Origin: Bernardetia sp. ABR2-2B
GTDB lineage: Bacteria; Bacteroidota; Bacteroidia; Cytophagales; Bernardetiaceae
Length of the DNA: 64,000 nucleotides
Direction of reading: 5' to 3'
NCBI RefSeq assembly: GCF_037126435.1
Contig: NZ_CP147020.1
Location: 5,221,001-5,285,000 of the forward strand
The position numbers and the translations under genes were made by a program. The notes under the pieces were generated by a model. It was given only the letters and a program-made list of their open reading frames with translations, did not search any database and was not told the origin of the DNA. Numbering within the stretch: position 1 is the stretch's first letter; the number at the start of each line of letters is the position of its first letter. Shown here piece after piece: positions 1 through 64,000 of the stretch.

Positions 1-343
1 TAATTTTACCCTTTTTATCAAAAAGGTAATAGCAGGAATCGTTGATAACAGGCAAATAATATTCTTCATTAGAAGAGTGAAGATAATCATATACTATTGG
101 AATAATGACTTCATTATTTTTATTTATGAATCCATATTTACCATTTTGTTCAACGGTAGCTAGTCCATTTCCATTCTCTTTGAAATAAGAAGCTTGATCA
201 TATTGAGGTTCAATAATAAATGTTCCTGTTTTATCTATAAAACCATGTTTTCCATTTTTTATGGCTGGATATAACAGGCTATCTTGAGCAAATGAAGTAG
301 AAAGTGTTAGTAGAAGAGCAGAAATAAAAAATAGTAGTTTCAT
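1..343 (-). CDS. WG-repeat secreted protein (C-terminal part outside window)
   Basis: An open frame starts at the ATG whose complement is at 341-343 and runs off the left edge, so only about 114 residues are visible. The first 20 or so residues form a signal peptide (MKLLFFISALLLTLSTSFAQ). The rest shows WG/KWG-type repeats, with the pattern 'G-K-x-G-F-I-(D/N)-K' seen at least twice (GKHGFIDKTGTFIIEP and GKYGFINKNNEVIIP), spaced as in the WG-repeat family. Such proteins are exported, of unknown function and common in Bacteroidota. It is divergent from the gene at 514. The repeat count and C-terminus cannot be judged. Confidence 0.8.
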   Translation of the reverse strand, partial: MKLLFFISALLLTLSTSFAQDSLLYPAIKNGKHGFIDKTGTFIIEPQYDQASYFKENGNGLATVEQNGKYGFINKNNEVIIPIVYDYLHSSNEEYYLPVINDSCYYLFDKKGKI

Positions 344-443
344 AGCAAAAATATAAGGGCGAGTTAAGCTAATTTATAAAATAGAATGGTTTTTTGAGTA
401 GAAAGTAACAAAATTAATTGTCATATTTGTAGATTGAGAACTC

Positions 444-451
444 TATATTTG
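444..451 (+). promoter_or_regulatory. Candidate Bacteroidetes -7 box (TATATTTG)
   Basis: TATATTTG matches the Bacteroidetes primary-sigma -7 consensus TAnnTTTG. A TTG at 418-420 could be the -33 element with a 23-bp spacer, at the long end of the reported range. It lies about 60 bp before the ATG at 514. Such short motifs occur by chance in AT-rich DNA, so this is tentative. Confidence 0.35.
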
Positions 452-513
452 TAGTGTTTGACGGAAGTATTTAGGTTTGTAAAACGTAATTGTAGAAATA
501 AATATGCAGAATT

Positions 514-1170
514 ATGAAATTACTTGAAGAAGATTTTACTGGAAATGATAAAGATATAGTTGCTAATTTTGAACGAAAGAAAACAATAATTCTAAGAAAA
601 CTAGAAGCAGTAAAAGATAAGGAAACACTTGTAAATTCTTTGCTGAAAATTAGTAAGCCCTTATCAAGTCAATCTAAATGGTATATAATTGCTACGGATA
701 TTTTTACGATTTATGAAAATAAAATACTGAATCAGAAAGATAATTCTTCTTCACAATTTCATCCGATGGCAAAACAAAATGTATCTCAAAATGAAATATC
801 CAATTATAAATCTAGTTTTCCAATAGAAGAACAGCAGCTTATAAATATATTCTTTAGAGCTTGTATGGAAGCCAAAAGAGAGAAAGTAGCTAAAAAATTA
901 GTGCAATTATCAGAAGAAAATGGCTTTGCGATAGAAGATGAGAAAGGGTATAAAGCTAAATTTTTAAAGAAGAAAAAAATGACTAAACAAGATATTAAGC
1001 ATTATGTGTTTGCTTTAGCCATTGCTATCTTTGTTATTTCTGCATTATATCTACTAGATTTAGATGAAGAGGTAAGAGACAAATGGGTAAATTACTCGTT
1101 ATTGGGGTTGGCTTTTGTAGAATTAGGATTGGCTTTATATATAAGATATAAGTCGCAGTTTTTTGACTAA
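514..1170 (+). CDS. Hypothetical protein with two C-terminal transmembrane helices
   Basis: This 218-residue protein is not recognised. Residues 1-155 are charged, lysine/glutamate rich and probably helical and cytoplasmic. Two hydrophobic segments follow at about 165-182 and 194-210, separated by an acidic loop (DLDEEVRDKW), so it looks like a membrane-anchored protein with a large N-terminal soluble part. The ATG at 514 is the only good start. An ATG at 504 is out of frame and stops after seven codons. The GTP cyclohydrolase-like gene follows 36 bp downstream but has its own possible -7 box, so co-transcription is uncertain. Confidence 0.6.
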   Translation: MKLLEEDFTGNDKDIVANFERKKTIILRKLEAVKDKETLVNSLLKISKPLSSQSKWYIIATDIFTIYENKILNQKDNSSSQFHPMAKQNVSQNEISNYKSSFPIEEQQLINIFFRACMEAKREKVAKKLVQLSEENGFAIEDEKGYKAKFLKKKKMTKQDIKHYVFALAIAIFVISALYLLDLDEEVRDKWVNYSLLGLAFVELGLALYIRYKSQFFD

Positions 1171-1206
1171 ATCATTATTACTTTTGCGTATTTTAAAAAT
1201 AAAATT

Positions 1207-1719
1207 ATGATTGTAAAACTAGCTGAAGGAACTTTGAAAACAAAGTTTGGCGAATTTAAAGAAGTTCTCTATTATGATGGACAAAAAGAATCTATTGCTT
1301 TTATGATGGGAGAAATTGAAAATGAAGAAGATGTACTTTGTAGAGTGCATTCTTCTTGTATTTTTGGTCATTACTTTAATAGTATTGAATGTGATTGTCA
1401 AGAGCAAATGGATATTTCTCAAGAGCTTATCCAAAAAGCAGGAAAAGGAATTATTATCTTATTAGAACAGGAAGGGAAAGGAAATGGACATTTTGCACTT
1501 TTGAATAGTGTAAAGCACAAAAGAGAAGGAGTAAAACAAGCTGATGCGTATCAAGCTGTTGGTTTCGAAGCCGACGCAAGAAATTTTAATAGTGCAGCCA
1601 AAATTTTGAAAGATTTAAACGTAAAATCTATCAGAATGCTTACAGGAAATGTAAATAAAATCAAAACACTCACTCAATTTGGAATAGAAGTGAGTGGAAT
1701 ACAAGATGTAATTTTATAA
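1207..1719 (+). CDS. GTP cyclohydrolase II-like protein (divergent RibA homologue)
   Basis: This 170-residue protein aligns along its length with GTP cyclohydrolase II, the enzyme opening riboflavin synthesis. The zinc ligands are intact: C51, C62 and C64 in HSSC-x10-CDC, matching E. coli RibA C54, C65 and C67. The proposed nucleophilic arginine is present as R125 in EADARNF. However, the position of catalytic Tyr105 is V102, the usual EGRGIG or EGRNIG motif reads EGKGNG, and LLTNNP reads MLTGNV. It is also shorter than most RibA proteins and not fused to RibB. By family it should act on GTP or a related nucleotide, but the substitutions suggest altered chemistry. A TACTTTTG box at 1179-1186 could be its promoter. 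The small membrane gene at 1723 follows after 3 bp. Confidence 0.8.
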   Translation: MIVKLAEGTLKTKFGEFKEVLYYDGQKESIAFMMGEIENEEDVLCRVHSSCIFGHYFNSIECDCQEQMDISQELIQKAGKGIIILLEQEGKGNGHFALLNSVKHKREGVKQADAYQAVGFEADARNFNSAAKILKDLNVKSIRMLTGNVNKIKTLTQFGIEVSGIQDVIL

Positions 1720-1722
1720 AAA

Positions 1723-2202
1723 ATGCTAAAGAAGATTTTCAATAACCGAAAAAATCAAAAGTGGATATTCTCTTCACTACTTTTAGTTTCAATTGGACTA
1801 TACTTTTTTGGTGTTTTAGACCCTAACCAAGTTATTTTATCTGTTGCTTCAGAAGGCACTCCTCCTACTAGATTTGATATTGCTTTTGGAACATTTAAGA
1901 TAAACCAAAAAATGCCAGATTCATTAAAAGATATTGATTACAATGATTGTTGTGTAGATGCAATCAATGAAAATAATTTTTATGAGGGTGGAGAGTTTGC
2001 TTATTCTGATATTTATGTTGTTACTTTTGATATTAATAGTGTAGATATTCGAAAATCTCAAGGGTTTTATCATCTTCTTATAAAAGTAATAAGTCATAAA
2101 AAAATAGATATATTCTTTGTGCAATCTTATTTCATTCTACTACTCATTGTTATTGGAAATACAATTTATATAATTTGGGATTTTACCAAAAAAGGAGAAT
2201 AA
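1723..2202 (+). CDS. Small membrane protein of unknown function
   Basis: The product has 159 residues and starts only 3 bp after the stop of the GTP cyclohydrolase II-like gene, so the two are surely co-transcribed. A hydrophobic helix lies at about 13-31 and a second at about 131-152. Between them is a polar, presumably extracytoplasmic loop of about 100 residues with two adjacent cysteines (DCCVD, near residue 69). No family is recognised. Pairing with the divergent cyclohydrolase is the only functional hint. A hairpin terminator follows directly. Confidence 0.6.
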   Translation: MLKKIFNNRKNQKWIFSSLLLVSIGLYFFGVLDPNQVILSVASEGTPPTRFDIAFGTFKINQKMPDSLKDIDYNDCCVDAINENNFYEGGEFAYSDIYVVTFDINSVDIRKSQGFYHLLIKVISHKKIDIFFVQSYFILLLIVIGNTIYIIWDFTKKGE

Positions 2203-2211
2203 GCTTTTCAA

Positions 2212-2243
2212 AAAAATCAAATCTCAATTCGAACTTGATTTTT
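2212..2243 (+). terminator. Hairpin terminator after the GTP cyclohydrolase II-like operon
   Basis: AAAAATCAA at 2212-2220 pairs with TTGATTTTT at 2235-2243 (nine pairs, 14-nt loop). The right arm ends in a short T run. It lies just after the stop at 2202, consistent with an intrinsic terminator. The large AT-rich loop makes it weak. Confidence 0.5.
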
Positions 2244-2296
2244 AACTGAATTTATCGGACTTTTGTGAGTATTTTATTTTTCAAAAAGAAATTCAA

Positions 2297-2347
2297 AACT
2301 GATTACTGGTAACTGATTACTGGTAACTGAAAAAACTGATAACTGAT
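2297..2347 (+). repeat. Heptanucleotide repeat array upstream of serS
   Basis: A seven-base period is visible: AACTGAT, TACTGGT, AACTGAT, TACTGGT, AACTGAA, a short spacer, then AACTGAT twice. It ends only a few bases before the serS ATG at 2354. It resembles short tandemly repeated heptamers known from some bacterial intergenic regions. Related arrays lie at 6139-6173 and 27071-27105. Confidence 0.8.
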
Positions 2348-2353
2348 AAATCA

Positions 2354-3628
2354 ATGTTACAAATTGCACACATACAGGCGCATAAAGAAGAAGTCATTGC
2401 AGCACTTCAAAAACGCCATTTTAGCAGAGCTACTGAGCTTGTCGAAAAGGCTATTTCTATCGATAATGAAAGAAGAACGACACAGTCCTCACTCAATGAA
2501 TTACAAGCTGGTGCAAATGAAGTAGCAAAATCTATCGGTGCTTTGATGAAACAAGGCAAAAAAGAAGAAGCGAATCAAGCAAAAGAAAAAGCTGCTCAAA
2601 ACAAACAATCTATAAAAGATTTAGAAGATAAATTAAAGGAATTAGAGAATGATTTGACAAACTGTTTGTACGAAATTCCGAATACACCTTATAAAGATGT
2701 TGTTGCAGGAAAATCTTCAGAAGACAATGAAATCATTGATGAGTGGGGAACAATTCCAACACTAACAGATGATGCTGTTCCACATTGGGAGCTTATCAAA
2801 AAGTATGATATTATAGATTTTGAATTGGGAAATAAAATCACAGGTGCAGGTTTTCCAGTTTATAAAGGAAAAGGTGCAAGACTTCAGCGTGCTTTAATCA
2901 ATTATTTTTTAGATGAAGCCATTGCAGCAGGTTATAGCGAAGTTCAGCCACCAATTTTGATAAATGAAGCCTCTGGTTATGGCACAGGACAACTTCCAGA
3001 CAAAGAAGGACAAATGTATGAAGCAACTGCCGACAACCTTTTCTTGATTCCGACAGCAGAAGTTCCGATTACAAACCTTTATAGAGATGAAATTGTAAAA
3101 GAAAGTGATTTTCCTATCAAAATGACAGGTCATACGCCTTGTTTTCGTCGTGAGGCAGGTTCTTGGGGCGCAGATGTGCGTGGTCTGAATCGTTTGCATC
3201 AATTTGATAAAGTAGAATTAGTTGTAATAGAACACCCAGAAAAATCATATCAGCGTTTGGAAGATATGCTTTCTCATGTGAAAGGACTTTTAGAAGCATT
3301 AGAATTGCCATACAGAGTTTTGCGTTTGTGTGGTGGCGATATGGGTTTCACTGCTGCCATGACGTATGATTTAGAGGTTTATTCGGCTGCACAAGGTCGT
3401 TGGTTAGAGGTAAGTTCGGTTAGTAATTTTGAAACTTATCAGTCGAATCGTTTAAAACTTAGATACGAAGACAAAGATAAAAAGAAACATTTAGCACATA
3501 CATTGAATGGTAGCGCACTCGCTTTGCCACGTATTGTAGCTACTCTTTTAGAAAACAATCAAACAGCAGACGGAATCAAAATTCCGAAAGTATTGCAAGA
3601 TTATTGTAGGTTTGAAAAAATTGATTAG
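2354..3628 (+). CDS. serS: Seryl-tRNA synthetase
   Basis: This 424-residue class II synthetase charges tRNA-Ser with serine. Residues 1-110 form the long antiparallel coiled-coil arm that grips the tRNA, rich in K, E and Q. The catalytic domain shows class II motif 2 (FRREAGSWGADVRGLNRLHQ) and motif 3 (NGSALALPRIVATLLENNQ), plus the serine-site TAEVP segment. The length is normal. The start MLQIAHIQAHKEEV is supported by the family N-terminus. The leader is a heptamer repeat array with no Shine-Dalgarno, as usual in Bacteroidota. It appears monocistronic. Confidence 0.98.
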   Translation: MLQIAHIQAHKEEVIAALQKRHFSRATELVEKAISIDNERRTTQSSLNELQAGANEVAKSIGALMKQGKKEEANQAKEKAAQNKQSIKDLEDKLKELENDLTNCLYEIPNTPYKDVVAGKSSEDNEIIDEWGTIPTLTDDAVPHWELIKKYDIIDFELGNKITGAGFPVYKGKGARLQRALINYFLDEAIAAGYSEVQPPILINEASGYGTGQLPDKEGQMYEATADNLFLIPTAEVPITNLYRDEIVKESDFPIKMTGHTPCFRREAGSWGADVRGLNRLHQFDKVELVVIEHPEKSYQRLEDMLSHVKGLLEALELPYRVLRLCGGDMGFTAAMTYDLEVYSAAQGRWLEVSSVSNFETYQSNRLKLRYEDKDKKKHLAHTLNGSALALPRIVATLLENNQTADGIKIPKVLQDYCRFEKID

Positions 3629-3635
3629 TTTGGAA

Positions 3636-3770
3636 GTCGCTCGTGAGGACACGAGCAACGGTAGGTTTTTTAGTTTATAATTAAAATCTAATTATTATTT
3701 TATTATTATTGTTTAAATAACTTTTAGAATAAAAATTAACTTTGCCGTTGCTTGTGTCCCCACGAGCAAC
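3636..3770. repeat. Inverted pair of palindromic intergenic modules
   Basis: GTCGCTCGTGAGGACACGAG, continuing CAACGG, at 3636-3661 recurs inverted at 3744-3769. Each copy is itself a hairpin: the left pairs GCTCGTG with CACGAGC, and the right pairs GCTTGTG with CACGAGC using a G-U pair. About 80 bp of very AT-rich DNA lies between them. The gap 3629-3933 holds this and no gene. Related copies lie near 15559, 22930, 23046 and 55562. Confidence 0.85.
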
Positions 3771-3933
3771 ATAAAAATCCTTATCTTAGCAGCATTGACC
3801 TAAAGGGTACGGTACAATTTTAAATTAAACAATCATTTAAAAATAGAGTTTATCAACTGTATTTTATTATTTCATTACTGATTAAACTACTAATTGTTCT
3901 TTGGTCATTAATCACAATTTTTTCAACTATTTT

Positions 3934-4713
3934 ATGAAAGAAACTTCATTTTTTCGCCTTTCTCTCTTCTTTGTTTGTTCTATTTTCCTTTTTTCAGCGT
4001 GTCAGAAAGGAGTTTCTACACCTGCCGAACTGACCAAAAAGTATGGTGTAGAGGAATTCAAATTCAATTTTTTGAGTACAAAATCTCATCTTTCTTTCCA
4101 AAATCAAAAACAAGAGTTAGGAAGTAGAATAGATATGCGACTGGCAAAAGATAGTCTGATTTGGCTTTCTGCTCGTCCTGCTTTCGGAATTGAAGCTGCT
4201 CGTATGCTTATCCGTACTGATTCTGCTTTTTTGGTTAATCGTTTGGAGAAAAGTTATGTAGCTCTTGATATTATATCGCTAAGTAAACAAGTCAATTTCG
4301 ATGGCGATTTCAAAACATTACAAGCCTTATTTTTAGGGAATGTTCCTCCATTAGACAAAAGTATTACACCAGAAAAAACAGATAAATTCTTTGTTTTGAA
4401 TCAAATCTATGAGCTTTTCAAAACTTCCATGTATGTGAGTAGAGAGAATAAAAAACTCTCAAAAGTTTCTGTACAGGAAAGTAATGGTGGAATGAACAGT
4501 CTTTTTGTAGATTATAGTAATTTTCAGATTTTAGATGGACAAAAAATTCCTTTTAAAGTAAATGCAGTAGCTAATTTTTTCAATCAGAAAGAAAACAAAA
4601 CTGATCAAACCAAAATTGAAATCGAACATAAAAGTATTAAGTTTGAAGAGTCAGATCTTTCTTTTCCTTTTTCTATTCCGAGTAGTTACTCTAAAAAAGA
4701 ACTTAAAAAGTAA
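3934..4713 (+). CDS. DUF4292 family lipoprotein
   Basis: From the ATG at 3934 the product has 259 residues and begins with a lipoprotein signal peptide whose lipobox is FSAC. The frame extends upstream to a TTG at 3901, but only the ATG start gives a clean signal sequence. The body (LGSRIDMRLAKDSLIWLSAR, then PAFGIEAARMLI) matches DUF4292, a Bacteroidetes family of envelope lipoproteins related in fold to LolA/LolB-like lipid carriers. Function is unproven; lipoprotein or outer-membrane assembly is a reasonable inference. In many relatives this gene sits in a small operon with TPR and peptidase genes, which is not seen here. Confidence 0.8.
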   Translation: MKETSFFRLSLFFVCSIFLFSACQKGVSTPAELTKKYGVEEFKFNFLSTKSHLSFQNQKQELGSRIDMRLAKDSLIWLSARPAFGIEAARMLIRTDSAFLVNRLEKSYVALDIISLSKQVNFDGDFKTLQALFLGNVPPLDKSITPEKTDKFFVLNQIYELFKTSMYVSRENKKLSKVSVQESNGGMNSLFVDYSNFQILDGQKIPFKVNAVANFFNQKENKTDQTKIEIEHKSIKFEESDLSFPFSIPSSYSKKELKK

Positions 4714-4734
4714 TAGATTTAATACTGTTTGAGA

Positions 4735-5385
4735 ATGAGTAAAGTCAAGATAGGTTGTGGAGGAATACTAATCATTATAATAATTTCAATTATTAGTATT
4801 GTTATCTTTCTAAATACAGCCTTTGGAAAGAAAAGATATACTGTAAACATTGAACAAAACATTGGTGGAACTCTAGTTTGTGATGTGGAGTATTCTTCTG
4901 ACCATAAAACATGGTTTTATTTTATCGATTATAAATATAAGTTAAAAGAAAAAGTATATAATTTTGGAAAAGGAATTTATAGAGGAGTTGAGTGGAATGA
5001 AAGCAATCAACTTCATAAATGCCAAAATTGGACAATTTTACCAACTGAAAGTGATTTTGGTTTTATTAAAATTATAGCTTTTGACTTGGAAGCTAATAAA
5101 AAAAAAGAAAGTAAAATTAGTCCCCATTCAATTAATGAGGATATTGTTTGGACTTCCAAAAGGATTAAGTCGTTATTAGCTGCTTCTCCTTCTAGTGTAG
5201 AAGTTGAAAAGATAGTTGATAATAAATTTTTCATAAAGTACACATTTCGTACTGATAGAGAAAATGTGGATAACTTAGATGTTCGACTTATAGAGTATGA
5301 ACTAGATGAAGTTAGTGGAGCTTTTAATATGAGAACTATAAGTGAGTTAAAAGAAAAACCCATATACAATTTAATCTTTAACTAA
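4735..5385 (+). CDS. Hypothetical membrane-anchored protein
   Basis: The product has 216 residues from the ATG at 4735; a TTG six bases upstream is possible but less likely. The N-terminus MSKVKIGCGGILIIIIISII is followed by one strongly hydrophobic helix (about 10-30), then a polar extracytoplasmic domain rich in aromatic and charged residues. No family is recognised. It begins 21 bp after the DUF4292 gene, so it may be co-transcribed with it. Confidence 0.6.
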   Translation: MSKVKIGCGGILIIIIISIISIVIFLNTAFGKKRYTVNIEQNIGGTLVCDVEYSSDHKTWFYFIDYKYKLKEKVYNFGKGIYRGVEWNESNQLHKCQNWTILPTESDFGFIKIIAFDLEANKKKESKISPHSINEDIVWTSKRIKSLLAASPSSVEVEKIVDNKFFIKYTFRTDRENVDNLDVRLIEYELDEVSGAFNMRTISELKEKPIYNLIFN

Positions 5386-5427
5386 TTTTTTTAGTCTAAA
5401 CTCAATTTGCAATTTTAAATAAAAAAT

Positions 5428-5946
5428 ATGTCATCAAAAGATAAAAATCTAAGCATACATTCTGAAAAATCTATTCAAGATATTAAGACAAAGCAATTTG
5501 CTATTGTTGTTGCAGAATGGAACGAAGAAGTAACAGAAGCACTTTACGAAGGAGCTTATAAAAAACTGTTAGAATATGGAGCAAAAGAAAAAAATATCCA
5601 TCGCTACGACGTACCAGGAAGTTTTGAACTTACACTTGCAGCGCAATGGACAGCCCAAAAAGCAGAAATTGATGCTATTATTTGTTTGGGTTGTGTGATT
5701 CAAGGCGAAACTCGTCATTTTGATTTTATTTGTGATGCCGTAGCACAAGGAATTACAAATGTAAATTTAAGACACAACAAACCTGTGATTTTTGGAGTTC
5801 TGACACCTGAAAACCAGCAACAAGCTCTTGACCGTGCAGGTGGAAAACACGGAAACAAAGGCGATGAAGCAGCCATTACAGCAATAAAAATGTTAGGACT
5901 TCATTCTAAAATACTCAACAAGTCAAAAACAGGAATTGGATTTTAA
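5428..5946 (+). CDS. ribH: 6,7-dimethyl-8-ribityllumazine synthase
   Basis: This enzyme condenses 5-amino-6-ribitylamino-uracil with 3,4-dihydroxy-2-butanone 4-phosphate in the penultimate step of riboflavin synthesis. The family core is clear: the substrate-binding AEWNEEVTEALYEGA segment, VPGSFELTLAAQ, the catalytic-histidine region GETRHFDFIC, and the phosphate-binding AGGKHGNKGDEAA. At 172 residues it is slightly longer than usual, owing to a polar N-terminal extension of about 20 residues. The other ordinary riboflavin genes are not in this window; the GTP cyclohydrolase II-like gene 3.7 kb upstream is not in the same operon. Confidence 0.97.
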   Translation: MSSKDKNLSIHSEKSIQDIKTKQFAIVVAEWNEEVTEALYEGAYKKLLEYGAKEKNIHRYDVPGSFELTLAAQWTAQKAEIDAIICLGCVIQGETRHFDFICDAVAQGITNVNLRHNKPVIFGVLTPENQQQALDRAGGKHGNKGDEAAITAIKMLGLHSKILNKSKTGIGF

Positions 5947-5952
5947 AACCAA

Positions 5953-6031
5953 TTTAGATTTTAGAAGGTAGAAGTTAGATTTAATTTCTAAATTCATAAT
6001 TCTAAATTTGACACTCATTCTAAAATCTAAA
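5953..6031. repeat. Inverted repeat downstream of ribH
   Basis: TTTAGATTTTAGA at 5953-5965 and TCTAAAATCTAAA at 6019-6031 form a perfect 13-bp inverted repeat around an AT-rich centre. It may act as a weak terminator for ribH. The rest of the gap up to 6138 shows nothing recognisable. Confidence 0.65.
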
Positions 6032-6138
6032 CTTGTATTTTGTATTTGTATTTAAAGAGTTGATAAAGATAATAAGATTGAAAAGACGAAATCTTACTAT
6101 TTATTTTGTTTTATTCATAATTGATTGCTCAGTCTTTC

Positions 6139-6173
6139 AATTCGTAATTCGTAATTTTTAATTCGTAATTGAA
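6139..6173 (+). repeat. Heptanucleotide repeat array upstream of the MMPL gene
   Basis: Five heptamers run in register: AATTCGT, AATTCGT, AATTTTT, AATTCGT, AATTGAA. The array ends seven bases before the ATG at 6180. It has the same seven-base period and position as the array before serS but a different unit. Confidence 0.8.
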
Positions 6174-6179
6174 AAATAT

Positions 6180-8564
6180 ATGTGGCTAAAAATAGCTAAT
6201 TTCATTCTAAAAAATAGGTTGTGGCTTTTGCTTCTTCTCTTTGCTCTGACGGCTTTTATGGGTTATCAAGGCACAAAAGCGCAGCTTTCTTATACTTTTA
6301 CAAAAGTAGTTCCTGACTCTGATAAGGACATTGTTTTTTTCAAGCAGTTTAAAGAGTTGTTTGGACAAGATGATAATGTTGTTGTCTTGGGAGTAGAAGA
6401 TGAAAGGTTATTTGAGCTAGAAAACTTCCAAAAGTGGCAAAAACTATTGTATGACTTAGAAAAAATAAAATTTGCCAACACAAAAAAAGTAAAAGATTTA
6501 GGAGATAGTATAAGTGCTGTTACTGGTGTAATTGGACTAGGCAAATTACCTTATATCTACAAAAATCAAGAAATTAAGAAGTTTGAACCTAAGCCAATTT
6601 TTCCCAAGCAGGTTCAGACACAAAAAGAATTAGATAGCCTTCTGAACTTTACCTACAAGATAAAATTCTACGAAAATCAGCTAATAAATCCAGAAAATAA
6701 AGCTTCTTTAGCTTTGGTTACATTTCTGCCAGTCATTACAAGTACGGCATACAATCATCAAACGGTTACTAAACTTACAGAGCTAGGAAATAAATTTTCA
6801 GAAGAAACAGGTATTGAAGTTCATTATGTAGGTCTTCCATTTCTACGAGTCGCTATTTCGAATAAAGTAAAGGGCGAAATGGTTATTTTCTTGTCGCTTT
6901 CTATTGCCATTACAGCAATTTTTATATTTATATTTTTTCGTTCTTTTACTCCTGTTTTTGTCTCGCTCAGTCTTATCTCTATTGTCATTATTTGGACAAT
7001 GGGTGTTTTTGGTATTTTGGGTTATGAAATAACTATCCTTACTGCTATTCTGCCTCCTGTTTTGGTAGTTATTGGTATTCCAAATTGTGTTTATTTTATC
7101 ACAAAATATCATCAAGAATGTAACAAAAAAGGAAATAAAGAAGACGCTATTAAATATGTCATCAAAAAAATTGGAGTAGTTACACTAATTACAAATACCA
7201 CAACTGCTATTGGTTTTTTGGTTTTGATAAGTACTAGAATAGGTATTTTGAGTGAGTTTGGGCTTTCTGCAGGTATTACTATTTTTGCTACATTCTTTAT
7301 CTCTCTTATCTTTTTGCCTGTTGTCTTTTCGTACTTGCCAATGCCAGAAGGGAGACGAACTAAACACTTGAACAAAGGAATTATAAACAGTATTCTTACG
7401 AAATTTGATTTTATAATAGAAAATCACAGACCAATCATTTATGGAGTTACGATTATGATTGTTGTTGTTTCAGCTATTGGACTTTATCAAATAAAGGCAA
7501 ACTCATTTATGGTAGATGACTTGCCAAACGAGAGCAAAGAAAAAACAGATATTGCTTTCATTGAAGAAAATTTTAAAGGAACAATGCCTTTAGAAATAGT
7601 CATTGATACAGGAAAACCAAAAGCCTATCGTAGAAGTCAGACCTTAGAAAGAATAGAAGAAATTGAAAATTATGTAGATAGTTCGGCACACCTTTCTACA
7701 CCTGTTTCTTTGGTTACTTTCATAAAAGCTGCCAATCAAGCTTATTTTAATCAAAGTGAACAATCTTATAATCTGCCTGACAAGCGCACGGGAGCGTATG
7801 TTTTGCGTTATTTGAAAGGACAAGATGACCCAACTTCAATTTCTGCATCTTTTGTAGATAGCACAGAACAGATTTTGAGAGTTTCTCTGAAAGTAGCTGA
7901 TATTGGTTCTTTGCGTTTGGATTCTTTAGTCAGAACGAGCCTACAACCAGAATTAGATAGCATTTTTGCTGACTCCATTGGTTCTACCAAAATGACTGCA
8001 CGAGTAACTGGAACGACACCTATCTTCTTGAAAGGAAATACGTATTTGATAGATAATTTAAAATGGAGCTTGGTTCTAGCTTGTTTCTTAGTGGCAATAA
8101 TAATTGGTGCGCTATTTCAAAATATCCGTGTGATGATTATTGCTATTGTTCCAAATCTGATTCCTCTTTTGGTAACGGCTGGAATTATGGGATTTTTTAA
8201 TATTTCACTCAAACCAAGTACGGCACTTGTTTTTAGTATTGTTTTTGGTATTGCTGTTGATGATTCCCTTCACTTTTTGGCTCGTTTTAGACAAGAACTT
8301 TTAACCTTTAATTTTGATAGACACAAGGCGATTGATGTTGCACTTCGTGAAACAGGAAAAAGTATGATTTATACTTCGATTATTCTTTTTGCAGGATTTA
8401 TCATTTTTGCTTTTTCTTCCTTTGGTGGAACAGTTGCGTTAGGAGTTCTGACTTCAATTACGCTGCTAGTGGCAATGTTTACCAATTTGATTTTACTTCC
8501 TGCTTTACTCCTTACTTTTAATGCAAATATTCGTCGTTCGAATCATCCTCCGATTGAAGCGTAA
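6180..8564 (+). CDS. RND/MMPL-family transporter
   Basis: This 794-residue inner-membrane protein has the twofold RND/MMPL layout. A first helix (about 13-28) is followed by a periplasmic domain to about 225, a block of five helices (about 228-385), a seventh helix (about 418-438), a second periplasmic domain, and a final block of five helices (about 630-780). The sterol-sensing-like helices carry short acidic motifs such as FGIAVDDSLHFL (AVDD, the proton-relay position in this family). Relatives export lipids, hopanoids or hydrophobic compounds; the substrate cannot be told here. The length fits the short MMPL/HAE3-like class. The gene at 8574 follows after 9 bp. Confidence 0.9.
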   Translation: MWLKIANFILKNRLWLLLLLFALTAFMGYQGTKAQLSYTFTKVVPDSDKDIVFFKQFKELFGQDDNVVVLGVEDERLFELENFQKWQKLLYDLEKIKFANTKKVKDLGDSISAVTGVIGLGKLPYIYKNQEIKKFEPKPIFPKQVQTQKELDSLLNFTYKIKFYENQLINPENKASLALVTFLPVITSTAYNHQTVTKLTELGNKFSEETGIEVHYVGLPFLRVAISNKVKGEMVIFLSLSIAITAIFIFIFFRSFTPVFVSLSLISIVIIWTMGVFGILGYEITILTAILPPVLVVIGIPNCVYFITKYHQECNKKGNKEDAIKYVIKKIGVVTLITNTTTAIGFLVLISTRIGILSEFGLSAGITIFATFFISLIFLPVVFSYLPMPEGRRTKHLNKGIINSILTKFDFIIENHRPIIYGVTIMIVVVSAIGLYQIKANSFMVDDLPNESKEKTDIAFIEENFKGTMPLEIVIDTGKPKAYRRSQTLERIEEIENYVDSSAHLSTPVSLVTFIKAANQAYFNQSEQSYNLPDKRTGAYVLRYLKGQDDPTSISASFVDSTEQILRVSLKVADIGSLRLDSLVRTSLQPELDSIFADSIGSTKMTARVTGTTPIFLKGNTYLIDNLKWSLVLACFLVAIIIGALFQNIRVMIIAIVPNLIPLLVTAGIMGFFNISLKPSTALVFSIVFGIAVDDSLHFLARFRQELLTFNFDRHKAIDVALRETGKSMIYTSIILFAGFIIFAFSSFGGTVALGVLTSITLLVAMFTNLILLPALLLTFNANIRRSNHPPIEA

Positions 8565-8573
8565 ATAAAATTA

Positions 8574-9137
8574 ATGAAAAAGTTAAAAGTAAGCCTAGAA
8601 ATAGAAGAAAGCATAAAGGAAAAGCTAGATTTTTATTCTAAATTATCAGCAAAAAAGTATGTTGCTCTACATGGTCATACTATATTTTCAGATGTACTTC
8701 TGCAAATTGAGTTTGAAGATAAAGAATTTGAAAAATGGATTGAAGATATTTATAGAATAAGAAATACTTATAATATAGAGGAATTAAGAAATCAGCTTTT
8801 ATCTTTTGAAGAGAAAAAAAAGATACAACTGTGGATTGGAAACTTTCAAGATTATAAAAAAAGATTATCAAATAATACTGGTATTGAAGATTACTTTTTA
8901 TCTGTATATCAAACTAATATTTCTCCTGCTATGTGGGTAGCAAAGTATAGTCATAATTTATTGGCAGGAGATTTAAAGATGTTTCCCTACAAAAATAAAG
9001 GTTTAGAAAAATGGGCATTTGAAGTTAGTGACTTTCGTAATTTCGTAGGAGCTAAAGAACTACGAAAACTACTTTTATCAGAAGGAGAAAGAAAGGAAAT
9101 AGAAGAAATTATAAATCGGAATAATGAAGAGGTATAG
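8574..9137 (+). CDS. Hypothetical cytoplasmic protein
   Basis: The 187-residue product has no signal peptide or membrane segment and no recognised domain. It is rich in lysine, glutamate and aromatic residues and looks helical. Two segments look like an internal repeat: FEKWIEDIYRIRNTYNIEEL followed by LSFEEKKK, and LEKWAFEVSDFRNFVGAKEL followed by LSEGERKE. It starts 9 bp after the MMPL transporter stop and is probably co-transcribed. It is convergent with the gene at 9179. Confidence 0.6.
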   Translation: MKKLKVSLEIEESIKEKLDFYSKLSAKKYVALHGHTIFSDVLLQIEFEDKEFEKWIEDIYRIRNTYNIEELRNQLLSFEEKKKIQLWIGNFQDYKKRLSNNTGIEDYFLSVYQTNISPAMWVAKYSHNLLAGDLKMFPYKNKGLEKWAFEVSDFRNFVGAKELRKLLLSEGERKEIEEIINRNNEEV

Positions 9138-9178
9138 AAAATATACCTTAGTAATTTTTGTTTGTAGAGTTTACAATC

Positions 9179-9481
9179 TTACCAAATATTTGCTGTCATA
9201 TAAATATTTAAACCAAAGAGTAAGCCTAGAGTAATAAAGAAAATACTTACAATAAACCATTTCAACCAATGCTTTTTGTAAAAAAAGATAGACAGAAAAG
9301 TCATTGAAATATTTAATGCCAAAAGAATAAATAAGTCTATCCAAAACTCTTTTACAAGTTCAAAATTACCAAAGTAAGTCATCAATCCACATAAAGCGAT
9401 ACATACAGAGTTAATTATCAAGACTGTAGCCCAGCCGTTTTGAGACTTTACTTTATCTTCTCTATCTAGTATTTTTTCCAT
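9179..9481 (-). CDS. Small three-helix membrane protein
   Basis: This 100-residue protein has a short charged N-terminus (MEKILDREDKVKSQNG) and three hydrophobic helices at about 18-38, 46-66 and 73-95. No family is recognised. It lies downstream of msrB on the same strand but is separated by a good hairpin terminator, so it probably has its own promoter. Confidence 0.55.
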   Translation of the reverse strand: MEKILDREDKVKSQNGWATVLIINSVCIALCGLMTYFGNFELVKEFWIDLFILLALNISMTFLSIFFYKKHWLKWFIVSIFFITLGLLFGLNIYMTANIW

Positions 9482-9496
9482 AATTGAACAGATATG

Positions 9497-9532
9497 AAAA
9501 AAGCACTCTGAATTTAATCAGAATGCTTTTTT
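9497..9532 (-). terminator. Intrinsic terminator after msrB
   Basis: On the minus strand AAAAGCATTCTGA pairs with TCAGAGTGCTTTT across a short AT loop and is followed by TTCAT. A runs and T runs flank both sides, so it could work in either direction. It lies 25 bp beyond the msrB stop. Confidence 0.75.
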
Positions 9533-9556
9533 GTTATATAAAATTAGCAAAAAGAA

Positions 9557-10123
9557 CTATTCTTTTTCAAAATCTAGTGAAATAGAGTTGATACAATAAC
9601 GCATTCCTGTTGGTTTAGGACCATCATTAAAAACGTGTCCTAAATGCGAACCACAGTTATTACAAACAACTTCTGTACGAACCATTCCGTGCGAACGGTC
9701 TGTAATTTCTTTTACATTTCCTTCAATTGTTGTATAAAAACTTGGCCATCCACTACCCGATTCATATTTTGTTTTTGAATCAAATAATTTTTCATTACAA
9801 GCTCCACATGTATAAATTCCCTTTTCGTGATGGTCGTAAAATTCGCCTGTAAATGCTCGTTCTGTTCCTTTTTGGCGCAAAACTCGGTACTCATTTTCTG
9901 TTAATTCTTCTTTCCATTCACTTTCACTTTTCTTTTCTTTATAGTCTGACATAGAGGTATCTTTTTGATTTAATTTATTAAAATTTAGACCTTCGGCAGC
10001 TTCTACTTTTTTATCAGTATTTTGCGTGTTGCTTTCAGAGTTATCTGTAACACCCAAAAAAGCAACTAATCCTAAGCCACACACAATAGCCAATATTGGC
10101 AAAATTATAGTTTTTGTATTCAT
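9557..10123 (-). CDS. msrB: Membrane-anchored peptide-methionine (R)-S-oxide reductase
   Basis: MsrB reduces methionine-R-sulfoxide in oxidised proteins. The catalytic domain (about 65-186) has both zinc CxxC pairs (C106/C109 in CGAC and C154/C157 in CNNC), the GSGWPSF substrate motif and catalytic C177 in RYCINS. The first 24 residues are a hydrophobic export or anchor segment ([20 protein letters not shown]), followed by a polar linker, so this copy should act in the periplasm. The 188-residue length reflects that extension. No MsrA domain is fused. The MBL hydrolase gene is upstream on the same strand, 67 bp away. Confidence 0.95.
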
Positions 10124-10190
10124 AATTCTATAAACGAAATAATCTAATACTTTGTTTATTAAGGAATTATAAAAAAATGACCTTGATTAT

Positions 10191-10967
10191 TTATAATTTA
10201 ATTTGCAAACCATCATGAGCCAGTTCAATATTTGGAGGAAGTTCTTCTGAAACAGATTTATGAAGCCCCATTTTATGGCTAATATGAGTCAAATAGGCTT
10301 TTTCAGGATTTAATTTCTGTATTACTTCAATGGCTTGGTCTAATGTATAATGCGAAATATGTTCTTCTTTTTGTAATGCTCCCAAGACAAGAATTTTTGT
10401 TCCTTTTACTTTTTCTAATTCTTCTTCAGAAATAAAATTAACATCCGTAATATAGGTAAAATCTTTAATTCTGAATCCAAAAACAGGAAGTTTGTAATGC
10501 AAAACATCAATCGGAATTATTTTTACTCCTTCTACTTCAAAGGCTTTATTTTCTATGATATGCGTTTCTACTTGTGGAATACCGGGGTATTTAAAATCTG
10601 CAAAAATATAAGCAAATTCTCGCTTTAACTGTTCCAAAACAGGTTCTCTAGCATAAATTGGCATATCTTTTTTTTGAGAAAAATTAAAAGAACGCACCTC
10701 ATCCATTCCTGCCGTGTGGTCTTTGTGTTGATGCGTATAAAGAACAGCATCTAATTTTTTGATTCGTTCTCTCAAACATTGCTGTCTAAAATCTGCTCCA
10801 GTATCAACAATGAAACTCTTTTCTTCGCCATTTTGGTTTTCTACTTCAATATGAATAGAAACACGCAAACGCTTATCTCTATAATCTAAAGACTGACAAA
10901 CTTCACACTCACATGCAATAACAGGAACACCTTGTGATGTTCCTGTTCCTAAAAATGTTACTTTCAT
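10191..10967 (-). CDS. PhnP-like metallo-beta-lactamase fold hydrolase
   Basis: This 258-residue protein has the metallo-beta-lactamase fold. The metal site THQHKDH gives H79, H81, D83 and H84, and later ligands are likely in DVNF and LTHISHKMG. The N-terminus LGTGTSQGVPVIACECEVC carries the cysteine-rich insert typical of PhnP-like phosphodiesterases, which bind an extra zinc. PhnP cleaves ribosyl cyclic phosphates. No phosphonate genes are nearby, so the substrate here may be another cyclic phosphate or a housekeeping metabolite. It is a common stand-alone gene in Bacteroidota. Confidence 0.85.
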   Translation of the reverse strand: MKVTFLGTGTSQGVPVIACECEVCQSLDYRDKRLRVSIHIEVENQNGEEKSFIVDTGADFRQQCLRERIKKLDAVLYTHQHKDHTAGMDEVRSFNFSQKKDMPIYAREPVLEQLKREFAYIFADFKYPGIPQVETHIIENKAFEVEGVKIIPIDVLHYKLPVFGFRIKDFTYITDVNFISEEELEKVKGTKILVLGALQKEEHISHYTLDQAIEVIQKLNPEKAYLTHISHKMGLHKSVSEELPPNIELAHDGLQIKL

Positions 10968-11006
10968 TTATTTTATATTTTTTATAGACAGTTTTCAAAC
11001 GCTTTG

Positions 11007-13538
11007 CTACTCTTTTTGTTTTCCTATTGTTCTATCAAAAAGCTGATAAATGCGTTTATACTCGTCTGCCCAACTTGTAGGGTAAACAAAACCATGTCCT
11101 TCAATTGGATAAACGGCAAGTTCCCAGTTTTCTTTTCTTAGTTCAATAAGTCGCTGAGAAAGCCTAACTACGTCTTGAAACTGAACATTTGTATCAAGCA
11201 TTCCATGACAAATAAGTAAATCGCCTTCCAAACCTTCGGCAAAATAAATTGGAGAAGAACGAACATACGCCAAACTATCCTCAACAGGAGTATTCAGAAT
11301 ATTTGCTGTATAAGGATGATTGTAATGCGCCCAATCTGTAACCGAACGAAGGGCTGCACCCGAACGAAAAACTTTAGGTTCTTTAAACATCGCCATCATC
11401 GTCATAAAACCACCATACGAACCACCATAAATTCCGATTCTGTCTTTATCAATATCGTGATTTTTGACTAAATAATCTGCACCAGCTACATAATCTACCA
11501 ATTCTTTATTTCCCATGTGGCGATAAATTGCCGTTCTCCAATCTCTGCCATAGCCTTTGCTACCACGATAATCAATATCAATGACTGTATAGCCTTGCTC
11601 TCTCAAAAGGTTATGAAACATATATTCTCTATAATACGAACTCCAACCATAATGAACATTCTGTAAATATCCTGCCCCATGAACAAACATAACAGCAGCT
11701 TTATTTTTCACATTTGCATCAGGCTCATAAATACGTGCAGGAACTTCTGCTCCGTCTGGCGTTTTGAAAGTAATAATTTTTGGTTCGTACCAAGAATATG
11801 GCTTCATTCCTTCGGTCATAGAATCAGGTTGCTCTATAAGTTTTGCAGGAAATTGTTTTCCACTACTATCTATTGTAATAGTTGTATATTTTGGATACCA
11901 TGAATAGTTTTTAAACTCTTCTGTTGTTGAATTTGTAATTTGTCTTTGTGTAGTTGAATTGGTTTTATTTGCAAAAACGACTAATTCCCAAGGCTTATTT
12001 GAATAAGAATAACGAGCAATCCAATACTTTTCATCAGGCGACAAAACAAAATCTTCATAAACTCCTTTTTTGGAAGTGATTTTCTCCAAACTATTTTTCT
12101 TACCTAGCTTGTATAAATGATACTCATGGAAATTTTCTTTGTTAGCACGAACATAAAAGGTCTCATTATTCTTTGAGAGCCAAACATTAGTTACTTCAAA
12201 ATTTCCGTTGGTAAGTTGATTTGATTTTTTTGTTTTGAAATTATAGGTATAAAGATGCGAAAATCCTGTTTTTTCAGATTGAAAATAAACTGTTTCGTTG
12301 TCTTGCCAACCTAATGTTCCTGTTGAAGCGTGCCAACCACTAATGCCTTCTCCACCTATCCACGCATCATCTTGCTGATAATCTACTAGCTTTAGTTTAT
12401 CATTTTCACTTGTCAAATCCATTGCTACAATCCAACGACTTTTTGAGTCATCTGCACGAACTACCATCACTCCTTTTTTTCCATTTGGCGACCATTTTGT
12501 TTCATGAATCCATAAGTTTCTTGCTGAATTTCTTTTCAGTTCCTTGCCGTATTCTGCATAATAAGCAGGATTTTCCATCATTTTTGGCAAACTAGACAAA
12601 TCAATTTTATCATTTGTTTTTCCATATCTATCATATACATAGAGTTCAAAATTAGCTGTTGCATTTCCTACTTTCGAACGAGCAGGTAAATTTTCTGTAT
12701 AACCAAGCTCATTGATATAATTAGGAACTTCAGTAGATTTTGAAGAATATTCTCCCAAAACATAAATCACAAAACGTCCGTCGTTACTAATCTGAACAGA
12801 AGAAATATATTTTCCATTAAGTGGAATAGCTGTTAGGCGATACGGTTTTGGTTGAGCATTCTTTATAGAATCTTCTGCTTTGTTTATTCTGATAATTTCT
12901 AATAAGTCATTTTGCTGATTATTGAGCCACTTTTCGGCATCATTTAATGATTTTTCGGTCTTTTTATCCGAATCTACGAAAGAAGTAAGTTGCTGTGTTT
13001 GTCCAATTTGCTCTCCTTGTAGCCAAAAATAGAATAAATCATTTCCTTTTTGATAAACAACGGCACTATCATTTCTTGTAAAAGTAGGATTGTTTTCATT
13101 TTCTAATGTGTTGGTAAGTCTTTTTGCACTTCCATTTTGTACGTCTTGTAAATACAAATCACCATCTATCGAAACTACTTTTGAAGTCTTTATTTTATTG
13201 TAATTTTCAAAGTTACTATCATCTCCAAAAACATAATTTTTGGGATTTAGATTAAAATCATTTTCAGCAATTTTTAGTGGAGTGCCAATCGGATTTCCAT
13301 TCGAAATACTTTGTTTGTACCACGTCGGTAAAGGTTCTAAAGATGACTTTTTAGAAAAGTAAATTGCTTTACCATCATACGACCAACGCCCATTTTCTGG
13401 CAATACACCTACGAATTTATCGCCTTGCATAATTTGGTCGATTCTGTCTAAGGCTTGTTCTTGGCTTTTTATTTCTTGAGAAAAAGAAAGTGTAGTTATT
13501 GAAAATAATAAAATGGAGAATAGAAGTTTTAGTTTCAT
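11007..13538 (-). CDS. Exported S9-family (prolyl oligopeptidase/DPP-like) serine peptidase
   Basis: The product has 843 residues from the ATG at 13538, where a signal peptide begins (MKLKLLFSILLFSITTLSFS). The frame opens 51 codons earlier, but that extension is not signal-like. Residues of about 30-600 form a beta-propeller with WD40-like repeats. The C-terminal alpha/beta hydrolase domain has the nucleophile motif GGSYGGFM, the acid in HGMLDTNV and the histidine in IEGHGFVYP. S9 peptidases of this type cleave proline-containing dipeptides or peptides in the periplasm and supply amino acids in proteolytic Bacteroidota. It is divergent from the beta-lactamase-fold gene at 13758. Confidence 0.93.
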   Translation of the reverse strand: MKLKLLFSILLFSITTLSFSQEIKSQEQALDRIDQIMQGDKFVGVLPENGRWSYDGKAIYFSKKSSLEPLPTWYKQSISNGNPIGTPLKIAENDFNLNPKNYVFGDDSNFENYNKIKTSKVVSIDGDLYLQDVQNGSAKRLTNTLENENNPTFTRNDSAVVYQKGNDLFYFWLQGEQIGQTQQLTSFVDSDKKTEKSLNDAEKWLNNQQNDLLEIIRINKAEDSIKNAQPKPYRLTAIPLNGKYISSVQISNDGRFVIYVLGEYSSKSTEVPNYINELGYTENLPARSKVGNATANFELYVYDRYGKTNDKIDLSSLPKMMENPAYYAEYGKELKRNSARNLWIHETKWSPNGKKGVMVVRADDSKSRWIVAMDLTSENDKLKLVDYQQDDAWIGGEGISGWHASTGTLGWQDNETVYFQSEKTGFSHLYTYNFKTKKSNQLTNGNFEVTNVWLSKNNETFYVRANKENFHEYHLYKLGKKNSLEKITSKKGVYEDFVLSPDEKYWIARYSYSNKPWELVVFANKTNSTTQRQITNSTTEEFKNYSWYPKYTTITIDSSGKQFPAKLIEQPDSMTEGMKPYSWYEPKIITFKTPDGAEVPARIYEPDANVKNKAAVMFVHGAGYLQNVHYGWSSYYREYMFHNLLREQGYTVIDIDYRGSKGYGRDWRTAIYRHMGNKELVDYVAGADYLVKNHDIDKDRIGIYGGSYGGFMTMMAMFKEPKVFRSGAALRSVTDWAHYNHPYTANILNTPVEDSLAYVRSSPIYFAEGLEGDLLICHGMLDTNVQFQDVVRLSQRLIELRKENWELAVYPIEGHGFVYPTSWADEYKRIYQLFDRTIGKQKE

Positions 13539-13757
13539 TTGAATTAGTTTTTTGTGTTTGATTCTTTTGGAATGGGAAATTAGTGAAAATTTATTTGGAT
13601 TAATAAAATATCTCAGTTTATTTAGAATGATAGTATTTTTAAAAGTTATAGAGCAAAATAAATAGTTATTCAATAAATTAAAGCAACCCATCGAATTTTA
13701 TACTTGTCTTTGTACTAGTAATTCCTACTTCATTTAAAACTCTTATAAAATAAAACT

Positions 13758-15185
13758 ATGTATAAATCAATTCTTTTGTTAGTCGTCTTTGCTTTTTTTC
13801 AAACTGCTTGTAATAAGAACACAGACTCAAAAAATAGCGATACTACTACTCCAAAAAAAGAAGATATTTATCATTCTCAGATAGATTCATTAATGAAAGT
13901 ATCTTATGAACGTGGCATTTTTAATGGAAATATTTTAGTAGTTAAAAACACTAAAATTCTTTATCAGAATGAATTTGGATATACTGATGCCTCTAAAACA
14001 AACAAACTAAACCAAAATTCTGTATTTAATATTGGTTCTATTGCGAAGGAATTTAATGCTGTTGCTATAATGATGTTAAAGGAACAAGGAAAACTCAGCT
14101 TGGATGATAAATTGTCAAAATTTGATTTAGGCTTACCAAAATGGGCAGAAACGGTTATTGTTCGTCATTTGCTACAATATACAAGTGGATTGCCAAGAAT
14201 AAATTGGAATACTGTCAAAAATGACCAAGATATTTTTACCGATTTGAGAACTCTTGAAAAATTAAATTTTGATGCTGGAACAGATTATTTTTATAACAAT
14301 AATAATGTATTTCTTCAAAGAAGAATTGTGGAAAAAGTATCAGGAATGAGTTTTAATGATTTTGTAAAGAAAAATATTCTTGTTCCAACTGAGATGAATA
14401 ATTCTATTATTGACCCTAATTCTCAAAATCCTCAATTTGTAAATTCGTTTAGTAATGATTTAGTAAACGATGAACCTATGGATATTGAATTTACAGGCTG
14501 GGTTTGTCCTACAATAAATGATATGCAAAAATGGATAGTTAGTTTGCATTCAGGAGAATTGATTAGCAAAGAATCTCTAATTACATTGTCAGAAGCATAT
14601 TCAGAAAATAGTCAGTCAGCTTTGGGGAATGGATTTGTTGAAAATAATGATTTAGTAATTCATCGTCATCATGGTTCATCTTCCAACTATGAAGTATTTA
14701 CTCATTACAACAAAAAAGAGAATTTAATCGTCATTTTGATGACAAATAATAAGAACTCTAAATTACAAGACATTATTCAAGCAGTTGAAAATATTTCAAA
14801 AGGAGAAAGTTTTGAAATTCCTAAAAAATCAATCTATTTGACTATCCGTCAGAAAAGTTATGAAAATGTAGAGGAAGGAATAAAATTATACAATGATTTA
14901 AAAGAGAACGATTTTGAAACCTATAATTTCTCTGATGAAAATGAGCTGAATCAACTAGGCTATAAATTGATTGAGAAAGAACAAATAGAAGATGCTATAA
15001 AAATATTTCAACTACTCATTTCTGAATTTCCAAACTCATCAAATCCCTATGATAGTATGGGAGAAGCCTATTATCTCAATGGAAATACTGATTTGGCTCT
15101 TCTCAACTACAAAAAATCATTAGAATTAAATCCTACTAATTCGAATGCAGAAAAAATGATTGAGAAGATTGAAAGTGAAAAATAG
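13758..15185 (+). CDS. Beta-lactamase-fold serine hydrolase lipoprotein with C-terminal TPRs
   Basis: The 475-residue product has a lipoprotein signal with the lipid-modified cysteine at C18 (FFQTAC). A class C/PBP-like serine hydrolase domain covers about 40-350. The SxxK nucleophile is S94-I-A-K97, a YNN segment at about residue 181 takes the YxN position, and HHGSSS replaces the usual HxGxxxG. Residues of about 400-470 are tetratricopeptide repeats. Such proteins are usually esterases or D-amino-peptidases rather than true beta-lactamases; TPRs suggest a protein partner. It is convergent with the helicase gene across a repeat-filled gap. Confidence 0.88.
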   Translation: MYKSILLLVVFAFFQTACNKNTDSKNSDTTTPKKEDIYHSQIDSLMKVSYERGIFNGNILVVKNTKILYQNEFGYTDASKTNKLNQNSVFNIGSIAKEFNAVAIMMLKEQGKLSLDDKLSKFDLGLPKWAETVIVRHLLQYTSGLPRINWNTVKNDQDIFTDLRTLEKLNFDAGTDYFYNNNNVFLQRRIVEKVSGMSFNDFVKKNILVPTEMNNSIIDPNSQNPQFVNSFSNDLVNDEPMDIEFTGWVCPTINDMQKWIVSLHSGELISKESLITLSEAYSENSQSALGNGFVENNDLVIHRHHGSSSNYEVFTHYNKKENLIVILMTNNKNSKLQDIIQAVENISKGESFEIPKKSIYLTIRQKSYENVEEGIKLYNDLKENDFETYNFSDENELNQLGYKLIEKEQIEDAIKIFQLLISEFPNSSNPYDSMGEAYYLNGNTDLALLNYKKSLELNPTNSNAEKMIEKIESEK

Positions 15186-15211
15186 AGAGAATAGAATAGC
15201 TCTTTCAACAA

Positions 15212-15353
15212 GTCGGTGTGCGTTCGTTTTAGCTTCGTTGAGGGTTTCACCGTTCTCAAAAACAAACGAAAGGCTTCCTCAGAAGCATGATTTAAACTAT
15301 ATCACGCTTCTGAGGAAGTGTCCTGTTCAGTTCTAAGGAACTGAACACACGAC
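15212..15353. repeat. Nested inverted repeats, first block
   Basis: Several inverted arms sit within each other: GTCGGTGTG against CACACGAC at the ends, TTCGTTT against AAACGAA, and a perfect 13-bp pair CTTCCTCAGAAGC (15274-15286) and GCTTCTGAGGAAG (15306-15318). A separate hairpin GTTCAGTTC/GAACTGAAC occupies 15325-15346. It may terminate the upstream gene. Confidence 0.85.
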
Positions 15354-15378
15354 CTATGATTTATTTAAGTAGTTGTGG

Positions 15379-15526
15379 TGTACAAATTTGTTAATCTATT
15401 TGACTAGTACAATTTTTGAAAACATAGTTTTTTTGTATTCCTCCCCTCCTTCGGAGGGGCTGGGGAGGTCAAAAAGATGGTAAAAACTAACAAAATTGTA
15501 CTAGCTAATTATTTAATTTTTGTACA
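15379..15526. repeat. Nested inverted repeats, second block with GC-rich hairpin
   Basis: Outer arms TGTACAAA (15379-15386) and TTTGTACA (15519-15526) enclose a perfect 13-bp pair, CTAGTACAATTTT (15404-15416) and AAAATTGTACTAG (15492-15504). In the centre is a strongly GC-rich hairpin, CCTCCCCTCC then TTCGGAGGGGCTGGGGAGG, at 15440-15468, unlike the AT-rich surroundings. Such C-rich hairpins recur in other bacterial genomes as REP-like elements. Confidence 0.85.
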
Positions 15527-15558
15527 GACCACAGACTAGGAAGTTGATACACTTTACT

Positions 15559-15582
15559 GTTGTCTGGTGTCTTACCAACGAC
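15559..15582 (-). repeat. Copy of the palindromic intergenic module
   Basis: On the minus strand this reads GTCGTTGGTAAGACACCAGA then CAAC, close to the module at 3636 and 55562. It abuts the stop codon of the helicase gene, so it may form part of its terminator. Confidence 0.75.
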
Positions 15583-15583
15583 T

Positions 15584-16918
15584 TTAAACCACCGAAACTC
15601 TAACCTTTTTCTTCTTCAATTTCACATTATTTACTTTTGGTAAAAGACTATTTAATGTAGATTTTTTCACAGAAACAAAAGCACAATCATTTTTGAGTTC
15701 GATGATTCCTAATTGGTCTTTTTCAATGTTTCCTTGTTTGAAAAATAATCCTGCTATGTCACCTTTCGAAATTTTATCTTTTCTTCCTCCAGAAATATAT
15801 AAAGTAAGCCATTCAGAAGGATTGGGAAGTTGCTGTTCTGTTAGACTTTGATTCGGTAAATTCAATTCTTCAATAAAATCAGGAACATCTTCATACTCGT
15901 AGTGCAAAACATACGCTGTTCCTTTGCTGTTCATACGAGCCGTTCTTCCGTTTCGGTGCGTAAATTCTTCATTTCTTTGAGGTAAATGATAATGAATAAT
16001 AAAATTGAGTTCTGGAACATCAATTCCTCGTGCTGCCAAATCAGTTGCTAACAAAATTTTATACGTTCCATTTCTAAATTTTATCAACGCTCGTTCTCTG
16101 TCCACTTGTTCCATTCCACCAAAGAAAGCACCATGAGAAATATTATTTTCCGTCAAAAAATTACTTATCCTTTCAATAGAATCTTTATAATTACAAAAAA
16201 TAATTCCGTTTTCATTTCCAATATGAGAAAGCAATTCTAAAAGTGTTTCTAGTTTGTCTTTGCTTGGAGAAGTAACTAATTTAATTTTTAAATCACTACT
16301 CTTTCTATTTCCTCCTTTTCCATCTCTGAGGTAATCAATTGTAAGAGGATTTTTTAGTCCTACAAAACTTGGAATTTCTACGCCTTGGGTGGCAGAAGTG
16401 AGAATTTTCTTACTTATCTGTGGCAAAATATTCAAAATTTCTTTCATCTCGCCTTCAAATCCAATTTCTAAAGATTTATCAAACTCATCTAAAACAAGCG
16501 TTTTTATAAATTTTGTTTCGAAGGCTTCTCTTCTCAAATGGTCGGCTACTCTTCCCATTGTTCCTATCAAAACGGCTGGTCGGTGTTTTATTTCTAATCT
16601 GTCTTTTGACCCTGCACGTCCTCCATAAACAGCATTTACTTTAAAGCCAGTTCCCATTTCACGCATTACTTGTTCTATCTGAATGGCAAGTTCTCTTGAT
16701 GGAACAACAATAAGAGTCTGTATTTCTTCTAAATTTCTATCTAAATTCTCAATAATGGGAAGTAAAAAAGCAATTGTTTTTCCTGTTCCTGTTGGAGAAA
16801 GTAGAATAACTTCATCAGAAGAATGAATAGCAAGTTTTGCTTCTTCTTGCATTTCATTGAGTTTCTCTATTCCTAATTTTGATAAAATAGCTTTTTGATT
16901 TTTGATAGAATTTGACAT
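15584..16918 (-). CDS. DEAD-box-type RNA helicase with DEFD motif and DbpA-like C-terminal domain
   Basis: This 444-residue superfamily 2 RNA helicase has the usual motifs: Walker A SPTGTGKT (41-48), VPSRELA, motif III SAT (175-177), the ATDLAARGID segment, and HRNGRTAR for motif VI. Motif II is DEFD (144-147) instead of DEAD; the aspartate-glutamate pair for magnesium and hydrolysis is kept. Residues of about 378-444 (SKGDIAGLFF...VKLKKKKVRVSVV) match the DbpA RNA-binding domain, which in E. coli targets 23S rRNA hairpin 92, so a role in large-subunit ribosome assembly is likely. It is divergent from pdxH. Confidence 0.93.
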   Translation of the reverse strand: MSNSIKNQKAILSKLGIEKLNEMQEEAKLAIHSSDEVILLSPTGTGKTIAFLLPIIENLDRNLEEIQTLIVVPSRELAIQIEQVMREMGTGFKVNAVYGGRAGSKDRLEIKHRPAVLIGTMGRVADHLRREAFETKFIKTLVLDEFDKSLEIGFEGEMKEILNILPQISKKILTSATQGVEIPSFVGLKNPLTIDYLRDGKGGNRKSSDLKIKLVTSPSKDKLETLLELLSHIGNENGIIFCNYKDSIERISNFLTENNISHGAFFGGMEQVDRERALIKFRNGTYKILLATDLAARGIDVPELNFIIHYHLPQRNEEFTHRNGRTARMNSKGTAYVLHYEYEDVPDFIEELNLPNQSLTEQQLPNPSEWLTLYISGGRKDKISKGDIAGLFFKQGNIEKDQLGIIELKNDCAFVSVKKSTLNSLLPKVNNVKLKKKKVRVSVV

Positions 16919-17011
16919 AAAATTAGATAAAGATGAATACTATTTTGAGATTTGTATTACTTTTGGAAGTAACCACACAAAGTTACGAATAAGTATTTAA
17001 TATATTTATCT

Positions 17012-17593
17012 ATGAAAAACTCACACACACCTATAGAATTATTTAAAAAATGGTTTAGTGAAGAAGAAAAATTATCAAAATTAAGTGTTCCTACAGCAGT
17101 TTGTTTGTCTACAATTGGTTTAGATGGATTTCCAAATTCACGATTTGTTTCTCTTAAAGAAATAGTGAAGGACAGTTTTATCATAACTACTCCACTTGAT
17201 TCTAGGAAAGGAGCAGAAATAGAAAATAATAATAAAGTTGCTCTGACTTTTTGGTGGACAGAAACTCAAAGACAAATTAGAATACAAGGAATTGCAACCA
17301 AAATAGATAAAGAATTAGCTCAAAAATATTTTGAAGAACGAAATTTAGAATCTCAAATTGTGTCTTTAATTTGCCAACAGGGAAAAGAAATTGATGACAT
17401 TAAGATTCTTGAAAAAGAAATTATTCAAATGAGTTTAACAAACCCCAAAATTGAAATGCCAAAAAACTGGGGTGGTTATTCCATTGAACCAATCAGAATA
17501 GAGTTTATGGAATTTAGAAAGACACGTTTTCATGATAGAAAACTTTATGAAATGGAAAATAATAAGTGGACTTTAAAACAACTTCAACCTTAA
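17012..17593 (+). CDS. pdxH: Pyridoxamine 5'-phosphate oxidase
   Basis: PdxH is an FMN enzyme oxidising pyridoxamine or pyridoxine 5'-phosphate to pyridoxal 5'-phosphate. The family features are present: the FMN-binding NSRFVSLKEI and SRKGAEIENN segments, the FWWTETQRQIRIQG strand, the SQI motif, and the C-terminal WGGYSIEPIRIEF and FHDRKLYE, ending KQLQP. At 193 residues it is slightly short because the N-terminal arm is brief. The TPR gene starts 11 bp later, so the two probably form an operon. Confidence 0.95.
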   Translation: MKNSHTPIELFKKWFSEEEKLSKLSVPTAVCLSTIGLDGFPNSRFVSLKEIVKDSFIITTPLDSRKGAEIENNNKVALTFWWTETQRQIRIQGIATKIDKELAQKYFEERNLESQIVSLICQQGKEIDDIKILEKEIIQMSLTNPKIEMPKNWGGYSIEPIRIEFMEFRKTRFHDRKLYEMENNKWTLKQLQP

Positions 17594-17603
17594 AAAAATA
17601 AAA

Positions 17604-18995
17604 ATGAAACTATTCGGATTTGAATTTAGCAATACATCAAAAAAACAAGAATCTAGCAAAAAAGAGAATCAAAAAGTCCCTTTTGAGCAAAAAGGAGGAA
17701 AGTTTCCAGTCATTACAGAAGCAGATAAAGAATGGGTAGAAGAAAATTTTAACTGGTTGATGGGAGCTTGTGGATTGCCCAAAGAAGGAAGTAAAAATAT
17801 TCTGTTTTCTAAAGAATTTTTTCCTGAGTCATTTAGTTCTGAAAGTCTTGAGATTCCAAACCTAATTGCAGACTTCTCTGATTTGTTAAATTTAGAGGTT
17901 GCAATAATTGACTTTGAGCTACAGAAAGATATTACAGATATTTATGGAATGCCTTATGCCCACGACGATATGGGTAGCTCTCAAATTGAAATCACAGAAA
18001 ATGGATATATACTTCATATCCCAAATGAGATTGTCAAGCGTCCTAATCAACTTCTTTTTAGTGTTTTAAAAGGATTTATAAAAATTCGTTTGCTAGAAAG
18101 TCATTTGAGTTATGATACAGGACATGAAGATTATGATGATTTGTTTATTCATTTGGTAGGAATTTATTTTGGGTTTGGAGTTATTTTTCTTCAAAATCTC
18201 ATTGGAGGAGGATATTCAACAGATGGAATATGGGAAACAAAATGGAGCTACACTTCAATAATGCCAAAGGAAGTAATGACCTACTCGTTGGCTCTTTACT
18301 GTGGTTTGATAGAGGAAGAAAATTTTGAGTGGAAAGAAAATCTACATCCATCTATCAAGTTGCAATTTGAAAAAGCAATGGAGTTTTTGGCAAAATATCC
18401 TTCTTCTTTGTTCAATCCAACAGAGCTAAAAGCGATGCGTTTGATTGAAAAATCGTATCAAGAGTACGAAAAAAATAAATTTGAATTTTCTATTTCGATT
18501 TCAAAGGAATCTCTAACACTAACTAATGATTCGATTACACAAATAGACATTTATAATAATATTGGTTATTTTCAGCTGAGAAATGGGAATTTACAAGAGA
18601 GTATATCTAGTTTTGAGAAAGCTCTTGAAATAGAGCCCACCTTTGGAGTAGCGAGTGATAATTTGGCGTATGTTTATGTTAAATTGGGGCAGTTGGAAAA
18701 AGCAAAGCATTATCTTGAAGAAGCCATAGCAACAGAAAATAATGAGTTAGCTTATCATTATAGAAATGTAGCTTTGTATTATGCTGCAAAAGGAAAAAAC
18801 GAAGAAGCAGAAGAGTATTTTGATATGGCTTTTAGAGAAGCAGAGTTGCCAGTAGATTTATTAGAGTTCGATTATGCTCTTTTTCTATTTAATCAAAATA
18901 AAGAAGAAGAAGCAATGAACTATCTGAAACTAGCTATTGAGAAAAATGAGCCAGAAGCTATAAATAAAATGAAAGACCTTAATAATCTTTCATAA
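17604..18995 (+). CDS. TPR protein with degenerate peptidase-like N-terminal domain
   Basis: This 463-residue cytoplasmic protein has TPRs at about 308-455; repeats such as IGYFQLRNGNLQESISSFEK and LEIEPTFG are clear. The N-terminal half is not assigned with certainty. One stretch (FGVIFLQN after a DYDDLFIHLVGIYFGFG helix) resembles the aspartate-containing helix found in some HExxH metallopeptidase-like TPR proteins, but no HExxH is present where it would be expected (LFSVLKGFIKI). It lies 11 bp after pdxH. Confidence 0.7.
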   Translation: MKLFGFEFSNTSKKQESSKKENQKVPFEQKGGKFPVITEADKEWVEENFNWLMGACGLPKEGSKNILFSKEFFPESFSSESLEIPNLIADFSDLLNLEVAIIDFELQKDITDIYGMPYAHDDMGSSQIEITENGYILHIPNEIVKRPNQLLFSVLKGFIKIRLLESHLSYDTGHEDYDDLFIHLVGIYFGFGVIFLQNLIGGGYSTDGIWETKWSYTSIMPKEVMTYSLALYCGLIEEENFEWKENLHPSIKLQFEKAMEFLAKYPSSLFNPTELKAMRLIEKSYQEYEKNKFEFSISISKESLTLTNDSITQIDIYNNIGYFQLRNGNLQESISSFEKALEIEPTFGVASDNLAYVYVKLGQLEKAKHYLEEAIATENNELAYHYRNVALYYAAKGKNEEAEEYFDMAFREAELPVDLLEFDYALFLFNQNKEEEAMNYLKLAIEKNEPEAINKMKDLNNLS

Positions 18996-19031
18996 AAGAG
19001 AGTTTTAAAAGTGGAATGCAAACTCAACAAA

Positions 19032-19991
19032 TTACCACCCAGTATGAAACAAATTTGTAGCACCTTTTAATCCACATTTATGTATTTTGTGATACATTGC
19101 TCCTATTTTCGAACGAATTGTTTTTCCATCTTCTAGCATTGCCCAAGAATCAATCACAGCTTCCATTCCGTAGGCTTCTGGTGCGAGTAAATTAGTAGTG
19201 GTAAGAAGTGGATAGGCTCTAGCGACATTCAAATGCCTTTTGAAATAAGAATGAGAAGTACAGGCAATCGAAACAGCATCACGCATTCGGTTGTCTCCAT
19301 TTATAAAAAGTGCTGCGTAAGAATCCATAAGTCCGTTGTGTCCATTAAAAGCAATCAAATCAGCTTCTCCGAAAGCTTTTATTTTTGTTGAATCATTATC
19401 CAATCTTAAAATTTCTTTCTTTTCTCCTGCTAAAGAAGCAAAATAATCTGTCAAACATTCGTGCATTTTGTCGCCACGATAAGCATCTGCCACTAAAAAA
19501 ACAGTAGCTCCATTTGGATATTTTTTCTTAAAAACAACACGTTCCAAAACTATCGAATCTACATCTAATTGACTACTCAAAAGTGTCCATTCTTTCAATC
19601 GTTTGAAATGCGTTTTGATGCCATAACCTGCTCCCCAATACAAATTTGTCCTCAAATTTTGTCCATCTCCCAATGATTTATTGACAGGAACAATTGCTTG
19701 ATTTTCATTATCACAAAGAGGAACAAAAATATGTACAAACAAAGGTTCATTATTTTTCACTTTTTCAGCAAGTACATTTTTAATGCTATCTCTACTTAAT
19801 TCTACATAAGGAGGTATTTTTCTTGTATCTACTTTTGGAAAATCATCAGCAGATAACTCCGTAGAGTCAATTTCACTTTGAACAACCTTTAAAGAATCAT
19901 TTGCATCATTTTTAGTCTCACTATTTTGTGCATTGCAGGAAGTGAATGTTAGTAGGAATGCTATGAAGTAGAGGGAAATGTTTTTTTGCAT
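19032..19991 (-). CDS. Conserved lipoprotein with GHNG and ACTS motifs
   Basis: From the ATG at 19991 the 319-residue product starts with a lipoprotein signal (MQKNISLYFIAFLLTFTSC; C19). The frame opens 21 codons earlier, but that part overlaps the truncated DUF1016 gene and a palindrome. The conserved-looking core has an alternating strand-helix pattern: VFLVADAYRGDK, LIAFNGHNGLMD with H218, and SIACTSHSYF with C244. A histidine after a strand and a later cysteine after another strand recall caspase-like cysteine peptidases, but the spacing is short and no family is confirmed. Likely acts at the envelope. Confidence 0.6.
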   Translation of the reverse strand: MQKNISLYFIAFLLTFTSCNAQNSETKNDANDSLKVVQSEIDSTELSADDFPKVDTRKIPPYVELSRDSIKNVLAEKVKNNEPLFVHIFVPLCDNENQAIVPVNKSLGDGQNLRTNLYWGAGYGIKTHFKRLKEWTLLSSQLDVDSIVLERVVFKKKYPNGATVFLVADAYRGDKMHECLTDYFASLAGEKKEILRLDNDSTKIKAFGEADLIAFNGHNGLMDSYAALFINGDNRMRDAVSIACTSHSYFKRHLNVARAYPLLTTTNLLAPEAYGMEAVIDSWAMLEDGKTIRSKIGAMYHKIHKCGLKGATNLFHTGW

Positions 19992-20023
19992 AATTGATTT
20001 TTCTTTTTTGCTAGAAATTTTCT

Positions 20024-20344
20024 TCAACTGAATTTGTGGGACAGTGTCCCACAAATTGGGTATTTATCGTAAAGTAATCTCATATAAGTTAGATTAGTTC
20101 TGTTAAAACCACTTCCATAACGCAGAGAAAGCTCTTTAGAAAGGTTTTCTAATAGCATTTTGCCATACTCTGCTTTCAAGTTTCCTTCTTGCTCAAACTC
20201 AATAATGTACTTTCCAATTTCCCAATAGGCTTCTAACATTTGGGTATTTATGGCAGAAGTAGCTTTTTTCTTTGAATTTTGATAAGCATCTCCAATATTT
20301 TCAATCAGTTTTTGATAATTGGTGTCTTTGTTGGGTGGTTGCAT
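20024..20344 (-). pseudogene. Truncated DUF1016 (YhcG-like) N-terminal fragment
   Basis: The 106 residues match the helical N-terminal domain of DUF1016/YhcG proteins: MLEAYWEIGKYIIEFEQEG, YGKMLLENLSKELSLRYG and FNRTNLTYMRLLY. Full-length members run to about 350 residues and carry a C-terminal PD-(D/E)XK nuclease-like domain, which is missing. The frame stops at TGA right after SHKFS, where relatives read SHxLSWSHY; the following DNA does not resume the family in any frame. The break coincides with a 27-bp palindrome. It is probably a deletion remnant, although expression of the fragment cannot be excluded. Confidence 0.75.
20031..20057. repeat. 27-bp perfect odd palindrome
   Basis: AATTTGTGGGACA and TGTCCCACAAATT flank a single central G. 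It spans the 3' end of the DUF1016 fragment and lies about 40 bp before the start of the lipoprotein gene at 19991. It could be a regulatory operator, a terminator stem or a scar of the deletion. Confidence 0.8.
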
Positions 20345-20382
20345 TGATTTTTGGGTTTTGCTATTTATGTTTTGTAGTCAGT

Positions 20383-21273
20383 TTATCTATTAGGCTTTTC
20401 TAATTTTACAGATATTTTCTTTCTATCAAAACTATTATAACTTTCTACGCTAGTATCTGTAAAAAAATCCTTTTCAGTTTTTAATTTTGAAATTGATAGA
20501 TGAGCAGTTTCTTTATCTATTTCTACCATATAAAATTGTTCTTCTCGTATATAAATAGTATCTCTGACAATCCAATTTTTTACTTCCAAAAGATTATAAA
20601 GTATTGAATTAGAAACTTTAAATTTAGTAGAATTTATTTTTTGAGGCTGAATTCTCCAAACATCTCCTCCATCTCCACTTAAATCCCAAAGAATAAAACT
20701 AGAAATAGGTTTACATCTTTTTTTAGAAAAATTGATGATATGTACTGCCTGTTTATAATCATAGACATCAGAAAAAGCAACTGAAAAAATCGCATCATTT
20801 TCGTAAAACTTTGCAATAGGTTTTATATAACGAATCTGCTCAAAATTACTTTTATCTTCAAAAAGAGTATAAAGCCAATTAAATTTTTCTCTATCTAAAT
20901 AATAATGGTATGGAAAGTTACCTTCTAAGTATTTCTCTAAACTATCAGGTTTCAATGAAAATTCTTTTGAAGGTAAATTTTGCATTTCCTCAAAAAACAG
21001 ACAAGAGTCTGAACTATAAACCATTTTTGGAATATCTTTGCTTTTAAAATAAGCTGTATCTCCTTGATTAGAATTAGAAGAACCATAATTTATTCCTGCA
21101 TAATCAGTTTGCAAAGGTGGATAATAAATTTTTATAGAATCCTTTTTTGTAGAATCATCTTTGATAATTAAATAATCATCAGTTGCGTCATCACTAAATT
21201 CTGCTAAATTCTTTTCAGACTTTTCAGAGCAAGATGAAAATATTATTAAAAATAGTAAAATGTATTTATTCAT
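20383..21273 (-). CDS. Hypothetical lipoprotein
   Basis: The 296-residue product begins with a lipoprotein signal (MNKYILLFLIIFSSCSEK; lipobox FSSC, C15). The rest is polar with alternating strands and many tyrosines and aspartates; no domain is recognised. It starts 13 bp downstream of the radA stop on the same strand and so may be carried on the radA transcript, but function is not suggested by that. Confidence 0.65.
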   Translation of the reverse strand: MNKYILLFLIIFSSCSEKSEKNLAEFSDDATDDYLIIKDDSTKKDSIKIYYPPLQTDYAGINYGSSNSNQGDTAYFKSKDIPKMVYSSDSCLFFEEMQNLPSKEFSLKPDSLEKYLEGNFPYHYYLDREKFNWLYTLFEDKSNFEQIRYIKPIAKFYENDAIFSVAFSDVYDYKQAVHIINFSKKRCKPISSFILWDLSGDGGDVWRIQPQKINSTKFKVSNSILYNLLEVKNWIVRDTIYIREEQFYMVEIDKETAHLSISKLKTEKDFFTDTSVESYNSFDRKKISVKLEKPNR

Positions 21274-21286
21274 TGTTTTATGAAAT

Positions 21287-22672
21287 TTAAAAAACCAATT
21301 TAATCACATCTTCAAGTGTTTTGGCAATCTTTACTTCTATATCAAATTTCTTCAAATCCAATCCTTTTATATTGTATTTTGAAACTACAATCTGACGAAA
21401 ACCTAGCTTTGCAGCTTCCGAAATACGTTGTTCTATGCGTTGAACGGCTCTAATTTCTCCTCCCAAACCTACTTCGGCAGCAAAACAAATATCTGAACTA
21501 ACAGGCGAGTTTTCCAACGAAGAAATAAGCGACGTACAGACAGCCAAATCAATAGAAGGGTCTTCAATCTTAAAACCACCAGCAATATTCAAGAAAACAT
21601 CTTGCGTTCCGAGCCTAAAACCTCCACGTTTTTCCAAAACAGCCAAAAGCATATTCAAACGTTTGGCATCAAAACCTGTACTGCTTCGTTGTGGCGTTCC
21701 ATAAGCTGCAATACTGACTAGCGACTGCACTTCTATCAAAAGAGGACGATTTCCCTCCATTGTCGTACCGATAGTAATTCCTCCAATAACTTCATCTCGT
21801 TGCGACATCAAAATCTCTGATGGATTGCTCACTTCACGAAGTCCTGTTGAGCGCATTTCATAAATTCCAAGTTCGGAAGTAGAACCAAAACGGTTTTTGA
21901 TAGTACGCAAAATACGATACGACATGTGTCTATCGCCTTCAAATTGCAAAACGGTATCCACCATATGTTCCAAAACTTTAGGTCCTGCAAGTGAACCTTC
22001 TTTTGTGATATGTCCGATAAGAAATACAGGCGTTCCTGTTTCCTTTGCAAAACGCAAAAGTTCGGCTGCACATTCACGCACCTGCGAAACACTACCAGCC
22101 GAAGATTCAATATGTGCTGTATGAAGTGTTTGAATAGAATCAATAATCAAAACATCAGGTTTTGATTGTTCTATCTGAATAAAAATATTTTGTGTATTGG
22201 TTTCATTCAGAACTAAGCAGTTTTCAGAATAGGCTTCCAAACGCTCTGCACGTAGTTTTATTTGTTGTTCGCTTTCCTCTCCCGAAACGTATAAAACAGT
22301 ATGGTCTTTCAAAGCCAAAGCAACTTGTAACATCAAAGTAGATTTTCCAATCCCTGGTTCTCCACCAATCAAAACTAAAGAACCTTGAACTAATCCACTT
22401 CCCAAAACTCGGTTGAGTTCTCCGTCGTGAGTTGAGATTCTAGCAAAGTCTGCTTGTTCTATTTCAGCTAATTTTTTGGGTTTGTTTGATTTTCTTCTTT
22501 CATTATCACTCTGCCACAATTTTTTTACATCATTTTTGTCAGCTCCTTTATCTATTACTTCTTCTACATAGGTGTTCCACTCTTCACAAGAAGAACATTT
22601 TCCCATCCATTTTGCAGATTCGTGTCCACATTCTTGACAAAAATAAGCTGTTTTTACTTTTTTCTTAGCCAT
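21287..22672 (-). CDS. radA: DNA repair protein RadA/Sms
   Basis: RadA is a RecA-like helicase that promotes branch migration during recombination. The 461-residue product, from the ATG at 22672, shows the N-terminal C4 zinc finger (C12, C15, C26, C29), Walker A GEPGIGKST at about 104-112, the RadA signature KNRFGST, and a C-terminal Lon-protease-like domain ending near LEDVIKLVF. The frame extends 13 codons upstream, but the conserved MAKKKVKTAYFCQECG is the family start. The downstream lipoprotein may share its transcript. Confidence 0.97.
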   Translation of the reverse strand: MAKKKVKTAYFCQECGHESAKWMGKCSSCEEWNTYVEEVIDKGADKNDVKKLWQSDNERRKSNKPKKLAEIEQADFARISTHDGELNRVLGSGLVQGSLVLIGGEPGIGKSTLMLQVALALKDHTVLYVSGEESEQQIKLRAERLEAYSENCLVLNETNTQNIFIQIEQSKPDVLIIDSIQTLHTAHIESSAGSVSQVRECAAELLRFAKETGTPVFLIGHITKEGSLAGPKVLEHMVDTVLQFEGDRHMSYRILRTIKNRFGSTSELGIYEMRSTGLREVSNPSEILMSQRDEVIGGITIGTTMEGNRPLLIEVQSLVSIAAYGTPQRSSTGFDAKRLNMLLAVLEKRGGFRLGTQDVFLNIAGGFKIEDPSIDLAVCTSLISSLENSPVSSDICFAAEVGLGGEIRAVQRIEQRISEAAKLGFRQIVVSKYNIKGLDLKKFDIEVKIAKTLEDVIKLVF

Positions 22673-22929
22673 ATAGTTTATAATTATGAAACAAATATTT
22701 AACGAACCCAAATTATTTAATTAGAAATACGTAAAATATTTTTTGCTAATTTATTTAGAATTTATTTTTTTAATGATGTAAATTTAGCTAAAATAATTAG
22801 TTTTTGCTATATTTTTAATGAGAAATAGTAGAACTGGTGGGTTAAGGATTTATAGGATCGATAGGATTTTTAATACAGATAAAATACAAATACATTAATG
22901 TTGTTGAATACAGACTTATTTTTGTGAGA

Positions 22930-23067
22930 GTCGTCGGTGAGACACCGATAATGGCAGGAGTTATTTTTGTATAACAATCTTCCAGACTGTTGAATATGAT
23001 AAAATACTACTTTTTATGTTCAGACAAGATGTCTGAACTACTTTCTATTGTTGGTGTCCTTAACGAT
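22930..23067. repeat. Intergenic module pair enclosing a copy of the 81-bp repeat
   Basis: A module copy at 22930-22954 (GTCGTCGGTGAGACACCGAT then AATGG) faces an inverted, more diverged copy at 23046-23067. Between them, 22961-23041, is an 81-bp sequence that recurs inverted at 26091-26171. It includes the hairpin TTCAGAC/GTCTGAA. The whole gap 22673-23077 has no gene; 22673-22929 shows only AT-rich DNA. Confidence 0.88.
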
Positions 23068-23077
23068 GATTCTTTTT

Positions 23078-23998
23078 TTAATAAGCCATCATTCCCAAAA
23101 TACCAATAAGCATCATAATCTTACAAAAAAGACTAAGTTTTTTATAATTGCTAGTAGAAGAATTGAATTTCTTATCATTTAATAAAAAAATAAAATTTCC
23201 TACCAAAACAATCATTGTCAATTGATGCAAAAAGCGAAAAGAAGTGTTGAGTGTAAAGAAAGGAGCTACTAATAAGGAAAGAATCAGAAGAGAGGAAAGA
23301 ATAATAAGCAAAGTTTTACTTTTATGCTTTCCTAAATGAATGGTAGATGTAAAGCTATGTTGAGAAATATCTCCTTCAAAATCTTCAAAATCTTTGATAA
23401 TTTCTCTAAGCATAGAAAGCAAAAACGCCCAAAACGAAAAAAAATAAATAGTTATAGGAATTTCTAATAAAATTAAAGTATAATTTGTAGAGATAGAATA
23501 GTTGATAAAACTTACTAGAAGAATTGAAAAAGCTGTTAGAAATGAAACTAAAACTGGTTTTAAAATCCCTAATTGTTTGCTCTTTTTAGCATAAAAAACA
23601 AGTAAAAGACAACTGAAAAGAACAGCAAAGCCAATTTTTAGAGAGATTATGAAACTTAAAAGCAAGGCTATTCCTAAAAACAAACTACTCAAAAAATAAA
23701 AGAGGTAGAGGTTTTTTTCTGTAAATGAACTGCGAAGAGGAGAGTTAATTAAATCTATTCTTCTATCAAATATATCATTCAAAACATATCCTGCTGCTGC
23801 GCTCAAAATGGTAGCTAAAACAAGTAAATAGAAATTAGAACAAAAAATAAAATTTTTATTTTTAAATAAATTTGAAATGCAAAGTGAATTGTCTAATAAA
23901 AAAACACTTGTTAGTGTTTGAGTGAGAACAATTAAAAATAGATTGAGAGGACGAAAAGAAAGAAAAAGCTGAATTAAAAAAATAAAAAAAGCTTTCAT
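23078..23998 (-). CDS. UbiA-family prenyltransferase
   Basis: From the ATG at 23998 the 306-residue protein has about eight or nine membrane helices. The first aspartate-rich motif is NDIFDRRID, and the second is DFEDFEGD, both needed to bind magnesium-prenyl diphosphate. UbiA enzymes transfer prenyl groups to aromatic or glycerol-phosphate acceptors. In Bacteroidota such proteins are often annotated as geranylgeranylglycerol-phosphate geranylgeranyltransferase or as menaquinone-type transferases; the acceptor cannot be read from the sequence. The upstream 15 codons of the frame are probably not translated. Confidence 0.88.
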   Translation of the reverse strand: MKAFFIFLIQLFLSFRPLNLFLIVLTQTLTSVFLLDNSLCISNLFKNKNFIFCSNFYLLVLATILSAAAGYVLNDIFDRRIDLINSPLRSSFTEKNLYLFYFLSSLFLGIALLLSFIISLKIGFAVLFSCLLLVFYAKKSKQLGILKPVLVSFLTAFSILLVSFINYSISTNYTLILLEIPITIYFFSFWAFLLSMLREIIKDFEDFEGDISQHSFTSTIHLGKHKSKTLLIILSSLLILSLLVAPFFTLNTSFRFLHQLTMIVLVGNFIFLLNDKKFNSSTSNYKKLSLFCKIMMLIGILGMMAY

Positions 23999-24304
23999 AA
24001 ATTCTTTTTTTAGATAATGATTTGAAACTTGTGAGGGAAGCAAAACTTCCCCCTCAAGGCTTTCAACCAGCTATGAAAAAGCTTAGAAATTTTCTTATAC
24101 CAAGTACAAGTATATTTCTAATATCAAATGTATGATTTGATACTGATAATTGCAAACTATTTCTTAAAATTTGGTTAAAAAATTGAAATTATTTTTTGTT
24201 TTATTATCTATTTACCCAAATAAAGGCTTTCAAACTCATTTTTAGAAATTAAGGATAAACCTTTTTTGAGTAAGTTCTATTCTGTTTTATCTGCTTTTTA
24301 AAGT

Positions 24305-24580
24305 TTAGACAGCAACATTTTTTTGTTTTGTGTCTGTTAGGTTGATGGCAACGACACTTTTTATTTCTTCTACGTGACTCAAAATTGCTTGTTCGATGCC
24401 TGTTTTGAGGGTAATAGGAGAAATAGAACACGAACCACAAGCTCCAATCATTTCTACTTTAACTATCCCATCTTCTGTAATTTCTATTACTTTTACATCT
24501 CCTCCATCTGCTTTTAAATAAGGACGAACACTATCTAAAGCAGCTTCTACTCGGCTTTCTAAATTATTTTCTACATTCAT
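24305..24580 (-). CDS. NifU-like C-terminal domain Fe-S scaffold protein
   Basis: This 91-residue protein consists of the NifU C-terminal domain alone, with the cluster-binding CGSC (C48, C51) in GACGSCSISPITLKTGIEQA and the typical RPYLKADGGDV N-terminus. It is a small carrier that holds and passes on a 4Fe-4S cluster. It lies downstream of mrp on the same strand, as in many Bacteroidota, but a 272-bp gap with a strong inverted repeat separates them. The gap 23999-24304 on its other side holds nothing recognisable. Confidence 0.93.
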   Translation of the reverse strand: MNVENNLESRVEAALDSVRPYLKADGGDVKVIEITEDGIVKVEMIGACGSCSISPITLKTGIEQAILSHVEEIKSVVAINLTDTKQKNVAV

Positions 24581-24699
24581 AATTGCTTTATTTATTTTTA
24601 TAATAACTTGTATTCAAAGATAATCAATTTTTTGGACTTTGCATATTTTCAAATCTGTAAAATTTGCAAAGTCTCAATAGCTAATATTACACAGTCAGA

Positions 24700-24796
24700 A
24701 AACAAAACTCATAACTTTAGTTATGGGAAAATACAACATGTTGTTCTCCATTTTTCTGTGATTATTTTCCCACGATTAAAATCGTGAGTTTTGTTT
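24700..24796. repeat. Three-level nested inverted repeat between mrp and the NifU-like gene
   Basis: Outer arms AAACAAAACTCA (24700-24711) and TGAGTTTTGTTT (24785-24796) are perfect. Inside are GGGAAAAT (24725-24732) and ATTTTCCC (24764-24771), and near the centre the perfect palindrome ACAACATGTTGT (24733-24744). Small hairpins CATAACTTTAGTTATG and CACGATTAAAATCGTG lie in each arm. It may act as a transcript-processing or attenuation site. Confidence 0.85.
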
Positions 24797-24852
24797 CTTT
24801 TAAGAAATTTTATCGCTGCATAACACTAGCTTAACAGATTGAAGCTGAAACT

Positions 24853-25977
24853 TTAGTTTATTGAAACAGCTTCTGTTGGATTTTGTTGTGCGTTTCTTAG
24901 AGCCACACTTTGCGCTAATTTTTGTGCAATATCTTTAAATGTTTCTGTAACGATTTGAGATTGACTATCAAGATTTTCTTGTGCTGCCAAAGGCACTCCT
25001 CCATCTCCTGCTTCACGAATTGCTTGTACTAACGGAACTTCTCCCAAAAAAGGAACATCATTGCGTTGTGCCAATACTTTTCCTCCATTTTCTCCAAAAA
25101 GATAATATTTATTTTCTGGAAGTTCGGCAGGTGTAAAGTATGCCATATTCTCAACAATTCCCAAAATAGGAACATTGATTTTAGGTTGTGTAAACATAGC
25201 AACGCCTTTTTGAGCATCTGCCAAAGCAACTTTTTGAGGCGTTGTTACGACAACTGCACCTGTTACTGGAACAGTCTGAACCAAAGTAAGATGAATATCA
25301 CTCGTTCCAGGAGGAAGGTCAATAAACAAATAATCTAATTCGCCCCAATCTGCATCAGCCAAAAACTGACGAAAAGCAGAACTTGCCATAGGACCACGCC
25401 AAACAATAGCATCATCAGGAGGAGCAAGAAAACCGATAGAGAGAAGTTTTACACCATGTTTTTCGAAAGGCAAGATAATATAACGCTCTCCTTCCTGACG
25501 AACCCCTGGACGTGCCGATTCGCAATCAAACATTGTAGGAATAGAAGGCCCAAAAATATCAGCATCTATCAAACCTACTTTTGCACCAGTTTGAGCAAGA
25601 GCAACAGCTAAATTTGAAGCTACCGTAGATTTGCCTACGCCACCCTTTCCAGAAGCAACAGCAATAATGTTTTTTACCTCTGGTAGTATTTTTCCTGTTC
25701 GGATACTGGTAACATTCGAAGTCATTTCTATCTGACAACGAACGCTTTCGTCATATTTTTGATGAATTGCTTTCTCACAGTTGTTACGAATAAGTTCTTT
25801 TAGAGGACAAGCAGGAGTAGTCAAGACAACTGTAAAGTGTACAGTCGTTTTATTAGGTTCTTGTTCTATTGATATATTTTTTATCATTCCTAAGGTAACC
25901 AAATCTTTTTTCAAATCTGGATCATCTACCGTAGAAAGAGCTTCCAAAATTCCTTCTTTTGTAATTTGTATAGACAT
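24853..25977 (-). CDS. Mrp/ApbC-type iron-sulfur cluster carrier ATPase
   Basis: The 374-residue protein has an N-terminal MIP18/DUF59 domain (about 5-85, with TTPACPLK) and a P-loop ATPase domain with the deviant Walker A GKGGVGKST (110-118), IDADIFGPS, the FIDLPPGTSD switch and IVENMAYF. Mrp/ApbC proteins deliver Fe-S clusters to apoproteins. The CxxC pair that many homologues carry after VENM is replaced here by TPAELPENKYY, which is common in Bacteroidota members; cluster binding may use other residues. The NifU-like gene lies downstream. Confidence 0.93.
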   Translation of the reverse strand: MSIQITKEGILEALSTVDDPDLKKDLVTLGMIKNISIEQEPNKTTVHFTVVLTTPACPLKELIRNNCEKAIHQKYDESVRCQIEMTSNVTSIRTGKILPEVKNIIAVASGKGGVGKSTVASNLAVALAQTGAKVGLIDADIFGPSIPTMFDCESARPGVRQEGERYIILPFEKHGVKLLSIGFLAPPDDAIVWRGPMASSAFRQFLADADWGELDYLFIDLPPGTSDIHLTLVQTVPVTGAVVVTTPQKVALADAQKGVAMFTQPKINVPILGIVENMAYFTPAELPENKYYLFGENGGKVLAQRNDVPFLGEVPLVQAIREAGDGGVPLAAQENLDSQSQIVTETFKDIAQKLAQSVALRNAQQNPTEAVSIN

Positions 25978-26090
25978 TATATATTTTTTGTAAATCTTTT
26001 TTTTATGCTGTTAAATGAGTAATTGCAAAAGTACGAAATAGGAAAGTAAATTCCTTATTTCATTAAACCTTATCACGGTTTGTGATTAAG

Positions 26091-26171
26091 GTAGTTCAGA
26101 CATCTTATCTGAACATAAAAAGTAGTATTTTATCCTATCCAACAGTTTGAAAGACTGTTATACAAAAATAA
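26091..26171 (-). repeat. Second copy of the 81-bp dispersed repeat
   Basis: Read on the minus strand, this matches 22961-23041 at 75 of 81 positions without gaps. A hairpin, ACCTTATCAC/GTGATTAAGGT, adjoins it at about 26067-26092. The gap 25978-26332 contains this repeat and a terminator at 26238, and no gene. Confidence 0.9.
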
Positions 26172-26237
26172 CCGTAATAACCTTTATTTTGTTCTCTCTA
26201 AAAAGACTGTTTATATATAAAGTTTTACAATAAATAA

Positions 26238-26271
26238 AAATCCTAAGGGTCTTCGAAGACCTTTAGGATTT
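26238..26271 (-). terminator. Terminator of the sigma factor/TonB-C gene pair
   Basis: AAATCCTAAGGGTCTT and AAGACCTTTAGGATTT form a 16-bp stem with a CG turn and one G-U pair; on the minus strand it runs into TTTTATTTATTG. It lies downstream of the gene ending at 26333. Confidence 0.85.
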
Positions 26272-26332
26272 GGTATTTTAGAGTAGATTAAAAGTAGTTG
26301 ATTTTAATCATTATTACAAACAAAATTCAAAA

Positions 26333-27010
26333 TCAAATAGCCACCACGATACGCTGTGAAAGATGCTGACCTTGCAGAGTTCCTGACTTCCATTTTGGAA
26401 AAGTATTTAAGACTTTTCTAGCCTCTTGCTCACAGCCTTGGGCTTCTATATTTGTAATTTTTCCATTACTATTTACTACAAAAGCGACATATTTTGTTTC
26501 TTTTGCTAAATTTGAATTGAGTTTGCACGAGTTTTCTTTATTCATTTCAGTTTTCAAAACTTGCGCCACTTGCTCTAAAGAAGCATTTTCTGGACTTGCA
26601 TTTTCCTCTAAAACTGTCGTTGTGATAGCCGTTCCATTTTTTGGAGTAGGTAATTCTAATTTTTCTGTAAGAGAAGCTGTCAGTCTTTCGGCAGTTTCTA
26701 AATCTTTATTTGTGATAGAATAAGCTAAATCTGTTTTGTTTTGAGTTTCTTCTATTGAATCTGCTATAAACGCTGATTTTTCATTTACTTTTTGAGCCAT
26801 CCAAATTCCTGCTCCAATCACAAAAAGCAAACAAATTGAAGCTGCAATAGAGAAAACAGGATTAGAAAAAGACATAAAAACTGTTTTAGTCTTCTCATTT
26901 TTTGATTTGTTATTTTCTGCTTCCTTCAAAAGCGCATCAAAATCTTGATAAGATTTGATTTTCTCTGAAGAAATAGGCTTCTGGTTGAAATTTATATCTT
27001 GATTTTTCAT
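26333..27010 (-). CDS. Single-pass membrane protein with TonB-like C-terminal domain, in anti-sigma position
   Basis: The 225-residue product has a charged cytoplasmic N-terminus of about 50 residues, one transmembrane helix (about 51-71), a periplasmic linker, and a C-terminal domain at about 170-225. The C-terminal part (YVAFVVNSNGKITNIEAQG, then ARKVLNTFPKWKSGTLQG) matches the TonB C-terminal domain, including the FPKW motif. It lies 73 bp after an ECF sigma gene, where an anti-sigma factor is normal, and near a TonB-dependent receptor. It may link receptor contact to sigma release, but a dedicated TonB role is also possible. No standard anti-sigma zinc motif is visible. Confidence 0.7.
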   Translation of the reverse strand: MKNQDINFNQKPISSEKIKSYQDFDALLKEAENNKSKNEKTKTVFMSFSNPVFSIAASICLLFVIGAGIWMAQKVNEKSAFIADSIEETQNKTDLAYSITNKDLETAERLTASLTEKLELPTPKNGTAITTTVLEENASPENASLEQVAQVLKTEMNKENSCKLNSNLAKETKYVAFVVNSNGKITNIEAQGCEQEARKVLNTFPKWKSGTLQGQHLSQRIVVAI

Positions 27011-27023
27011 AGTTTTTTATTTT

Positions 27024-27060
27024 AACCGTCGTTGAGGTTCAAATGCAACCGTCAACAAGG
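27024..27060. repeat. Short repeats related to the 56.7-kb module
   Basis: AACCGTCGTTGAGGTT at 27024-27039 and AACCGTCAACAAGG at 27047-27060 share their core with the nested repeat at 56659-56738. They lie in the gap between the sigma factor and TonB-C genes. Confidence 0.6.
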
Positions 27061-27070
27061 ATTTGTCATT

Positions 27071-27105
27071 AACTGGTAACTGTTTACTGATAATTGGAAA
27101 CTGAT
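27071..27105. repeat. Heptanucleotide array overlapping the sigma factor 3' end
   Basis: Units AACTGGT, AACTGTT, TACTGAT, AATTGGA, AACTGAT run with a seven-base period. The last 22 bases are coding and supply the C-terminus VSNYQ and stop of the sigma factor. It is the same family as the array before serS. Confidence 0.75.
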
Positions 27106-27659
27106 TCTTTTATTTTTTCTATAATTCTATACGTTCTCATTTTGGCTGCACTTTCTGTTGTTTCTAAGATAAAAGCAATTTCTTTGAATGATTTATCTTC
27201 AAAAAAGCGAAGCTCTATCATTTGCATATCTTTTGGTTTGAGTTTTTCTAATATTTTTTTTAATTGGTCTATTCGTTCTTGTTGTCTTTCATCAGCTAAT
27301 TCTTCTGAAAAGTTAGTTAATTTTTTTGCTGTTTCTTCTTCCAAAGAATAAACAGGCATTTTTTTTTGTTTTCTATAATATTTTAAAAATTCATTGGAGG
27401 CAATACGATACAACCACGCCGAAAACGGAACTCCTTTATATTCAAATTTCTGAATATTTTGTAGTGCTTTTATGAAGGTTTGTGAAGTCAAATCGGCTGC
27501 TAAAGCTTCATCATTTGCTTTTCTGTATAAAAAACGAAAGATAGCTTCATAATTTGCTTCATAAAGAAATCTAAAATTTTTAGAATCTTTTTGAGCAGCT
27601 AAGATGTGTTCTTCCTCACTTATTTGTTGATGTGAAATATTTAGTTGTGATTGTTCCAA
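27084..27659 (-). CDS. ECF-type RNA polymerase sigma factor
   Basis: This 191-residue sigma-70 family protein has sigma region 2 (FRFLYRKANDEALAADLTSQ, then TFIKAL) and region 4 (KPKDMQMIELRFFEDKSFKE, IAFILETTESAAKMRTYRII). It lacks regions 1.1 and 3, so it is an ECF/group 4 factor. The gene for a single-pass TonB-C-domain protein follows, and a TonB-dependent receptor is divergent 186 bp away. This arrangement suggests control of envelope or uptake genes, possibly including the receptor. Confidence 0.93.
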   Translation of the reverse strand: MEQSQLNISHQQISEEEHILAAQKDSKNFRFLYEANYEAIFRFLYRKANDEALAADLTSQTFIKALQNIQKFEYKGVPFSAWLYRIASNEFLKYYRKQKKMPVYSLEEETAKKLTNFSEELADERQQERIDQLKKILEKLKPKDMQMIELRFFEDKSFKEIAFILETTESAAKMRTYRIIEKIKESVSNYQ

Positions 27660-27845
27660 ATGAAAGTTAAATGATTTTTCTCTGAAAAGAAATGATATAA
27701 AAGTTAAAAGTAGTCTTTTTAGAGTTCTATAAGCTACTTTAGTTACTCTATTATTTACTCTTTACAAATAAAACCGTATTTTAGTCAAAAAGTAACAAAT
27801 TTTTTTGAATTTCTGCATTTAAATACCACTACTCTTTTATTTATA

Positions 27846-30257
27846 ATGAAAAATTATAGTTTTGTTTTTTCTTGTCTCTGTATTTTTTTATTTTTTTTCT
27901 CACAAACATTTGCTCAAAATGAGGATAGTTTGAAGAGTGAAAGTATTTCTACACCTCTACACCTTGCTAAAGAAAAACTTACGGAAGCAGACCTTACCAA
28001 AACTACTTTTGCAGAAGAAACACGTCTTGTTTCGGTAAGTCGTTCGGCAAAAGAACTTAAAGATATTCCTTCTACTGTTTATGTAGTTACGAAGGAGGAA
28101 ATTTTGGAAAATGGATATATTACACTTGTCGATGTAATGAAGACCGTACCTTGGATAAAAGTCTCACAACCAGGGTCTGGAGTTTTGGGAGAGATGTTTT
28201 TTATGCGTGGACAGATAGGGAATGAATACACAAAGATTTTGATTAATAATGTTCCTATTCAGCCTGCTGTAAATGGTGCGCTTGCCATAGGAACGCAACT
28301 TCCGATAGCACAAGCCGAGCGAATAGAAATTGTTTATGGTCCTGCTTCGGCAGTTTATGGTGGTGATGCTGTAGCTGGTGTAATCAATATTATTACCCAA
28401 ACATCTGAAAAATCGGCATATGCACAAGCTAATGCTTACTTTGGTGCAAATGATTATAGACATTTAGATTTTTTAGCTGGAGGAAAAGCAGGACGAGATA
28501 AAAATGTTTTGCAATACAGTATTTATGGAAACCTTACCAAAAGAGATGACTTAAATTTGGATAGAGGTTCAGATGCTTTTAATCCTTTTAATACCTTTTT
28601 AAATTCTTTTACTACTCCTAATGATTTACAGACTAGACGCTTTCTTAGAAATTTGGCTACTAATCAGCCTGATTCTTTTTTTACAATTTTGGAAAATAGA
28701 GCAGGGCTTACTTCTTATGTAGGTACTCCTTTCAAAGCAACTGTTAATCAACTGCCAGAACAAAGTTATTTAATAGGTGTAAAGTTCAATTATAGAAAGT
28801 TACAAGTTTCGGTTGATGAAATGTATAGTCGAAGACATAGTGTTTTGGGACGTACTCCTGCTTTTTTTTCGTATGCCAATCCAGAAACATACATGGCAGA
28901 AACGACTCGTCGGACACATATTTCTTATCAGACAAGTAATAAGAAATCATCATTTTTAATAAATGCTTCTTATTTATTTTATCGATTAGATGCAAACAGT
29001 TCTTTTGGTACTAATTATAATATTGGTCGTTCGTCGGGTCGTTCGTATAGATATGAAGGCTCGGATGATGTGTTTTTAGAGAGTATTTATACAAGAAAAA
29101 TTAATCCAAATTTTGAACTTACAGGAGGTTTTTCAATTACACTTTCTGCAAATTTACCTGTTACGAATGATCTTGAGGAACCTTTTGATATAAATTTATA
29201 CAATGATGCCTTAAATGGTAATCTTGAGCCTAACCCAATACTAGGTAATTTTGGTTATAATGGTAATAATTTCTTAAATGGAGGTGTATTTCTTCAAGCT
29301 TATTACACGAAAAACAAATGGGTAGGTGTTTTTGGAGCTAGAATAGACTCTCGTAGTAGATTTGAAGAAGATAGCACTTCTGGCAATGGAGTCTTAAATC
29401 CTAGAGCTTCTATTCTTTACAAGATAAACCCCAAGTTATCTATCAGAAGTTCTTTTGCAACAGCATTTCGTGCTCCTCCTCCTTCTATACAGTTTACTTC
29501 ACTGGCATTGCCAGACATTGAAACAGACTCAGTTATTTATCAGCAAGTTCCAAATCCAAACCTTAACCCAGAAACCTCTCTCACAACAGAGTTTGGAGTG
29601 CGTTATTTTCCTACAAAAAATATTAGCTTAGATATTGTAGGTTACTTTACAGGAACAAATAGTCCAATTGTGGGGCGTTTTCGTCCTATTGATAAAGAAA
29701 GATACCCAAATGCGTCTTATCTTTCAGGAAATTCTAACGGAACAGCTCGTGTATATATAAATGATGAAGATAGCCGTTCAGCTATTTATGGAGTACAGGG
29801 AATACTAAAAGTAAAAAACATCATTGAGCGTATTCATTTAGACACAGATGTATTTTTTAGTTTCACACAAGGAACTGAAGTTTTGCCTGATGATGGGGGA
29901 ACAATAAATGATTATCGTATGCAGCCTGATTTTATGGGGCAATGGCGAATTTCTTTGCGTCCTTCTCCAAAGTGGTATATTAATTTTCAACATGTAATAA
30001 TGAGTAGTTGGTATAGAAGAAATACTTTCAATATAGAACAGTATGAAGAAGACAGGTCTCAAACTGATGGGTATTATACATTAGATATGCTTGTTCGTCA
30101 TTATTTCAATAAAAATGTAAGTGCCTACTTTAGAATAAATAATGTCTTTGATGCAGAATATGGAGGTATAGATGCCACAGGATTAGATGTAGATGCGACT
30201 TTTAACCCACAGTTACAGAGAAATATACAAGCAGGAGTTAGTTTTAGAATTAATTAA
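27846..30257 (+). CDS. TonB-dependent outer-membrane receptor
   Basis: The 803-residue product has a signal peptide (about 1-23), a plug domain (LVSVSRSAKELKDIPSTVYV to GGDAVAGVINIIT at about 175-185) and a C-terminal 22-strand barrel ending in aromatic-rich strands and FRIN. No N-terminal carboxypeptidase-like domain or SusC signature is present, so it looks like a siderophore, vitamin or metal receptor rather than a SusC. The ligand cannot be predicted. It is divergent from the ECF sigma gene, and its stop overlaps the end of oxyR by eight bases, which makes regulation by the redox sensor or the sigma factor worth testing. Confidence 0.93.
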   Translation: MKNYSFVFSCLCIFLFFFSQTFAQNEDSLKSESISTPLHLAKEKLTEADLTKTTFAEETRLVSVSRSAKELKDIPSTVYVVTKEEILENGYITLVDVMKTVPWIKVSQPGSGVLGEMFFMRGQIGNEYTKILINNVPIQPAVNGALAIGTQLPIAQAERIEIVYGPASAVYGGDAVAGVINIITQTSEKSAYAQANAYFGANDYRHLDFLAGGKAGRDKNVLQYSIYGNLTKRDDLNLDRGSDAFNPFNTFLNSFTTPNDLQTRRFLRNLATNQPDSFFTILENRAGLTSYVGTPFKATVNQLPEQSYLIGVKFNYRKLQVSVDEMYSRRHSVLGRTPAFFSYANPETYMAETTRRTHISYQTSNKKSSFLINASYLFYRLDANSSFGTNYNIGRSSGRSYRYEGSDDVFLESIYTRKINPNFELTGGFSITLSANLPVTNDLEEPFDINLYNDALNGNLEPNPILGNFGYNGNNFLNGGVFLQAYYTKNKWVGVFGARIDSRSRFEEDSTSGNGVLNPRASILYKINPKLSIRSSFATAFRAPPPSIQFTSLALPDIETDSVIYQQVPNPNLNPETSLTTEFGVRYFPTKNISLDIVGYFTGTNSPIVGRFRPIDKERYPNASYLSGNSNGTARVYINDEDSRSAIYGVQGILKVKNIIERIHLDTDVFFSFTQGTEVLPDDGGTINDYRMQPDFMGQWRISLRPSPKWYINFQHVIMSSWYRRNTFNIEQYEEDRSQTDGYYTLDMLVRHYFNKNVSAYFRINNVFDAEYGGIDATGLDVDATFNPQLQRNIQAGVSFRIN

Positions 30258-31188
30258 TTTTTAAAATTTCTTTCTTGATTGAGTTTTTCATTTCACTAGG
30301 AATGACTTTCAAAATCTCATTTTCCAAAGAGAGTAGTAATTTTTCTTTGATAAAATGACGATAAGTTACCAAACTAATTTCACGAACAGGTGCAGGATTT
30401 TTGAAATGACGAATATTTTGCATCTGTTTTTCAGTCATGTCGGCTAAGGCAAGACTAGGAATAATTGTAATTCCATTATTTATCTCTACAATTTTTCTGA
30501 GTGTTTCGATACTTGCTGCTGCAAAGTCTAACTGATGAACTTCTTTTTCTTTGCTCTTTAGCTCACACAAATTAATGACTTGTGAGCGCAAACAATGCCC
30601 CTCTTCCAAAAGCCACAATCTATTTATGTCAATATCTTCTGCCAAAAGATATTTTTTATTCATAAACTTCTCTTCTTTAGAAGCATAAATAACAAACTGC
30701 TCATAAAAAAGAGGTTTTTCTACTAGCATGTTATTTTCTAAAGGCGTTGCCAAAATCCCTACATCAATTTCATTTCGTTCTAATCGTTTTATGATTTCTT
30801 CTGTTGTGAGTTCGCTAATCTGAACTTTTACGAATGGGTAATTTTTGAGATAAGAAGGTAAAAATAAAGGCAACAGGTAAGGTGCAAGGGTTGGTATAAT
30901 TCCAATTCGGAACTCTCCACTTATTTTGTCTTGTTCTTCGCTTACTAATTCTTTTATTTTTTTTGCCTCCTGTACTGTTATTTTGGCTTGTAAAATAATT
31001 TTCTTTCCTATTTCTGTCGGAACAACAGGTTGTTTGCTTCTATCAAAAATCTTAACGTCTAGTTCCTCTTCTAGCTTTTTTATCATCATACTTAGCGTTG
31101 CTTGTGTAACGAAACAGGCTTCGGCAGCTTTTACAAAATGACGGTATTTGTCAATAGCAATGATGTATTCTAGTTGTTGAAAGTTCAT
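30250..31188 (-). CDS. oxyR: OxyR-type LysR-family redox regulator
   Basis: This 312-residue LysR-type regulator has an N-terminal winged helix-turn-helix (about 1-60, AAEACFVTQATLSMMIKKLE) and a LysR substrate domain. The redox pair is present at C199 and C208 in EGHCLRSQVINLC, the same residue numbers and spacing as E. coli OxyR, where hydrogen peroxide forms the activating disulfide. It should induce peroxide defences such as catalase, peroxidase and Dps. The 3' end overlaps that of the TonB-dependent receptor by eight bases in convergent orientation. It is divergent from the split ATPase gene. Confidence 0.93.
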   Translation of the reverse strand: MNFQQLEYIIAIDKYRHFVKAAEACFVTQATLSMMIKKLEEELDVKIFDRSKQPVVPTEIGKKIILQAKITVQEAKKIKELVSEEQDKISGEFRIGIIPTLAPYLLPLFLPSYLKNYPFVKVQISELTTEEIIKRLERNEIDVGILATPLENNMLVEKPLFYEQFVIYASKEEKFMNKKYLLAEDIDINRLWLLEEGHCLRSQVINLCELKSKEKEVHQLDFAAASIETLRKIVEINNGITIIPSLALADMTEKQMQNIRHFKNPAPVREISLVTYRHFIKEKLLLSLENEILKVIPSEMKNSIKKEILKIN

Positions 31189-31311
31189 AGACGAATTTTT
31201 GATATGAAAAAGACAATTTAGTTCTTAAAAATCAAGAGCATTTATTTCTAACTGCTTTTTTTGTATTTTTGTTAAGTTACTATTTCTATAAATAAGACAG
31301 CATAAAATATC

Positions 31312-32559
31312 ATGCAAAAATTACCAATCGGAATACAGAGTTTTGAAAAAATACGTACAGAAAATTATCTGTATGTAGATAAAACAGAACATATTTACAG
31401 CTTATTAGATAGTGCAGGATATTATTTTTTCTCTCGCCCTCGCCGTTTTGGTAAATCTTTATTAATCAGTACGTTGAAAGAGATTTTTTTAGGCAAAAAA
31501 GAACTTTTTAAAGGACTTTTTATAGAAGATAAAATTGAATGGAATAAATATCCAGTTCTTCATTTCAATTGGACAGAAATAGATTACAAAACCTTAGGAT
31601 TAGAAAAAACCATTGAAGAAAATTTATTTTATCAAGCTAGTTTGTATGAAATTAAGTTAGAATCAAAAACTATACACTCACAGTTACAAGAGTTAGTTAG
31701 AAAATTACATAAAAAATACAATCAACAAGTTGTTTTATTAATTGATGAATATGACAAACCAATTATAGATTTTTTGAGTGATGAGCAAATTCATATTGCA
31801 GAAGAGAATAGAGAAATAATGAAAAATTTTTATTCTCCTATCAAGAGTTTGGATAACGAATTACGTTTTTTCTTTCTGACAGGGGTTTCAAGATTTACAA
31901 AAGTATCTGTTTTTTCTGATTTGAATCATTTAAAAGATATTACACTTACTCGTTTGGGGTATAGTTTGGTAGGATATACCGAACCAGAAGTGCATACTTA
32001 TTTTGACAATTACATTACTAAAATAGCAAAAGAAAAAGAGATTACTGAAGAGGAATTAAAACAAGAAATTAGAAGTTGGTATAATGGTTATAGTTTTGGT
32101 GGAGAGAGATTGTATAATCCTTTTTCAGTTTTGAATTTTATAGATGATAGAGAGTTTAATAATTATTGGTTTGCGACAGGAACGCCTACTTTTTTGGTAA
32201 AACTAATGCAAAAAGGAAATTATTATGATATGGATAATCAAATAATGGACTTACAGACGTTGGGAAGTTTTGACATCGCAGAAATGCAACCAATTACAAT
32301 TTTATTTCAAACGGGTTATCTGACTTTGATAGAGAAATTAGATATGAATGTTTATCGTTTGGGTTATCCCAACAAAGAAGTCAAAAACTCAATGCTTAAT
32401 ATGCTTTTGAGTACTTATACCTATCAACAAAAAGGATATTCTGTTCCATTGGTATTTGAACTAAAACAAGCTTTTTTACATCAAGATTTTGAAAAATTAT
32501 TTATTCATTTTACTACCCTTTTTGCTAAAATCCCCCTTACTCCATTGACAAAACTTTAA
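31312..32559 (+). pseudogene. AAA-ATPase/PD-(D/E)XK protein, N-terminal part (split by IS)
   Basis: This segment encodes the AAA-ATPase-like domain of a family (AAA-ATPase_like with PDDEXK_9) very common in Bacteroidota. The Walker A is SRPRRFGKSLL and Walker B is VVLLIDEYDKP. True homology ends at FAKIP, base 32535; the last seven residues come from the inserted element. Joined to 33713-34030 the intact gene would encode 513 residues, the usual size. The function of the family is unknown. The insertion removes the nuclease domain, so the gene is probably inactive. Confidence 0.92.
32527..32535. repeat. Left target-site duplication of the IS element
   Basis: AAAATCCCC here is repeated exactly at 33704-33712 on the other side of the element. 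Removing one copy and the element restores the ATPase reading frame. Confidence 0.93.
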
Positions 32560-33625
32560 TTTTTTGATCAAATTTAGTTTCACTAGTCATTGGATTATTG
32601 AGTATTTTTTTAATTTCTATTAATCCATATCTGAAAAAAGAGTATTCATTATATCCATTTGAACAGACTCTTATTTTTGTTTTTTTATGTTTCCATTCTC
32701 CTACTTTGTAACACCAAACAAAGGCAATGGAACACAAAGCAATTAATTTAGCTATTTTATTTGGTTCTGTTAATTTTGTATTTTCTAAGTTAAAACCTTG
32801 TGATTTTAGTGCTTTAAACAACGTTTCGATTTCCCAACGTTGTTTATAAATTTCAAAAATATTATCCAATAAAACAGGTGATGCTAAATAAATATATCCT
32901 TTTTGTGTTCGACTTACAGATAAATATACCTCTGCTTCATTGACTACAAATGTTCCATCTAGTTGATAGGTTTCTGAAATCGAAAGCCCTCTACACCATG
33001 CTACAATAGACTTTGTTTTCCCTTTTCTAGTAGCTTTAAAGTTAGATTTTATACGCATTACAAAATCAAATTTTTTTGTAGCTAAATAGAAAAACCATTT
33101 TTTACCTATAAACTCTCTATCTGCTACAAGAGCAGTAATAGATAAATTAGGAAATTGATTTAAGAAATCTTCTATCAAATCAATTCGTTGTTGAGTAGCT
33201 GAATTTCCTGTCCTCGAAAGTACAGACCAACAAAGAGGAATAGATACCCCTTTATGAGCTGCTGAGAGAAGCAAAATATTAATATGCTCTTTTCCAACTT
33301 TCCAATTCGTTCTATCCAAACACAGTACGATATTTTCCCATTGTTCAATGCCTTCTAAGGAAATAATCAAATTAGTAATTGCTTGAAAATCAAGCTCATA
33401 ATAATTTAAAAAGCGTTCTATACGACGTAAAGAAGAACTGTATTCTACATTCCTTTCAAACGCAGTTGCAATTTGAATTAAACCTCCTAGACCTACCTTT
33501 ATAACAGCTATTACAAAAAGACCTATAAATTGAACTCGGGCTAAATGAAACCCTTTTAAATGAGAAGATAAAACACTAACTAATTTTGTAACTTTACCAC
33601 TAGAAGCATACTTTGCTTTCGCCAT
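32537..33625 (-). CDS. IS4-family DDE transposase
   Basis: This 362-residue transposase has the DDE triad of the IS4 family: first aspartate in LDRTNWKVG, second in ADREFIG, and the glutamate in the YREK-type segment YKQRWEIETLFKALKSQGF. It catalyses cut-and-paste movement of the element at 32536-33703. The ATG at 33625 lies inside a 12-bp inverted repeat that should fold and hide the start if transcription enters from outside. The frame is intact, so the element is likely active. Confidence 0.95.
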   Translation of the reverse strand: MAKAKYASSGKVTKLVSVLSSHLKGFHLARVQFIGLFVIAVIKVGLGGLIQIATAFERNVEYSSSLRRIERFLNYYELDFQAITNLIISLEGIEQWENIVLCLDRTNWKVGKEHINILLLSAAHKGVSIPLCWSVLSRTGNSATQQRIDLIEDFLNQFPNLSITALVADREFIGKKWFFYLATKKFDFVMRIKSNFKATRKGKTKSIVAWCRGLSISETYQLDGTFVVNEAEVYLSVSRTQKGYIYLASPVLLDNIFEIYKQRWEIETLFKALKSQGFNLENTKLTEPNKIAKLIALCSIAFVWCYKVGEWKHKKTKIRVCSNGYNEYSFFRYGLIEIKKILNNPMTSETKFDQKIKVLSME

Positions 33626-33661
33626 AATTGAGAAAAATTTTGTGAGAAACTCAATTATGGC
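33621..33661 (-). promoter_or_regulatory. Start-codon-sequestering hairpin of the transposase
   Basis: GCCATAATTGAG (33621-33632) and CTCAATTATGGC (33650-33661) are perfect inverted repeats. On the transposase mRNA the right-hand arm of the stem contains the ATG start. IS10 and IS50 use comparable fold-back structures to block translation of read-through transcripts, so the same role is inferred here. Confidence 0.7.
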
Positions 33662-33703
33662 TTTTTTTTATCTAAATTTAAAATCTTTTGTCAGAGGACT
33701 GAG

Positions 33704-33712
33704 AAAATCCCC
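33704..33712. repeat. Right target-site duplication of the IS element
   Basis: AAAATCCCC is identical to 32527-32535; it marks the right edge of the inserted element. Confidence 0.93.
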
Positions 33713-34030
33713 TATCAAATTTTTGAGCAGTACAAAGAAAGTTATTATCATACCGTAATTTTCCTCACTTTTGAGCTTTTGGGTTTTTATATAGATGCCG
33801 AAGTAAATACATCAAGAGGAAGAATTGATGCCGTCGTAAAGTCAAAAGAAGCGATTTTTATTTTTGAATTTAAAGTAAATGAAACACCACAAAAAGCAAT
33901 AGAACAAATCAAAGAAAAAAAATATGCTGATAAATATTTGACTGAAAAAGAAAATGGCAAAACTATTTTCCTGCTGGGAGTGAATTTTAAGAATAAAACA
34001 GAAGTGGAGTATTTGGTGGAGGAAATTTAA
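33713..34030 (+). pseudogene. AAA-ATPase/PD-(D/E)XK protein, C-terminal part (split by IS)
   Basis: Read in the frame that follows KIP of the left part, this encodes 105 residues beginning YQIFEQYKESYYHTVIF. It contains the PDDEXK_9 nuclease-like core: GFYIDAEVNTSRGRIDAVVK and IFIFEFKV, giving D and ExK. The first internal ATG-like start is a TTG at 33779, so no good independent start exists. It is the missing nuclease half of the gene at 31312, separated by the IS4 element. Confidence 0.92.
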
Positions 34031-34048
34031 ATAACAGAATTAAAAAAT

Positions 34049-34840
34049 ATGGGGCAAACATTAGAATTATACGTAAAAGATGAAAGTATTGAAAGTCCAT
34101 TCTTATCAAGAAGTTTTAAAGACGAAATAATATATCCTTCTCATTTTGAATTTGAAGGTTTTTTAGATGATGAAGAATTAGATTTAATTCGTCCATCTCA
34201 CGAAAGCGAAATATTTTTTGATAAGAAAAGAGAAGTAAGCAAGGAAGAGCAAAAACAAATTTCATCTAAAATATCAGATATTGCTTTTAATAAAAGGGGT
34301 ACTTTAGAAGACATCAACAAAATATCTGATTCTTTCTCTTTTATTCAAAAGGACACGCCAAAAAAAGAAATAAACCCACAAACCTTCAAAAATATTCTCT
34401 TAAAAATTGAGAATTATATGAAGGAAAATGCAGAAATATTGCCCCAAGTTCATTTTGTTTTTGAAAATGAAAATTGCAATGAAAACTCTGAAATAAGATA
34501 TATTTCAATAACAGATAAGAATGGAGATAACGCAGAAGCAAATATTGATGGAGATTTATTTCATTACATAGATTTTGAAAATATAGTAACTGATAGTCCA
34601 TTAGGCAAAATAGATTATGAAGAGATTCGTAATAAAATAAATATAAAAACTTACGGTGAAGATTATGGAAAAGTAAACTTCTTTATAGATATAAAACCAA
34701 TAATCTTTATAGATGGAAAGAAGTATTTTACAAAGACAATTTCAAAAGCAGAACAATTTAGAGAAGAGTTTCAGCGATGTTATGATTTTTTGAATAAAGC
34801 AATAGAATTAGATAAGAAAATTCTGTGGGAAGTTTGGTAA
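34049..34840 (+). CDS. Hypothetical acidic protein
   Basis: The 263-residue product is acidic, soluble and has no signal peptide or recognised domain. Residues 1-60 are rich in E, D, F and S; the C-terminal half shows short strands and a final helix. It starts 18 bp after the ATPase remnant and so may once have been in its transcript. Its stop is only 4 bp from the convergent pbpC stop. Function cannot be inferred. Confidence 0.55.
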   Translation: MGQTLELYVKDESIESPFLSRSFKDEIIYPSHFEFEGFLDDEELDLIRPSHESEIFFDKKREVSKEEQKQISSKISDIAFNKRGTLEDINKISDSFSFIQKDTPKKEINPQTFKNILLKIENYMKENAEILPQVHFVFENENCNENSEIRYISITDKNGDNAEANIDGDLFHYIDFENIVTDSPLGKIDYEEIRNKINIKTYGEDYGKVNFFIDIKPIIFIDGKKYFTKTISKAEQFREEFQRCYDFLNKAIELDKKILWEVW

Positions 34841-34844
34841 ACCC

Positions 34845-37274
34845 TTAATAATTCCTCTTCAAACGAATCCAAATATCCGTATTTCTACCTTTATTATCAG
34901 TACAAGAGATTTTAGTTTTACCACTTTTATCTTGATTATCTGTAAACTCAAAAGGACTAAAGAAAACTCGTTCATTGGGCTTACTTTCTTTAAAAAATTT
35001 ATCATTGATATACCAAAAAACACTACTAATATCAGAAGCCGTTCTGCATTCTAATAAAAGCTGTGTCGAATCATCATCTAAAATATATTCTCTATTTTCA
35101 AAAAGGGAAGTAATTTGAGGCGAATTTTTATCTTTAAAAATATGTGTACAGTTTGGATTGTGTGGTGGAACGCTTCTAATAGGTAAATTTCTATTTAGAT
35201 AATAAGAAGTGAGTTCTGGTTTTATGTTTGGAAAATACTCGGTTTTGTATTGTGTGTTATCTTTTGGAAGACAAAAAGAACAATAAGTTATTTCTTCATT
35301 TTCATCAGTTTTATTTACAAAATTACTCACAAAAACCTTTTTCAAATGCTGACATTCATCACTTTGAGAAATCGTCGGAATATAAAAATCATTCAAAACA
35401 CTCTCACAAAAATCAGCAGGAACTTTTCCAGTTTCACTACAAACTTTTCGCTCTTTTAAAGTTTTGGGTTGCTTTATTGCTTCATCTGTCGCTGCATAAT
35501 CCACACTTCCAAAAAGCTGAAATAAAAGTGGTGTTGCTACCTGCGCTCCTGTCAGATATTCCGAACTCTGTCCATCAAAATTTCCCACCCAAACACCAAT
35601 TGTATAATGTGCATTGTAGCCAATACTCCACGCATCTCTACGACCATAAGAAGTGCCTGTTTTCCAAGAAATTTTAGGTACATTCTTACTATTTTGATAA
35701 TCAGAAGGAAAATCTGGACGTTCTACTTTTGTCAGAATATCTGAAATCATGTAAGCAGACTCTTCTGAAAGAAGTTGAAATGAAAAATTATCTTCTGCAA
35801 TCGAATGACTAGAATTATTATTATTATTTGTAATCGTATTTTTCTTTAAATAATGAGGTTTTTCAAAAACTCCTTTTGTAGAATAAGCCGAAAAAAGTCC
35901 GACCATTTCCTCCAAAGAAACTCCACAACCACCCAAAGCCAACGAAAGACCTAGTTTGTGTCTGTCGGCTTCAATCTGACTAAAACCAGCATCCGAAAGC
36001 TTCGAAACCATCTTGAAAACGCTCAATTCTTTCAAAGTATTTACAGCAGGAACATTTAAAGAATATGCCAACGCAACTTCTACACTTACTTCTCCATTAA
36101 AATTCTTATCAAAATTTTCAGGTGTATAGCCATCATAATCAATCGGAACGTCAAGCAACTTTCGTTTTGGTGTCAAAAACCCTTCATCGAATGCCATTCC
36201 ATAAATAAGTGGTTTTAATGTACTCCCAGGTGAACGATACGCTTGAATGCCATCCACTTGTCCACTATGCAAAGAATCATAAAAATCTTGTGAACCGATA
36301 TAAGCACGAATTTCTTTTGTCTGGTTATCGACAACCAATATAGCCGAGTTATAAATGCCTAATTTACCTAATCTACGAGTGTAATTTTGAGTAATTTGTT
36401 CTACTTTTTGCTGAATTGTTCGGTCTAAAGTAGTTTCTAAAATATTTTGATTTGGATATTTTGAGTGTAGAAAAAAAGAGAAATGAGGAGCTTCTCGGTT
36501 CATTTTTCTAAAATTAATATCTAAAGGTTCTTCTAAAGCATCGTTTATATTTTCAGTTTTGAATAAATTATCGTTCTTAAAGCGCTTTAGCCACTTGTTT
36601 CGTTCTTTGATAATTTTTTGAACTGTAATCCAATAATCTTTATCCGAATTGGTAGAAAATCCTAGTGTTGTCGGACGATTTGGAACAATAGTAAGAGCCG
36701 TAATTTGTGCCAAGCTCAATTTTTCAGGTTCTTGACCAAAATAGAGAAGAGAAGCTGATTTTACGCCTTCGATATTTCCACCATACGGAATGAGATTGAG
36801 ATAAAGCTGTAAAATTTCATCTTTTGAGTAATTTAATTCTAGCTGAAAAGCTCTAAATGTTTCTATGAATTTATTAAAATAGGTTCTTGATTTTGGATTC
36901 AGTAATCGCACAACTTGCATCGTAATTGTTGAAGCTCCAGAAGTTCGTCTTCCTGTCCAAATATTCTTGGCTGCTGCACGACCAACAGAAAATGGATTTA
37001 CGCCAAAATGATAATAAAACCAACGGTCTTCTTTGTATAAAATAGTTTCTTTTAAGGTGGGACTAATTTCATCTAATTCAGTTTGAAAACGCCATTTGTC
37101 GTCTTTACTCAAAAAACCATATACTATTTTGCCTTTTCTATCCAAAATAAGTTGAGAATAAGAAATATCTAACTCAAAAGGAAAAAAATAATTGCATATG
37201 AAAAATAGAATTACAGTTGATGTTAATCCTATTATACTTATTTTGAGAATGAATTTTAAGAGTTTTTTTATCAT
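34845..37274 (-). CDS. pbpC: Penicillin-binding protein 1C
   Basis: This 809-residue bifunctional class A PBP has one N-terminal membrane helix (about 8-30), a GT51 transglycosylase domain (catalytic glutamate in KEDRWFYYHFG; RRTSGASTITMQ; PYGGNIEG) and a transpeptidase domain with the SxxK nucleophile in SPGSTLKP, the SLN motif and KTGTSYGRRD. The C-terminal domain (about 720-809) is the BiPBP_C immunoglobulin-like domain that defines PbpC. It polymerises and may cross-link glycan strands; E. coli PBP1C is mainly a transglycosylase. Divergent from ada. Confidence 0.95.
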   Translation of the reverse strand: MIKKLLKFILKISIIGLTSTVILFFICNYFFPFELDISYSQLILDRKGKIVYGFLSKDDKWRFQTELDEISPTLKETILYKEDRWFYYHFGVNPFSVGRAAAKNIWTGRRTSGASTITMQVVRLLNPKSRTYFNKFIETFRAFQLELNYSKDEILQLYLNLIPYGGNIEGVKSASLLYFGQEPEKLSLAQITALTIVPNRPTTLGFSTNSDKDYWITVQKIIKERNKWLKRFKNDNLFKTENINDALEEPLDINFRKMNREAPHFSFFLHSKYPNQNILETTLDRTIQQKVEQITQNYTRRLGKLGIYNSAILVVDNQTKEIRAYIGSQDFYDSLHSGQVDGIQAYRSPGSTLKPLIYGMAFDEGFLTPKRKLLDVPIDYDGYTPENFDKNFNGEVSVEVALAYSLNVPAVNTLKELSVFKMVSKLSDAGFSQIEADRHKLGLSLALGGCGVSLEEMVGLFSAYSTKGVFEKPHYLKKNTITNNNNNSSHSIAEDNFSFQLLSEESAYMISDILTKVERPDFPSDYQNSKNVPKISWKTGTSYGRRDAWSIGYNAHYTIGVWVGNFDGQSSEYLTGAQVATPLLFQLFGSVDYAATDEAIKQPKTLKERKVCSETGKVPADFCESVLNDFYIPTISQSDECQHLKKVFVSNFVNKTDENEEITYCSFCLPKDNTQYKTEYFPNIKPELTSYYLNRNLPIRSVPPHNPNCTHIFKDKNSPQITSLFENREYILDDDSTQLLLECRTASDISSVFWYINDKFFKESKPNERVFFSPFEFTDNQDKSGKTKISCTDNKGRNTDIWIRLKRNY

Positions 37275-37463
37275 TTTATTAAATTACGATTAACTATTGT
37301 CAGAGTTATTTTGGATTATCAAAAAACTACTTACAAAGTTTCTGCAAAAAATACTCGTCCATTTTTCGGTTGCACTACTGATTTGATTTTTAGAACTTTG
37401 AATCAATTAAAACTACAAAACTTTTTTGTCTTCTATCTTATACTTCTAGACATTTTTACTAAA

Positions 37464-37542
37464 TAGGTCAGCCCCAAATGGCAGACCGTCTATTAAAATT
37501 AAATATATTACTACAAACGGTCTGCTCTACGAGGCTGACCTA
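37464..37542. repeat. Nested inverted repeat between pbpC and ada
   Basis: Outer arms TAGGTCAGCC (37464-37473) and GGCTGACCTA (37533-37542) enclose GCAGACCGT (37481-37489) and ACGGTCTGC (37517-37525), both perfect. It has the same architecture as repeats at 44242, 56659 and 24700. The remaining gap 37275-37599 holds no gene. Confidence 0.85.
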
Positions 37543-37599
37543 CACAAAAATAAAAAATCAATAGTTTTTGTTTAGTAGTGTATTTCTATCTTTAAAAAA

Positions 37600-38700
37600 A
37601 TGAAAATTACAGATTCAAAACAAATAGCAACCTATTACAAAGCCTTAGTAGAGAAAAATGAAAATTTTGTAGGGATTTTCTTCGTAGGCGTGAAAACAAC
37701 TTCTATTTTTTGTATTGCCAATTGCCGAGCTAGAAAACCAAAGTTAGAAAACGTAACGTTTTATACCACTTTTAAAGAAGCACTAAGCGAAGGTTTTCGT
37801 CCTTGTAAAATCTGTAAGCCTACTCAAAATGCTAATCAAGCTCCTAAAGAAGTAGAAAAAGCCATTGAGCTTGTAAAACAAAATCCTAAAGAAAAAATCT
37901 CTGATTATCGTTTGAAAGAAAATGATGTTAGTGCAAAAGTAGTTCGTAATTGGTTCAAAAAAAATTATGGAATGACTTTTCACGCCTATCAGCGTATGTA
38001 TAGAATAAATACGGCTTTTCAAGAATTACAAAGTGGCAAACAAACTACCGAAACAGCTTTTGAAATTGGCTATGAGTCGTTAAGTGGTTTTGGTTATACC
38101 TTCAAAAAAATTATGGGAAATTCTCCGAAAAATAGTAAAACTGATACAGAAAAGACTACTGTTTTGATAAGCAGACTGACAACACCCTTGGGAGCAATGT
38201 TTGTTTGTGCAACAGAAAACGGAATTTGTTTATTAGAGTTTGCAGACCGAAAAATGCTAGAAACCGAATTTGCAGATATTCAAAAACGACTAAATGCTGT
38301 TATTTTGACAGGAGAAAATAAACATATTCTTCAAGCAAAAAAAGAACTGGAAGAATATTTTGAAGGTAAACGAACTGTTTTTGAAGTGAATTTAGAACCC
38401 ATCGGTACAGAATTTCAAAAAATGGTTTGGGAAGGTTTGCATCAGATTGAATACGGAAAAACTCGCTCTTATCAAGAACAATCTGAACATTTAGGAAATC
38501 CGAAGGCAATTCGTGCTGTCGCTTCAGCAAATGGAATGAATAAAATATCGGTTATTATCCCTTGTCATAGAGTTATTGGAAAAGATGGAAAACTGACAGG
38601 TTATGGAGGAGGATTAGAGCGCAAAAAATGGCTTTTGATGCACGAAGATAAATATAATCCAAACAAAGAGGAGAGCAAAAATGAACTGCGTTTGTTTTGA
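37600..38700 (+). CDS. ada: Ada: methylation-responsive regulator and O6-methylguanine-DNA methyltransferase
   Basis: The 366-residue protein is a complete Ada. The N-terminal domain has the zinc cysteines C38, C42, C69 and C72, matching E. coli numbering; C38 takes methyl from phosphotriesters and turns the protein into an activator. An AraC-type helix-turn-helix follows (about 85-180), then the O6-alkylguanine methyltransferase domain with acceptor C322 in IIPCHRVIG. It repairs alkylated DNA and should activate its own transcription. Linked alkylation genes such as alkB or alkA are not adjacent. Confidence 0.97.
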   Translation: MKITDSKQIATYYKALVEKNENFVGIFFVGVKTTSIFCIANCRARKPKLENVTFYTTFKEALSEGFRPCKICKPTQNANQAPKEVEKAIELVKQNPKEKISDYRLKENDVSAKVVRNWFKKNYGMTFHAYQRMYRINTAFQELQSGKQTTETAFEIGYESLSGFGYTFKKIMGNSPKNSKTDTEKTTVLISRLTTPLGAMFVCATENGICLLEFADRKMLETEFADIQKRLNAVILTGENKHILQAKKELEEYFEGKRTVFEVNLEPIGTEFQKMVWEGLHQIEYGKTRSYQEQSEHLGNPKAIRAVASANGMNKISVIIPCHRVIGKDGKLTGYGGGLERKKWLLMHEDKYNPNKEESKNELRLF

Positions 38701-38786
38701 AAATGCGTTATATGAAAGTTGTTAAAAATTTTTTATAAATTGTTTTCTGTTCATTAATATTTTACTTTTAGACATAATCTATTAAA

Positions 38787-39935
38787 ATGATAAAAAAAAT
38801 GCTCAAATACATTCTACTAATTACTCCGTTGTTTTTGATAAGTTGCGTCAAATCAAATCAATCTACTCAAGTTGAAGGTAATACCAACCTCTCAGAAATA
38901 GTTGATAATGCTGCAAAGGATATGATTAAACAACCACTTATCAATTCTACTTCTATCGCAATTTATTATAATGGAAATGAACACATCGGACACTATGGAG
39001 AGTTAGAAAAAGAAAAAGATAATAAGCCTAACAATACAACATTTTATGAAATTGGCTCTCTTAGCAAAGTTATGACAGGAACACTTGTAGCTAATGCTGT
39101 TTTAGAGGAAAAAATCAATCTTGAAGATGATATTACTAAGTATTTAGATGAAGAATATCCTAATTTAACTTATGCAGACCAATCTATAAAAGTAAAAAAT
39201 CTACTAACTCACACAAGTAGATTTCCTAATATGCTTCCTATTGAACTAAATCCTATATTAGACAACTTTTTAGATTATGAAACTCCATCAAAGATAAATA
39301 AAGTATTAGAAAAGTATGATAAAACTAAATTTCTGAATGAATTACATTCTATTGAAATCGATTCTCAATTAGGAAAAAAATATTCATACTCAAGTGCCGC
39401 AACAGAACTAACTGCTCATATTTTAGAACAGGTCTATAAAACTGATTATGAAAAGATATTGACTAATTTTCTTTCTAAAGAAATAGGTATGATTAACACT
39501 AAAATTAATCTCAATGAAGAAGAATTAAAGAATTTGGCAGTAGGCTATCATGTTGATAATCCTAAATTTACACTTCCTATGGGGAAATTACCTTGGGGAG
39601 CAGGTGGTGGTATAAAATCTACTCTTCCTGATATGATGAACTTTATAAAATATCAGTTGAAAAATAATAAAGTTGTAGAAGAATCTCATAAAACATTATA
39701 TCAAGTCGATTCAACTACTGAAATAGCTTATTTTTGGAGGGCAGATTTGTCAGATGAAAAGTTGGGGAAATATTATTTTCATCACGGAGGAGTTCCTAGG
39801 TCGCAGTGTTATATTTTTATTCTCCCAAAACATAATTTGGGTGCTTTCATAATTACCAATCAAAGTGGAACAGAAACAGCAAAAACAATGGCAACAACAT
39901 TAGACAAAATATTTGATAAACTATTGAAAAAATAA
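38787..39935 (+). CDS. Beta-lactamase-fold serine hydrolase lipoprotein
   Basis: The 382-residue lipoprotein starts with MIKKMLKYILLITPLFLISC (C20). The serine hydrolase domain has the SxxK motif GSLSKVM, a YSYSS segment at the YxN position and HHGG near the C-terminus. Such class C-like proteins may be esterases, D-amino-peptidases or beta-lactamases; the substrate is unclear. It is the second member of this fold in the window but lacks the TPR tail of that at 13758. Convergent with the gene at 39968. Confidence 0.88.
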   Translation: MIKKMLKYILLITPLFLISCVKSNQSTQVEGNTNLSEIVDNAAKDMIKQPLINSTSIAIYYNGNEHIGHYGELEKEKDNKPNNTTFYEIGSLSKVMTGTLVANAVLEEKINLEDDITKYLDEEYPNLTYADQSIKVKNLLTHTSRFPNMLPIELNPILDNFLDYETPSKINKVLEKYDKTKFLNELHSIEIDSQLGKKYSYSSAATELTAHILEQVYKTDYEKILTNFLSKEIGMINTKINLNEEELKNLAVGYHVDNPKFTLPMGKLPWGAGGGIKSTLPDMMNFIKYQLKNNKVVEESHKTLYQVDSTTEIAYFWRADLSDEKLGKYYFHHGGVPRSQCYIFILPKHNLGAFIITNQSGTETAKTMATTLDKIFDKLLKK

Positions 39936-39967
39936 ATAAACTTTTCGTCATCTATCTTAAATAAAGA

Positions 39968-40420
39968 CTATTGTGTATACCAAATAGACAATCGTATCGT
40001 ATCTATGGGATTGATTTTTCTTTCCTTAAAAACATCTATCATTTTGAATAAGATTAGCCAATCACTTTCCTCTATATTCATATTTAGATGTTTTTCAAAA
40101 TCAATACATTGGATTTCTTCATGCATTATATATGTATATCCAAAAGATGAATTGGGTTCATAGTTCTTTTCGTCTTCAATCTCTTTACGTAATTGCCAAC
40201 AAGGGTTTTTAGGTAAACCTCTATTCTTTGCAATTGGTATTATTTGTGGGTTTGGATTTAAAAAGTCATTTGGATTGCCAAAAAGAAGAGACGTAATTTC
40301 ATCTGTAAATTGAATTACAGAACTAATATCAATTAATCCTATCCACCCATAATCAGAATCAACATCTTCTTTATTGTGAAATGAACTAATTTCAACCCAT
40401 CCTTGAATTGTTTTTGCCAT
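39968..40420 (-). CDS. Hypothetical protein
   Basis: This 150-residue soluble protein, starting MAKTIQGWVEIS, has no recognised domain. It is rich in aromatic residues and acidic residues and has no export signal. The pattern of strands around GWVEISSFH and YGWIGLIDISSV could point to a small immunity-like or structural fold, but this is only speculation. It lies 36 bp downstream of the nitrilase gene on the same strand and may be co-transcribed. Confidence 0.6.
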   Translation of the reverse strand: MAKTIQGWVEISSFHNKEDVDSDYGWIGLIDISSVIQFTDEITSLLFGNPNDFLNPNPQIIPIAKNRGLPKNPCWQLRKEIEDEKNYEPNSSFGYTYIMHEEIQCIDFEKHLNMNIEESDWLILFKMIDVFKERKINPIDTIRLSIWYTQ

Positions 40421-40456
40421 TACGTATGTTTTTATTAGATATAAAAAAAAATAAAA

Positions 40457-41416
40457 TTACTCAATTACATCCAAATTACTCTGTCTTTTTCTATTCAAAG
40501 TTAGTTTCAAAACATCTGGACGAGAATAATGTCCGACAGCATCAAAGTTTTGGTGTTCTTCCAATACCTTATTGAAATCTAATTCTGTAATAATTAGTTC
40601 TTCATTATTTTCATTGTCGTAAGGCGAAATAATCCATTCTCCATTTGGTGCAGCAATACAAGAACCACCATTTGCCAAAATATCAGGACAGTTTTCTAAA
40701 ATAATATCCAAATGAGGTGTGTTTTTTGGAAAGTCTTCCTTTCGCATTAATCCAGAAACTGAAACAACAAAAGAACGTCCTTCTTTAGCCATAAAACGAG
40801 TAATATCTTCTGTATTGCGAATAGCTCCAGGCCAAACAGCAATATGCAAATCTTCGCCTAATCCGTACAGTGCAGTACGAGCAAGTGGCATCCAGTTTTC
40901 CCAACAATTCAATCCTCCGACTGTAAATTCTTTCAAAGAATGTACTTGCAAACCATTTCCATCTCCTGCTGCCCAGCTCAAACGTTCCTCAAAAGTAGGT
41001 TGTAGTTTTCTATGAACTGATTTTATTTCACCTTCTTTGTCGATATAAACCAACGAACAATAAATACTATGTCCACCTCTATCACTTGGGCGTTCAATAA
41101 TGCCTAAATAAATAGCTATTTTATGAGTTTTGGCAAGGCGACAAATACTTTTTAAATCTCCTTTTTCAATATCGACAGCATTTTTGATATAATGAGCATT
41201 GATTTCTTTCTGGATTTGAGAGTTAAAAACAGAACCTTCCGTAATCGATAACCAAAATGGATAACCAGGTAGAAGAGATTCTCCAAAAACTACTAAATCA
41301 CATTCCTTTTCTCCTGCTTTAATGATGTACTTTTCTATTTTTTCTATTGTCTTTTGCTTATTGAGCCAAACAGGAGCAATTTGAGCCATTGCTATTTTTA
41401 GTAAATTAGTTTTCAT
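40457..41416 (-). CDS. Nitrilase-family carbon-nitrogen hydrolase
   Basis: This 319-residue protein has the Glu-Lys-Cys triad: E46 in FGESLLPGYPFW, K137 in HRKLQPTFEERL and C171 in LNCWENWMPLAR. CWENxMPL is the signature of true nitrilases, which convert nitriles to carboxylic acids and ammonia, rather than of amidases. Which nitrile is used is unknown; arylacetonitrilase- or aliphatic-type substrates are possible. It has no signal peptide. Divergent from the DnaQ-like exonuclease. Confidence 0.92.
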   Translation of the reverse strand: MKTNLLKIAMAQIAPVWLNKQKTIEKIEKYIIKAGEKECDLVVFGESLLPGYPFWLSITEGSVFNSQIQKEINAHYIKNAVDIEKGDLKSICRLAKTHKIAIYLGIIERPSDRGGHSIYCSLVYIDKEGEIKSVHRKLQPTFEERLSWAAGDGNGLQVHSLKEFTVGGLNCWENWMPLARTALYGLGEDLHIAVWPGAIRNTEDITRFMAKEGRSFVVSVSGLMRKEDFPKNTPHLDIILENCPDILANGGSCIAAPNGEWIISPYDNENNEELIITELDFNKVLEEHQNFDAVGHYSRPDVLKLTLNRKRQSNLDVIE

Positions 41417-41527
41417 TTATAGAGTTAGATTAACTTTTTCTTATAAAATTAGCAATTTGTTAAAAAATAAAGCTATTTTTGTCATTATCCCTCCAAAAAA
41501 TAGTAATAGGAAATAGCATAAATAAAA

Positions 41528-42142
41528 ATGGATTTTATAACAATAGACTTCGAAACTGCCAATTCGTACAGAAATAGTGCGTGTGAAATAGGACTTACAT
41601 TTGTCAAAGATAATCAAATTAGGGCAACAAAATCGTGGCTGATTCGTCCAAAAATCAATCGTTTTGACCCAATGAATGTTTCTATTCACGGAATTACGGC
41701 TGCTGATGTATGGGAACAACCTCGTTTTGACCAGCTTTGGGAATCGGAATTAAAAGATTTGTTAGAGAATCAGTTTTTGATAGCACACAATGCAAGTTTT
41801 GATTTTTCTGTGCTTCGAAAAACATTAGATGATTATAATTTGCCTTATCCTGATTTGTCGTATTCGTGTAGTTATTTGTTTGCCAAAAAGATTTGGACAG
41901 AGATGCCTCGTTATGATTTGAAGACCCTTTGCAATCAAAATGAAATTTATTTTCGTCATCATAGAGCAGGTTCAGATGCCGATGCAACAGCACAGTTAGC
42001 TATAAAAGGCTTTCAGAAAATGAATATTACTTGTCAAAAAACCTTTTCTGAAAAATTAGAAATTACAGTTGGAAAACTCTTTAAAGGTGGATATATTCCT
42101 TCTACAAATCACAAAAAAGCAAAGAGAAAAAGGACATATTAA
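41528..42142 (+). CDS. DnaQ-like (DEDDh) 3'-5' exonuclease
   Basis: The 204-residue protein is a DEDDh exonuclease related to DNA polymerase III epsilon. ExoI is DFETA (D7, E9), ExoII lies around HNASFDFSVL, and ExoIII is HHRAGSDADATAQ (H and D). Such stand-alone proteins resemble ExoX-like or epsilon-like repair nucleases. The C-terminus is basic (KKAKRKRTY). The methyltransferase gene starts 17 bp later, so the two are probably co-transcribed. Confidence 0.9.
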   Translation: MDFITIDFETANSYRNSACEIGLTFVKDNQIRATKSWLIRPKINRFDPMNVSIHGITAADVWEQPRFDQLWESELKDLLENQFLIAHNASFDFSVLRKTLDDYNLPYPDLSYSCSYLFAKKIWTEMPRYDLKTLCNQNEIYFRHHRAGSDADATAQLAIKGFQKMNITCQKTFSEKLEITVGKLFKGGYIPSTNHKKAKRKRTY

Positions 42143-42159
42143 AAATAAAAATAAGCTGT

Positions 42160-43154
42160 ATGTATTCTGAAAAATTTCGTTCTACTATCTTAGAAGGTTT
42201 GTCAAAGGAACAAATTCCTCAAGAAATTTTATATCTCAATAAAGGAGCTACGAATTATTATCAAGCCTACGGACAAGGAAAAACAGTTAGTCAGACTTCG
42301 AAAGAAAGCTTTAGTCATTCTAAGTTGAATTATCTTGCTTTTGTTGAACATATCATAACTAAAACAAAACTTCAAAACCCAAGGATTAATCTTATCAGTT
42401 TGGGTTGTGGAAATGGTTTTCAAGAAAAGGAATTACTGAGAACATTAGTAAAAAGTGGATATACTGTTTCTTATTTCGGAGTGGATAATTCAGAAGCTAT
42501 GCTTCAATTGGCTAAAGAAAATCTAAATGAGATTGATGTTATTCAAAACTTCATTTGTGCCGATTTTTGTTTGGAACAGGAAAAAATAAAGGAAAGTATA
42601 GAACCGTTTTTCGCATCTAAAAGTATTAATTTATCTATGTTGATGGGAAAAACGATTAGTAATTTTGAGCCAAGTAGTTTGCTTTCTGCTCTTCATAAAT
42701 TACTTGTTACTTCCTATCAAAAAAATAATTTTTTGTGGTTAGAACTCTTCGGAAGACAGACAGAGAATTTATCTATTCAACATAAAAAAGTATCTTTTTC
42801 TGTTTTAGATGCGCTACAAAAGAGATATTCTGCTTATTTGGAAAATATTTTCATGCAAAAATTTTATCTCAATCCATTACAAGAATTAGGCATAAAGAAC
42901 GAGAGGAAGAAAAATATGACACAAAGGTTTTTGAAGTTGCCTTTGAGTTTGAAAAAAAAGAAAGCGTCATAATCTTTGGAAAAGAATTTAATTTTATGCC
43001 TTCTCAAAAACTTTTGCTTTATCCTATTCGTAATTTTTATCTACCTACTTTTGAAAGTTTATTAGAAAAGCATTATTTTCTTATTGCAGAAAAAGAAGAG
43101 AATATGTATGCTGATGGAATTATCGAAGTGCAGTTTATGCTACAAGCAGAATAA
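42160..43154 (+). pseudogene. SAM-dependent methyltransferase broken by a one-base frameshift
   Basis: Frame one runs 42160-42972 with the SAM-binding motif LISLGCGNGFQEKELLR and FGVDNSEAMLQLA. At about 42890-42900 it goes out of register and ends with lysine-rich nonsense. The frame shifted by -1 continues the protein as KEREEEKYDTKVFEVAFEFE, then VIIFGKEFNFMPSQKLLLYP to a stop at 43152-43154. Restoring one A in the AAA at 42894-42896 would give an intact protein of about 331 residues. The fold recalls EgtD-like (Methyltransf_33) enzymes, with modest certainty. A real mutation or a sequencing error are both possible. Confidence 0.8.
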
Positions 43155-43255
43155 CAAAATGACTAACTTTTAGATTCAAAACAGAGTGCAATACTTTGAT
43201 TGGTAGTATTTGAAATTATAATATCATCTGATTTTTTTGTATTTTTGGGTATAAA

Positions 43256-44176
43256 ATGACTGTAAAAAGTCGCTCAAATACTACACAAATACCACCAATA
43301 AATACACTTAAAATGCTCAAAATTATTGAATGTCCTCGTGATGCGATGCAAGGCTTATCGCATTTTATAGATACAGATAGTAAAATAAATTATCTCAATT
43401 CGCTTCTTAAAGTCGGTTTTGATACGCTTGATTTTGGAAGCTTTGTTTCTGAAAAAGCAATTCCTCAAATGAGAGATACAGCTCAAGTATTAGAAGGATT
43501 AGATTTGTCTATGACTCAAACCAAATTACTGGCTGTCATTGCAGGGTATGGAGGTTTGAAACGTGCCATTGAGTTCGAACAGATAGATTATTTGGGTTTT
43601 CCTCTTTCTATTTCCGAAACTTTTCAAATTCGAAATACTAAAAAAACAATTGAAGAAGCTCTTGAGGTTGTGAGTGAAGCTCAAAACTTGTGTTTGAAAA
43701 ATAATAAAACATTAGTTGTTTATCTTTCAATGGCTTTCGGAAATCCTTATAAAGAAGTATATGATGTAGAAATTGTAGATAAATTTATGAGGAAGTTAGA
43801 CCAAATGGAAATCAAAATTGTACAGCTTTCTGATACAATTGGCTCTTCTACCAAAGAAAATATTATTCCTTTATTTGAATCTCTCAATAAAGAATTTCCT
43901 CATATAGAAATTGGTTCACATTTTCATTCTCCTCTTCGCACAGCAAGTGAAAAAATAGAAGCTGCTTATAAGGCTGGTTGTAGGCGTTTTGATGGCGCAA
44001 TGCTTGGCTTTGGAGGTTGTCCGATGGCAAAAGATGAACTTACAGGAAACATTCCTACCGAATCTATTTTAGCTTTTGCAAATATGAACGAAATAGAAAC
44101 AGGCTTAGATATGGTCAAATTTAGTGAATCATTAAATCAAGCTAAACAAGTATTTGATGAAAAAGTAATTGTTTAA
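43256..44176 (+). CDS. Hydroxymethylglutaryl-CoA lyase
   Basis: HMG-CoA lyase splits HMG-CoA into acetyl-CoA and acetoacetate at the end of leucine breakdown. The family motifs are ECPRDAMQG (the metal-binding aspartate), SHFHSPLRTA, and the signature GGCPMAKDELTGN with the active cysteine. The frame gives 306 residues from 43256, but relatives begin MLKIIECPRDAMQG, so the start may be the ATG at 43313 (287 residues). It could also serve 3-hydroxy-3-methylglutaryl-type side reactions. Other leucine genes are not nearby. Confidence 0.9.
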   Translation: MTVKSRSNTTQIPPINTLKMLKIIECPRDAMQGLSHFIDTDSKINYLNSLLKVGFDTLDFGSFVSEKAIPQMRDTAQVLEGLDLSMTQTKLLAVIAGYGGLKRAIEFEQIDYLGFPLSISETFQIRNTKKTIEEALEVVSEAQNLCLKNNKTLVVYLSMAFGNPYKEVYDVEIVDKFMRKLDQMEIKIVQLSDTIGSSTKENIIPLFESLNKEFPHIEIGSHFHSPLRTASEKIEAAYKAGCRRFDGAMLGFGGCPMAKDELTGNIPTESILAFANMNEIETGLDMVKFSESLNQAKQVFDEKVIV

Positions 44177-44241
44177 GCAGAAAAATGACGTTATTTTTCA
44201 AGTAATTCTAAACAAGAAACTGTATTTTTGATTAAGTAAAA

Positions 44242-44317
44242 GTAAAACAGATATTATCATCTGTATAACAAAAATGAAATAAAAAACAATATAAACAGGC
44301 AGAGATGTCTGTTTTAC
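44242..44317. repeat. Inverted repeat with hairpin at each end
   Basis: GTAAAACAG (44242-44250) and CTGTTTTAC (44309-44317) are perfect arms. Each arm contains a small hairpin: ACAGAT/ATCTGT on the left and AACAGGCA/TGTCTGTT on the right. The stretch resembles the inner part of the 81-bp repeat (TGTATAAC, ATGTCTG). Confidence 0.75.
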
Positions 44318-44328
44318 ATTAATATATT

Positions 44329-45585
44329 ATGACCGACGTACTTATCATTGGAGGAGGACTTGCAGGACTTACGGCTGCTAAAAAATTACATGAAAGAGGA
44401 CTTTCTGTTAAAATAATTGAAGCAACAGACCGAGTAGGGGGAAGAGTAAAAACAGACCTTATCAATGGTTTTCGTTTGGATAGAGGCTTTCAAGTTCTCT
44501 TGACGGCTTATCCAGAAACGCAACGAGCCTTAAATTATTCTAAACTCCAACTTCGTACTATCGATGCAGGTGCGCTTTTGCATACCGACAAGGGAGTTTT
44601 TGAGTTTGCAGACCCATTTAGAAACCCATCCAAAACGTTTTCTACACTTTCTAATCCGATAGGAACGTGGGCAGATAAATTACGTATGCTTTTGGTAAAA
44701 ACAGAAATAAATGGAAAGGATTTGCATGAAATTTTCACACAGCCAGAAACTACCACTTATCAAGCTCTTAGACAAAATTATAATTTCAAAAGTTCATTGA
44801 TAGAGCAATTTCTGAATCCATTTTTGGCAGGAATATTTTTAGAAAAAGATTTAGAAACCTCTAATCGAATGTTTGATTTTGTCTTTCAGATGTTTTCGAA
44901 TGGAAATGGAGCAGTTCCAGCTTTGGGAATGGAAGAAATTCCTCGCCAATTAGCTAGTGTTTTGCCAAATGATGCCATTATTACTAACGAAAGAGTAGTT
45001 TCTATTAATAAAAATGTAGCTACTACGGAAAGTGGAAATGAGTTTGAGGCAAGAAGTGTTTTGATAGCGACAGAAAATAATGAATTTTCGCAGTCGTATA
45101 GAGCAAACCTAACACAAGATGCAACAACAAGAGGAACAACAAACCTGTATTTCTCAATGGATAAATCTATCGTAAAACGTCCTATTTTGTGTCTAAATTC
45201 TTTAGAAAATAGATTGGTAAATAACTTCGTTGTGATGAGTGATATTTCTTTGGACTACGCACCGATTGATAAGTCTTTACTTTCAGTTTCTATTGTTACA
45301 GACAATGAAAATAAAGATTTTACGGAAGAAGAACTCATAGAAAAAGCAAGACGAGAGCTAAGTTTTTGGTACGGAACACACGCCTACGAGTGGGATTTCT
45401 TAAAATCTTATTCTATTCCTGCTGCTCTTCCGAATCAAAACTCTGTCAAGCATACACCTTCTGTGGAAGATTTGAAAATACATGATGGCTTGTACCGTTG
45501 TGGCGATTATCTTTTGAATGGTTCTTTGAATGCTGCGATGCGTTCTGGGCGTTTGGTGGCGCAGCTTATTGGAGATGAGATTTAA
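44329..45585 (+). CDS. FAD-dependent amine oxidase/desaturase-like oxidoreductase
   Basis: The 418-residue protein begins with a dinucleotide-binding fold, [17 protein letters not shown], followed by the FAD ribose-binding E and the VGGRVKTD motif of the flavin amine oxidase superfamily. The C-terminus ([20 protein letters not shown] then GR) is the second FAD-contact motif. Relatives include protoporphyrinogen oxidase, phytoene desaturases and monoamine oxidases; the substrate is not evident. It is soluble and ends with a strong terminator. Confidence 0.88.
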
Positions 45586-45592
45586 TGTATTT

Positions 45593-45626
45593 AAACCTAT
45601 AAGATTTTTGAAAGTCTTATAGGTTT
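45593..45626 (+). terminator. Terminator of the FAD oxidoreductase gene
   Basis: AAACCTATAAGA and TCTTATAGGTTT form a perfect 12-bp stem with a ten-base loop, followed by TGTGTTTT. It lies eight bases after the stop codon. Confidence 0.85.
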
Positions 45627-45717
45627 TGTGTTTTCAATACCTTGCTTAATTTGGAGGTTGAAGTAAATGAGATTTTTGAGTAACTTATATAGTTTTTAGA
45701 TGCTTTTATAAAATCCT

Positions 45718-47115
45718 TTAATCATCATAACTTAACCTCATAAGTGCTTCTGTTGCATCAGCATCTCCTTGTTGAGCAGCTTTCCTATACCATTTTATAG
45801 CTTCTTTATAATCTTTTTTTACTCCCTGCCCATCTTCATACATCATTGCAATATTATACTGTGCATCAACATCTCCTTGTTCTGCTGCTTTGAGATACCA
45901 CTCTGCTGCTTTTGTATCACTTTTTATAACACCTTTACCCTCTTCGTACATTAGCGCAAGATTATATTGTGCATCAGCATTTTCTTGTTCTGCTGCTTTG
46001 AGATACCACTCTGCTGCTTTTGTATCACTTTTTATAACGCCTTTACCTTCTTCATACATTATTGCAAGATTATATTGTGCATTGGTATTCCCTTGTTTTG
46101 CTGCCTTTAGATACCATTTTACTGCTTTTTTAAAGTCTTCTTTTACTCCTTGTCCGTGTGCGTATATATACCCAAGACTATTTTGAGCTATGGCATAATC
46201 TTGCTCAGCAGCTCTTTGATACCATTTTATAGCTTCTGTATAATCTTTTGTTATTTCTTCTCCGTATTCATATATTTCTCCAAGGCTATATTGTGCATTA
46301 GCATTTCCATTTTCAGCAGCCTTTAGATACCACTTTAGAGCTTCTTTAGAGTCTTTTTCCACTCCTTGTCCGTGTTCGTACATAAACCCAATATTATATT
46401 GAGCATCGATATCTCCCTGTTCAGCAGCTTTTCTATACCACTTTATAGCTTCTATGTAATCTTTTGTGATACCTATACCATCTGCATACAGCATTACAAT
46501 ATTATACTGAGCATCAACATCTCCCTGTTTGGCAGCTTTTAAATACCATTCTGCTGCTTTTGTATCATCTTTCTCGATTCCTTCTCCATCTTGATACATC
46601 ATAGCAAGATTATATTGAGCATTTGCATTTCCCTGTTTGGCAGCTTTCTGAGACCATTTTATGGCTTTTGTATAATCTTTTTCAGTTCCTGTTCCATTAT
46701 AATACATATTCGAAAGATTGTGTTGTGCTGCTACAAAACCTTGTTTGGCAGCTTTTTCATACCATTCTAGAGCTTTTGTATTATCTTTTTTAACTCCTCT
46801 TCCATGGGAATACATTAGGGCAAGGTTATATTGTGCATTAGCATTATTCTGTTTTGCAGCTTTATGATTCCATTTAAAGGCTTTTGGATAGTTTTTTTTA
46901 ATTCCTATTCCTTTTTCATACATATAAGCAAGACCAGTTTGCGCTAATATATAGTCCTTTTGAGCAGCTTGTTTCATCAGTAAAAAAGCACTATCATACT
47001 TTTCTTTCTCGTAAAGCTGTTTTGCTTCTTGGTAAATACTCTCTGCTGTGATTTCTTTTTGAGCAAAAGTAAGAGAAGAAATAAGCAGAAAAAAGCTCAA
47101 TAAGATGATTTTCAT
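45718..47115 (-). CDS. Exported Sel1-repeat protein
   Basis: The 465-residue protein has a signal peptide (MKIILLSFFLLISSLTFAQ), a short linker, then eleven full 36-residue Sel1-like repeats from residue 56 to 451 and a final partial one. The repeat pattern is xxAQYNLAxMYxxGxGxxKD then xxKAxxWYxKAAxQGx. Such solenoids bind partner proteins in the envelope. Repeats 9 and 10 are almost identical, which suggests recent duplication. No operon partner is evident. Confidence 0.93.
   Translation of the reverse strand: MKIILLSFFLLISSLTFAQKEITAESIYQEAKQLYEKEKYDSAFLLMKQAAQKDYILAQTGLAYMYEKGIGIKKNYPKAFKWNHKAAKQNNANAQYNLALMYSHGRGVKKDNTKALEWYEKAAKQGFVAAQHNLSNMYYNGTGTEKDYTKAIKWSQKAAKQGNANAQYNLAMMYQDGEGIEKDDTKAAEWYLKAAKQGDVDAQYNIVMLYADGIGITKDYIEAIKWYRKAAEQGDIDAQYNIGFMYEHGQGVEKDSKEALKWYLKAAENGNANAQYSLGEIYEYGEEITKDYTEAIKWYQRAAEQDYAIAQNSLGYIYAHGQGVKEDFKKAVKWYLKAAKQGNTNAQYNLAIMYEEGKGVIKSDTKAAEWYLKAAEQENADAQYNLALMYEEGKGVIKSDTKAAEWYLKAAEQGDVDAQYNIAMMYEDGQGVKKDYKEAIKWYRKAAQQGDADATEALMRLSYDD
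45871..46086 (-). repeat. Tandem 108-bp duplication within the Sel1 gene
   Basis: Repeats 9 and 10 (codons 344-379 and 380-415) agree at 31 of 36 residues and over most of their DNA, far closer than other repeats. It looks like a recent in-frame duplication. Confidence 0.85.
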
Positions 47116-47174
47116 AATTAAAATTTGTTCAGTTATAATTTTCTACAACGAATAAATGAAAAGATTTTTTAATA

Positions 47175-47205
47175 AAAAAGCCAATCATTTTTCAATAATT
47201 GGCTT
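47175..47205 (-). terminator. Terminator of grpE-dnaJ
   Basis: AAGCCAAT (47178-47185) pairs with ATTGGCTT (47198-47205). On the minus strand the stem is followed by TTTTTATT. It lies 45 bp beyond the dnaJ stop. Confidence 0.75.
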
Positions 47206-47249
47206 CTCAACTTTTACTAGTAGAATTTCATTAGGTTTTTAGTTATTTT

Positions 47250-48401
47250 CTAATGAAAAAACTCTTTCACTTTATCAAAAAATGAACGGTCTTGTTTGTC
47301 TAAGTCAGGTGCGAAATTATCAGAACCTTTCAAACGCTCCATTTCTTTTCTTTCGTCTTTAGAGAGCTTTTGAGGAATCCAAACATTTACATGAATGAGT
47401 TGGTCGCCTGTCTCGTAGGTATTATACGGACGAATACCTTTTCCACGTAATCTCAATATTTTTCCTCCTTGCGTACCTGCTTCTATTGGAACTTTTACGC
47501 TACCATCAATTGTGGGAACTTCAACAGTCGTCCCTAGAACAGCATCAGGGAAACTAATACACAAATCATAGTGTACATTTTTGCCTTCTCTTTTTAGATG
47601 TTCGTGTTCTTCTTCCTCAATAAGAATTAATAAATCACCTGCAACGCCTCCTCGTGGTGGATAGTTTCCTTTTCCTGCCATCGAGAGCTGCATTCCGTCA
47701 TCAATTCCTGCTGGTAATTTGATTTCAGTTACTTCTTCTTTCATCTGAACACCTTCTCCACTACACGACTTACAAGGCGCAGTAATAATACTTCCTTGCC
47801 CATTACAAGAAGGACAAGCTGCCGTTGTTACCATTTGTCCAAGCATTGTATTGGTAACACGTCTTACCTGACCATTTCCATTACATTGCTTACAAGTTTC
47901 TTTCGAAGAAGCATCTTTTGCTCCCGAGCCATCACAGGTATCACACAGAACTTGGCGTTTTATTTTGATTTTTTTCTCTACGCCATGAGCAATTTCTTGA
48001 AGAGTAAGTTTGAGTTTTATACGAACAGAAGAACCTTTTTTCTGACGTTGTCCTCCTCTTCCTCCACCAAAAATATCATCAAAAGGAGAACCTCCTCCAC
48101 CTCCAAAACCATTGCCGAATATATCTCCAAAATTAGAGAAAATATCATCAGCACTTTGGAAGCCACCACCTCCACCATTCATTCCTTGGTGTCCGAAACG
48201 GTCATATTTTGCCTTTTTTTCTGGGTTTCCTAGTGCATCATAGGCTTCGGCAGCTTCTTTAAATTTGTCTTCTGCTGCTGCATCTCCGGGGTTTTTGTCT
48301 GGATGAAATTTGATAGCTATCTTTCGATAGGCTTTTTTGATTTCTTCTGCTGATGAATTGCGTGAAACACCCAACACTTCATAATAATCTCTCTTGCTCA
48401 T
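47250..48401 (-). CDS. dnaJ: Chaperone protein DnaJ
   Basis: DnaJ delivers unfolded proteins to DnaK and stimulates its ATPase. The 383-residue protein has a J domain (HPD in [10 protein letters not shown]), a glycine/phenylalanine-rich stretch (about 75-118, GGGGG-rich), four zinc-binding CxxCxGxG repeats ([32 protein letters not shown]) and the C-terminal substrate domains. It is full length. grpE lies upstream on the same strand, with a 42-bp palindrome between the genes; dnaK is not in this window. Confidence 0.98.
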
Positions 48402-48479
48402 AACTGGTAATTAGTTTTCTATATAATTCTGTAAAGTAGTCTATTAGTAATTTCTATTGATTATTTTCCTGTTTTTTAC

Positions 48480-48521
48480 ATCAAAATTAGCTCAAGCATT
48501 AATGCTTGAGCTAATTTTGAT
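48480..48521. repeat. Perfect 42-bp palindrome between grpE and dnaJ
   Basis: The 21-base arm ATCAAAATTAGCTCAAGCAT (plus one T) is followed directly by its exact complement, with no loop. It begins 12 bp after the grpE stop, 79 bp before the dnaJ start. The AT-rich right side could act as terminator or attenuator setting the grpE:dnaJ ratio, or be processed by RNase. Confidence 0.93.
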
Positions 48522-48532
48522 AAGTAATGATA

Positions 48533-49150
48533 CTACGCTCCTACAACTACTTTAGCAAAGCGAACTACTTTATCATTAAGAAAATATCCTTTTTCTACTT
48601 GATCAACTATTTTTCCTTTTAAATCATCTGAAGGAGCTGGTGTAGTTGTGATTGCCTCGTGTACATCTGTATCTAGTGGCTGACCAATAGGCGACTCCAT
48701 TTCTTTAAGTCCTTGTTGTTCTAAGACAGAACGAAAACGCTTCTGTAAAATTCCGATGGCATCAAAGGCAATATCTGCTTTCGAATCTTGGTCTTCTGCT
48801 TGATTAATTGAACCTTCTGCACGTTGGAAGTCATCTAAAACAGGAATAAGTGCAGCCATCATGTTTTTATTGGCAAGTTGTTTATGCTCAATTTTTTCTT
48901 TTGCAGTACGACGACGAAAGTTTTCGAATTCAGAGTACAAACGCAAATGCTTGTCTTTCAATTCTAAAAGCTCGGCATGATAATCTGGTTCTGCTTTTAC
49001 TTCTTCTGTTGAATTGTCAGTTTCTGCTGTTGTCTCTTCGTTTTTTTCTGCCGAAGTGTCCGAAGTAGTTTCTGAATTTGATTCTGTATTTAGATTTTCT
49101 TCTGTGTGATTAGTCGTAGAATCATTTTCAGAATTATTAGTAGTGTTCAT
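48533..49150 (-). CDS. grpE: GrpE nucleotide exchange factor
   Basis: GrpE releases ADP from DnaK. The 205-residue protein has an acidic, low-complexity N-terminus (about 1-55, many E, T and S), a long coiled coil (about 56-100, LLELKDKHLRLYSEFENFRR) and the C-terminal beta domain (DVHEAITTTPAP, GKIVDQVEKGYFLNDKVVRF then AKVVV). The start at 49150 gives the usual length. It is the first gene of grpE-dnaJ; upstream is a gap with a possible sigma-54 promoter. Confidence 0.97.
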   Translation of the reverse strand: MNTTNNSENDSTTNHTEENLNTESNSETTSDTSAEKNEETTAETDNSTEEVKAEPDYHAELLELKDKHLRLYSEFENFRRRTAKEKIEHKQLANKNMMAALIPVLDDFQRAEGSINQAEDQDSKADIAFDAIGILQKRFRSVLEQQGLKEMESPIGQPLDTDVHEAITTTPAPSDDLKGKIVDQVEKGYFLNDKVVRFAKVVVGA

Positions 49151-49340
49151 AACGTTTATATTTTTGAGATAAAATGTCTTTTTTTTTATAAGTAAAATCA
49201 GAAATTATGGCTCTTATTTAGGTTTAAACAAGAATTAAAACAAGTGATTACGTATTTGATGATAGCGTAAAAAGTAAAAAAGAAGTTGTCAATTATTTAT
49301 CTAAATGAAACTGATTTTTCTTTAAATATGCTATCAAAAA

Positions 49341-49357
49341 CGCAATATATTTGCCAA
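49341..49357 (-). promoter_or_regulatory. Candidate sigma-54 (-24/-12) promoter upstream of grpE
   Basis: The minus strand reads TTGGCAAATATATTGCG, which has TGGCA, six bases, then TTGC, the exact GG-N10-GC spacing of sigma-54 promoters. An imperfect dyad TGTCA-GTT-TGGCA lies further upstream at 49380-49392. It is about 190 bp before grpE. A TATTTTTG box near 49413 is an alternative. The rest of the gap 49151-49604 holds nothing else recognisable. Confidence 0.35.
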
Positions 49358-49604
49358 AACAACAACTTTGTTTTTTGCGTGTCAGTTTGGCAGATTCTGA
49401 TGTTTTTACCGAATCAAAAATAAAGTGATAAATTAAATTAATTATCTGTTAAAAGTTTGGTAATACTCTAAAAAAACCAAATAAAAGTTGGCTATTGGTT
49501 TGGTTTTTGAACATTTATGTTTAAATTACGTTGGAATTTTTTCTGTGTTGGAAAATTTCTGTTTTTAGTCTTATTTTTTCACTCCAAATCGCTCTCTTTA
49601 ATAG

Positions 49605-50300
49605 ATGAAAAAAGCCTACCTGCCATACACTTGCCTACTCATTGTTTTATTTTTTATATCTTCTGCTTTTGTTTCTTCCAATTCAAATCCTGATTTAGAA
49701 AGTGGCGAAGAAAAATTTATTCCCAAAACAGAAGTTGCTCCAAAACTTTTATCTGATAGATGCTCTCGCAATCGCTCTTCTTCTGCTTCTATCACACACG
49801 TAATGCTTCATTTTTGTAGTAATGCAGCTGTCAAACCAGAGAATCCATATAACTTAAAAGATATTTTAAATATTTTTGAAACCTATAAAGTTTCAGCACA
49901 CTATATTATTGATAGAGAGGGAGTTATTCATCACTTAGTGAATGAAGATCGTGCAGCACATCACGCAGGAAAAGGACATTTATCACATGAAGGAAACAAT
50001 CATCATAATGATTTGAACGGACGTTCGATAGGAATTGAGATGATGGCAATCGGAACGCAAAAAGAAATGTCAAAGTTTATTTCTACAGCTTCTTATTCAA
50101 AAATAAATAAAAATGATGTTGGTTTTACAGAAGCACAATACAAATCTTTAGCTCGTCTTTTAGAAGATATTGAAAGTCGTCATACAGATATTAGCCACGA
50201 CCGTAAGCATATAGTAGGACACGACGAATATGCTCCTTCACGCAGAAGCGACCCAGGAAGCTTGTTTGATTGGAATAAGATTGGTTTGGCAGAAAAATAG
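49605..50300 (+). CDS. Exported N-acetylmuramoyl-L-alanine amidase (Amidase_2)
   Basis: The 231-residue protein has a signal peptide (about 1-24) and an Amidase_2/PGRP-type domain. Zinc ligands are likely H69 in VMLHF, H206 in IVGHDEY and D216 in RRSDPGSLFDW; the SAHYIIDREG substrate strand and IGIEM are also present. These enzymes cut the bond between MurNAc and the stem peptide and act on the cell wall in the periplasm. The catalytic metal residues are present, so it should be active. The Rho_N-like gene follows at 50444. Confidence 0.93.
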   Translation: MKKAYLPYTCLLIVLFFISSAFVSSNSNPDLESGEEKFIPKTEVAPKLLSDRCSRNRSSSASITHVMLHFCSNAAVKPENPYNLKDILNIFETYKVSAHYIIDREGVIHHLVNEDRAAHHAGKGHLSHEGNNHHNDLNGRSIGIEMMAIGTQKEMSKFISTASYSKINKNDVGFTEAQYKSLARLLEDIESRHTDISHDRKHIVGHDEYAPSRRSDPGSLFDWNKIGLAEK

Positions 50301-50443
50301 AAGAATTGAAATTAGAAAAATAACTTTAAAAAGTCTGAATTTTTACGAAAGTTCAGACTTTTTTTGTAAAATAAATCAAAAACTTTTAACTTGTTTTAGT
50401 GTTATTTTAGTAAGTTTTATTTGAAATTAATACAACAAAAGTC

Positions 50444-50788
50444 ATGATTATTAAAAGTTTATTAGAAATTGCATTTTATAGTTCTTTGTTAGTAGCCAAA
50501 AAAGTAGGTTCTACAATAGAAGAAAACTTACCTTTTTCGGAAAAGAAAGTCAAACCTGTTGCTCTAAGAACTGTAATAGCAACGCCAAAAGAAGAGGAAA
50601 AAGAGGTTATTAAAAAAGAGAAAGGAGCAAAAAAAGTAACTCCAAAAGAAGAGGCAAAAATCATGAACTATTCATTAAAAACTAAGAAAGAACTCTATGA
50701 AATAGCACAAGAAATAGACCTTGAAGGACGCTCAACAATGAATAAAGCAGAATTATTGAAAGCATTACAAGCACATTCTAAAAAATAA
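50444..50788 (+). CDS. Small protein with Rho N-terminal/SAP-like domain
   Basis: The 114-residue protein has an N-terminal hydrophobic patch, a long lysine/glutamate linker (KEEEKEVIKKEKGAKKVTPK), and a C-terminal Rho_N-like domain at about 77-112, LKTKKELYEIAQEIDLEGRS then TMNKAELLKAL. This helical motif binds DNA or RNA in Rho and in small Bacteroidota proteins. It is likely a nucleic-acid-binding protein of unknown role. Confidence 0.75.
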   Translation: MIIKSLLEIAFYSSLLVAKKVGSTIEENLPFSEKKVKPVALRTVIATPKEEEKEVIKKEKGAKKVTPKEEAKIMNYSLKTKKELYEIAQEIDLEGRSTMNKAELLKALQAHSKK

Positions 50789-50838
50789 GATTGGTGCTAT
50801 TTTGTATTTATTATTTGTACCATTACATAAAAAGAAAA

Positions 50839-50858
50839 CCCACGAATTTATTCGTGGG
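50839..50858 (-). terminator. Terminator of the lipoprotein gene at 50900
   Basis: CCCACGAA and TTCGTGGG form an eight-base stem with a TTTA loop. On the minus strand it runs into TTTTCTTTTTATG. Located in a convergent intergenic region. Confidence 0.75.
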
Positions 50859-50899
50859 GAAAGAACGTTCAAAATTTACAAATAGATTTCAATAAAAGC

Positions 50900-51592
50900 C
50901 TAATAGTTTTGTATCATTACTCTATCGTCGGGAATTTGCACATCAATAGAAAAAGAAACAGGAACGTCTTTTTTGGGCATATATCTCTCAAAATACCCAC
51001 TTGCTTCTAATTCTTCTAGTGTTTTGCCTTCTGCTGCTGGGTCTTTTTTATCTGGGTTTGGTGTTACTCCAAAGAATCCTTTTCCAGAACCTGTAAGTTT
51101 GATAATTCCTTTTTCATTTACTTGAGAAACTTCTAATGTTCCTTCTTCTAAGCCCATCATTATCATTTCTCCATTTTCTGCAAACACTTTTGCGCTAATA
51201 TTTGCTTGTCCTTTTTCTTTATCAGATTTCGAAACTACATAGCTTCCTGATAATTGGGTATTGCCTTTTGCTAATTTATAAATATCGATACCGACCTGTA
51301 CTCTGTGTGGACTTGTAGGAAATACTGTTATGTTTACTTTTGCTTCGTCTTCTATACTTATCCAGTTCATTGTACTGTTTAAGCCATTTTCTGTGTCAAA
51401 ACTATTTCCAGAATAGGTTTCTCCATTTCCAGTTACGGTTACACTTCCAGTTGCAGTAGAAGTTTCTTTCTTATTTTCTGTTTTGGTAGTTTGAGTTTCT
51501 TCTGCTGTTTCAGATGTTTTGTTTCCACAGTTACTAAACAAGAAAATGATGAGAACTGCAAACAATAAATTAATATTTCTATTGTATTTCAT
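50900..51592 (-). CDS. Hypothetical lipoprotein
   Basis: The 230-residue protein has a lipoprotein signal (lipobox FSNC, C22), then a threonine/serine/glutamate-rich linker (about 25-50) and a beta-rich domain with repeats of glycine-bounded strands. No domain is named with confidence. It is likely anchored in the outer membrane facing the periplasm. Divergent from the patatin gene at 51687. Confidence 0.65.
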   Translation of the reverse strand: MKYNRNINLLFAVLIIFLFSNCGNKTSETAEETQTTKTENKKETSTATGSVTVTGNGETYSGNSFDTENGLNSTMNWISIEDEAKVNITVFPTSPHRVQVGIDIYKLAKGNTQLSGSYVVSKSDKEKGQANISAKVFAENGEMIMMGLEEGTLEVSQVNEKGIIKLTGSGKGFFGVTPNPDKKDPAAEGKTLEELEASGYFERYMPKKDVPVSFSIDVQIPDDRVMIQNY

Positions 51593-51686
51593 AGTTAGAT
51601 TAGAATAAGTTTAAATGTCAATTAACTACTTATAAAAACAAAAAGTAAGAATAAATCGGCTCATTACAAAAAAAACAACTTCTTAA

Positions 51687-52484
51687 ATGACAAATAATAA
51701 ACTCTTCAATCCTACTCAAAAACCTATTGGAATTACTCTTTCTGGTGGTGGTGGACGTGCTTTAGTTCATTTAGGAATCTTGAAAGCATTAGAGGAAAAA
51801 AAAATACAGCCTCAGAAAATAAGTGGTGTAAGTATGGGAGGAATTATTGGGGCGATGTGGGCAGCAGGATATTCAGCTGATGAAACAACAAAAATATTCC
51901 ATTCTGAAAGCTGGAAAAAATGGTTTAGACCTACATGGAGCGAAAATGGACTTATATCTATTCAAAAACTAGGTAAATTATTTAGTAAATACCTTCCAAA
52001 GACTTTTGAAGAACTAAAAGTTCCTCTAATTATTTCAGCTTTTTGTTTGCAGACTGCAAAAATAGAACGTTTCGAAAGTGGAGACTTAATCTCTGCTTTA
52101 CTTGCTTCAATGGCTGTTCCTGCTGTTTTCTCACCTGTCAGAATTGGAAGATATGATTTTGTAGATAGTGGGTTGTTGGAAAATCTACCTGTAAAACCTT
52201 TTCAGAATGAACGGCAAGAATCAGATTATTTCATAATTGGTATTCACTCAAATGCTCTTACCGAAAATTTTATTCCTATCTCCACTCGTTCGGTTATAGA
52301 AAGGTATTTTCAAGCTGTGGGTGTGTTTTTTGTACAAGGAGATAGTAAGAACTGTGATGTGTATATCGAACCTCAAGAAATTGCTACCGTAAAATTTTCC
52401 AATATGGATATTGATAAAGCTTATCTAATTGGATATAACTACACAACAAAATTTTTAAATGAATTTGATATTCAAAGTGTTTGA
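51687..52484 (+). CDS. Patatin-like phospholipase
   Basis: The 265-residue protein has a patatin domain: the oxyanion loop SGGGGRAL (19-26), the serine in GVSMG (S49) and the dyad aspartate in DSGLLENLP (D160). It should act as a lipid acyl hydrolase on phospholipids or related esters. There is no signal peptide, so it is cytoplasmic or peripheral. It is compact and resembles the RssA-type class. Confidence 0.92.
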   Translation: MTNNKLFNPTQKPIGITLSGGGGRALVHLGILKALEEKKIQPQKISGVSMGGIIGAMWAAGYSADETTKIFHSESWKKWFRPTWSENGLISIQKLGKLFSKYLPKTFEELKVPLIISAFCLQTAKIERFESGDLISALLASMAVPAVFSPVRIGRYDFVDSGLLENLPVKPFQNERQESDYFIIGIHSNALTENFIPISTRSVIERYFQAVGVFFVQGDSKNCDVYIEPQEIATVKFSNMDIDKAYLIGYNYTTKFLNEFDIQSV

Positions 52485-52638
52485 TTTATTTTTTAGTGAT
52501 AAAAACATCAGCTACTATATTTGAAAGAGAATTTTGAAACCTTAGAAGTTGAAATTTATTGATTGGATTAAATAAAATAACTATTTTGAAGTTTATGAGT
52601 AAATGATTTTCCTATATAACAATCAAACCCTTTTTTTT

Positions 52639-53340
52639 ATGAAAATTAGAGAACTAACATTATTTACAAATAGGCTAACAGACCAGCTTTATTTTTATAA
52701 AAAAACGCTTGGATTCGAAATAAGCAAAACGAGTGTTCGAAATTTTACTCTACAAATAGGTTTTACTAAAATTACTTTCGAATCTAGTGAGCAAAAACAT
52801 ACGTATCACTATTGTTTTCTTATTCCATCTAATCAATTAGAAGCAGCTATAAAATGGTTGAGTAGTAGATTGGACATTATAAAAATTGAAGACGAAAGAA
52901 TTATTCAGAACTTTGAAAGTTGGAATGCTGATTCTATTTATTTTTATGATGGAGCTAAAAACGTTGTTGAGTTTATTGTGCGTTATGACCTAAAAAATGA
53001 GCATAAGAATGAAACAGGTAAGAAAGAGTTTGATTTATCTCAAATCCTTTGTGTAAATGAAATTGGAATGCCTACCAAAAACATAGAAGAACTGAATCAA
53101 GCATTAGAAAAAGAATTAAATACAAAGTTTTGGAAAGGCGACTATGACCGTTTTGGTACAAATGGAACACAAGACGGACTATTTTTATTACCTAATTATG
53201 AAGTTAAAAAAGAGTGGTTTCCAACAGACACGCCACTAGAATCTTCTCCTTTTTATGGAATTTTTGAAGTAGGAGATTACTTATATGCAATGCAGTATAG
53301 GAAAGAAAAAATGAATGTTTTTGATAAGATGAAACTATAA
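52639..53340 (+). CDS. VOC (glyoxalase/bleomycin-resistance-fold) protein
   Basis: From the ATG at 52639 the product has 233 residues; the frame opens 12 codons earlier, but MKIRELTLFTNRLTDQLYFY is the family-like start. Residues 1-115 form a vicinal-oxygen-chelate module (LYFYKKTLGFEI, NVVEFIVRYD). A second, weaker half follows (VNEIGMPTKNIEELNQALEK). Members include glyoxalases, dioxygenases and resistance proteins; the activity is not determined. The stop lies 9 bp from the convergent DUF5362 stop. Confidence 0.8.
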   Translation: MKIRELTLFTNRLTDQLYFYKKTLGFEISKTSVRNFTLQIGFTKITFESSEQKHTYHYCFLIPSNQLEAAIKWLSSRLDIIKIEDERIIQNFESWNADSIYFYDGAKNVVEFIVRYDLKNEHKNETGKKEFDLSQILCVNEIGMPTKNIEELNQALEKELNTKFWKGDYDRFGTNGTQDGLFLLPNYEVKKEWFPTDTPLESSPFYGIFEVGDYLYAMQYRKEKMNVFDKMKL

Positions 53341-53348
53341 ATAAAATT

Positions 53349-53819
53349 TTACATACTAGCTCCTACAAACATAAAAAACACAAGTACAAAACCAAATAAA
53401 GCTAAGGTAATCAGCGTAATTATTCCTGCAAACTTAAAAAGTGATTTTAAATTTTTTAATCCTTCCTCTAACGTTCTATTATCTGAATGGCGTATAGATT
53501 CTTGGGTTTTTTGAGCAAATAAAAATAAATACAAAGAAGGAACAAAGTAAGATAAAGCGATTAAGAAATAGAGCATAGAAACGCCTATTTTTGTACTTAA
53601 CATACCAAAACCCCCTAGTTCTCTATTAAACTCAGACAAATCTGTGAACAGAATAGCCAAAATAAACAAAACCATAAGGGCTGTAAATAGAAAACCCAAA
53701 ATAGCTACTATTTTTCCCCAAAAAGCTGCCGTAGCAAGAAAGTTTTTCGAACGGTTAGTAATTTGAAATCCTGTTTCTGAATAAAAAGAATCTTTATCTA
53801 AAAAATTATCGTTTTGCAT
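53349..53819 (-). CDS. DUF5362-like membrane protein
   Basis: The 156-residue product has three strong hydrophobic segments at about 36-58, 80-105 and 132-153, with RHSDNRTLEEGLKNLKSLFK between the last two. This layout matches DUF5362, a family of unknown function found mainly in Bacteroidota. It is the last gene of a three-gene operon, 10 bp after the deoxyribosyltransferase-like gene, downstream of a SLATT/DUF4231 protein. Confidence 0.75.
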   Translation of the reverse strand: MQNDNFLDKDSFYSETGFQITNRSKNFLATAAFWGKIVAILGFLFTALMVLFILAILFTDLSEFNRELGGFGMLSTKIGVSMLYFLIALSYFVPSLYLFLFAQKTQESIRHSDNRTLEEGLKNLKSLFKFAGIITLITLALFGFVLVFFMFVGASM

Positions 53820-53828
53820 GTGTTATTT

Positions 53829-54254
53829 TTAATAAGTAGGGGAAGCGTGTCTAATTCGTCTAGGAGCAGTATTTAGAAATGAAATCACTTCATCCAAATT
53901 ATCAAAATGTTTTGCTCCATTAGCAATTACCATTTTAGTAACGGCGTTCATAGATTTTATTTGTACGGCATCAAACTCTTTATCTCCGTCTTTTGTCAGA
54001 AAGCAAAAAAGCGTTTTTTTAGGTCTTTTATTCGAATCATCTACAACCTCAGCCACTGAATAAACTCCCTTCATCATTGGAGTAAGTACATACAGACAAT
54101 ACTCACAATGTTCTCTTTCATACAATTCTTTTTTGTAAGCTTCATCGTTCCATTCTTCTACAACAGGGTCAAAATAATCTATATGTAGGCGAGGCATTAC
54201 ATAATTTCTCCACCTTGAACCGTTCACTGTTCCTCCTAAAAATACTTTTGGCAT
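53829..54254 (-). CDS. Nucleoside 2-deoxyribosyltransferase-like protein
   Basis: The 141-residue protein matches the stand-alone nucleoside 2-deoxyribosyltransferase-like family: strand VFLGGTV (4-10) with WR (15-16), DYFDPVVEEW, LYVLTPMMKGVYSVAEVVDD with E69 at the catalytic-glutamate position, and FDNLDEVISFL near the C-terminus. The fold is related to NDT, LOG and other nucleotide-binding domains. It is the middle gene of the SLATT operon, 33 bp after the SLATT gene. It may bind or cleave a nucleotide signal; the context supports, but does not prove, this. Confidence 0.85.
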   Translation of the reverse strand: MPKVFLGGTVNGSRWRNYVMPRLHIDYFDPVVEEWNDEAYKKELYEREHCEYCLYVLTPMMKGVYSVAEVVDDSNKRPKKTLFCFLTKDGDKEFDAVQIKSMNAVTKMVIANGAKHFDNLDEVISFLNTAPRRIRHASPTY

Positions 54255-54287
54255 TTTTTTGTTTTTTTATAAAGTAAATTGGTGATT

Positions 54288-54905
54288 TTAATTAATTGAA
54301 GTTTTTTTATCATTGTTATTTGATAGTTCATCTTCTTCTTGTGGGATAGGATTTTTTGCTTGTTTGTCAGTCTTTTTATCGATTTGTTTCCAACGTTGTG
54401 TTTCAGAGTTAAGAATAGCTTCAATTTTTTCTACTAAAAGAGGAAAAGCATCAGCTTCATCATAGGGTTCACTACGTGTCATATACATATAACGTTCATG
54501 ACGCATCATTTCGCACGTTACACGATATTCTTTCCATAATTTATGATGTTCGTCAAGTTCTAAAAAGCTATTCATAATTACTAATGCCACACCAGCTAAT
54601 GCAGCAATGACTTGAAGGTAAACACCCAAATCATTTTCTTGAACAATTTTAAAAGCTCCAAAAGTAATTACGACAGGAATAAGGGCAGCAATAACTGATT
54701 CAGTTCTTTTAATACGCTTGTATTTTGATTTATTTTCACTACTTTTTCTGTCATACCACTCCATTTGAGATACCAAACGCTCATTTATATATTCTTCATC
54801 ACTCATTAGAGCCACAGTTCTTTCTTGTGGGTTGTGGTTGTATGATTGTCCTGAATATTTCTTTTTAGAAGAAAGGTTTTCAGTAGAGGAATTATTATTT
54901 TCCAT
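54288..54905 (-). CDS. SLATT-type (DUF4231) two-helix membrane protein
   Basis: The 205-residue product has the DUF4231 pattern: YINERLVSQMEWYDRKS (39-55), two transmembrane helices (about 70-88 and 96-113), and the conserved helix WKEYRVTCEMMRHERYMY (124-141). A long acidic, asparagine-rich tail follows. SLATT proteins (SMODS and SLOG-associating two-TM effector) are membrane effectors coupled to nucleotide-sensing domains in bacterial conflict systems. It is the first gene of the operon with the deoxyribosyltransferase-like and DUF5362 genes. Confidence 0.85.
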   Translation of the reverse strand: MENNNSSTENLSSKKKYSGQSYNHNPQERTVALMSDEEYINERLVSQMEWYDRKSSENKSKYKRIKRTESVIAALIPVVITFGAFKIVQENDLGVYLQVIAALAGVALVIMNSFLELDEHHKLWKEYRVTCEMMRHERYMYMTRSEPYDEADAFPLLVEKIEAILNSETQRWKQIDKKTDKQAKNPIPQEEDELSNNNDKKTSIN

Positions 54906-55040
54906 AAAAAAATAAGTAGTTAATTGGAGTTAAGTTATTATGTAGTTGATTTTGATAATCAAAATATATCAAAAAATAGAATCAAAAACCAATTTAGATT
55001 TTAATTTCCTTAATTTTTTTTAAATTTCATTCAATATATC

Positions 55041-55619
55041 TTAAAACATAATTGTTTGTATGCGTTCATCATTCATAAAGTTCAAAAATTCTTTTCCCTT
55101 TTTCTGATGAGAAAGGTAAAGCATATTTCGCTGGTCGTCAAATAAATCCATCAAAATCATATTCTTTATAGAAATGGATTCTTTTTCATCTGAACTTTCT
55201 TTTTCCACAACTCCGTACACCCAAACTACATCTCCTTCAAACTCTAGCCCAATATAATTTATTTCTTTTTTTTGAGAATTAATTTTTAAATCTACTACCT
55301 TTTTTAGATAATCATAAATATATCTATCAATATGCTTATGTTGTGTTTTAGTAGAAAGATTAGGTTTTTGTTTCTGAAAAGCAATTTCATAATTCTTTCG
55401 AAGAGCTTTTTCCAAATCATCTATAAAAATTTTATGAGAGATTTGAATTTCTGTTTTGTCTTCTTTTACTCTGAAATCCATTTCCGTAATGCTCAAATGC
55501 ATAGCATGTTTTGGAATGAATGAAAAAAGACAAAAAGTTAGTAATAAAATAGTGTATAAATGTCGTTGGTGAGGACACCAAAAACGGTTATTTATTGTTG
55601 AATATTTATTTTTTGACAT
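55041..55619 (-). CDS. DUF6702 family exported protein
   Basis: The 192-residue product matches DUF6702: HLSITEMDF, then QISHKIFIDDLEKALRKNYE and VVDLKINSQKKEINYIGLEF. A signal peptide core lies at about 20-36 (HLYTILLLTFCLFSFIP). The first 20 residues (MSKNKYSTINNRFWCPHQR) are encoded partly by the palindromic module at 55562, so the original start may have been changed by the repeat. No ATG lies between it and residue 40. Function unknown; exported. Confidence 0.8.
   Translation of the reverse strand: MSKNKYSTINNRFWCPHQRHLYTILLLTFCLFSFIPKHAMHLSITEMDFRVKEDKTEIQISHKIFIDDLEKALRKNYEIAFQKQKPNLSTKTQHKHIDRYIYDYLKKVVDLKINSQKKEINYIGLEFEGDVVWVYGVVEKESSDEKESISIKNMILMDLFDDQRNMLYLSHQKKGKEFLNFMNDERIQTIMF
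55562..55587 (+). repeat. Copy of the palindromic module inside the DUF6702 start region
   Basis: GTCGTTGGTGAGGACACCAA then AAACGG matches the family consensus almost fully, with the hairpin TTGGTG/CACCAA. It encodes part of the N-terminal extension of the DUF6702 protein. Confidence 0.85.
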
Positions 55620-55648
55620 GTTTTTATTTAAGTTATTTTGCTGACTTC

Positions 55649-55698
55649 CTCATGCTAAAGCATAAGGTACGTTTTTCTCAAGCTAAAGCGTAAGCTAC
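55649..55698. repeat. Pair of 22-bp direct repeats with hairpins
   Basis: CTCATGCTAAAGCATAAGGT (then AC) at 55649-55670 is repeated with three changes at 55677-55698, six bases apart. The first copy folds as ATGCT/AGCAT. The site is downstream of sdaAA and before DUF6702. Confidence 0.8.
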
Positions 55699-55707
55699 AT
55701 TATATTC

Positions 55708-56622
55708 CTAATTCCCAATATCTTCCTCTTCATCATCAAGCATTTCGATATCATGAATCAAGACACGTTTCGAAATTTGCTGACCAGTAGAAGTTGTTGC
55801 AAGTCCTCCCAAAGCTGTTTCTTTGTATCTACTTTCCATACTTTGCCCTATTTCTCCCATTGCTGCAACGCATTCATCAACAGGAATAACAGCATTTACA
55901 TTAGCAAGCGAAATTTGAGCCGAAGAAAAAGCAATTGCTGCTGCACTTGCATTCCTAACTACACAAGGCACTTCTACCAGACCAGCCACAGGGTCGCAAA
56001 CCAAACCCAACATACATTGAATTGTAATTGCCACAGCTCCAAAAACTTGATTTATATCTCCTCCCAAACAATAAACCATTGCACCAGAAGCCATTGCTGC
56101 TGCACTTCCTGTTTCTGCTTGACAACCACCCACAGCACCAGCCAAAGAAGCATTTTGTTCGATAATAAGCGCAATCCCAGCAGCTACTAAAAGCCCTTCT
56201 AAAATTTTATGTTCTTCTATTCTGTGTATTTCTTGTAATGTATAAAGCGTCCCAGGTAAAATACCCGAAGCTCCTGCCGTCGGTGCAGCTACGATACGTC
56301 CCATACAAGAATTAACCTCTTTTGCTGCCAACGAACGAGCTATCAAATGTTGAAATTCTAATGACAAAACAGGCGTAGGATAACGATAAACTTTTTTTGC
56401 ACCATTATTTATCATTCCAGAACGAGAAATCATTTCTTCTTTTAGACCTGTTTCGACAGCGTCTTTCATTACTCCAAAGGCTTTGCTAAGGTTTTCGAAA
56501 ATCTGTGTTTCGGATTTCCCTCTAAGTTCTGTTTCATAATCTAAAACAGATTTATAAAGAGGTTCATTATTAGCTTCGCAATGTGTTTGCCAGTCTTTAA
56601 AGGAATCGAATAATAAGGACAT
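55708..56622 (-). CDS. sdaAA: Iron-sulfur L-serine dehydratase, alpha subunit
   Basis: This enzyme turns L-serine into pyruvate and ammonia using an oxygen-sensitive 4Fe-4S cluster. From the ATG at 56622 the product has 304 residues. Cluster cysteines fit GCQAETGSAAAM and CDPVAGLVEVPC, with MGRIVAAPTAGASG preceding. The common SCG in that loop is ASG here. The frame extends 36 codons upstream, but that part reads through a nested repeat at 56659-56738 and is not family-like. The beta subunit gene is not in this window. Confidence 0.92.
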   Translation of the reverse strand: MSLLFDSFKDWQTHCEANNEPLYKSVLDYETELRGKSETQIFENLSKAFGVMKDAVETGLKEEMISRSGMINNGAKKVYRYPTPVLSLEFQHLIARSLAAKEVNSCMGRIVAAPTAGASGILPGTLYTLQEIHRIEEHKILEGLLVAAGIALIIEQNASLAGAVGGCQAETGSAAAMASGAMVYCLGGDINQVFGAVAITIQCMLGLVCDPVAGLVEVPCVVRNASAAAIAFSSAQISLANVNAVIPVDECVAAMGEIGQSMESRYKETALGGLATTSTGQQISKRVLIHDIEMLDDEEEDIGN

Positions 56623-56658
56623 AATTTTATTTTTTTGTGTTGTGTATTCTACATGATG

Positions 56659-56738
56659 AACCGTCAAAGAGGCGTCGCCGTCGTTGAGGTTTATAAATTT
56701 AAAAATCCTCGTTTGACGGCAGAGCCTCAATGACGGTT
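56659..56738. repeat. Nested inverted repeat upstream of sdaAA
   Basis: Outer arms AACCGTCA (56659-56666) and TGACGGTT (56731-56738), then GAGGC against GCCTC, then GCCGTCGTTGAGG (56677-56689) facing CCTCGTTTGACGGC (56707-56720). The GCCGTCGTTGAGG core resembles 27024-27039. Confidence 0.85.
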
Positions 56739-56853
56739 TAGCATTTAATGATAAGCTAAATTACCAAATTTCTATCTATTCGTATAATAAAATGAAATTG
56801 GTTTTGGTTTTTTATATTTGTAAAATAGCTTTCATCATTAAAAATTCTTCAAA

Positions 56854-57624
56854 ATGAAAAAATATATTCTGACTTTTGTGTTTTTCTTTTATTGCTTTTT
56901 GAGTTTTGCATCTGGTTTTTCTAATATCAATTTTTATACTGGAAAAGCTGAATTAAATAATGATTCTAAATATGAGTTAGATAAAATAGTAGAGTATTTG
57001 AAAAATGCGTCTTCTTCTTGTCTCAAAATACAAGGACACACAGATTTTTATGAATGTGAGGATTCCTTAGATGCTATTCTTTTAGGGTGGAAAAGAGCAT
57101 ACAATTCACAGCAATATTTAGTAAATAGAGGAATTAATAAATGTAGGTTATCTATTCAATCGTATGGAAAAGACAGCCCTACTGTTCCAAATGTAGTTAA
57201 TGGAAAAGAAAACGCAGCAAATAAAGCAATCAATAGGAGAGTAGAGTTTATTCCAACATATAAAAAATATAGGTTGTATGCAGCTAAAAAATTAAGTTCG
57301 GTTGATTCTCTATTAAGATTTACAATCAAATTTAATGAAGATTATAAATTTTTGGAAAATAGCCAACTTGTTATTTTTGGTACAACTGATAGAAAAAACA
57401 TGAAGAAATTTGATGATTACATGACAGATTTGGGTAGGCATTTAATTGTAATCAAACTTTCAAATGAAGAGAATTATATTTTTGAAGATACTTTTTTATT
57501 GAGTGAATTAGTAAAACAAAATGCACATTTAGGGTTAGACTTTGCTTATTTTATAGAGGAACGTAAAATTGATAAAACGTTTGGTTTTTATGCTTGTGTG
57601 CTTGAATGGACGTGTGAAGAATGA
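56854..57624 (+). CDS. OmpA-domain envelope protein
   Basis: The 256-residue protein has a signal peptide (about 1-20), then an OmpA-like domain (about 22-130): INFYTGKAELNNDSKYELDK, the IQGHTDFYECEDS strand and helix, and ANKAINRRVEF. OmpA domains bind peptidoglycan and link the outer membrane to the wall. The remaining C-terminal 120 residues are not assigned. Unusually the OmpA domain comes first rather than at the C-terminus. Confidence 0.85.
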   Translation: MKKYILTFVFFFYCFLSFASGFSNINFYTGKAELNNDSKYELDKIVEYLKNASSSCLKIQGHTDFYECEDSLDAILLGWKRAYNSQQYLVNRGINKCRLSIQSYGKDSPTVPNVVNGKENAANKAINRRVEFIPTYKKYRLYAAKKLSSVDSLLRFTIKFNEDYKFLENSQLVIFGTTDRKNMKKFDDYMTDLGRHLIVIKLSNEENYIFEDTFLLSELVKQNAHLGLDFAYFIEERKIDKTFGFYACVLEWTCEE

Positions 57625-57703
57625 CTTTACAACGAATAAAACAAAGCAGAACATAAACCGAATTATATTCTGCTTTAAAAAATAAGTGAAGTTATACCAC
57701 AAA

Positions 57704-58549
57704 TTACTTTTCGGCTACAATGACAATATTCCAAGCTAATCTATTTATTAGAGGAATTTTTAATAAAAAATTATCTAAAGCTGAAAGAGGCTTAAACCAC
57801 CAACCGATTGTTTTTTCATTTTCTTTATAAATGCGTTTCCAATAACGCACTTTATTAGGATTATAGCGTTTTATCAAATAATAATATAAGAATAACCAAA
57901 GTGTAGAAAGCCAAAATTCTTTGTGATGAACATTGGAAAAAGTAGCTTTATATTTTTTTAGAATATCAAAACCCAAAGGCATCTCATCAATCGTCCTGAC
58001 ATCCATTGCCATTTTTCGATAGATATTTATGACAGGATTATACTTTATTGGGTCCCAAGTATAGAGTTTCCCTCCTTTTCTTAAAAACTGATGAATATTT
58101 TCTAACCAAATAGTATGTTCTGTTTCTGGAACATGGTGCATGAGGTTTGCACAATAGACAATATCAAAATAATCTTTCTCAAAGACCATTTTTTCGGCAG
58201 GAGAAATCACAACATTAATTTTTACTCCGTATTGTTTGGCCAATTCTTTTGCAAGTTCGCCCATTTGTGGAGAAATATCTGTATAGGTAACTTCTGCACC
58301 TTGCATAGCAAAATAAACCGAGCTTTCACCCAATCCTGCACCCACATCAAGTATTTTTTTACCTTGAAGGTTGCCCATTTGCTCAACCATATATCTATTT
58401 TCGATGGCACAAAGTCCTTCAAAAAGTGCTACTACATCTATTTCTGCAAGGTCTTCGGAAGTTGCCCAATCATCATGAAAATCAGCTTCTCTTTTGTGAA
58501 GGTCTTCATGTTTTCCTTGTTGCTCTAATTCTGTATTGCTAATTGCCAT
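57704..58549 (-). CDS. SAM-dependent methyltransferase
   Basis: The 281-residue class I methyltransferase has motif I ILDVGAGLGESSVYFAMQGA, the D of TDISPQM, and NLMHHVPETEH with an acidic and HH pair at post-motif II. A C-terminal region of about 100 residues with aromatic-rich helices (WLFLYYYLIKRYNPNKVRYW) suggests membrane contact and a lipid or sugar-lipid substrate. The acceptor is not known. Confidence 0.85.
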   Translation of the reverse strand: MAISNTELEQQGKHEDLHKREADFHDDWATSEDLAEIDVVALFEGLCAIENRYMVEQMGNLQGKKILDVGAGLGESSVYFAMQGAEVTYTDISPQMGELAKELAKQYGVKINVVISPAEKMVFEKDYFDIVYCANLMHHVPETEHTIWLENIHQFLRKGGKLYTWDPIKYNPVINIYRKMAMDVRTIDEMPLGFDILKKYKATFSNVHHKEFWLSTLWLFLYYYLIKRYNPNKVRYWKRIYKENEKTIGWWFKPLSALDNFLLKIPLINRLAWNIVIVAEK

Positions 58550-58647
58550 AAAACAGCTTTTTCTTTATGAATAAATAAGTATTCAAATTACGAATTGAAA
58601 TTTTATGCAAAAATACGGAATTATAACTAAATCATTTTTATTAAAAA

Positions 58648-59403
58648 TTAATAAGAGTTATTTTGCTTTTTTATTCTAACAATTTCATTCAATTTTAGCT
58701 CTAAATTTTTTATGTAATCTAATGTCTTTTTGGGTGCAGGTTCTCTTCTATACAATTCTCTTTCGTTGTCTTTTCTAATATCAATTTCTTGCAAAGGACG
58801 TTCTCCTAATTTTATTTTTGTTCCGTTTTGTTTTGCAATATAAACTTCTAAGATAATCAGATAATAATTTTCATCTGCTGTGGAAGTTCGTTTTGTTTCA
58901 AATTGTAATTCTGTTACTTCCGAAAAATTGATTTTTATAGCTTTTGTAAATGGTTGTTCTCTTACAAAAAAGACTTTATTAGTTGTATCAATGATGGTTT
59001 CTCGTAAGGGTAAAAAATAAACAGCTAAAGTAATTACAAAAAATAGTATCCAAACAATGCTTCTAAAAATAGTATTAGTTACTTTATTATCTTTAAAAGC
59101 TGAAAAAGGAATATAAATAAGTGTCATCAAGACAAGCCAAATAACAATTGCAAAAAGTAGTCGCCAACTACTATTTACACGAACTAAAGGAGTATTGAGA
59201 AAAATATACGAATCTGTTGTAACATATGCCCACCACGAAAAATATTCATTTTGAAAAGGCAATAAGATTTGTTCGATTTCTGTATCAGCAAAATGACTTA
59301 GTAAAATAGGAATTCCTTTTGCTAATCCAATCAAAAATAGAATTATGGCTACTAACCAAATCCAAGCAGAGTAAGAGGCTTTAGTTTGTTGAGTATCTTT
59401 CAT
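58648..59403 (-). CDS. Hypothetical membrane protein with PH-like soluble part
   Basis: The 251-residue protein has a first helix (about 14-33), two closely spaced helices (about 80-98 and 110-128) and a soluble C-terminal part. The segment IDTTNKVFFVREQPFTKAIK and INFSEVTELQFETK resembles bacterial PH-like domains in strand order, but this is tentative. Downstream on the same strand is no clear partner; the HsdR-N gene is upstream 37 bp away, so co-transcription is possible. Confidence 0.6.
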   Translation of the reverse strand: MKDTQQTKASYSAWIWLVAIILFLIGLAKGIPILLSHFADTEIEQILLPFQNEYFSWWAYVTTDSYIFLNTPLVRVNSSWRLLFAIVIWLVLMTLIYIPFSAFKDNKVTNTIFRSIVWILFFVITLAVYFLPLRETIIDTTNKVFFVREQPFTKAIKINFSEVTELQFETKRTSTADENYYLIILEVYIAKQNGTKIKLGERPLQEIDIRKDNERELYRREPAPKKTLDYIKNLELKLNEIVRIKKQNNSY

Positions 59404-59440
59404 AAAAAAAAGAAAATTTAGAAGAATTAATTTTGTAAAT

Positions 59441-59935
59441 CTAAAAAATAGGTAAATCTTTAATCATTTTATAAGAATTTATATCGTTTTTTTTCTCAAA
59501 AATGCCCAGTTGCATACCATTAGTTATCATAACAAAAGGCGCATCAATACAATAATTATAGACAGCTACCTGCGAAAAAACATCAGAAGAAAGCGAAATA
59601 TGAGCAGCCTTACATTCTACCACCAAAAAAGGTTTTCCTGTTCTATCAAAAATCAAAATATCAGTTCGTTTTTTGCGCTCTTGAAAATGATGTTCACTCT
59701 CTATTTGCATCAAGTTTTTAGAATAGTTTTGAGAAAGCAGAAAATGAATGACATGTTGTCTAACCCATTCTTCAGGAGTAAGAATAATCCATTTTTTTCT
59801 TATTATATCAAAAATTTGATATTTATCAGCTTGTTTATTCGGACTATTATCAGCAAGTTTGTCAGTAGTGTTTTCTACTTGCTTGATTTTGGCTTCAAAA
59901 GAAGGAATACTAAGTTTTGGAAGTTTGGCAAACAC
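59441..59935 (-). CDS. Stand-alone HsdR N-terminal-like (PD-(D/E)XK) nuclease domain protein
   Basis: The 164-residue protein consists of the N-terminal domain of type I restriction HsdR subunits: WIILTPEEWVRQHVIHFLL, then the nuclease core KKRTDILIFDRTGKP (D) and FLVVECKAAHISLS (ExK), and DAPFVMITNGMQLGIF. No helicase or HsdM/HsdS partner is present. Short orphan versions are widespread in Bacteroidota; a housekeeping or repair role is as likely as restriction. It is divergent from the AMP nucleosidase. Confidence 0.88.
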   Translation of the reverse strand: MFAKLPKLSIPSFEAKIKQVENTTDKLADNSPNKQADKYQIFDIIRKKWIILTPEEWVRQHVIHFLLSQNYSKNLMQIESEHHFQERKKRTDILIFDRTGKPFLVVECKAAHISLSSDVFSQVAVYNYCIDAPFVMITNGMQLGIFEKKNDINSYKMIKDLPIF

Positions 59936-60129
59936 GTTTTATAAAATTATATAAAGATTTATATGTATTTTTGAATAAATGAAGACTAGATTTTTACTAG
60001 AAAAATAAGTAAACAAGCTATTTTCTATTAAAATATATCTTCTAAAATCTAAATTTATTAATTAAACACACAACTACATTGGGAAAAAATTATAATACTT
60101 CGTATGAAGAAGACCACTCACAACATGAC

Positions 60130-60903
60130 ATGTCTAAAAAAGAAAATATTGTCAAAGATTGGTTACCACGTTATACAGGGCGCAAGTTAGAGGATTTTGG
60201 TGAGTTTATTTTACTTACTAATTTTATTGGTTATGTAGAGCAGTTTGCTGAGCGTTTTGGAGTAGAGGTAATGGGTAGAGATAAACCTATGCAAACAGCA
60301 ACGGCAGGAGATATTACAATTATTAATTTTGGAATAGGGAGTGCAATGGCTGCGACAGTTATGGATTTGCTTTCTGCTATTGAGATAAAAGCATTATTAT
60401 TTTTGGGTAAGTGTGGAGGTTTGAAAAAGAAAAATGAACTAGGAAGTTTCGTTTTGCCTATTGCTGCAATTCGTGGCGAAGGAACAAGTAATGATTATTT
60501 ACCGAGTGAAGTTCCTGCTTTGCCTTCTTTTCGTATTCATAAATCAGCTTCTATTGTTATCCGTAATCATCAATTAGATTATTATACAGGAACAGTTTAT
60601 ACAACAAACCGTAGAGTTTGGGAACACGATACAGGTTTTAAAAAATACTTGGAAGATATGCGTGTAATGGCAATTGATATGGAAACAGCTACTATTTTTA
60701 CAGTGGGTTTTGTCAATGAAATTCCTCGTGGTGCGCTACTTATGGTATCAGATAATCCAATGATTCCAGAAGGTGTAAAAACTTCAAAGAGTGATTCGGC
60801 AGTTTCGGCACAGTTTGCAGAACGTCATTTACAAGTCGGAATCGAAACTTTACAACGTATCGCAAAATCAGGCGAATCGATGAAACACATGAGATTTGAG
60901 TAA
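60130..60903 (+). CDS. amn: AMP nucleosidase
   Basis: AMP nucleosidase cleaves AMP to adenine and ribose 5-phosphate. The 257-residue protein from the ATG at 60130 matches the short Bacteroidetes form: IVKDWLPRYTGRKLEDFGEF, NFGIGSAMAATVMDLLSAI, LGKCGGLKKK, the GEGTSNDYLP loop, MAIDMETATIFT with the substrate glutamate, and SDNPMIPEGVKT. It lacks the regulatory N-terminal domain of the E. coli enzyme. The frame reaches a TTG at 60079, but MSKKENIVKDW fits relatives better. Confidence 0.95.
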   Translation: MSKKENIVKDWLPRYTGRKLEDFGEFILLTNFIGYVEQFAERFGVEVMGRDKPMQTATAGDITIINFGIGSAMAATVMDLLSAIEIKALLFLGKCGGLKKKNELGSFVLPIAAIRGEGTSNDYLPSEVPALPSFRIHKSASIVIRNHQLDYYTGTVYTTNRRVWEHDTGFKKYLEDMRVMAIDMETATIFTVGFVNEIPRGALLMVSDNPMIPEGVKTSKSDSAVSAQFAERHLQVGIETLQRIAKSGESMKHMRFE

Positions 60904-60915
60904 TTTTTCAATGCC

Positions 60916-60949
60916 GTTGTTGGTATTTTAGCGAATCGATACCAACAAC
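60916..60949 (+). terminator. Hairpin after the AMP nucleosidase gene
   Basis: GTTGTTGGTA (60916-60925) and TACCAACAAC (60940-60949) form a perfect 10-bp stem. It is followed by TTTACAATTTA. It lies 13 bp past the stop and before the TTG start of the next gene. The sequence overlaps the consensus of the dispersed module (CCGTTGTTGGT). Confidence 0.75.
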
Positions 60950-60975
60950 TTTACAATTTACTATCCATAATCACT

Positions 60976-61632
60976 TTGAGTATTTTATCATTTTTTAAAT
61001 TTTTACAGCCTAAAAACAATCCTTTAGAAAATAAAGAATTTTCAGCAGATTCTTCTTCTATTTCGGAGGATTTTTTGGTTCGAAATGATAAGATAGAAAA
61101 CTACTTTTCAAAACCATCTTATTCGGCTTCTCTTCCTTTAGCAACTTCTGATTTTAGTTCTCAAAAAACATTTTCTATTACTCCTTTTGAAAAAAATGCG
61201 AGTTTTAGTCCTTTTTGGGTAGCTTTTCCAGAAGAAGAACAAACAACTATTCAGACAGATTTAATTTCTCGCTGGACACTCACAGACAAAACGCTAATTT
61301 ATAAGCGAGAGGGAAAACAAAAACGTTTTATTCTTTCTCAAGTTGCAAAAATAGAATTGCGTTACAAACGTTTGATGTTTCCTTTACTCTTGGGTGGAAT
61401 TGGGGGAGCTTTTTCTATTGTGGCAAGTCTGAAAGACTCTTTAAATCTTTGGGTTGGAATGGGATTAGGAGCAGTTGGTTTACTGCTTTTTTATTATGGG
61501 ATAAAAGGACGGCATCAATTAGAAATCTATATGAAAAATAATGCTATTCATACTTTTTTTATAGAAGATAAAGGAAGGAACTGGGATAGCTTTTTTAAGA
61601 AATTAAATTATTTTTGGAGAGTAAATAGGTAG
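60976..61632 (+). CDS. Hypothetical protein with two membrane helices
   Basis: The 218-residue frame begins at TTG (60976), MSILSFFKFLQPKNN; no ATG gives a comparable length, the first being near residue 134. Residues 1-90 are serine/phenylalanine rich and low in complexity. The C-terminal part has strand-like WTLTDKTLIYKREGKQKRF, two hydrophobic helices (about 135-150 and 158-175) and a charged tail. The layout (short PH-like strands around helices) resembles the protein at 58648 in style only. No family is recognised. Confidence 0.6.
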   Translation: MSILSFFKFLQPKNNPLENKEFSADSSSISEDFLVRNDKIENYFSKPSYSASLPLATSDFSSQKTFSITPFEKNASFSPFWVAFPEEEQTTIQTDLISRWTLTDKTLIYKREGKQKRFILSQVAKIELRYKRLMFPLLLGGIGGAFSIVASLKDSLNLWVGMGLGAVGLLLFYYGIKGRHQLEIYMKNNAIHTFFIEDKGRNWDSFFKKLNYFWRVNR

Positions 61633-61959
61633 AATTTCAAAACTCTAAAGACACCACTACATACAATATTAGAGCTGCCAAAACAGAAACAGGTATGAAC
61701 AATTGCTATCATAAAATTGGTGTATTTAAAAGGTAAATAATCAGAATCAGTTCAGCCAAATACTAATTAGTTAAGTTTTAACACTACCGAAAGTTTTGAA
61801 TAAGCTAACAAGTTTGTTATTAGCTTTTGAAAACTATTTTAACGAAGTATATCAGCTATATTTGATTTTAGAGTTTAGTTTACCTTATTTTGCAAATCAA
61901 AAATATAAATATTAGACCTTAGGAACTTTAAAAAGTCTTAGGTACTAACTTACAAAATT
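61633..61959. other. Gap without gene between 61632 and pth
   Basis: This 327-base AT-rich gap has a weak inverted pair (AAGCTAACAAG then TTGTTATTAGCTT) near 61803-61828 and a weak inverted pair just before pth (ACCTTAGGAACTT, then AAGTCTTAGGT). I see no gene and no strong promoter match. Confidence 0.5.
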
Positions 61960-62520
61960 ATGAAATACTTAATTGTCGGACTTGGAAATATTGGTTCAGA
62001 GTACAAAAATACACGACACAATGTAGGCTTTATGGCTGTCGATAAAATGGCAGCATCAAAAGGAGCTTCTTTTGAAACCAAACGTTATGCAGATATAGCT
62101 TCTTTCAAGCATAAAGGAAGAAATATCTATATGATAAAACCTTCTACTTATATGAATTTGAGTGGAAAAGCTGTGCGTCATTGGCTTACCGAACTCAAAA
62201 TAGAAATTGAAAACTGTTTGGTAATTGTTGATGATTTGGCATTGCCCTTAGAAACACTCAGAATGCGAAAAAAAGGCTCAGATGCAGGACACAACGGACT
62301 AAAAAATATCCAAGACCTTCTCCAAACTCAAAATTACCCTCGTCTGCGTGTCGGTATTGGTAATGATTTTTCTAAAGGAAAGCAGATTGATTTTGTCTTA
62401 GGCGAGTTTGATAAAAATGAATCAGCTACCTTACCTTTAATTTTAGATAAAATAGAAGAAATGACTCTTGCTTTTTGTACAATAGGAATTGATAGAACAA
62501 TGAGCCAGTTTAACTCTTAA
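61960..62520 (+). CDS. pth: Peptidyl-tRNA hydrolase
   Basis: Pth removes peptides from stalled peptidyl-tRNA. The 186-residue protein has the conserved GLGNIGSEYKNTRHNVGF with N10 and catalytic H20, the NLSGKAV strand, and VIVDDLALP with the catalytic aspartate (D91 or D92), plus GSDAGHNGLKNI. The length is normal for the bacterial enzyme. It is a single gene, convergent with the PAS protein. Confidence 0.97.
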   Translation: MKYLIVGLGNIGSEYKNTRHNVGFMAVDKMAASKGASFETKRYADIASFKHKGRNIYMIKPSTYMNLSGKAVRHWLTELKIEIENCLVIVDDLALPLETLRMRKKGSDAGHNGLKNIQDLLQTQNYPRLRVGIGNDFSKGKQIDFVLGEFDKNESATLPLILDKIEEMTLAFCTIGIDRTMSQFNS

Positions 62521-62586
62521 TTATCAACGTAAAAGTAACTCAAAAAGCCTTTGAAAACTCATTTTTTATAAATATACCCTTTCAAT

Positions 62587-64000
62587 TTATAAATCATTTT
62601 TAGAGATAATACTTGGGTCGATGATAAAGAAGTCAATACATTCTTGTCCATTAAAATCTATCTTTTGAGCATACTCCCAAACTGTCTTTATCTTCTTGCT
62701 TTTAGTAACCACTCTGAATGAGGCAGAATAACTATCACTTTTTGCTAATTTTTCTTTCGTGATTTGAGCTAGTTTTGGTATGTCTTCTTTATGTATAAAA
62801 CCTCCAAAACCATTCTTTTTGATAAAGTTGGCATCATAACCAATTAATTCTTCTCCATATTCATTGACATAAAGTATTTCTAATGATTTTCCTAAAGTTG
62901 CACGTCCTACCAATGCAGGAATTTCATCAAGAATACTGAGTAATGATTCTAAGAACTTTTCTCGTTTTTCTAATTGGTCTTGGTGGTCTTCTAGGTCAGA
63001 AATATTTTTTTGGATTAATTTTTCTTGTTTCTTTTGGGTTGTAATATCATCGCTTACAGCCGTAATTTTAATTACATTGCCATTTTGGTCTTTAATAGGA
63101 ATATAAAATGTTTTAAGAAAAATAATTGATTTGTCTTTTGCTTTGAGCTTTACAATGCGCTCAGTATAATCGCCATCAATAGTTTCTTTCCAAAGATGTT
63201 CGAAGGTTTCATTATTTTCTAATTCTTCAAAATCAGCGTAACTATGTCCCATTACCTCATCGCTTTGATAGCCAGTTGTTTTTTCAAAGAGAGGATTGAC
63301 TGTTAGAATATTTCCTTGTTTATCAAAATCAATAATAATATTAAAATCATCTATAAAATCATGAAAATCTTTAAACTCCCTTGTCTTATAATCTAGCTCT
63401 TCTTGTGCAGTTTGTAAGTATTCCATACTAATACGCATTTCTTCTTCTTGTGCTGTCATTTGTTCTAACAGGTTTTCAAGTTCGATTTGCTGATTTTTAG
63501 ATTCTGTCACGTCATAAGATAACTTTGTAACTTTTACAAGGTCATTTTTTGTATTTAAAGTAGGTGTATAGCTTCCTCTTACCCAAACTGTTTTGCCCGT
63601 CTTATATTTTCTTTGAAATGTTCCCTCTACAGTTTCTCCATTTTTTAATTGTTGCCACAAGTTCAAGTATTCTTCAGTAAGAGCAGTTTCTTTTTCTACC
63701 AAATCGGAATGATGCTTTCCTATCAAATCGTTCTTATCATCATATCCCATGACTTTAAGAAAGTTTTCATTTGCTTGGAGTACTTTTCCTTTGCCATCCA
63801 TTTCTAACATCGCTACCGAGTTATCAATCGCCCTTAGTTGTTCTTGACTCTGACGACTAGCCAAAGTTGCCTTTTCTCTTGACTCTTCTGTTTCTTTCAA
63901 AAGACGTTTGAGCCTAGCATCTTGCTTCATCTGACGAGTAATATTGTGTCCGATAGCAATGTATTTATAGATATTATCATTTTTGTCTCTAACAGGAGCA
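62587..64000 (-). CDS. Multi-PAS-domain signalling protein (N-terminus outside window)
   Basis: The frame ends at 62587 and runs off the right edge with at least 471 residues. A visible PAS end (PVRDKNDNIYKYIAIGHNIT) lies before an internal ATG at 63930 that is therefore not the true start. Three further PAS domains follow, near 24-140, 190-305 and 330-445 after that methionine: ENFLKVMGYDD, NPLFEKTTGYQSDEVMGHSY and LEILYVNEYGEELIGYDANF. The C-terminus is a PAS, with no histidine kinase, GGDEF or HTH domain after it, so the output, if any, is upstream. It is likely a sensory protein. Confidence 0.88.
   Translation of the reverse strand, partial: APVRDKNDNIYKYIAIGHNITRQMKQDARLKRLLKETEESREKATLASRQSQEQLRAIDNSVAMLEMDGKGKVLQANENFLKVMGYDDKNDLIGKHHSDLVEKETALTEEYLNLWQQLKNGETVEGTFQRKYKTGKTVWVRGSYTPTLNTKNDLVKVTKLSYDVTESKNQQIELENLLEQMTAQEEEMRISMEYLQTAQEELDYKTREFKDFHDFIDDFNIIIDFDKQGNILTVNPLFEKTTGYQSDEVMGHSYADFEELENNETFEHLWKETIDGDYTERIVKLKAKDKSIIFLKTFYIPIKDQNGNVIKITAVSDDITTQKKQEKLIQKNISDLEDHQDQLEKREKFLESLLSILDEIPALVGRATLGKSLEILYVNEYGEELIGYDANFIKKNGFGGFIHKEDIPKLAQITKEKLAKSDSYSASFRVVTKSKKIKTVWEYAQKIDFNGQECIDFFIIDPSIISKNDL

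Follow-up and report, generated by a model that had tools for sequence, protein, structure and literature searches.

The gap between two convergent genes that is described here lies in a 64,000-nucleotide stretch of Bernardetia sp. ABR2-2B (referred to as 'the window' throughout, and drawn from a 5.38 Mb genome, G000), and is probably a 'graveyard' of small non-autonomous mobile elements. Three modules can be distinguished within it. Module A consists of four REP-like hairpins whose sequence also adjoins one RAYT gene elsewhere in G000. In sister species the same cluster forms the interior of MITEs of approximately 197 bp, whose ends are of the ISL3 type and whose movement presumably depends on an ISL3-family transposase; it is found as well between three other types of ends, and in places where no end can be recognised. 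The window copy of A most likely came as, or from, an ISL3-ended MITE, of which the right end and most of the left were subsequently lost. Module B may be regarded as a second MITE-like element, which carries a CCTCCCC intrastrand-triplex block, and module C as a hairpin of another dispersed family. REPs, RAYTs and MITEs are each known kinds of element; the cassette of module A appears to be common to several unrelated kinds of miniature transposon in this group of marine bacteria. The coordinates of all features are collected in Table 1.

Table 1. Features of the gap and of related RAYT loci (positions in the window, unless a genome and contig are given).
Feature	Position	Strand	Description and basis
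Left gene	13758-15185	+	hydrolase-like, named by eye
Gap	15186-15583		between convergent genes; 398 nt
Right gene	15584-16918	-	helicase-like, named by eye; last codon at 15584
Possible degraded left T1 (ISL3-type) end	15198-15211	+	AGCTCTTTCAACAA vs GGCTCTTCCGACAA, 11/14 by eye; alignment with G002 copies
Module A core, four-hairpin cassette	15216-15350, perhaps from 15198	+	copies, covariance model, covariation
Hairpin h1, long form	15223-15266	+	~24 extra nt on one side of loop; alignment of copies
Hairpin h2	15272-15287	+	alignment, covariation
Perfect 13-bp arms, first pair	15274-15286 / 15306-15318
Hairpin h2'	15305-15320	+	nearly reverse complement of h2; alignment, covariation
Hairpin h3	15324-15347	+	TGTTCAGTTC / GAACTGAACA; perfect 10-bp pair, 15324-15333 / 15338-15347
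Outer pair of module B, 29 nt	15365-15393 / 15488-15516		72% complementary
Module B, MITE-like	15366-15515	+	inverted ends; each border carries TA (by eye)
Module B inner arm, left	15404-15416	+	perfect 13 bp
Intrastrand-triplex motif in B	15443-15468	+	CCCCTCC-TTC-GGAGGGG-CT-GGGGAGG
Module B inner arm, right	15492-15504	+	perfect 13 bp
Module C, imperfect palindromic hairpin at helicase stop	15559-15582	+	copies elsewhere
RAYT adjoining A hairpins (L152 = L172, one place)	G000:C1:887938-888495
Related RAYT adjoining A hairpins (L173)	G002:C1:4236447-4237001

As single-stranded DNA, the gap folds far more stably than its own shuffled sequence: the plus strand reaches -69.9 kcal/mol (shuffles -36.7, sd 4.1, z -8.0) and the minus strand -72.9 kcal/mol (z -9.9), and for neither strand did any of 100 shuffles fold as well. 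This agrees with an earlier, sequence-only reading of the same DNA, which had described a hairpin-dense gap with two perfect 13-bp arm pairs (both now located) and a GC-rich block of the CCTCCCC type (present at 15440-15468). That reading had also described two nested blocks, and had viewed them as insertions into one another. The blocks do exist, but their nesting does not, as A and B are neighbours that follow each other side by side, and the GC-rich block alone is nested, inside B. Since that block is found inside both known copies of B (in the window and at a second locus, L085), it looks like a part of B rather than a fresh insertion; any order of arrival of the modules would be a matter of conjecture.

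The same convergent gene pair is found in two other genomes of the genus (G002 and G006), where the gene ends are 91-100% identical to those of the window and the intergenic DNA is unrelated to the window gap. Thus, the base-for-base conservation that the sequence-only reading had named as the mark of a single functional structure is absent from the two genomes that share the gene pair. No strict empty site was found, as G002 and G006 hold other DNA in the gap; in the 2.8-3.4 kb beside the helicase gene of G001, G003, G004 and G005, tblastn gave no match to the upstream gene. The hydrolase-helicase gap of G002 and G006 (L135, L136) is approximately 700 bp long and 94% identical between the two genomes, and the gap of G002 contains an open frame of 210 codons.

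These comparisons bear on an alternative explanation, in which the gap serves the two genes as a bidirectional transcription terminator, or stabilises their mRNA ends, and has been kept for its hairpins. The convergent genes and the strong folding of both strands speak in its favour, as do one terminator-like site on the minus strand and a T run that follows h2' in the G002 copies of module A. However, neither G002 nor G006 has conserved the gap; the same hairpins are found at many other places, many of them with terminal inverted repeats; the window copy carries no T run after h2'; and a single terminator-like site amounts to little when shuffles contain 0.3 on average (sd 0.6). Retention of the gap for such a function is thus unlikely, and its present role would be, at most, that of a terminator as a by-product of the mobile elements within it.

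The copies of module A share a well-defined structure. Because the loops of h1 and h2 read CTCA, versus TGAG in h2' and h3, the entire cassette is itself an inverted repeat. The window copy scores 101.2 bits (E 2.6e-15) against a covariance model of the cassette, being itself among the model's 32 source sequences. In the 32-copy alignment, 48 of 895 small-hairpin cells have changed on both sides, and the covariation score of the small hairpins (0.231) lies above that of shuffled alignments (0.118, with none of 500 as high) and of versions slid along the alignment (at most 0.081), with the caveat that these shuffles retain relatedness among the copies and that related sequences can exceed such shuffles. 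An alternative long stem, formed by h2 and h2', has a covariation score (0.179 versus 0.104 shuffled) that is below that of the small hairpins. No GTAG or GTGG tetranucleotide was seen by eye at the foot of the hairpins in the alignment of cassette copies.

A BLAST search with positions 15186-15350 found the cassette in six of the seven genomes of the genus, the exception being G003, whereas 52 genomes from outside the genus gave no match; the best copy, in G002, is 92% identical over 136 bases. With the covariance model, when both strands were counted and the best 98 candidates at most were scored in each genome, there were at least 17 matching rows in G000, 17 in G001, 90 in G002, 42 in G004, 37 in G005 and 22 in G006 (each a lower bound), and no match in G003. 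Among 32 genomes outside the genus, the model found matches in G009 (at least two), G019 (at least three) and G037 (at least 17). A locus in the last of these, which belongs to another family of the order (L198, G037:C1:2720528-2720637), displays the hairpin order h1-h2-loop-h2'-h3 in a different sequence.

Genes of the Y1_Tnp type are present in all seven genomes of the genus, and 60 Y1 loci were searched for the hairpins of module A. Three of these loci correspond to two places, a RAYT gene in G000 (L152/L172) and a related gene in G002 (L173), which are 78% identical to each other; the other 57 loci represent 42 distinct stretches (44 in all) and contain no strict hairpin unit. As the scan for strict units is insensitive (it finds none in the cassette copies L066 and L257), the test was repeated with BLAST on all 60 loci (19 cassette queries, E <= 1e-3) and, on 51 of them, with the covariance model as well, and the two methods agreed, each matching L152/L172 and L173 only. 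At L173, strict units are located on both sides of the gene; at L172 they are confined to one side, and the opposite side gives only a weak match to the model (E 0.011). The similarity between L172 and L173 extends over the gene and the adjacent hairpins and does not include the outer flanks, indicating that the two RAYT loci occupy different surroundings. Hairpins that are found beside a RAYT and are also dispersed in the genome were therefore observed at two of 44 distinct Y1 stretches, and the RAYT link rests on these two related loci, which represent a single RAYT pair. The RAYT protein (approximately 183 aa) contains NHIH and YIHNNP, with WE in place of WQ, and scores 23.8 bits for Y1_Tnp (cut-off 23). 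Other palindromes accompany several of the Y1_Tnp genes: for instance, four of the CGACAGTTTCCAACTGTCG type are found near a different RAYT at L156 (G000:C1:3463500-3465700), and a palindrome of this type also adjoins a cassette copy in G002 (L222).

The cassette copies of G002 display terminal inverted repeats at both ends, and many of them are elements of 196-197 bp in which the cassette forms the interior between ends of a type designated T1 (GGCTCTTCCGAC). Perfect 8-bp target duplications are found in six of 13 T1 rows, and a further four match at seven of eight positions; permuted flanks produced a mean of 0.45 perfect duplications, and a maximum of four in 1000 permutations. (Twelve of the 13 rows are from G002 or G006. 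Among the 13, L073 is represented by two readings that overlap, and L036 and L072 are an orthologous pair.) The ISL3 family makes 8-bp duplications, and in G005 T1 ends flank a 342-aa ISL3 transposase (PF01610, E 2.2e-62), an autonomous partner that is found in that genome only; a profile search for PF01610 gave no match in G002, the genome in which T1 MITEs are most numerous, nor in G000.

Three further types of ends surround the same cassette. T4 ends (TACACTGTTTCAAAAG) form three end pairs of approximately 1.2 kb in G001, one of which (L247) encodes a DDE_3 (PF13358) and a helix-turn-helix protein, and which we take to be an IS630-like IS. Four of six T4 target duplications are perfect, a weak result beside a permuted mean of 1.0 and maximum of four. 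At another locus in G001 (L248, G001:C1:2300600-2302500), a T4 MITE that contains the cassette lies next to a T4 IS, at a distance of five bases. For the remaining two types, T2 (TTATCACGGTT) and T3 (GCATGTTCATAAAA), no full-length IS was identified; the T2 pattern is found in all seven genomes among the matches listed, and its control is noisy (at least ten matches in G001, versus 16 in the control).

Because the end motifs were derived post hoc from the same copies, the frequencies of these end types are descriptive and provide no independent test: 44 of 65 cassette copies have at least one of the four types, and 21, including the window copy, have none. One end type is found on both sides in 25 of the 65 (T1 in 12, T4 in eight, T2 in three and T3 in two) and one recognised end only in 18; one copy, L240, was scored T4/T2 and appears by eye to be a T4 element between T2 ends. 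The 65 copies are a sample, drawn from cassette-seeded searches that were capped in each genome, and were obtained when 110 merged places were reduced by sequence. The window copy is one of them, as are L172, which is a RAYT flank, and the orthologous L036 and L072.

Cassette and ends are also found apart from each other. T1 elements are known with no such hairpin (L277, 61 bp, and L275, 90 bp), with one (L276, 104 bp), with three as judged by eye (L262, 164 bp, where two were detected in the unit scan), and also with four (197 bp); T2 and T4 elements without the cassette, or with other hairpins, are represented by L267, L271, L279 and L278. The 61-bp and one-hairpin forms of T1 differ by eye at a CACC repeat, so that an insertion there is indistinguishable from a deletion.

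These observations can be weighed against the view that a single ancestral MITE had the cassette as its ordinary interior, with the other end types arising from decay or chance matches. That the copies themselves supplied the end motifs, and that 21 of the 65 have no recognised end, agrees with such a view. However, T1 and T4 ends each belong to a full-length IS of their own, and the transposase domains of the two are unrelated (PF01610 and PF13358), elements with T1, T2 or T4 ends that lack the cassette exist (L277, L275, L267 and L279), and shuffled flanks produced an end match in nine of 130 cases, all of which renders a single ancestral MITE decidedly improbable. That module A is instead a family of structured non-coding RNA genes, as might be suggested by its multi-branched fold and its compensatory changes (although related sequences can beat the shuffles used), is very unlikely, given that an Rfam search of 13000-18000 returned nothing at gathering score, that many copies per genome are found at differing sites, that the small hairpins covary better than the long stem, that a single hairpin is found alone inside the T1 MITE L276, that the hairpins adjoin a RAYT gene and that G003 has no match.

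If module A is taken as a mobile cassette, its window copy would be, judging from its sequence, at best a relic. Terminal inverted repeats at both ends, as found in the G002 copies, are not present: there is no recognisable right end and no target duplication, the possible left end fails the T1 scan (at most two mismatches in 12), and approximately 20 bases are missing between AGCTCTTTCAACAA and the core. In G000, no 17-base T1 end was found within two mismatches.

Module B has ends that are complementary at 21 of 29 positions, which was equalled by two of 1000 shuffles. The 154 bases at 15365-15518 have a 90% copy elsewhere, in G004 (L085); no other near-full-length copy was found in 11 genomes, when the best 40 candidates at most were considered in each. 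The right end of B resembles a sequence that is repeated at ten places in G003, where seven of the eight repeats with known distance are within approximately 60 bases of a contig end, as expected of a repeat that breaks the assembly. A 72-aa ORF fragment by a matching G003 end was considered as the transposase of module B, and was rejected in the absence of a Pfam match (a single relative of 27 residues is found in a Bernardetia MAG); its assignment to IS630 was a guess only and was likewise dropped.

For module C, a 25-base match (96%) is found in G006 (L098), and related hairpins are found at L224, L251 and position 55566 of the window. The hairpin of this type at 55562-55587 of the window reads GTCGTTGGTGAGGACACCAAAAACGG. 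A loose TTGG...CCAA pattern is present at five of the 60 Y1 loci (L119, L126, L166, L170 and L190), in none of which could the module C sequence be seen by eye. The sequence-only reading had placed a 'module copy' at the helicase stop, and a hairpin does lie there, while its identity with the copy intended is uncertain. The broader interpretation offered at that time was largely right. An accretion of small mobile and REP-like elements is supported: other copies of both A and B exist in the genus, the hairpins of A are linked to a RAYT gene, and the gap differs in G002 and G006. The idea of mutual insertion is not supported.

A further possibility, which is put forward tentatively, is that RAYT cassettes act as interchangeable cargo of unrelated DDE-transposon MITEs, and that the hairpin array of one RAYT reached at least four MITE families of one bacterial genus, either by entering them or by spreading among them through end exchange. 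The inverted symmetry of the array might permit strand-switching during replication to copy one MITE end to the other side, whereupon the cassette would change its transposase; the enzyme that brought the cluster into MITEs can itself only be conjectured. Three signs point toward such a process: a chimeric element (L265) in which, by eye, one hairpin has a T1 end on its left and a T3-like end on its right; a copy (L044/L213) with a T1 right end and no recognised left end (the left being weakly T4-like by eye); and the orthologous elements L036 (G006) and L072 (G002), which share the same flanks but differ, by eye, in the orientation of the nine bases that separate h2 from h2', this reverse-complemented centre being a sign of palindrome-centre inversion. 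At a separate locus in G006 (L142, G006:C44:338800-341100, at approximately 460-1860), a T1 MITE is interrupted by DNA with a 306-aa ORF, which gives a weak UPF0236 match (23.6 bits, under the cut-off of 24.3); the insert is probably another IS.

The origin of MITE interiors and the means by which REP-like hairpins spread are still debated. The cassette has now been observed without recognised ends, beside its RAYT gene and within four end types, two of which are found on ISs with unrelated transposases; with contexts so varied, and with T1 elements that carry zero, one, three or four hairpins, capture and end exchange become testable by strain comparison. In the accessible portion of the open-access literature, no description was found of a RAYT hairpin cassette inside several MITE families. 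The window gap itself is probably genome debris, and illustrates the need for caution before a hairpin-dense gap is read as a single regulatory structure.

Several known systems resemble parts of this assembly. Like ISL3-related bacterial MITEs, the T1 elements share their terminal inverted repeats with an ISL3 IS of the genus, are 60-200 bp long and display 8-bp duplications; unlike them, they have as interior a hairpin cassette that is common to elements of other end types. Pneumococcal BOX elements (PMC3049150) are, like the T1 elements, small repeats interspersed in the genome. BOX elements are modular, and their internal units vary in number, as do the hairpins of the T1 elements; they keep one pair of end modules, whereas here one interior is found with at least four end types. 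Within the available text on TnpAREP proteins, subclass 2.6 (RAYT group 5) is characterized by the motifs NH[LIV]H, WQ and YIH[QN]NP, and its Bacteroidetes genes are described as bordered by atypical secondary structures that recur at other places in the genome (PMC6006769). The RAYT of approximately 183 aa described here, with NHIH, YIHNNP and dispersed atypical hairpins, is similar to that subclass as there presented, and differs from it by WE versus WQ and by hairpins that are also found inside MITEs with DDE-transposon ends (PMC6006769). With REP, BIME and REPIN sequences, as outlined in portions of two accounts, the cassette shares short palindromic units, an inverted arrangement and one linked RAYT; it departs from them in that no GTAG/GTGG foot is seen by eye and that four hairpins with different stems share a loop (PMC3733652, PMC6006769).

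The triplex block of module B has its own relatives. G000 contains eight more matches of 37-44 bases to it, several of them with a second, inverted motif nearby; among the Y1 loci searched, no RAYT partner of the CCTCCCC block was found. The species Flexibacter litoralis belongs to Bernardetia. As described in the accessible part of one survey, it has almost only A/T triplexes, and the triplex motif of E. coli was found to have no link to transposons (PMC4666352). The same partial source describes the Y-R-R intrastrand-triplex architecture (PMC4666352), to which the motif in module B conforms by inspection at seven of seven triplets (a Y block, its complementary R block and a mirror R block). 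In this order of pyrimidine, complementary purine and mirror purine blocks, the motif resembles, from sequence alone, the BoxC/PIT/TM triplex motifs; unlike the E. coli consensus, as given in the available text (PMC4666352), it is shorter and is located inside a MITE-like element.
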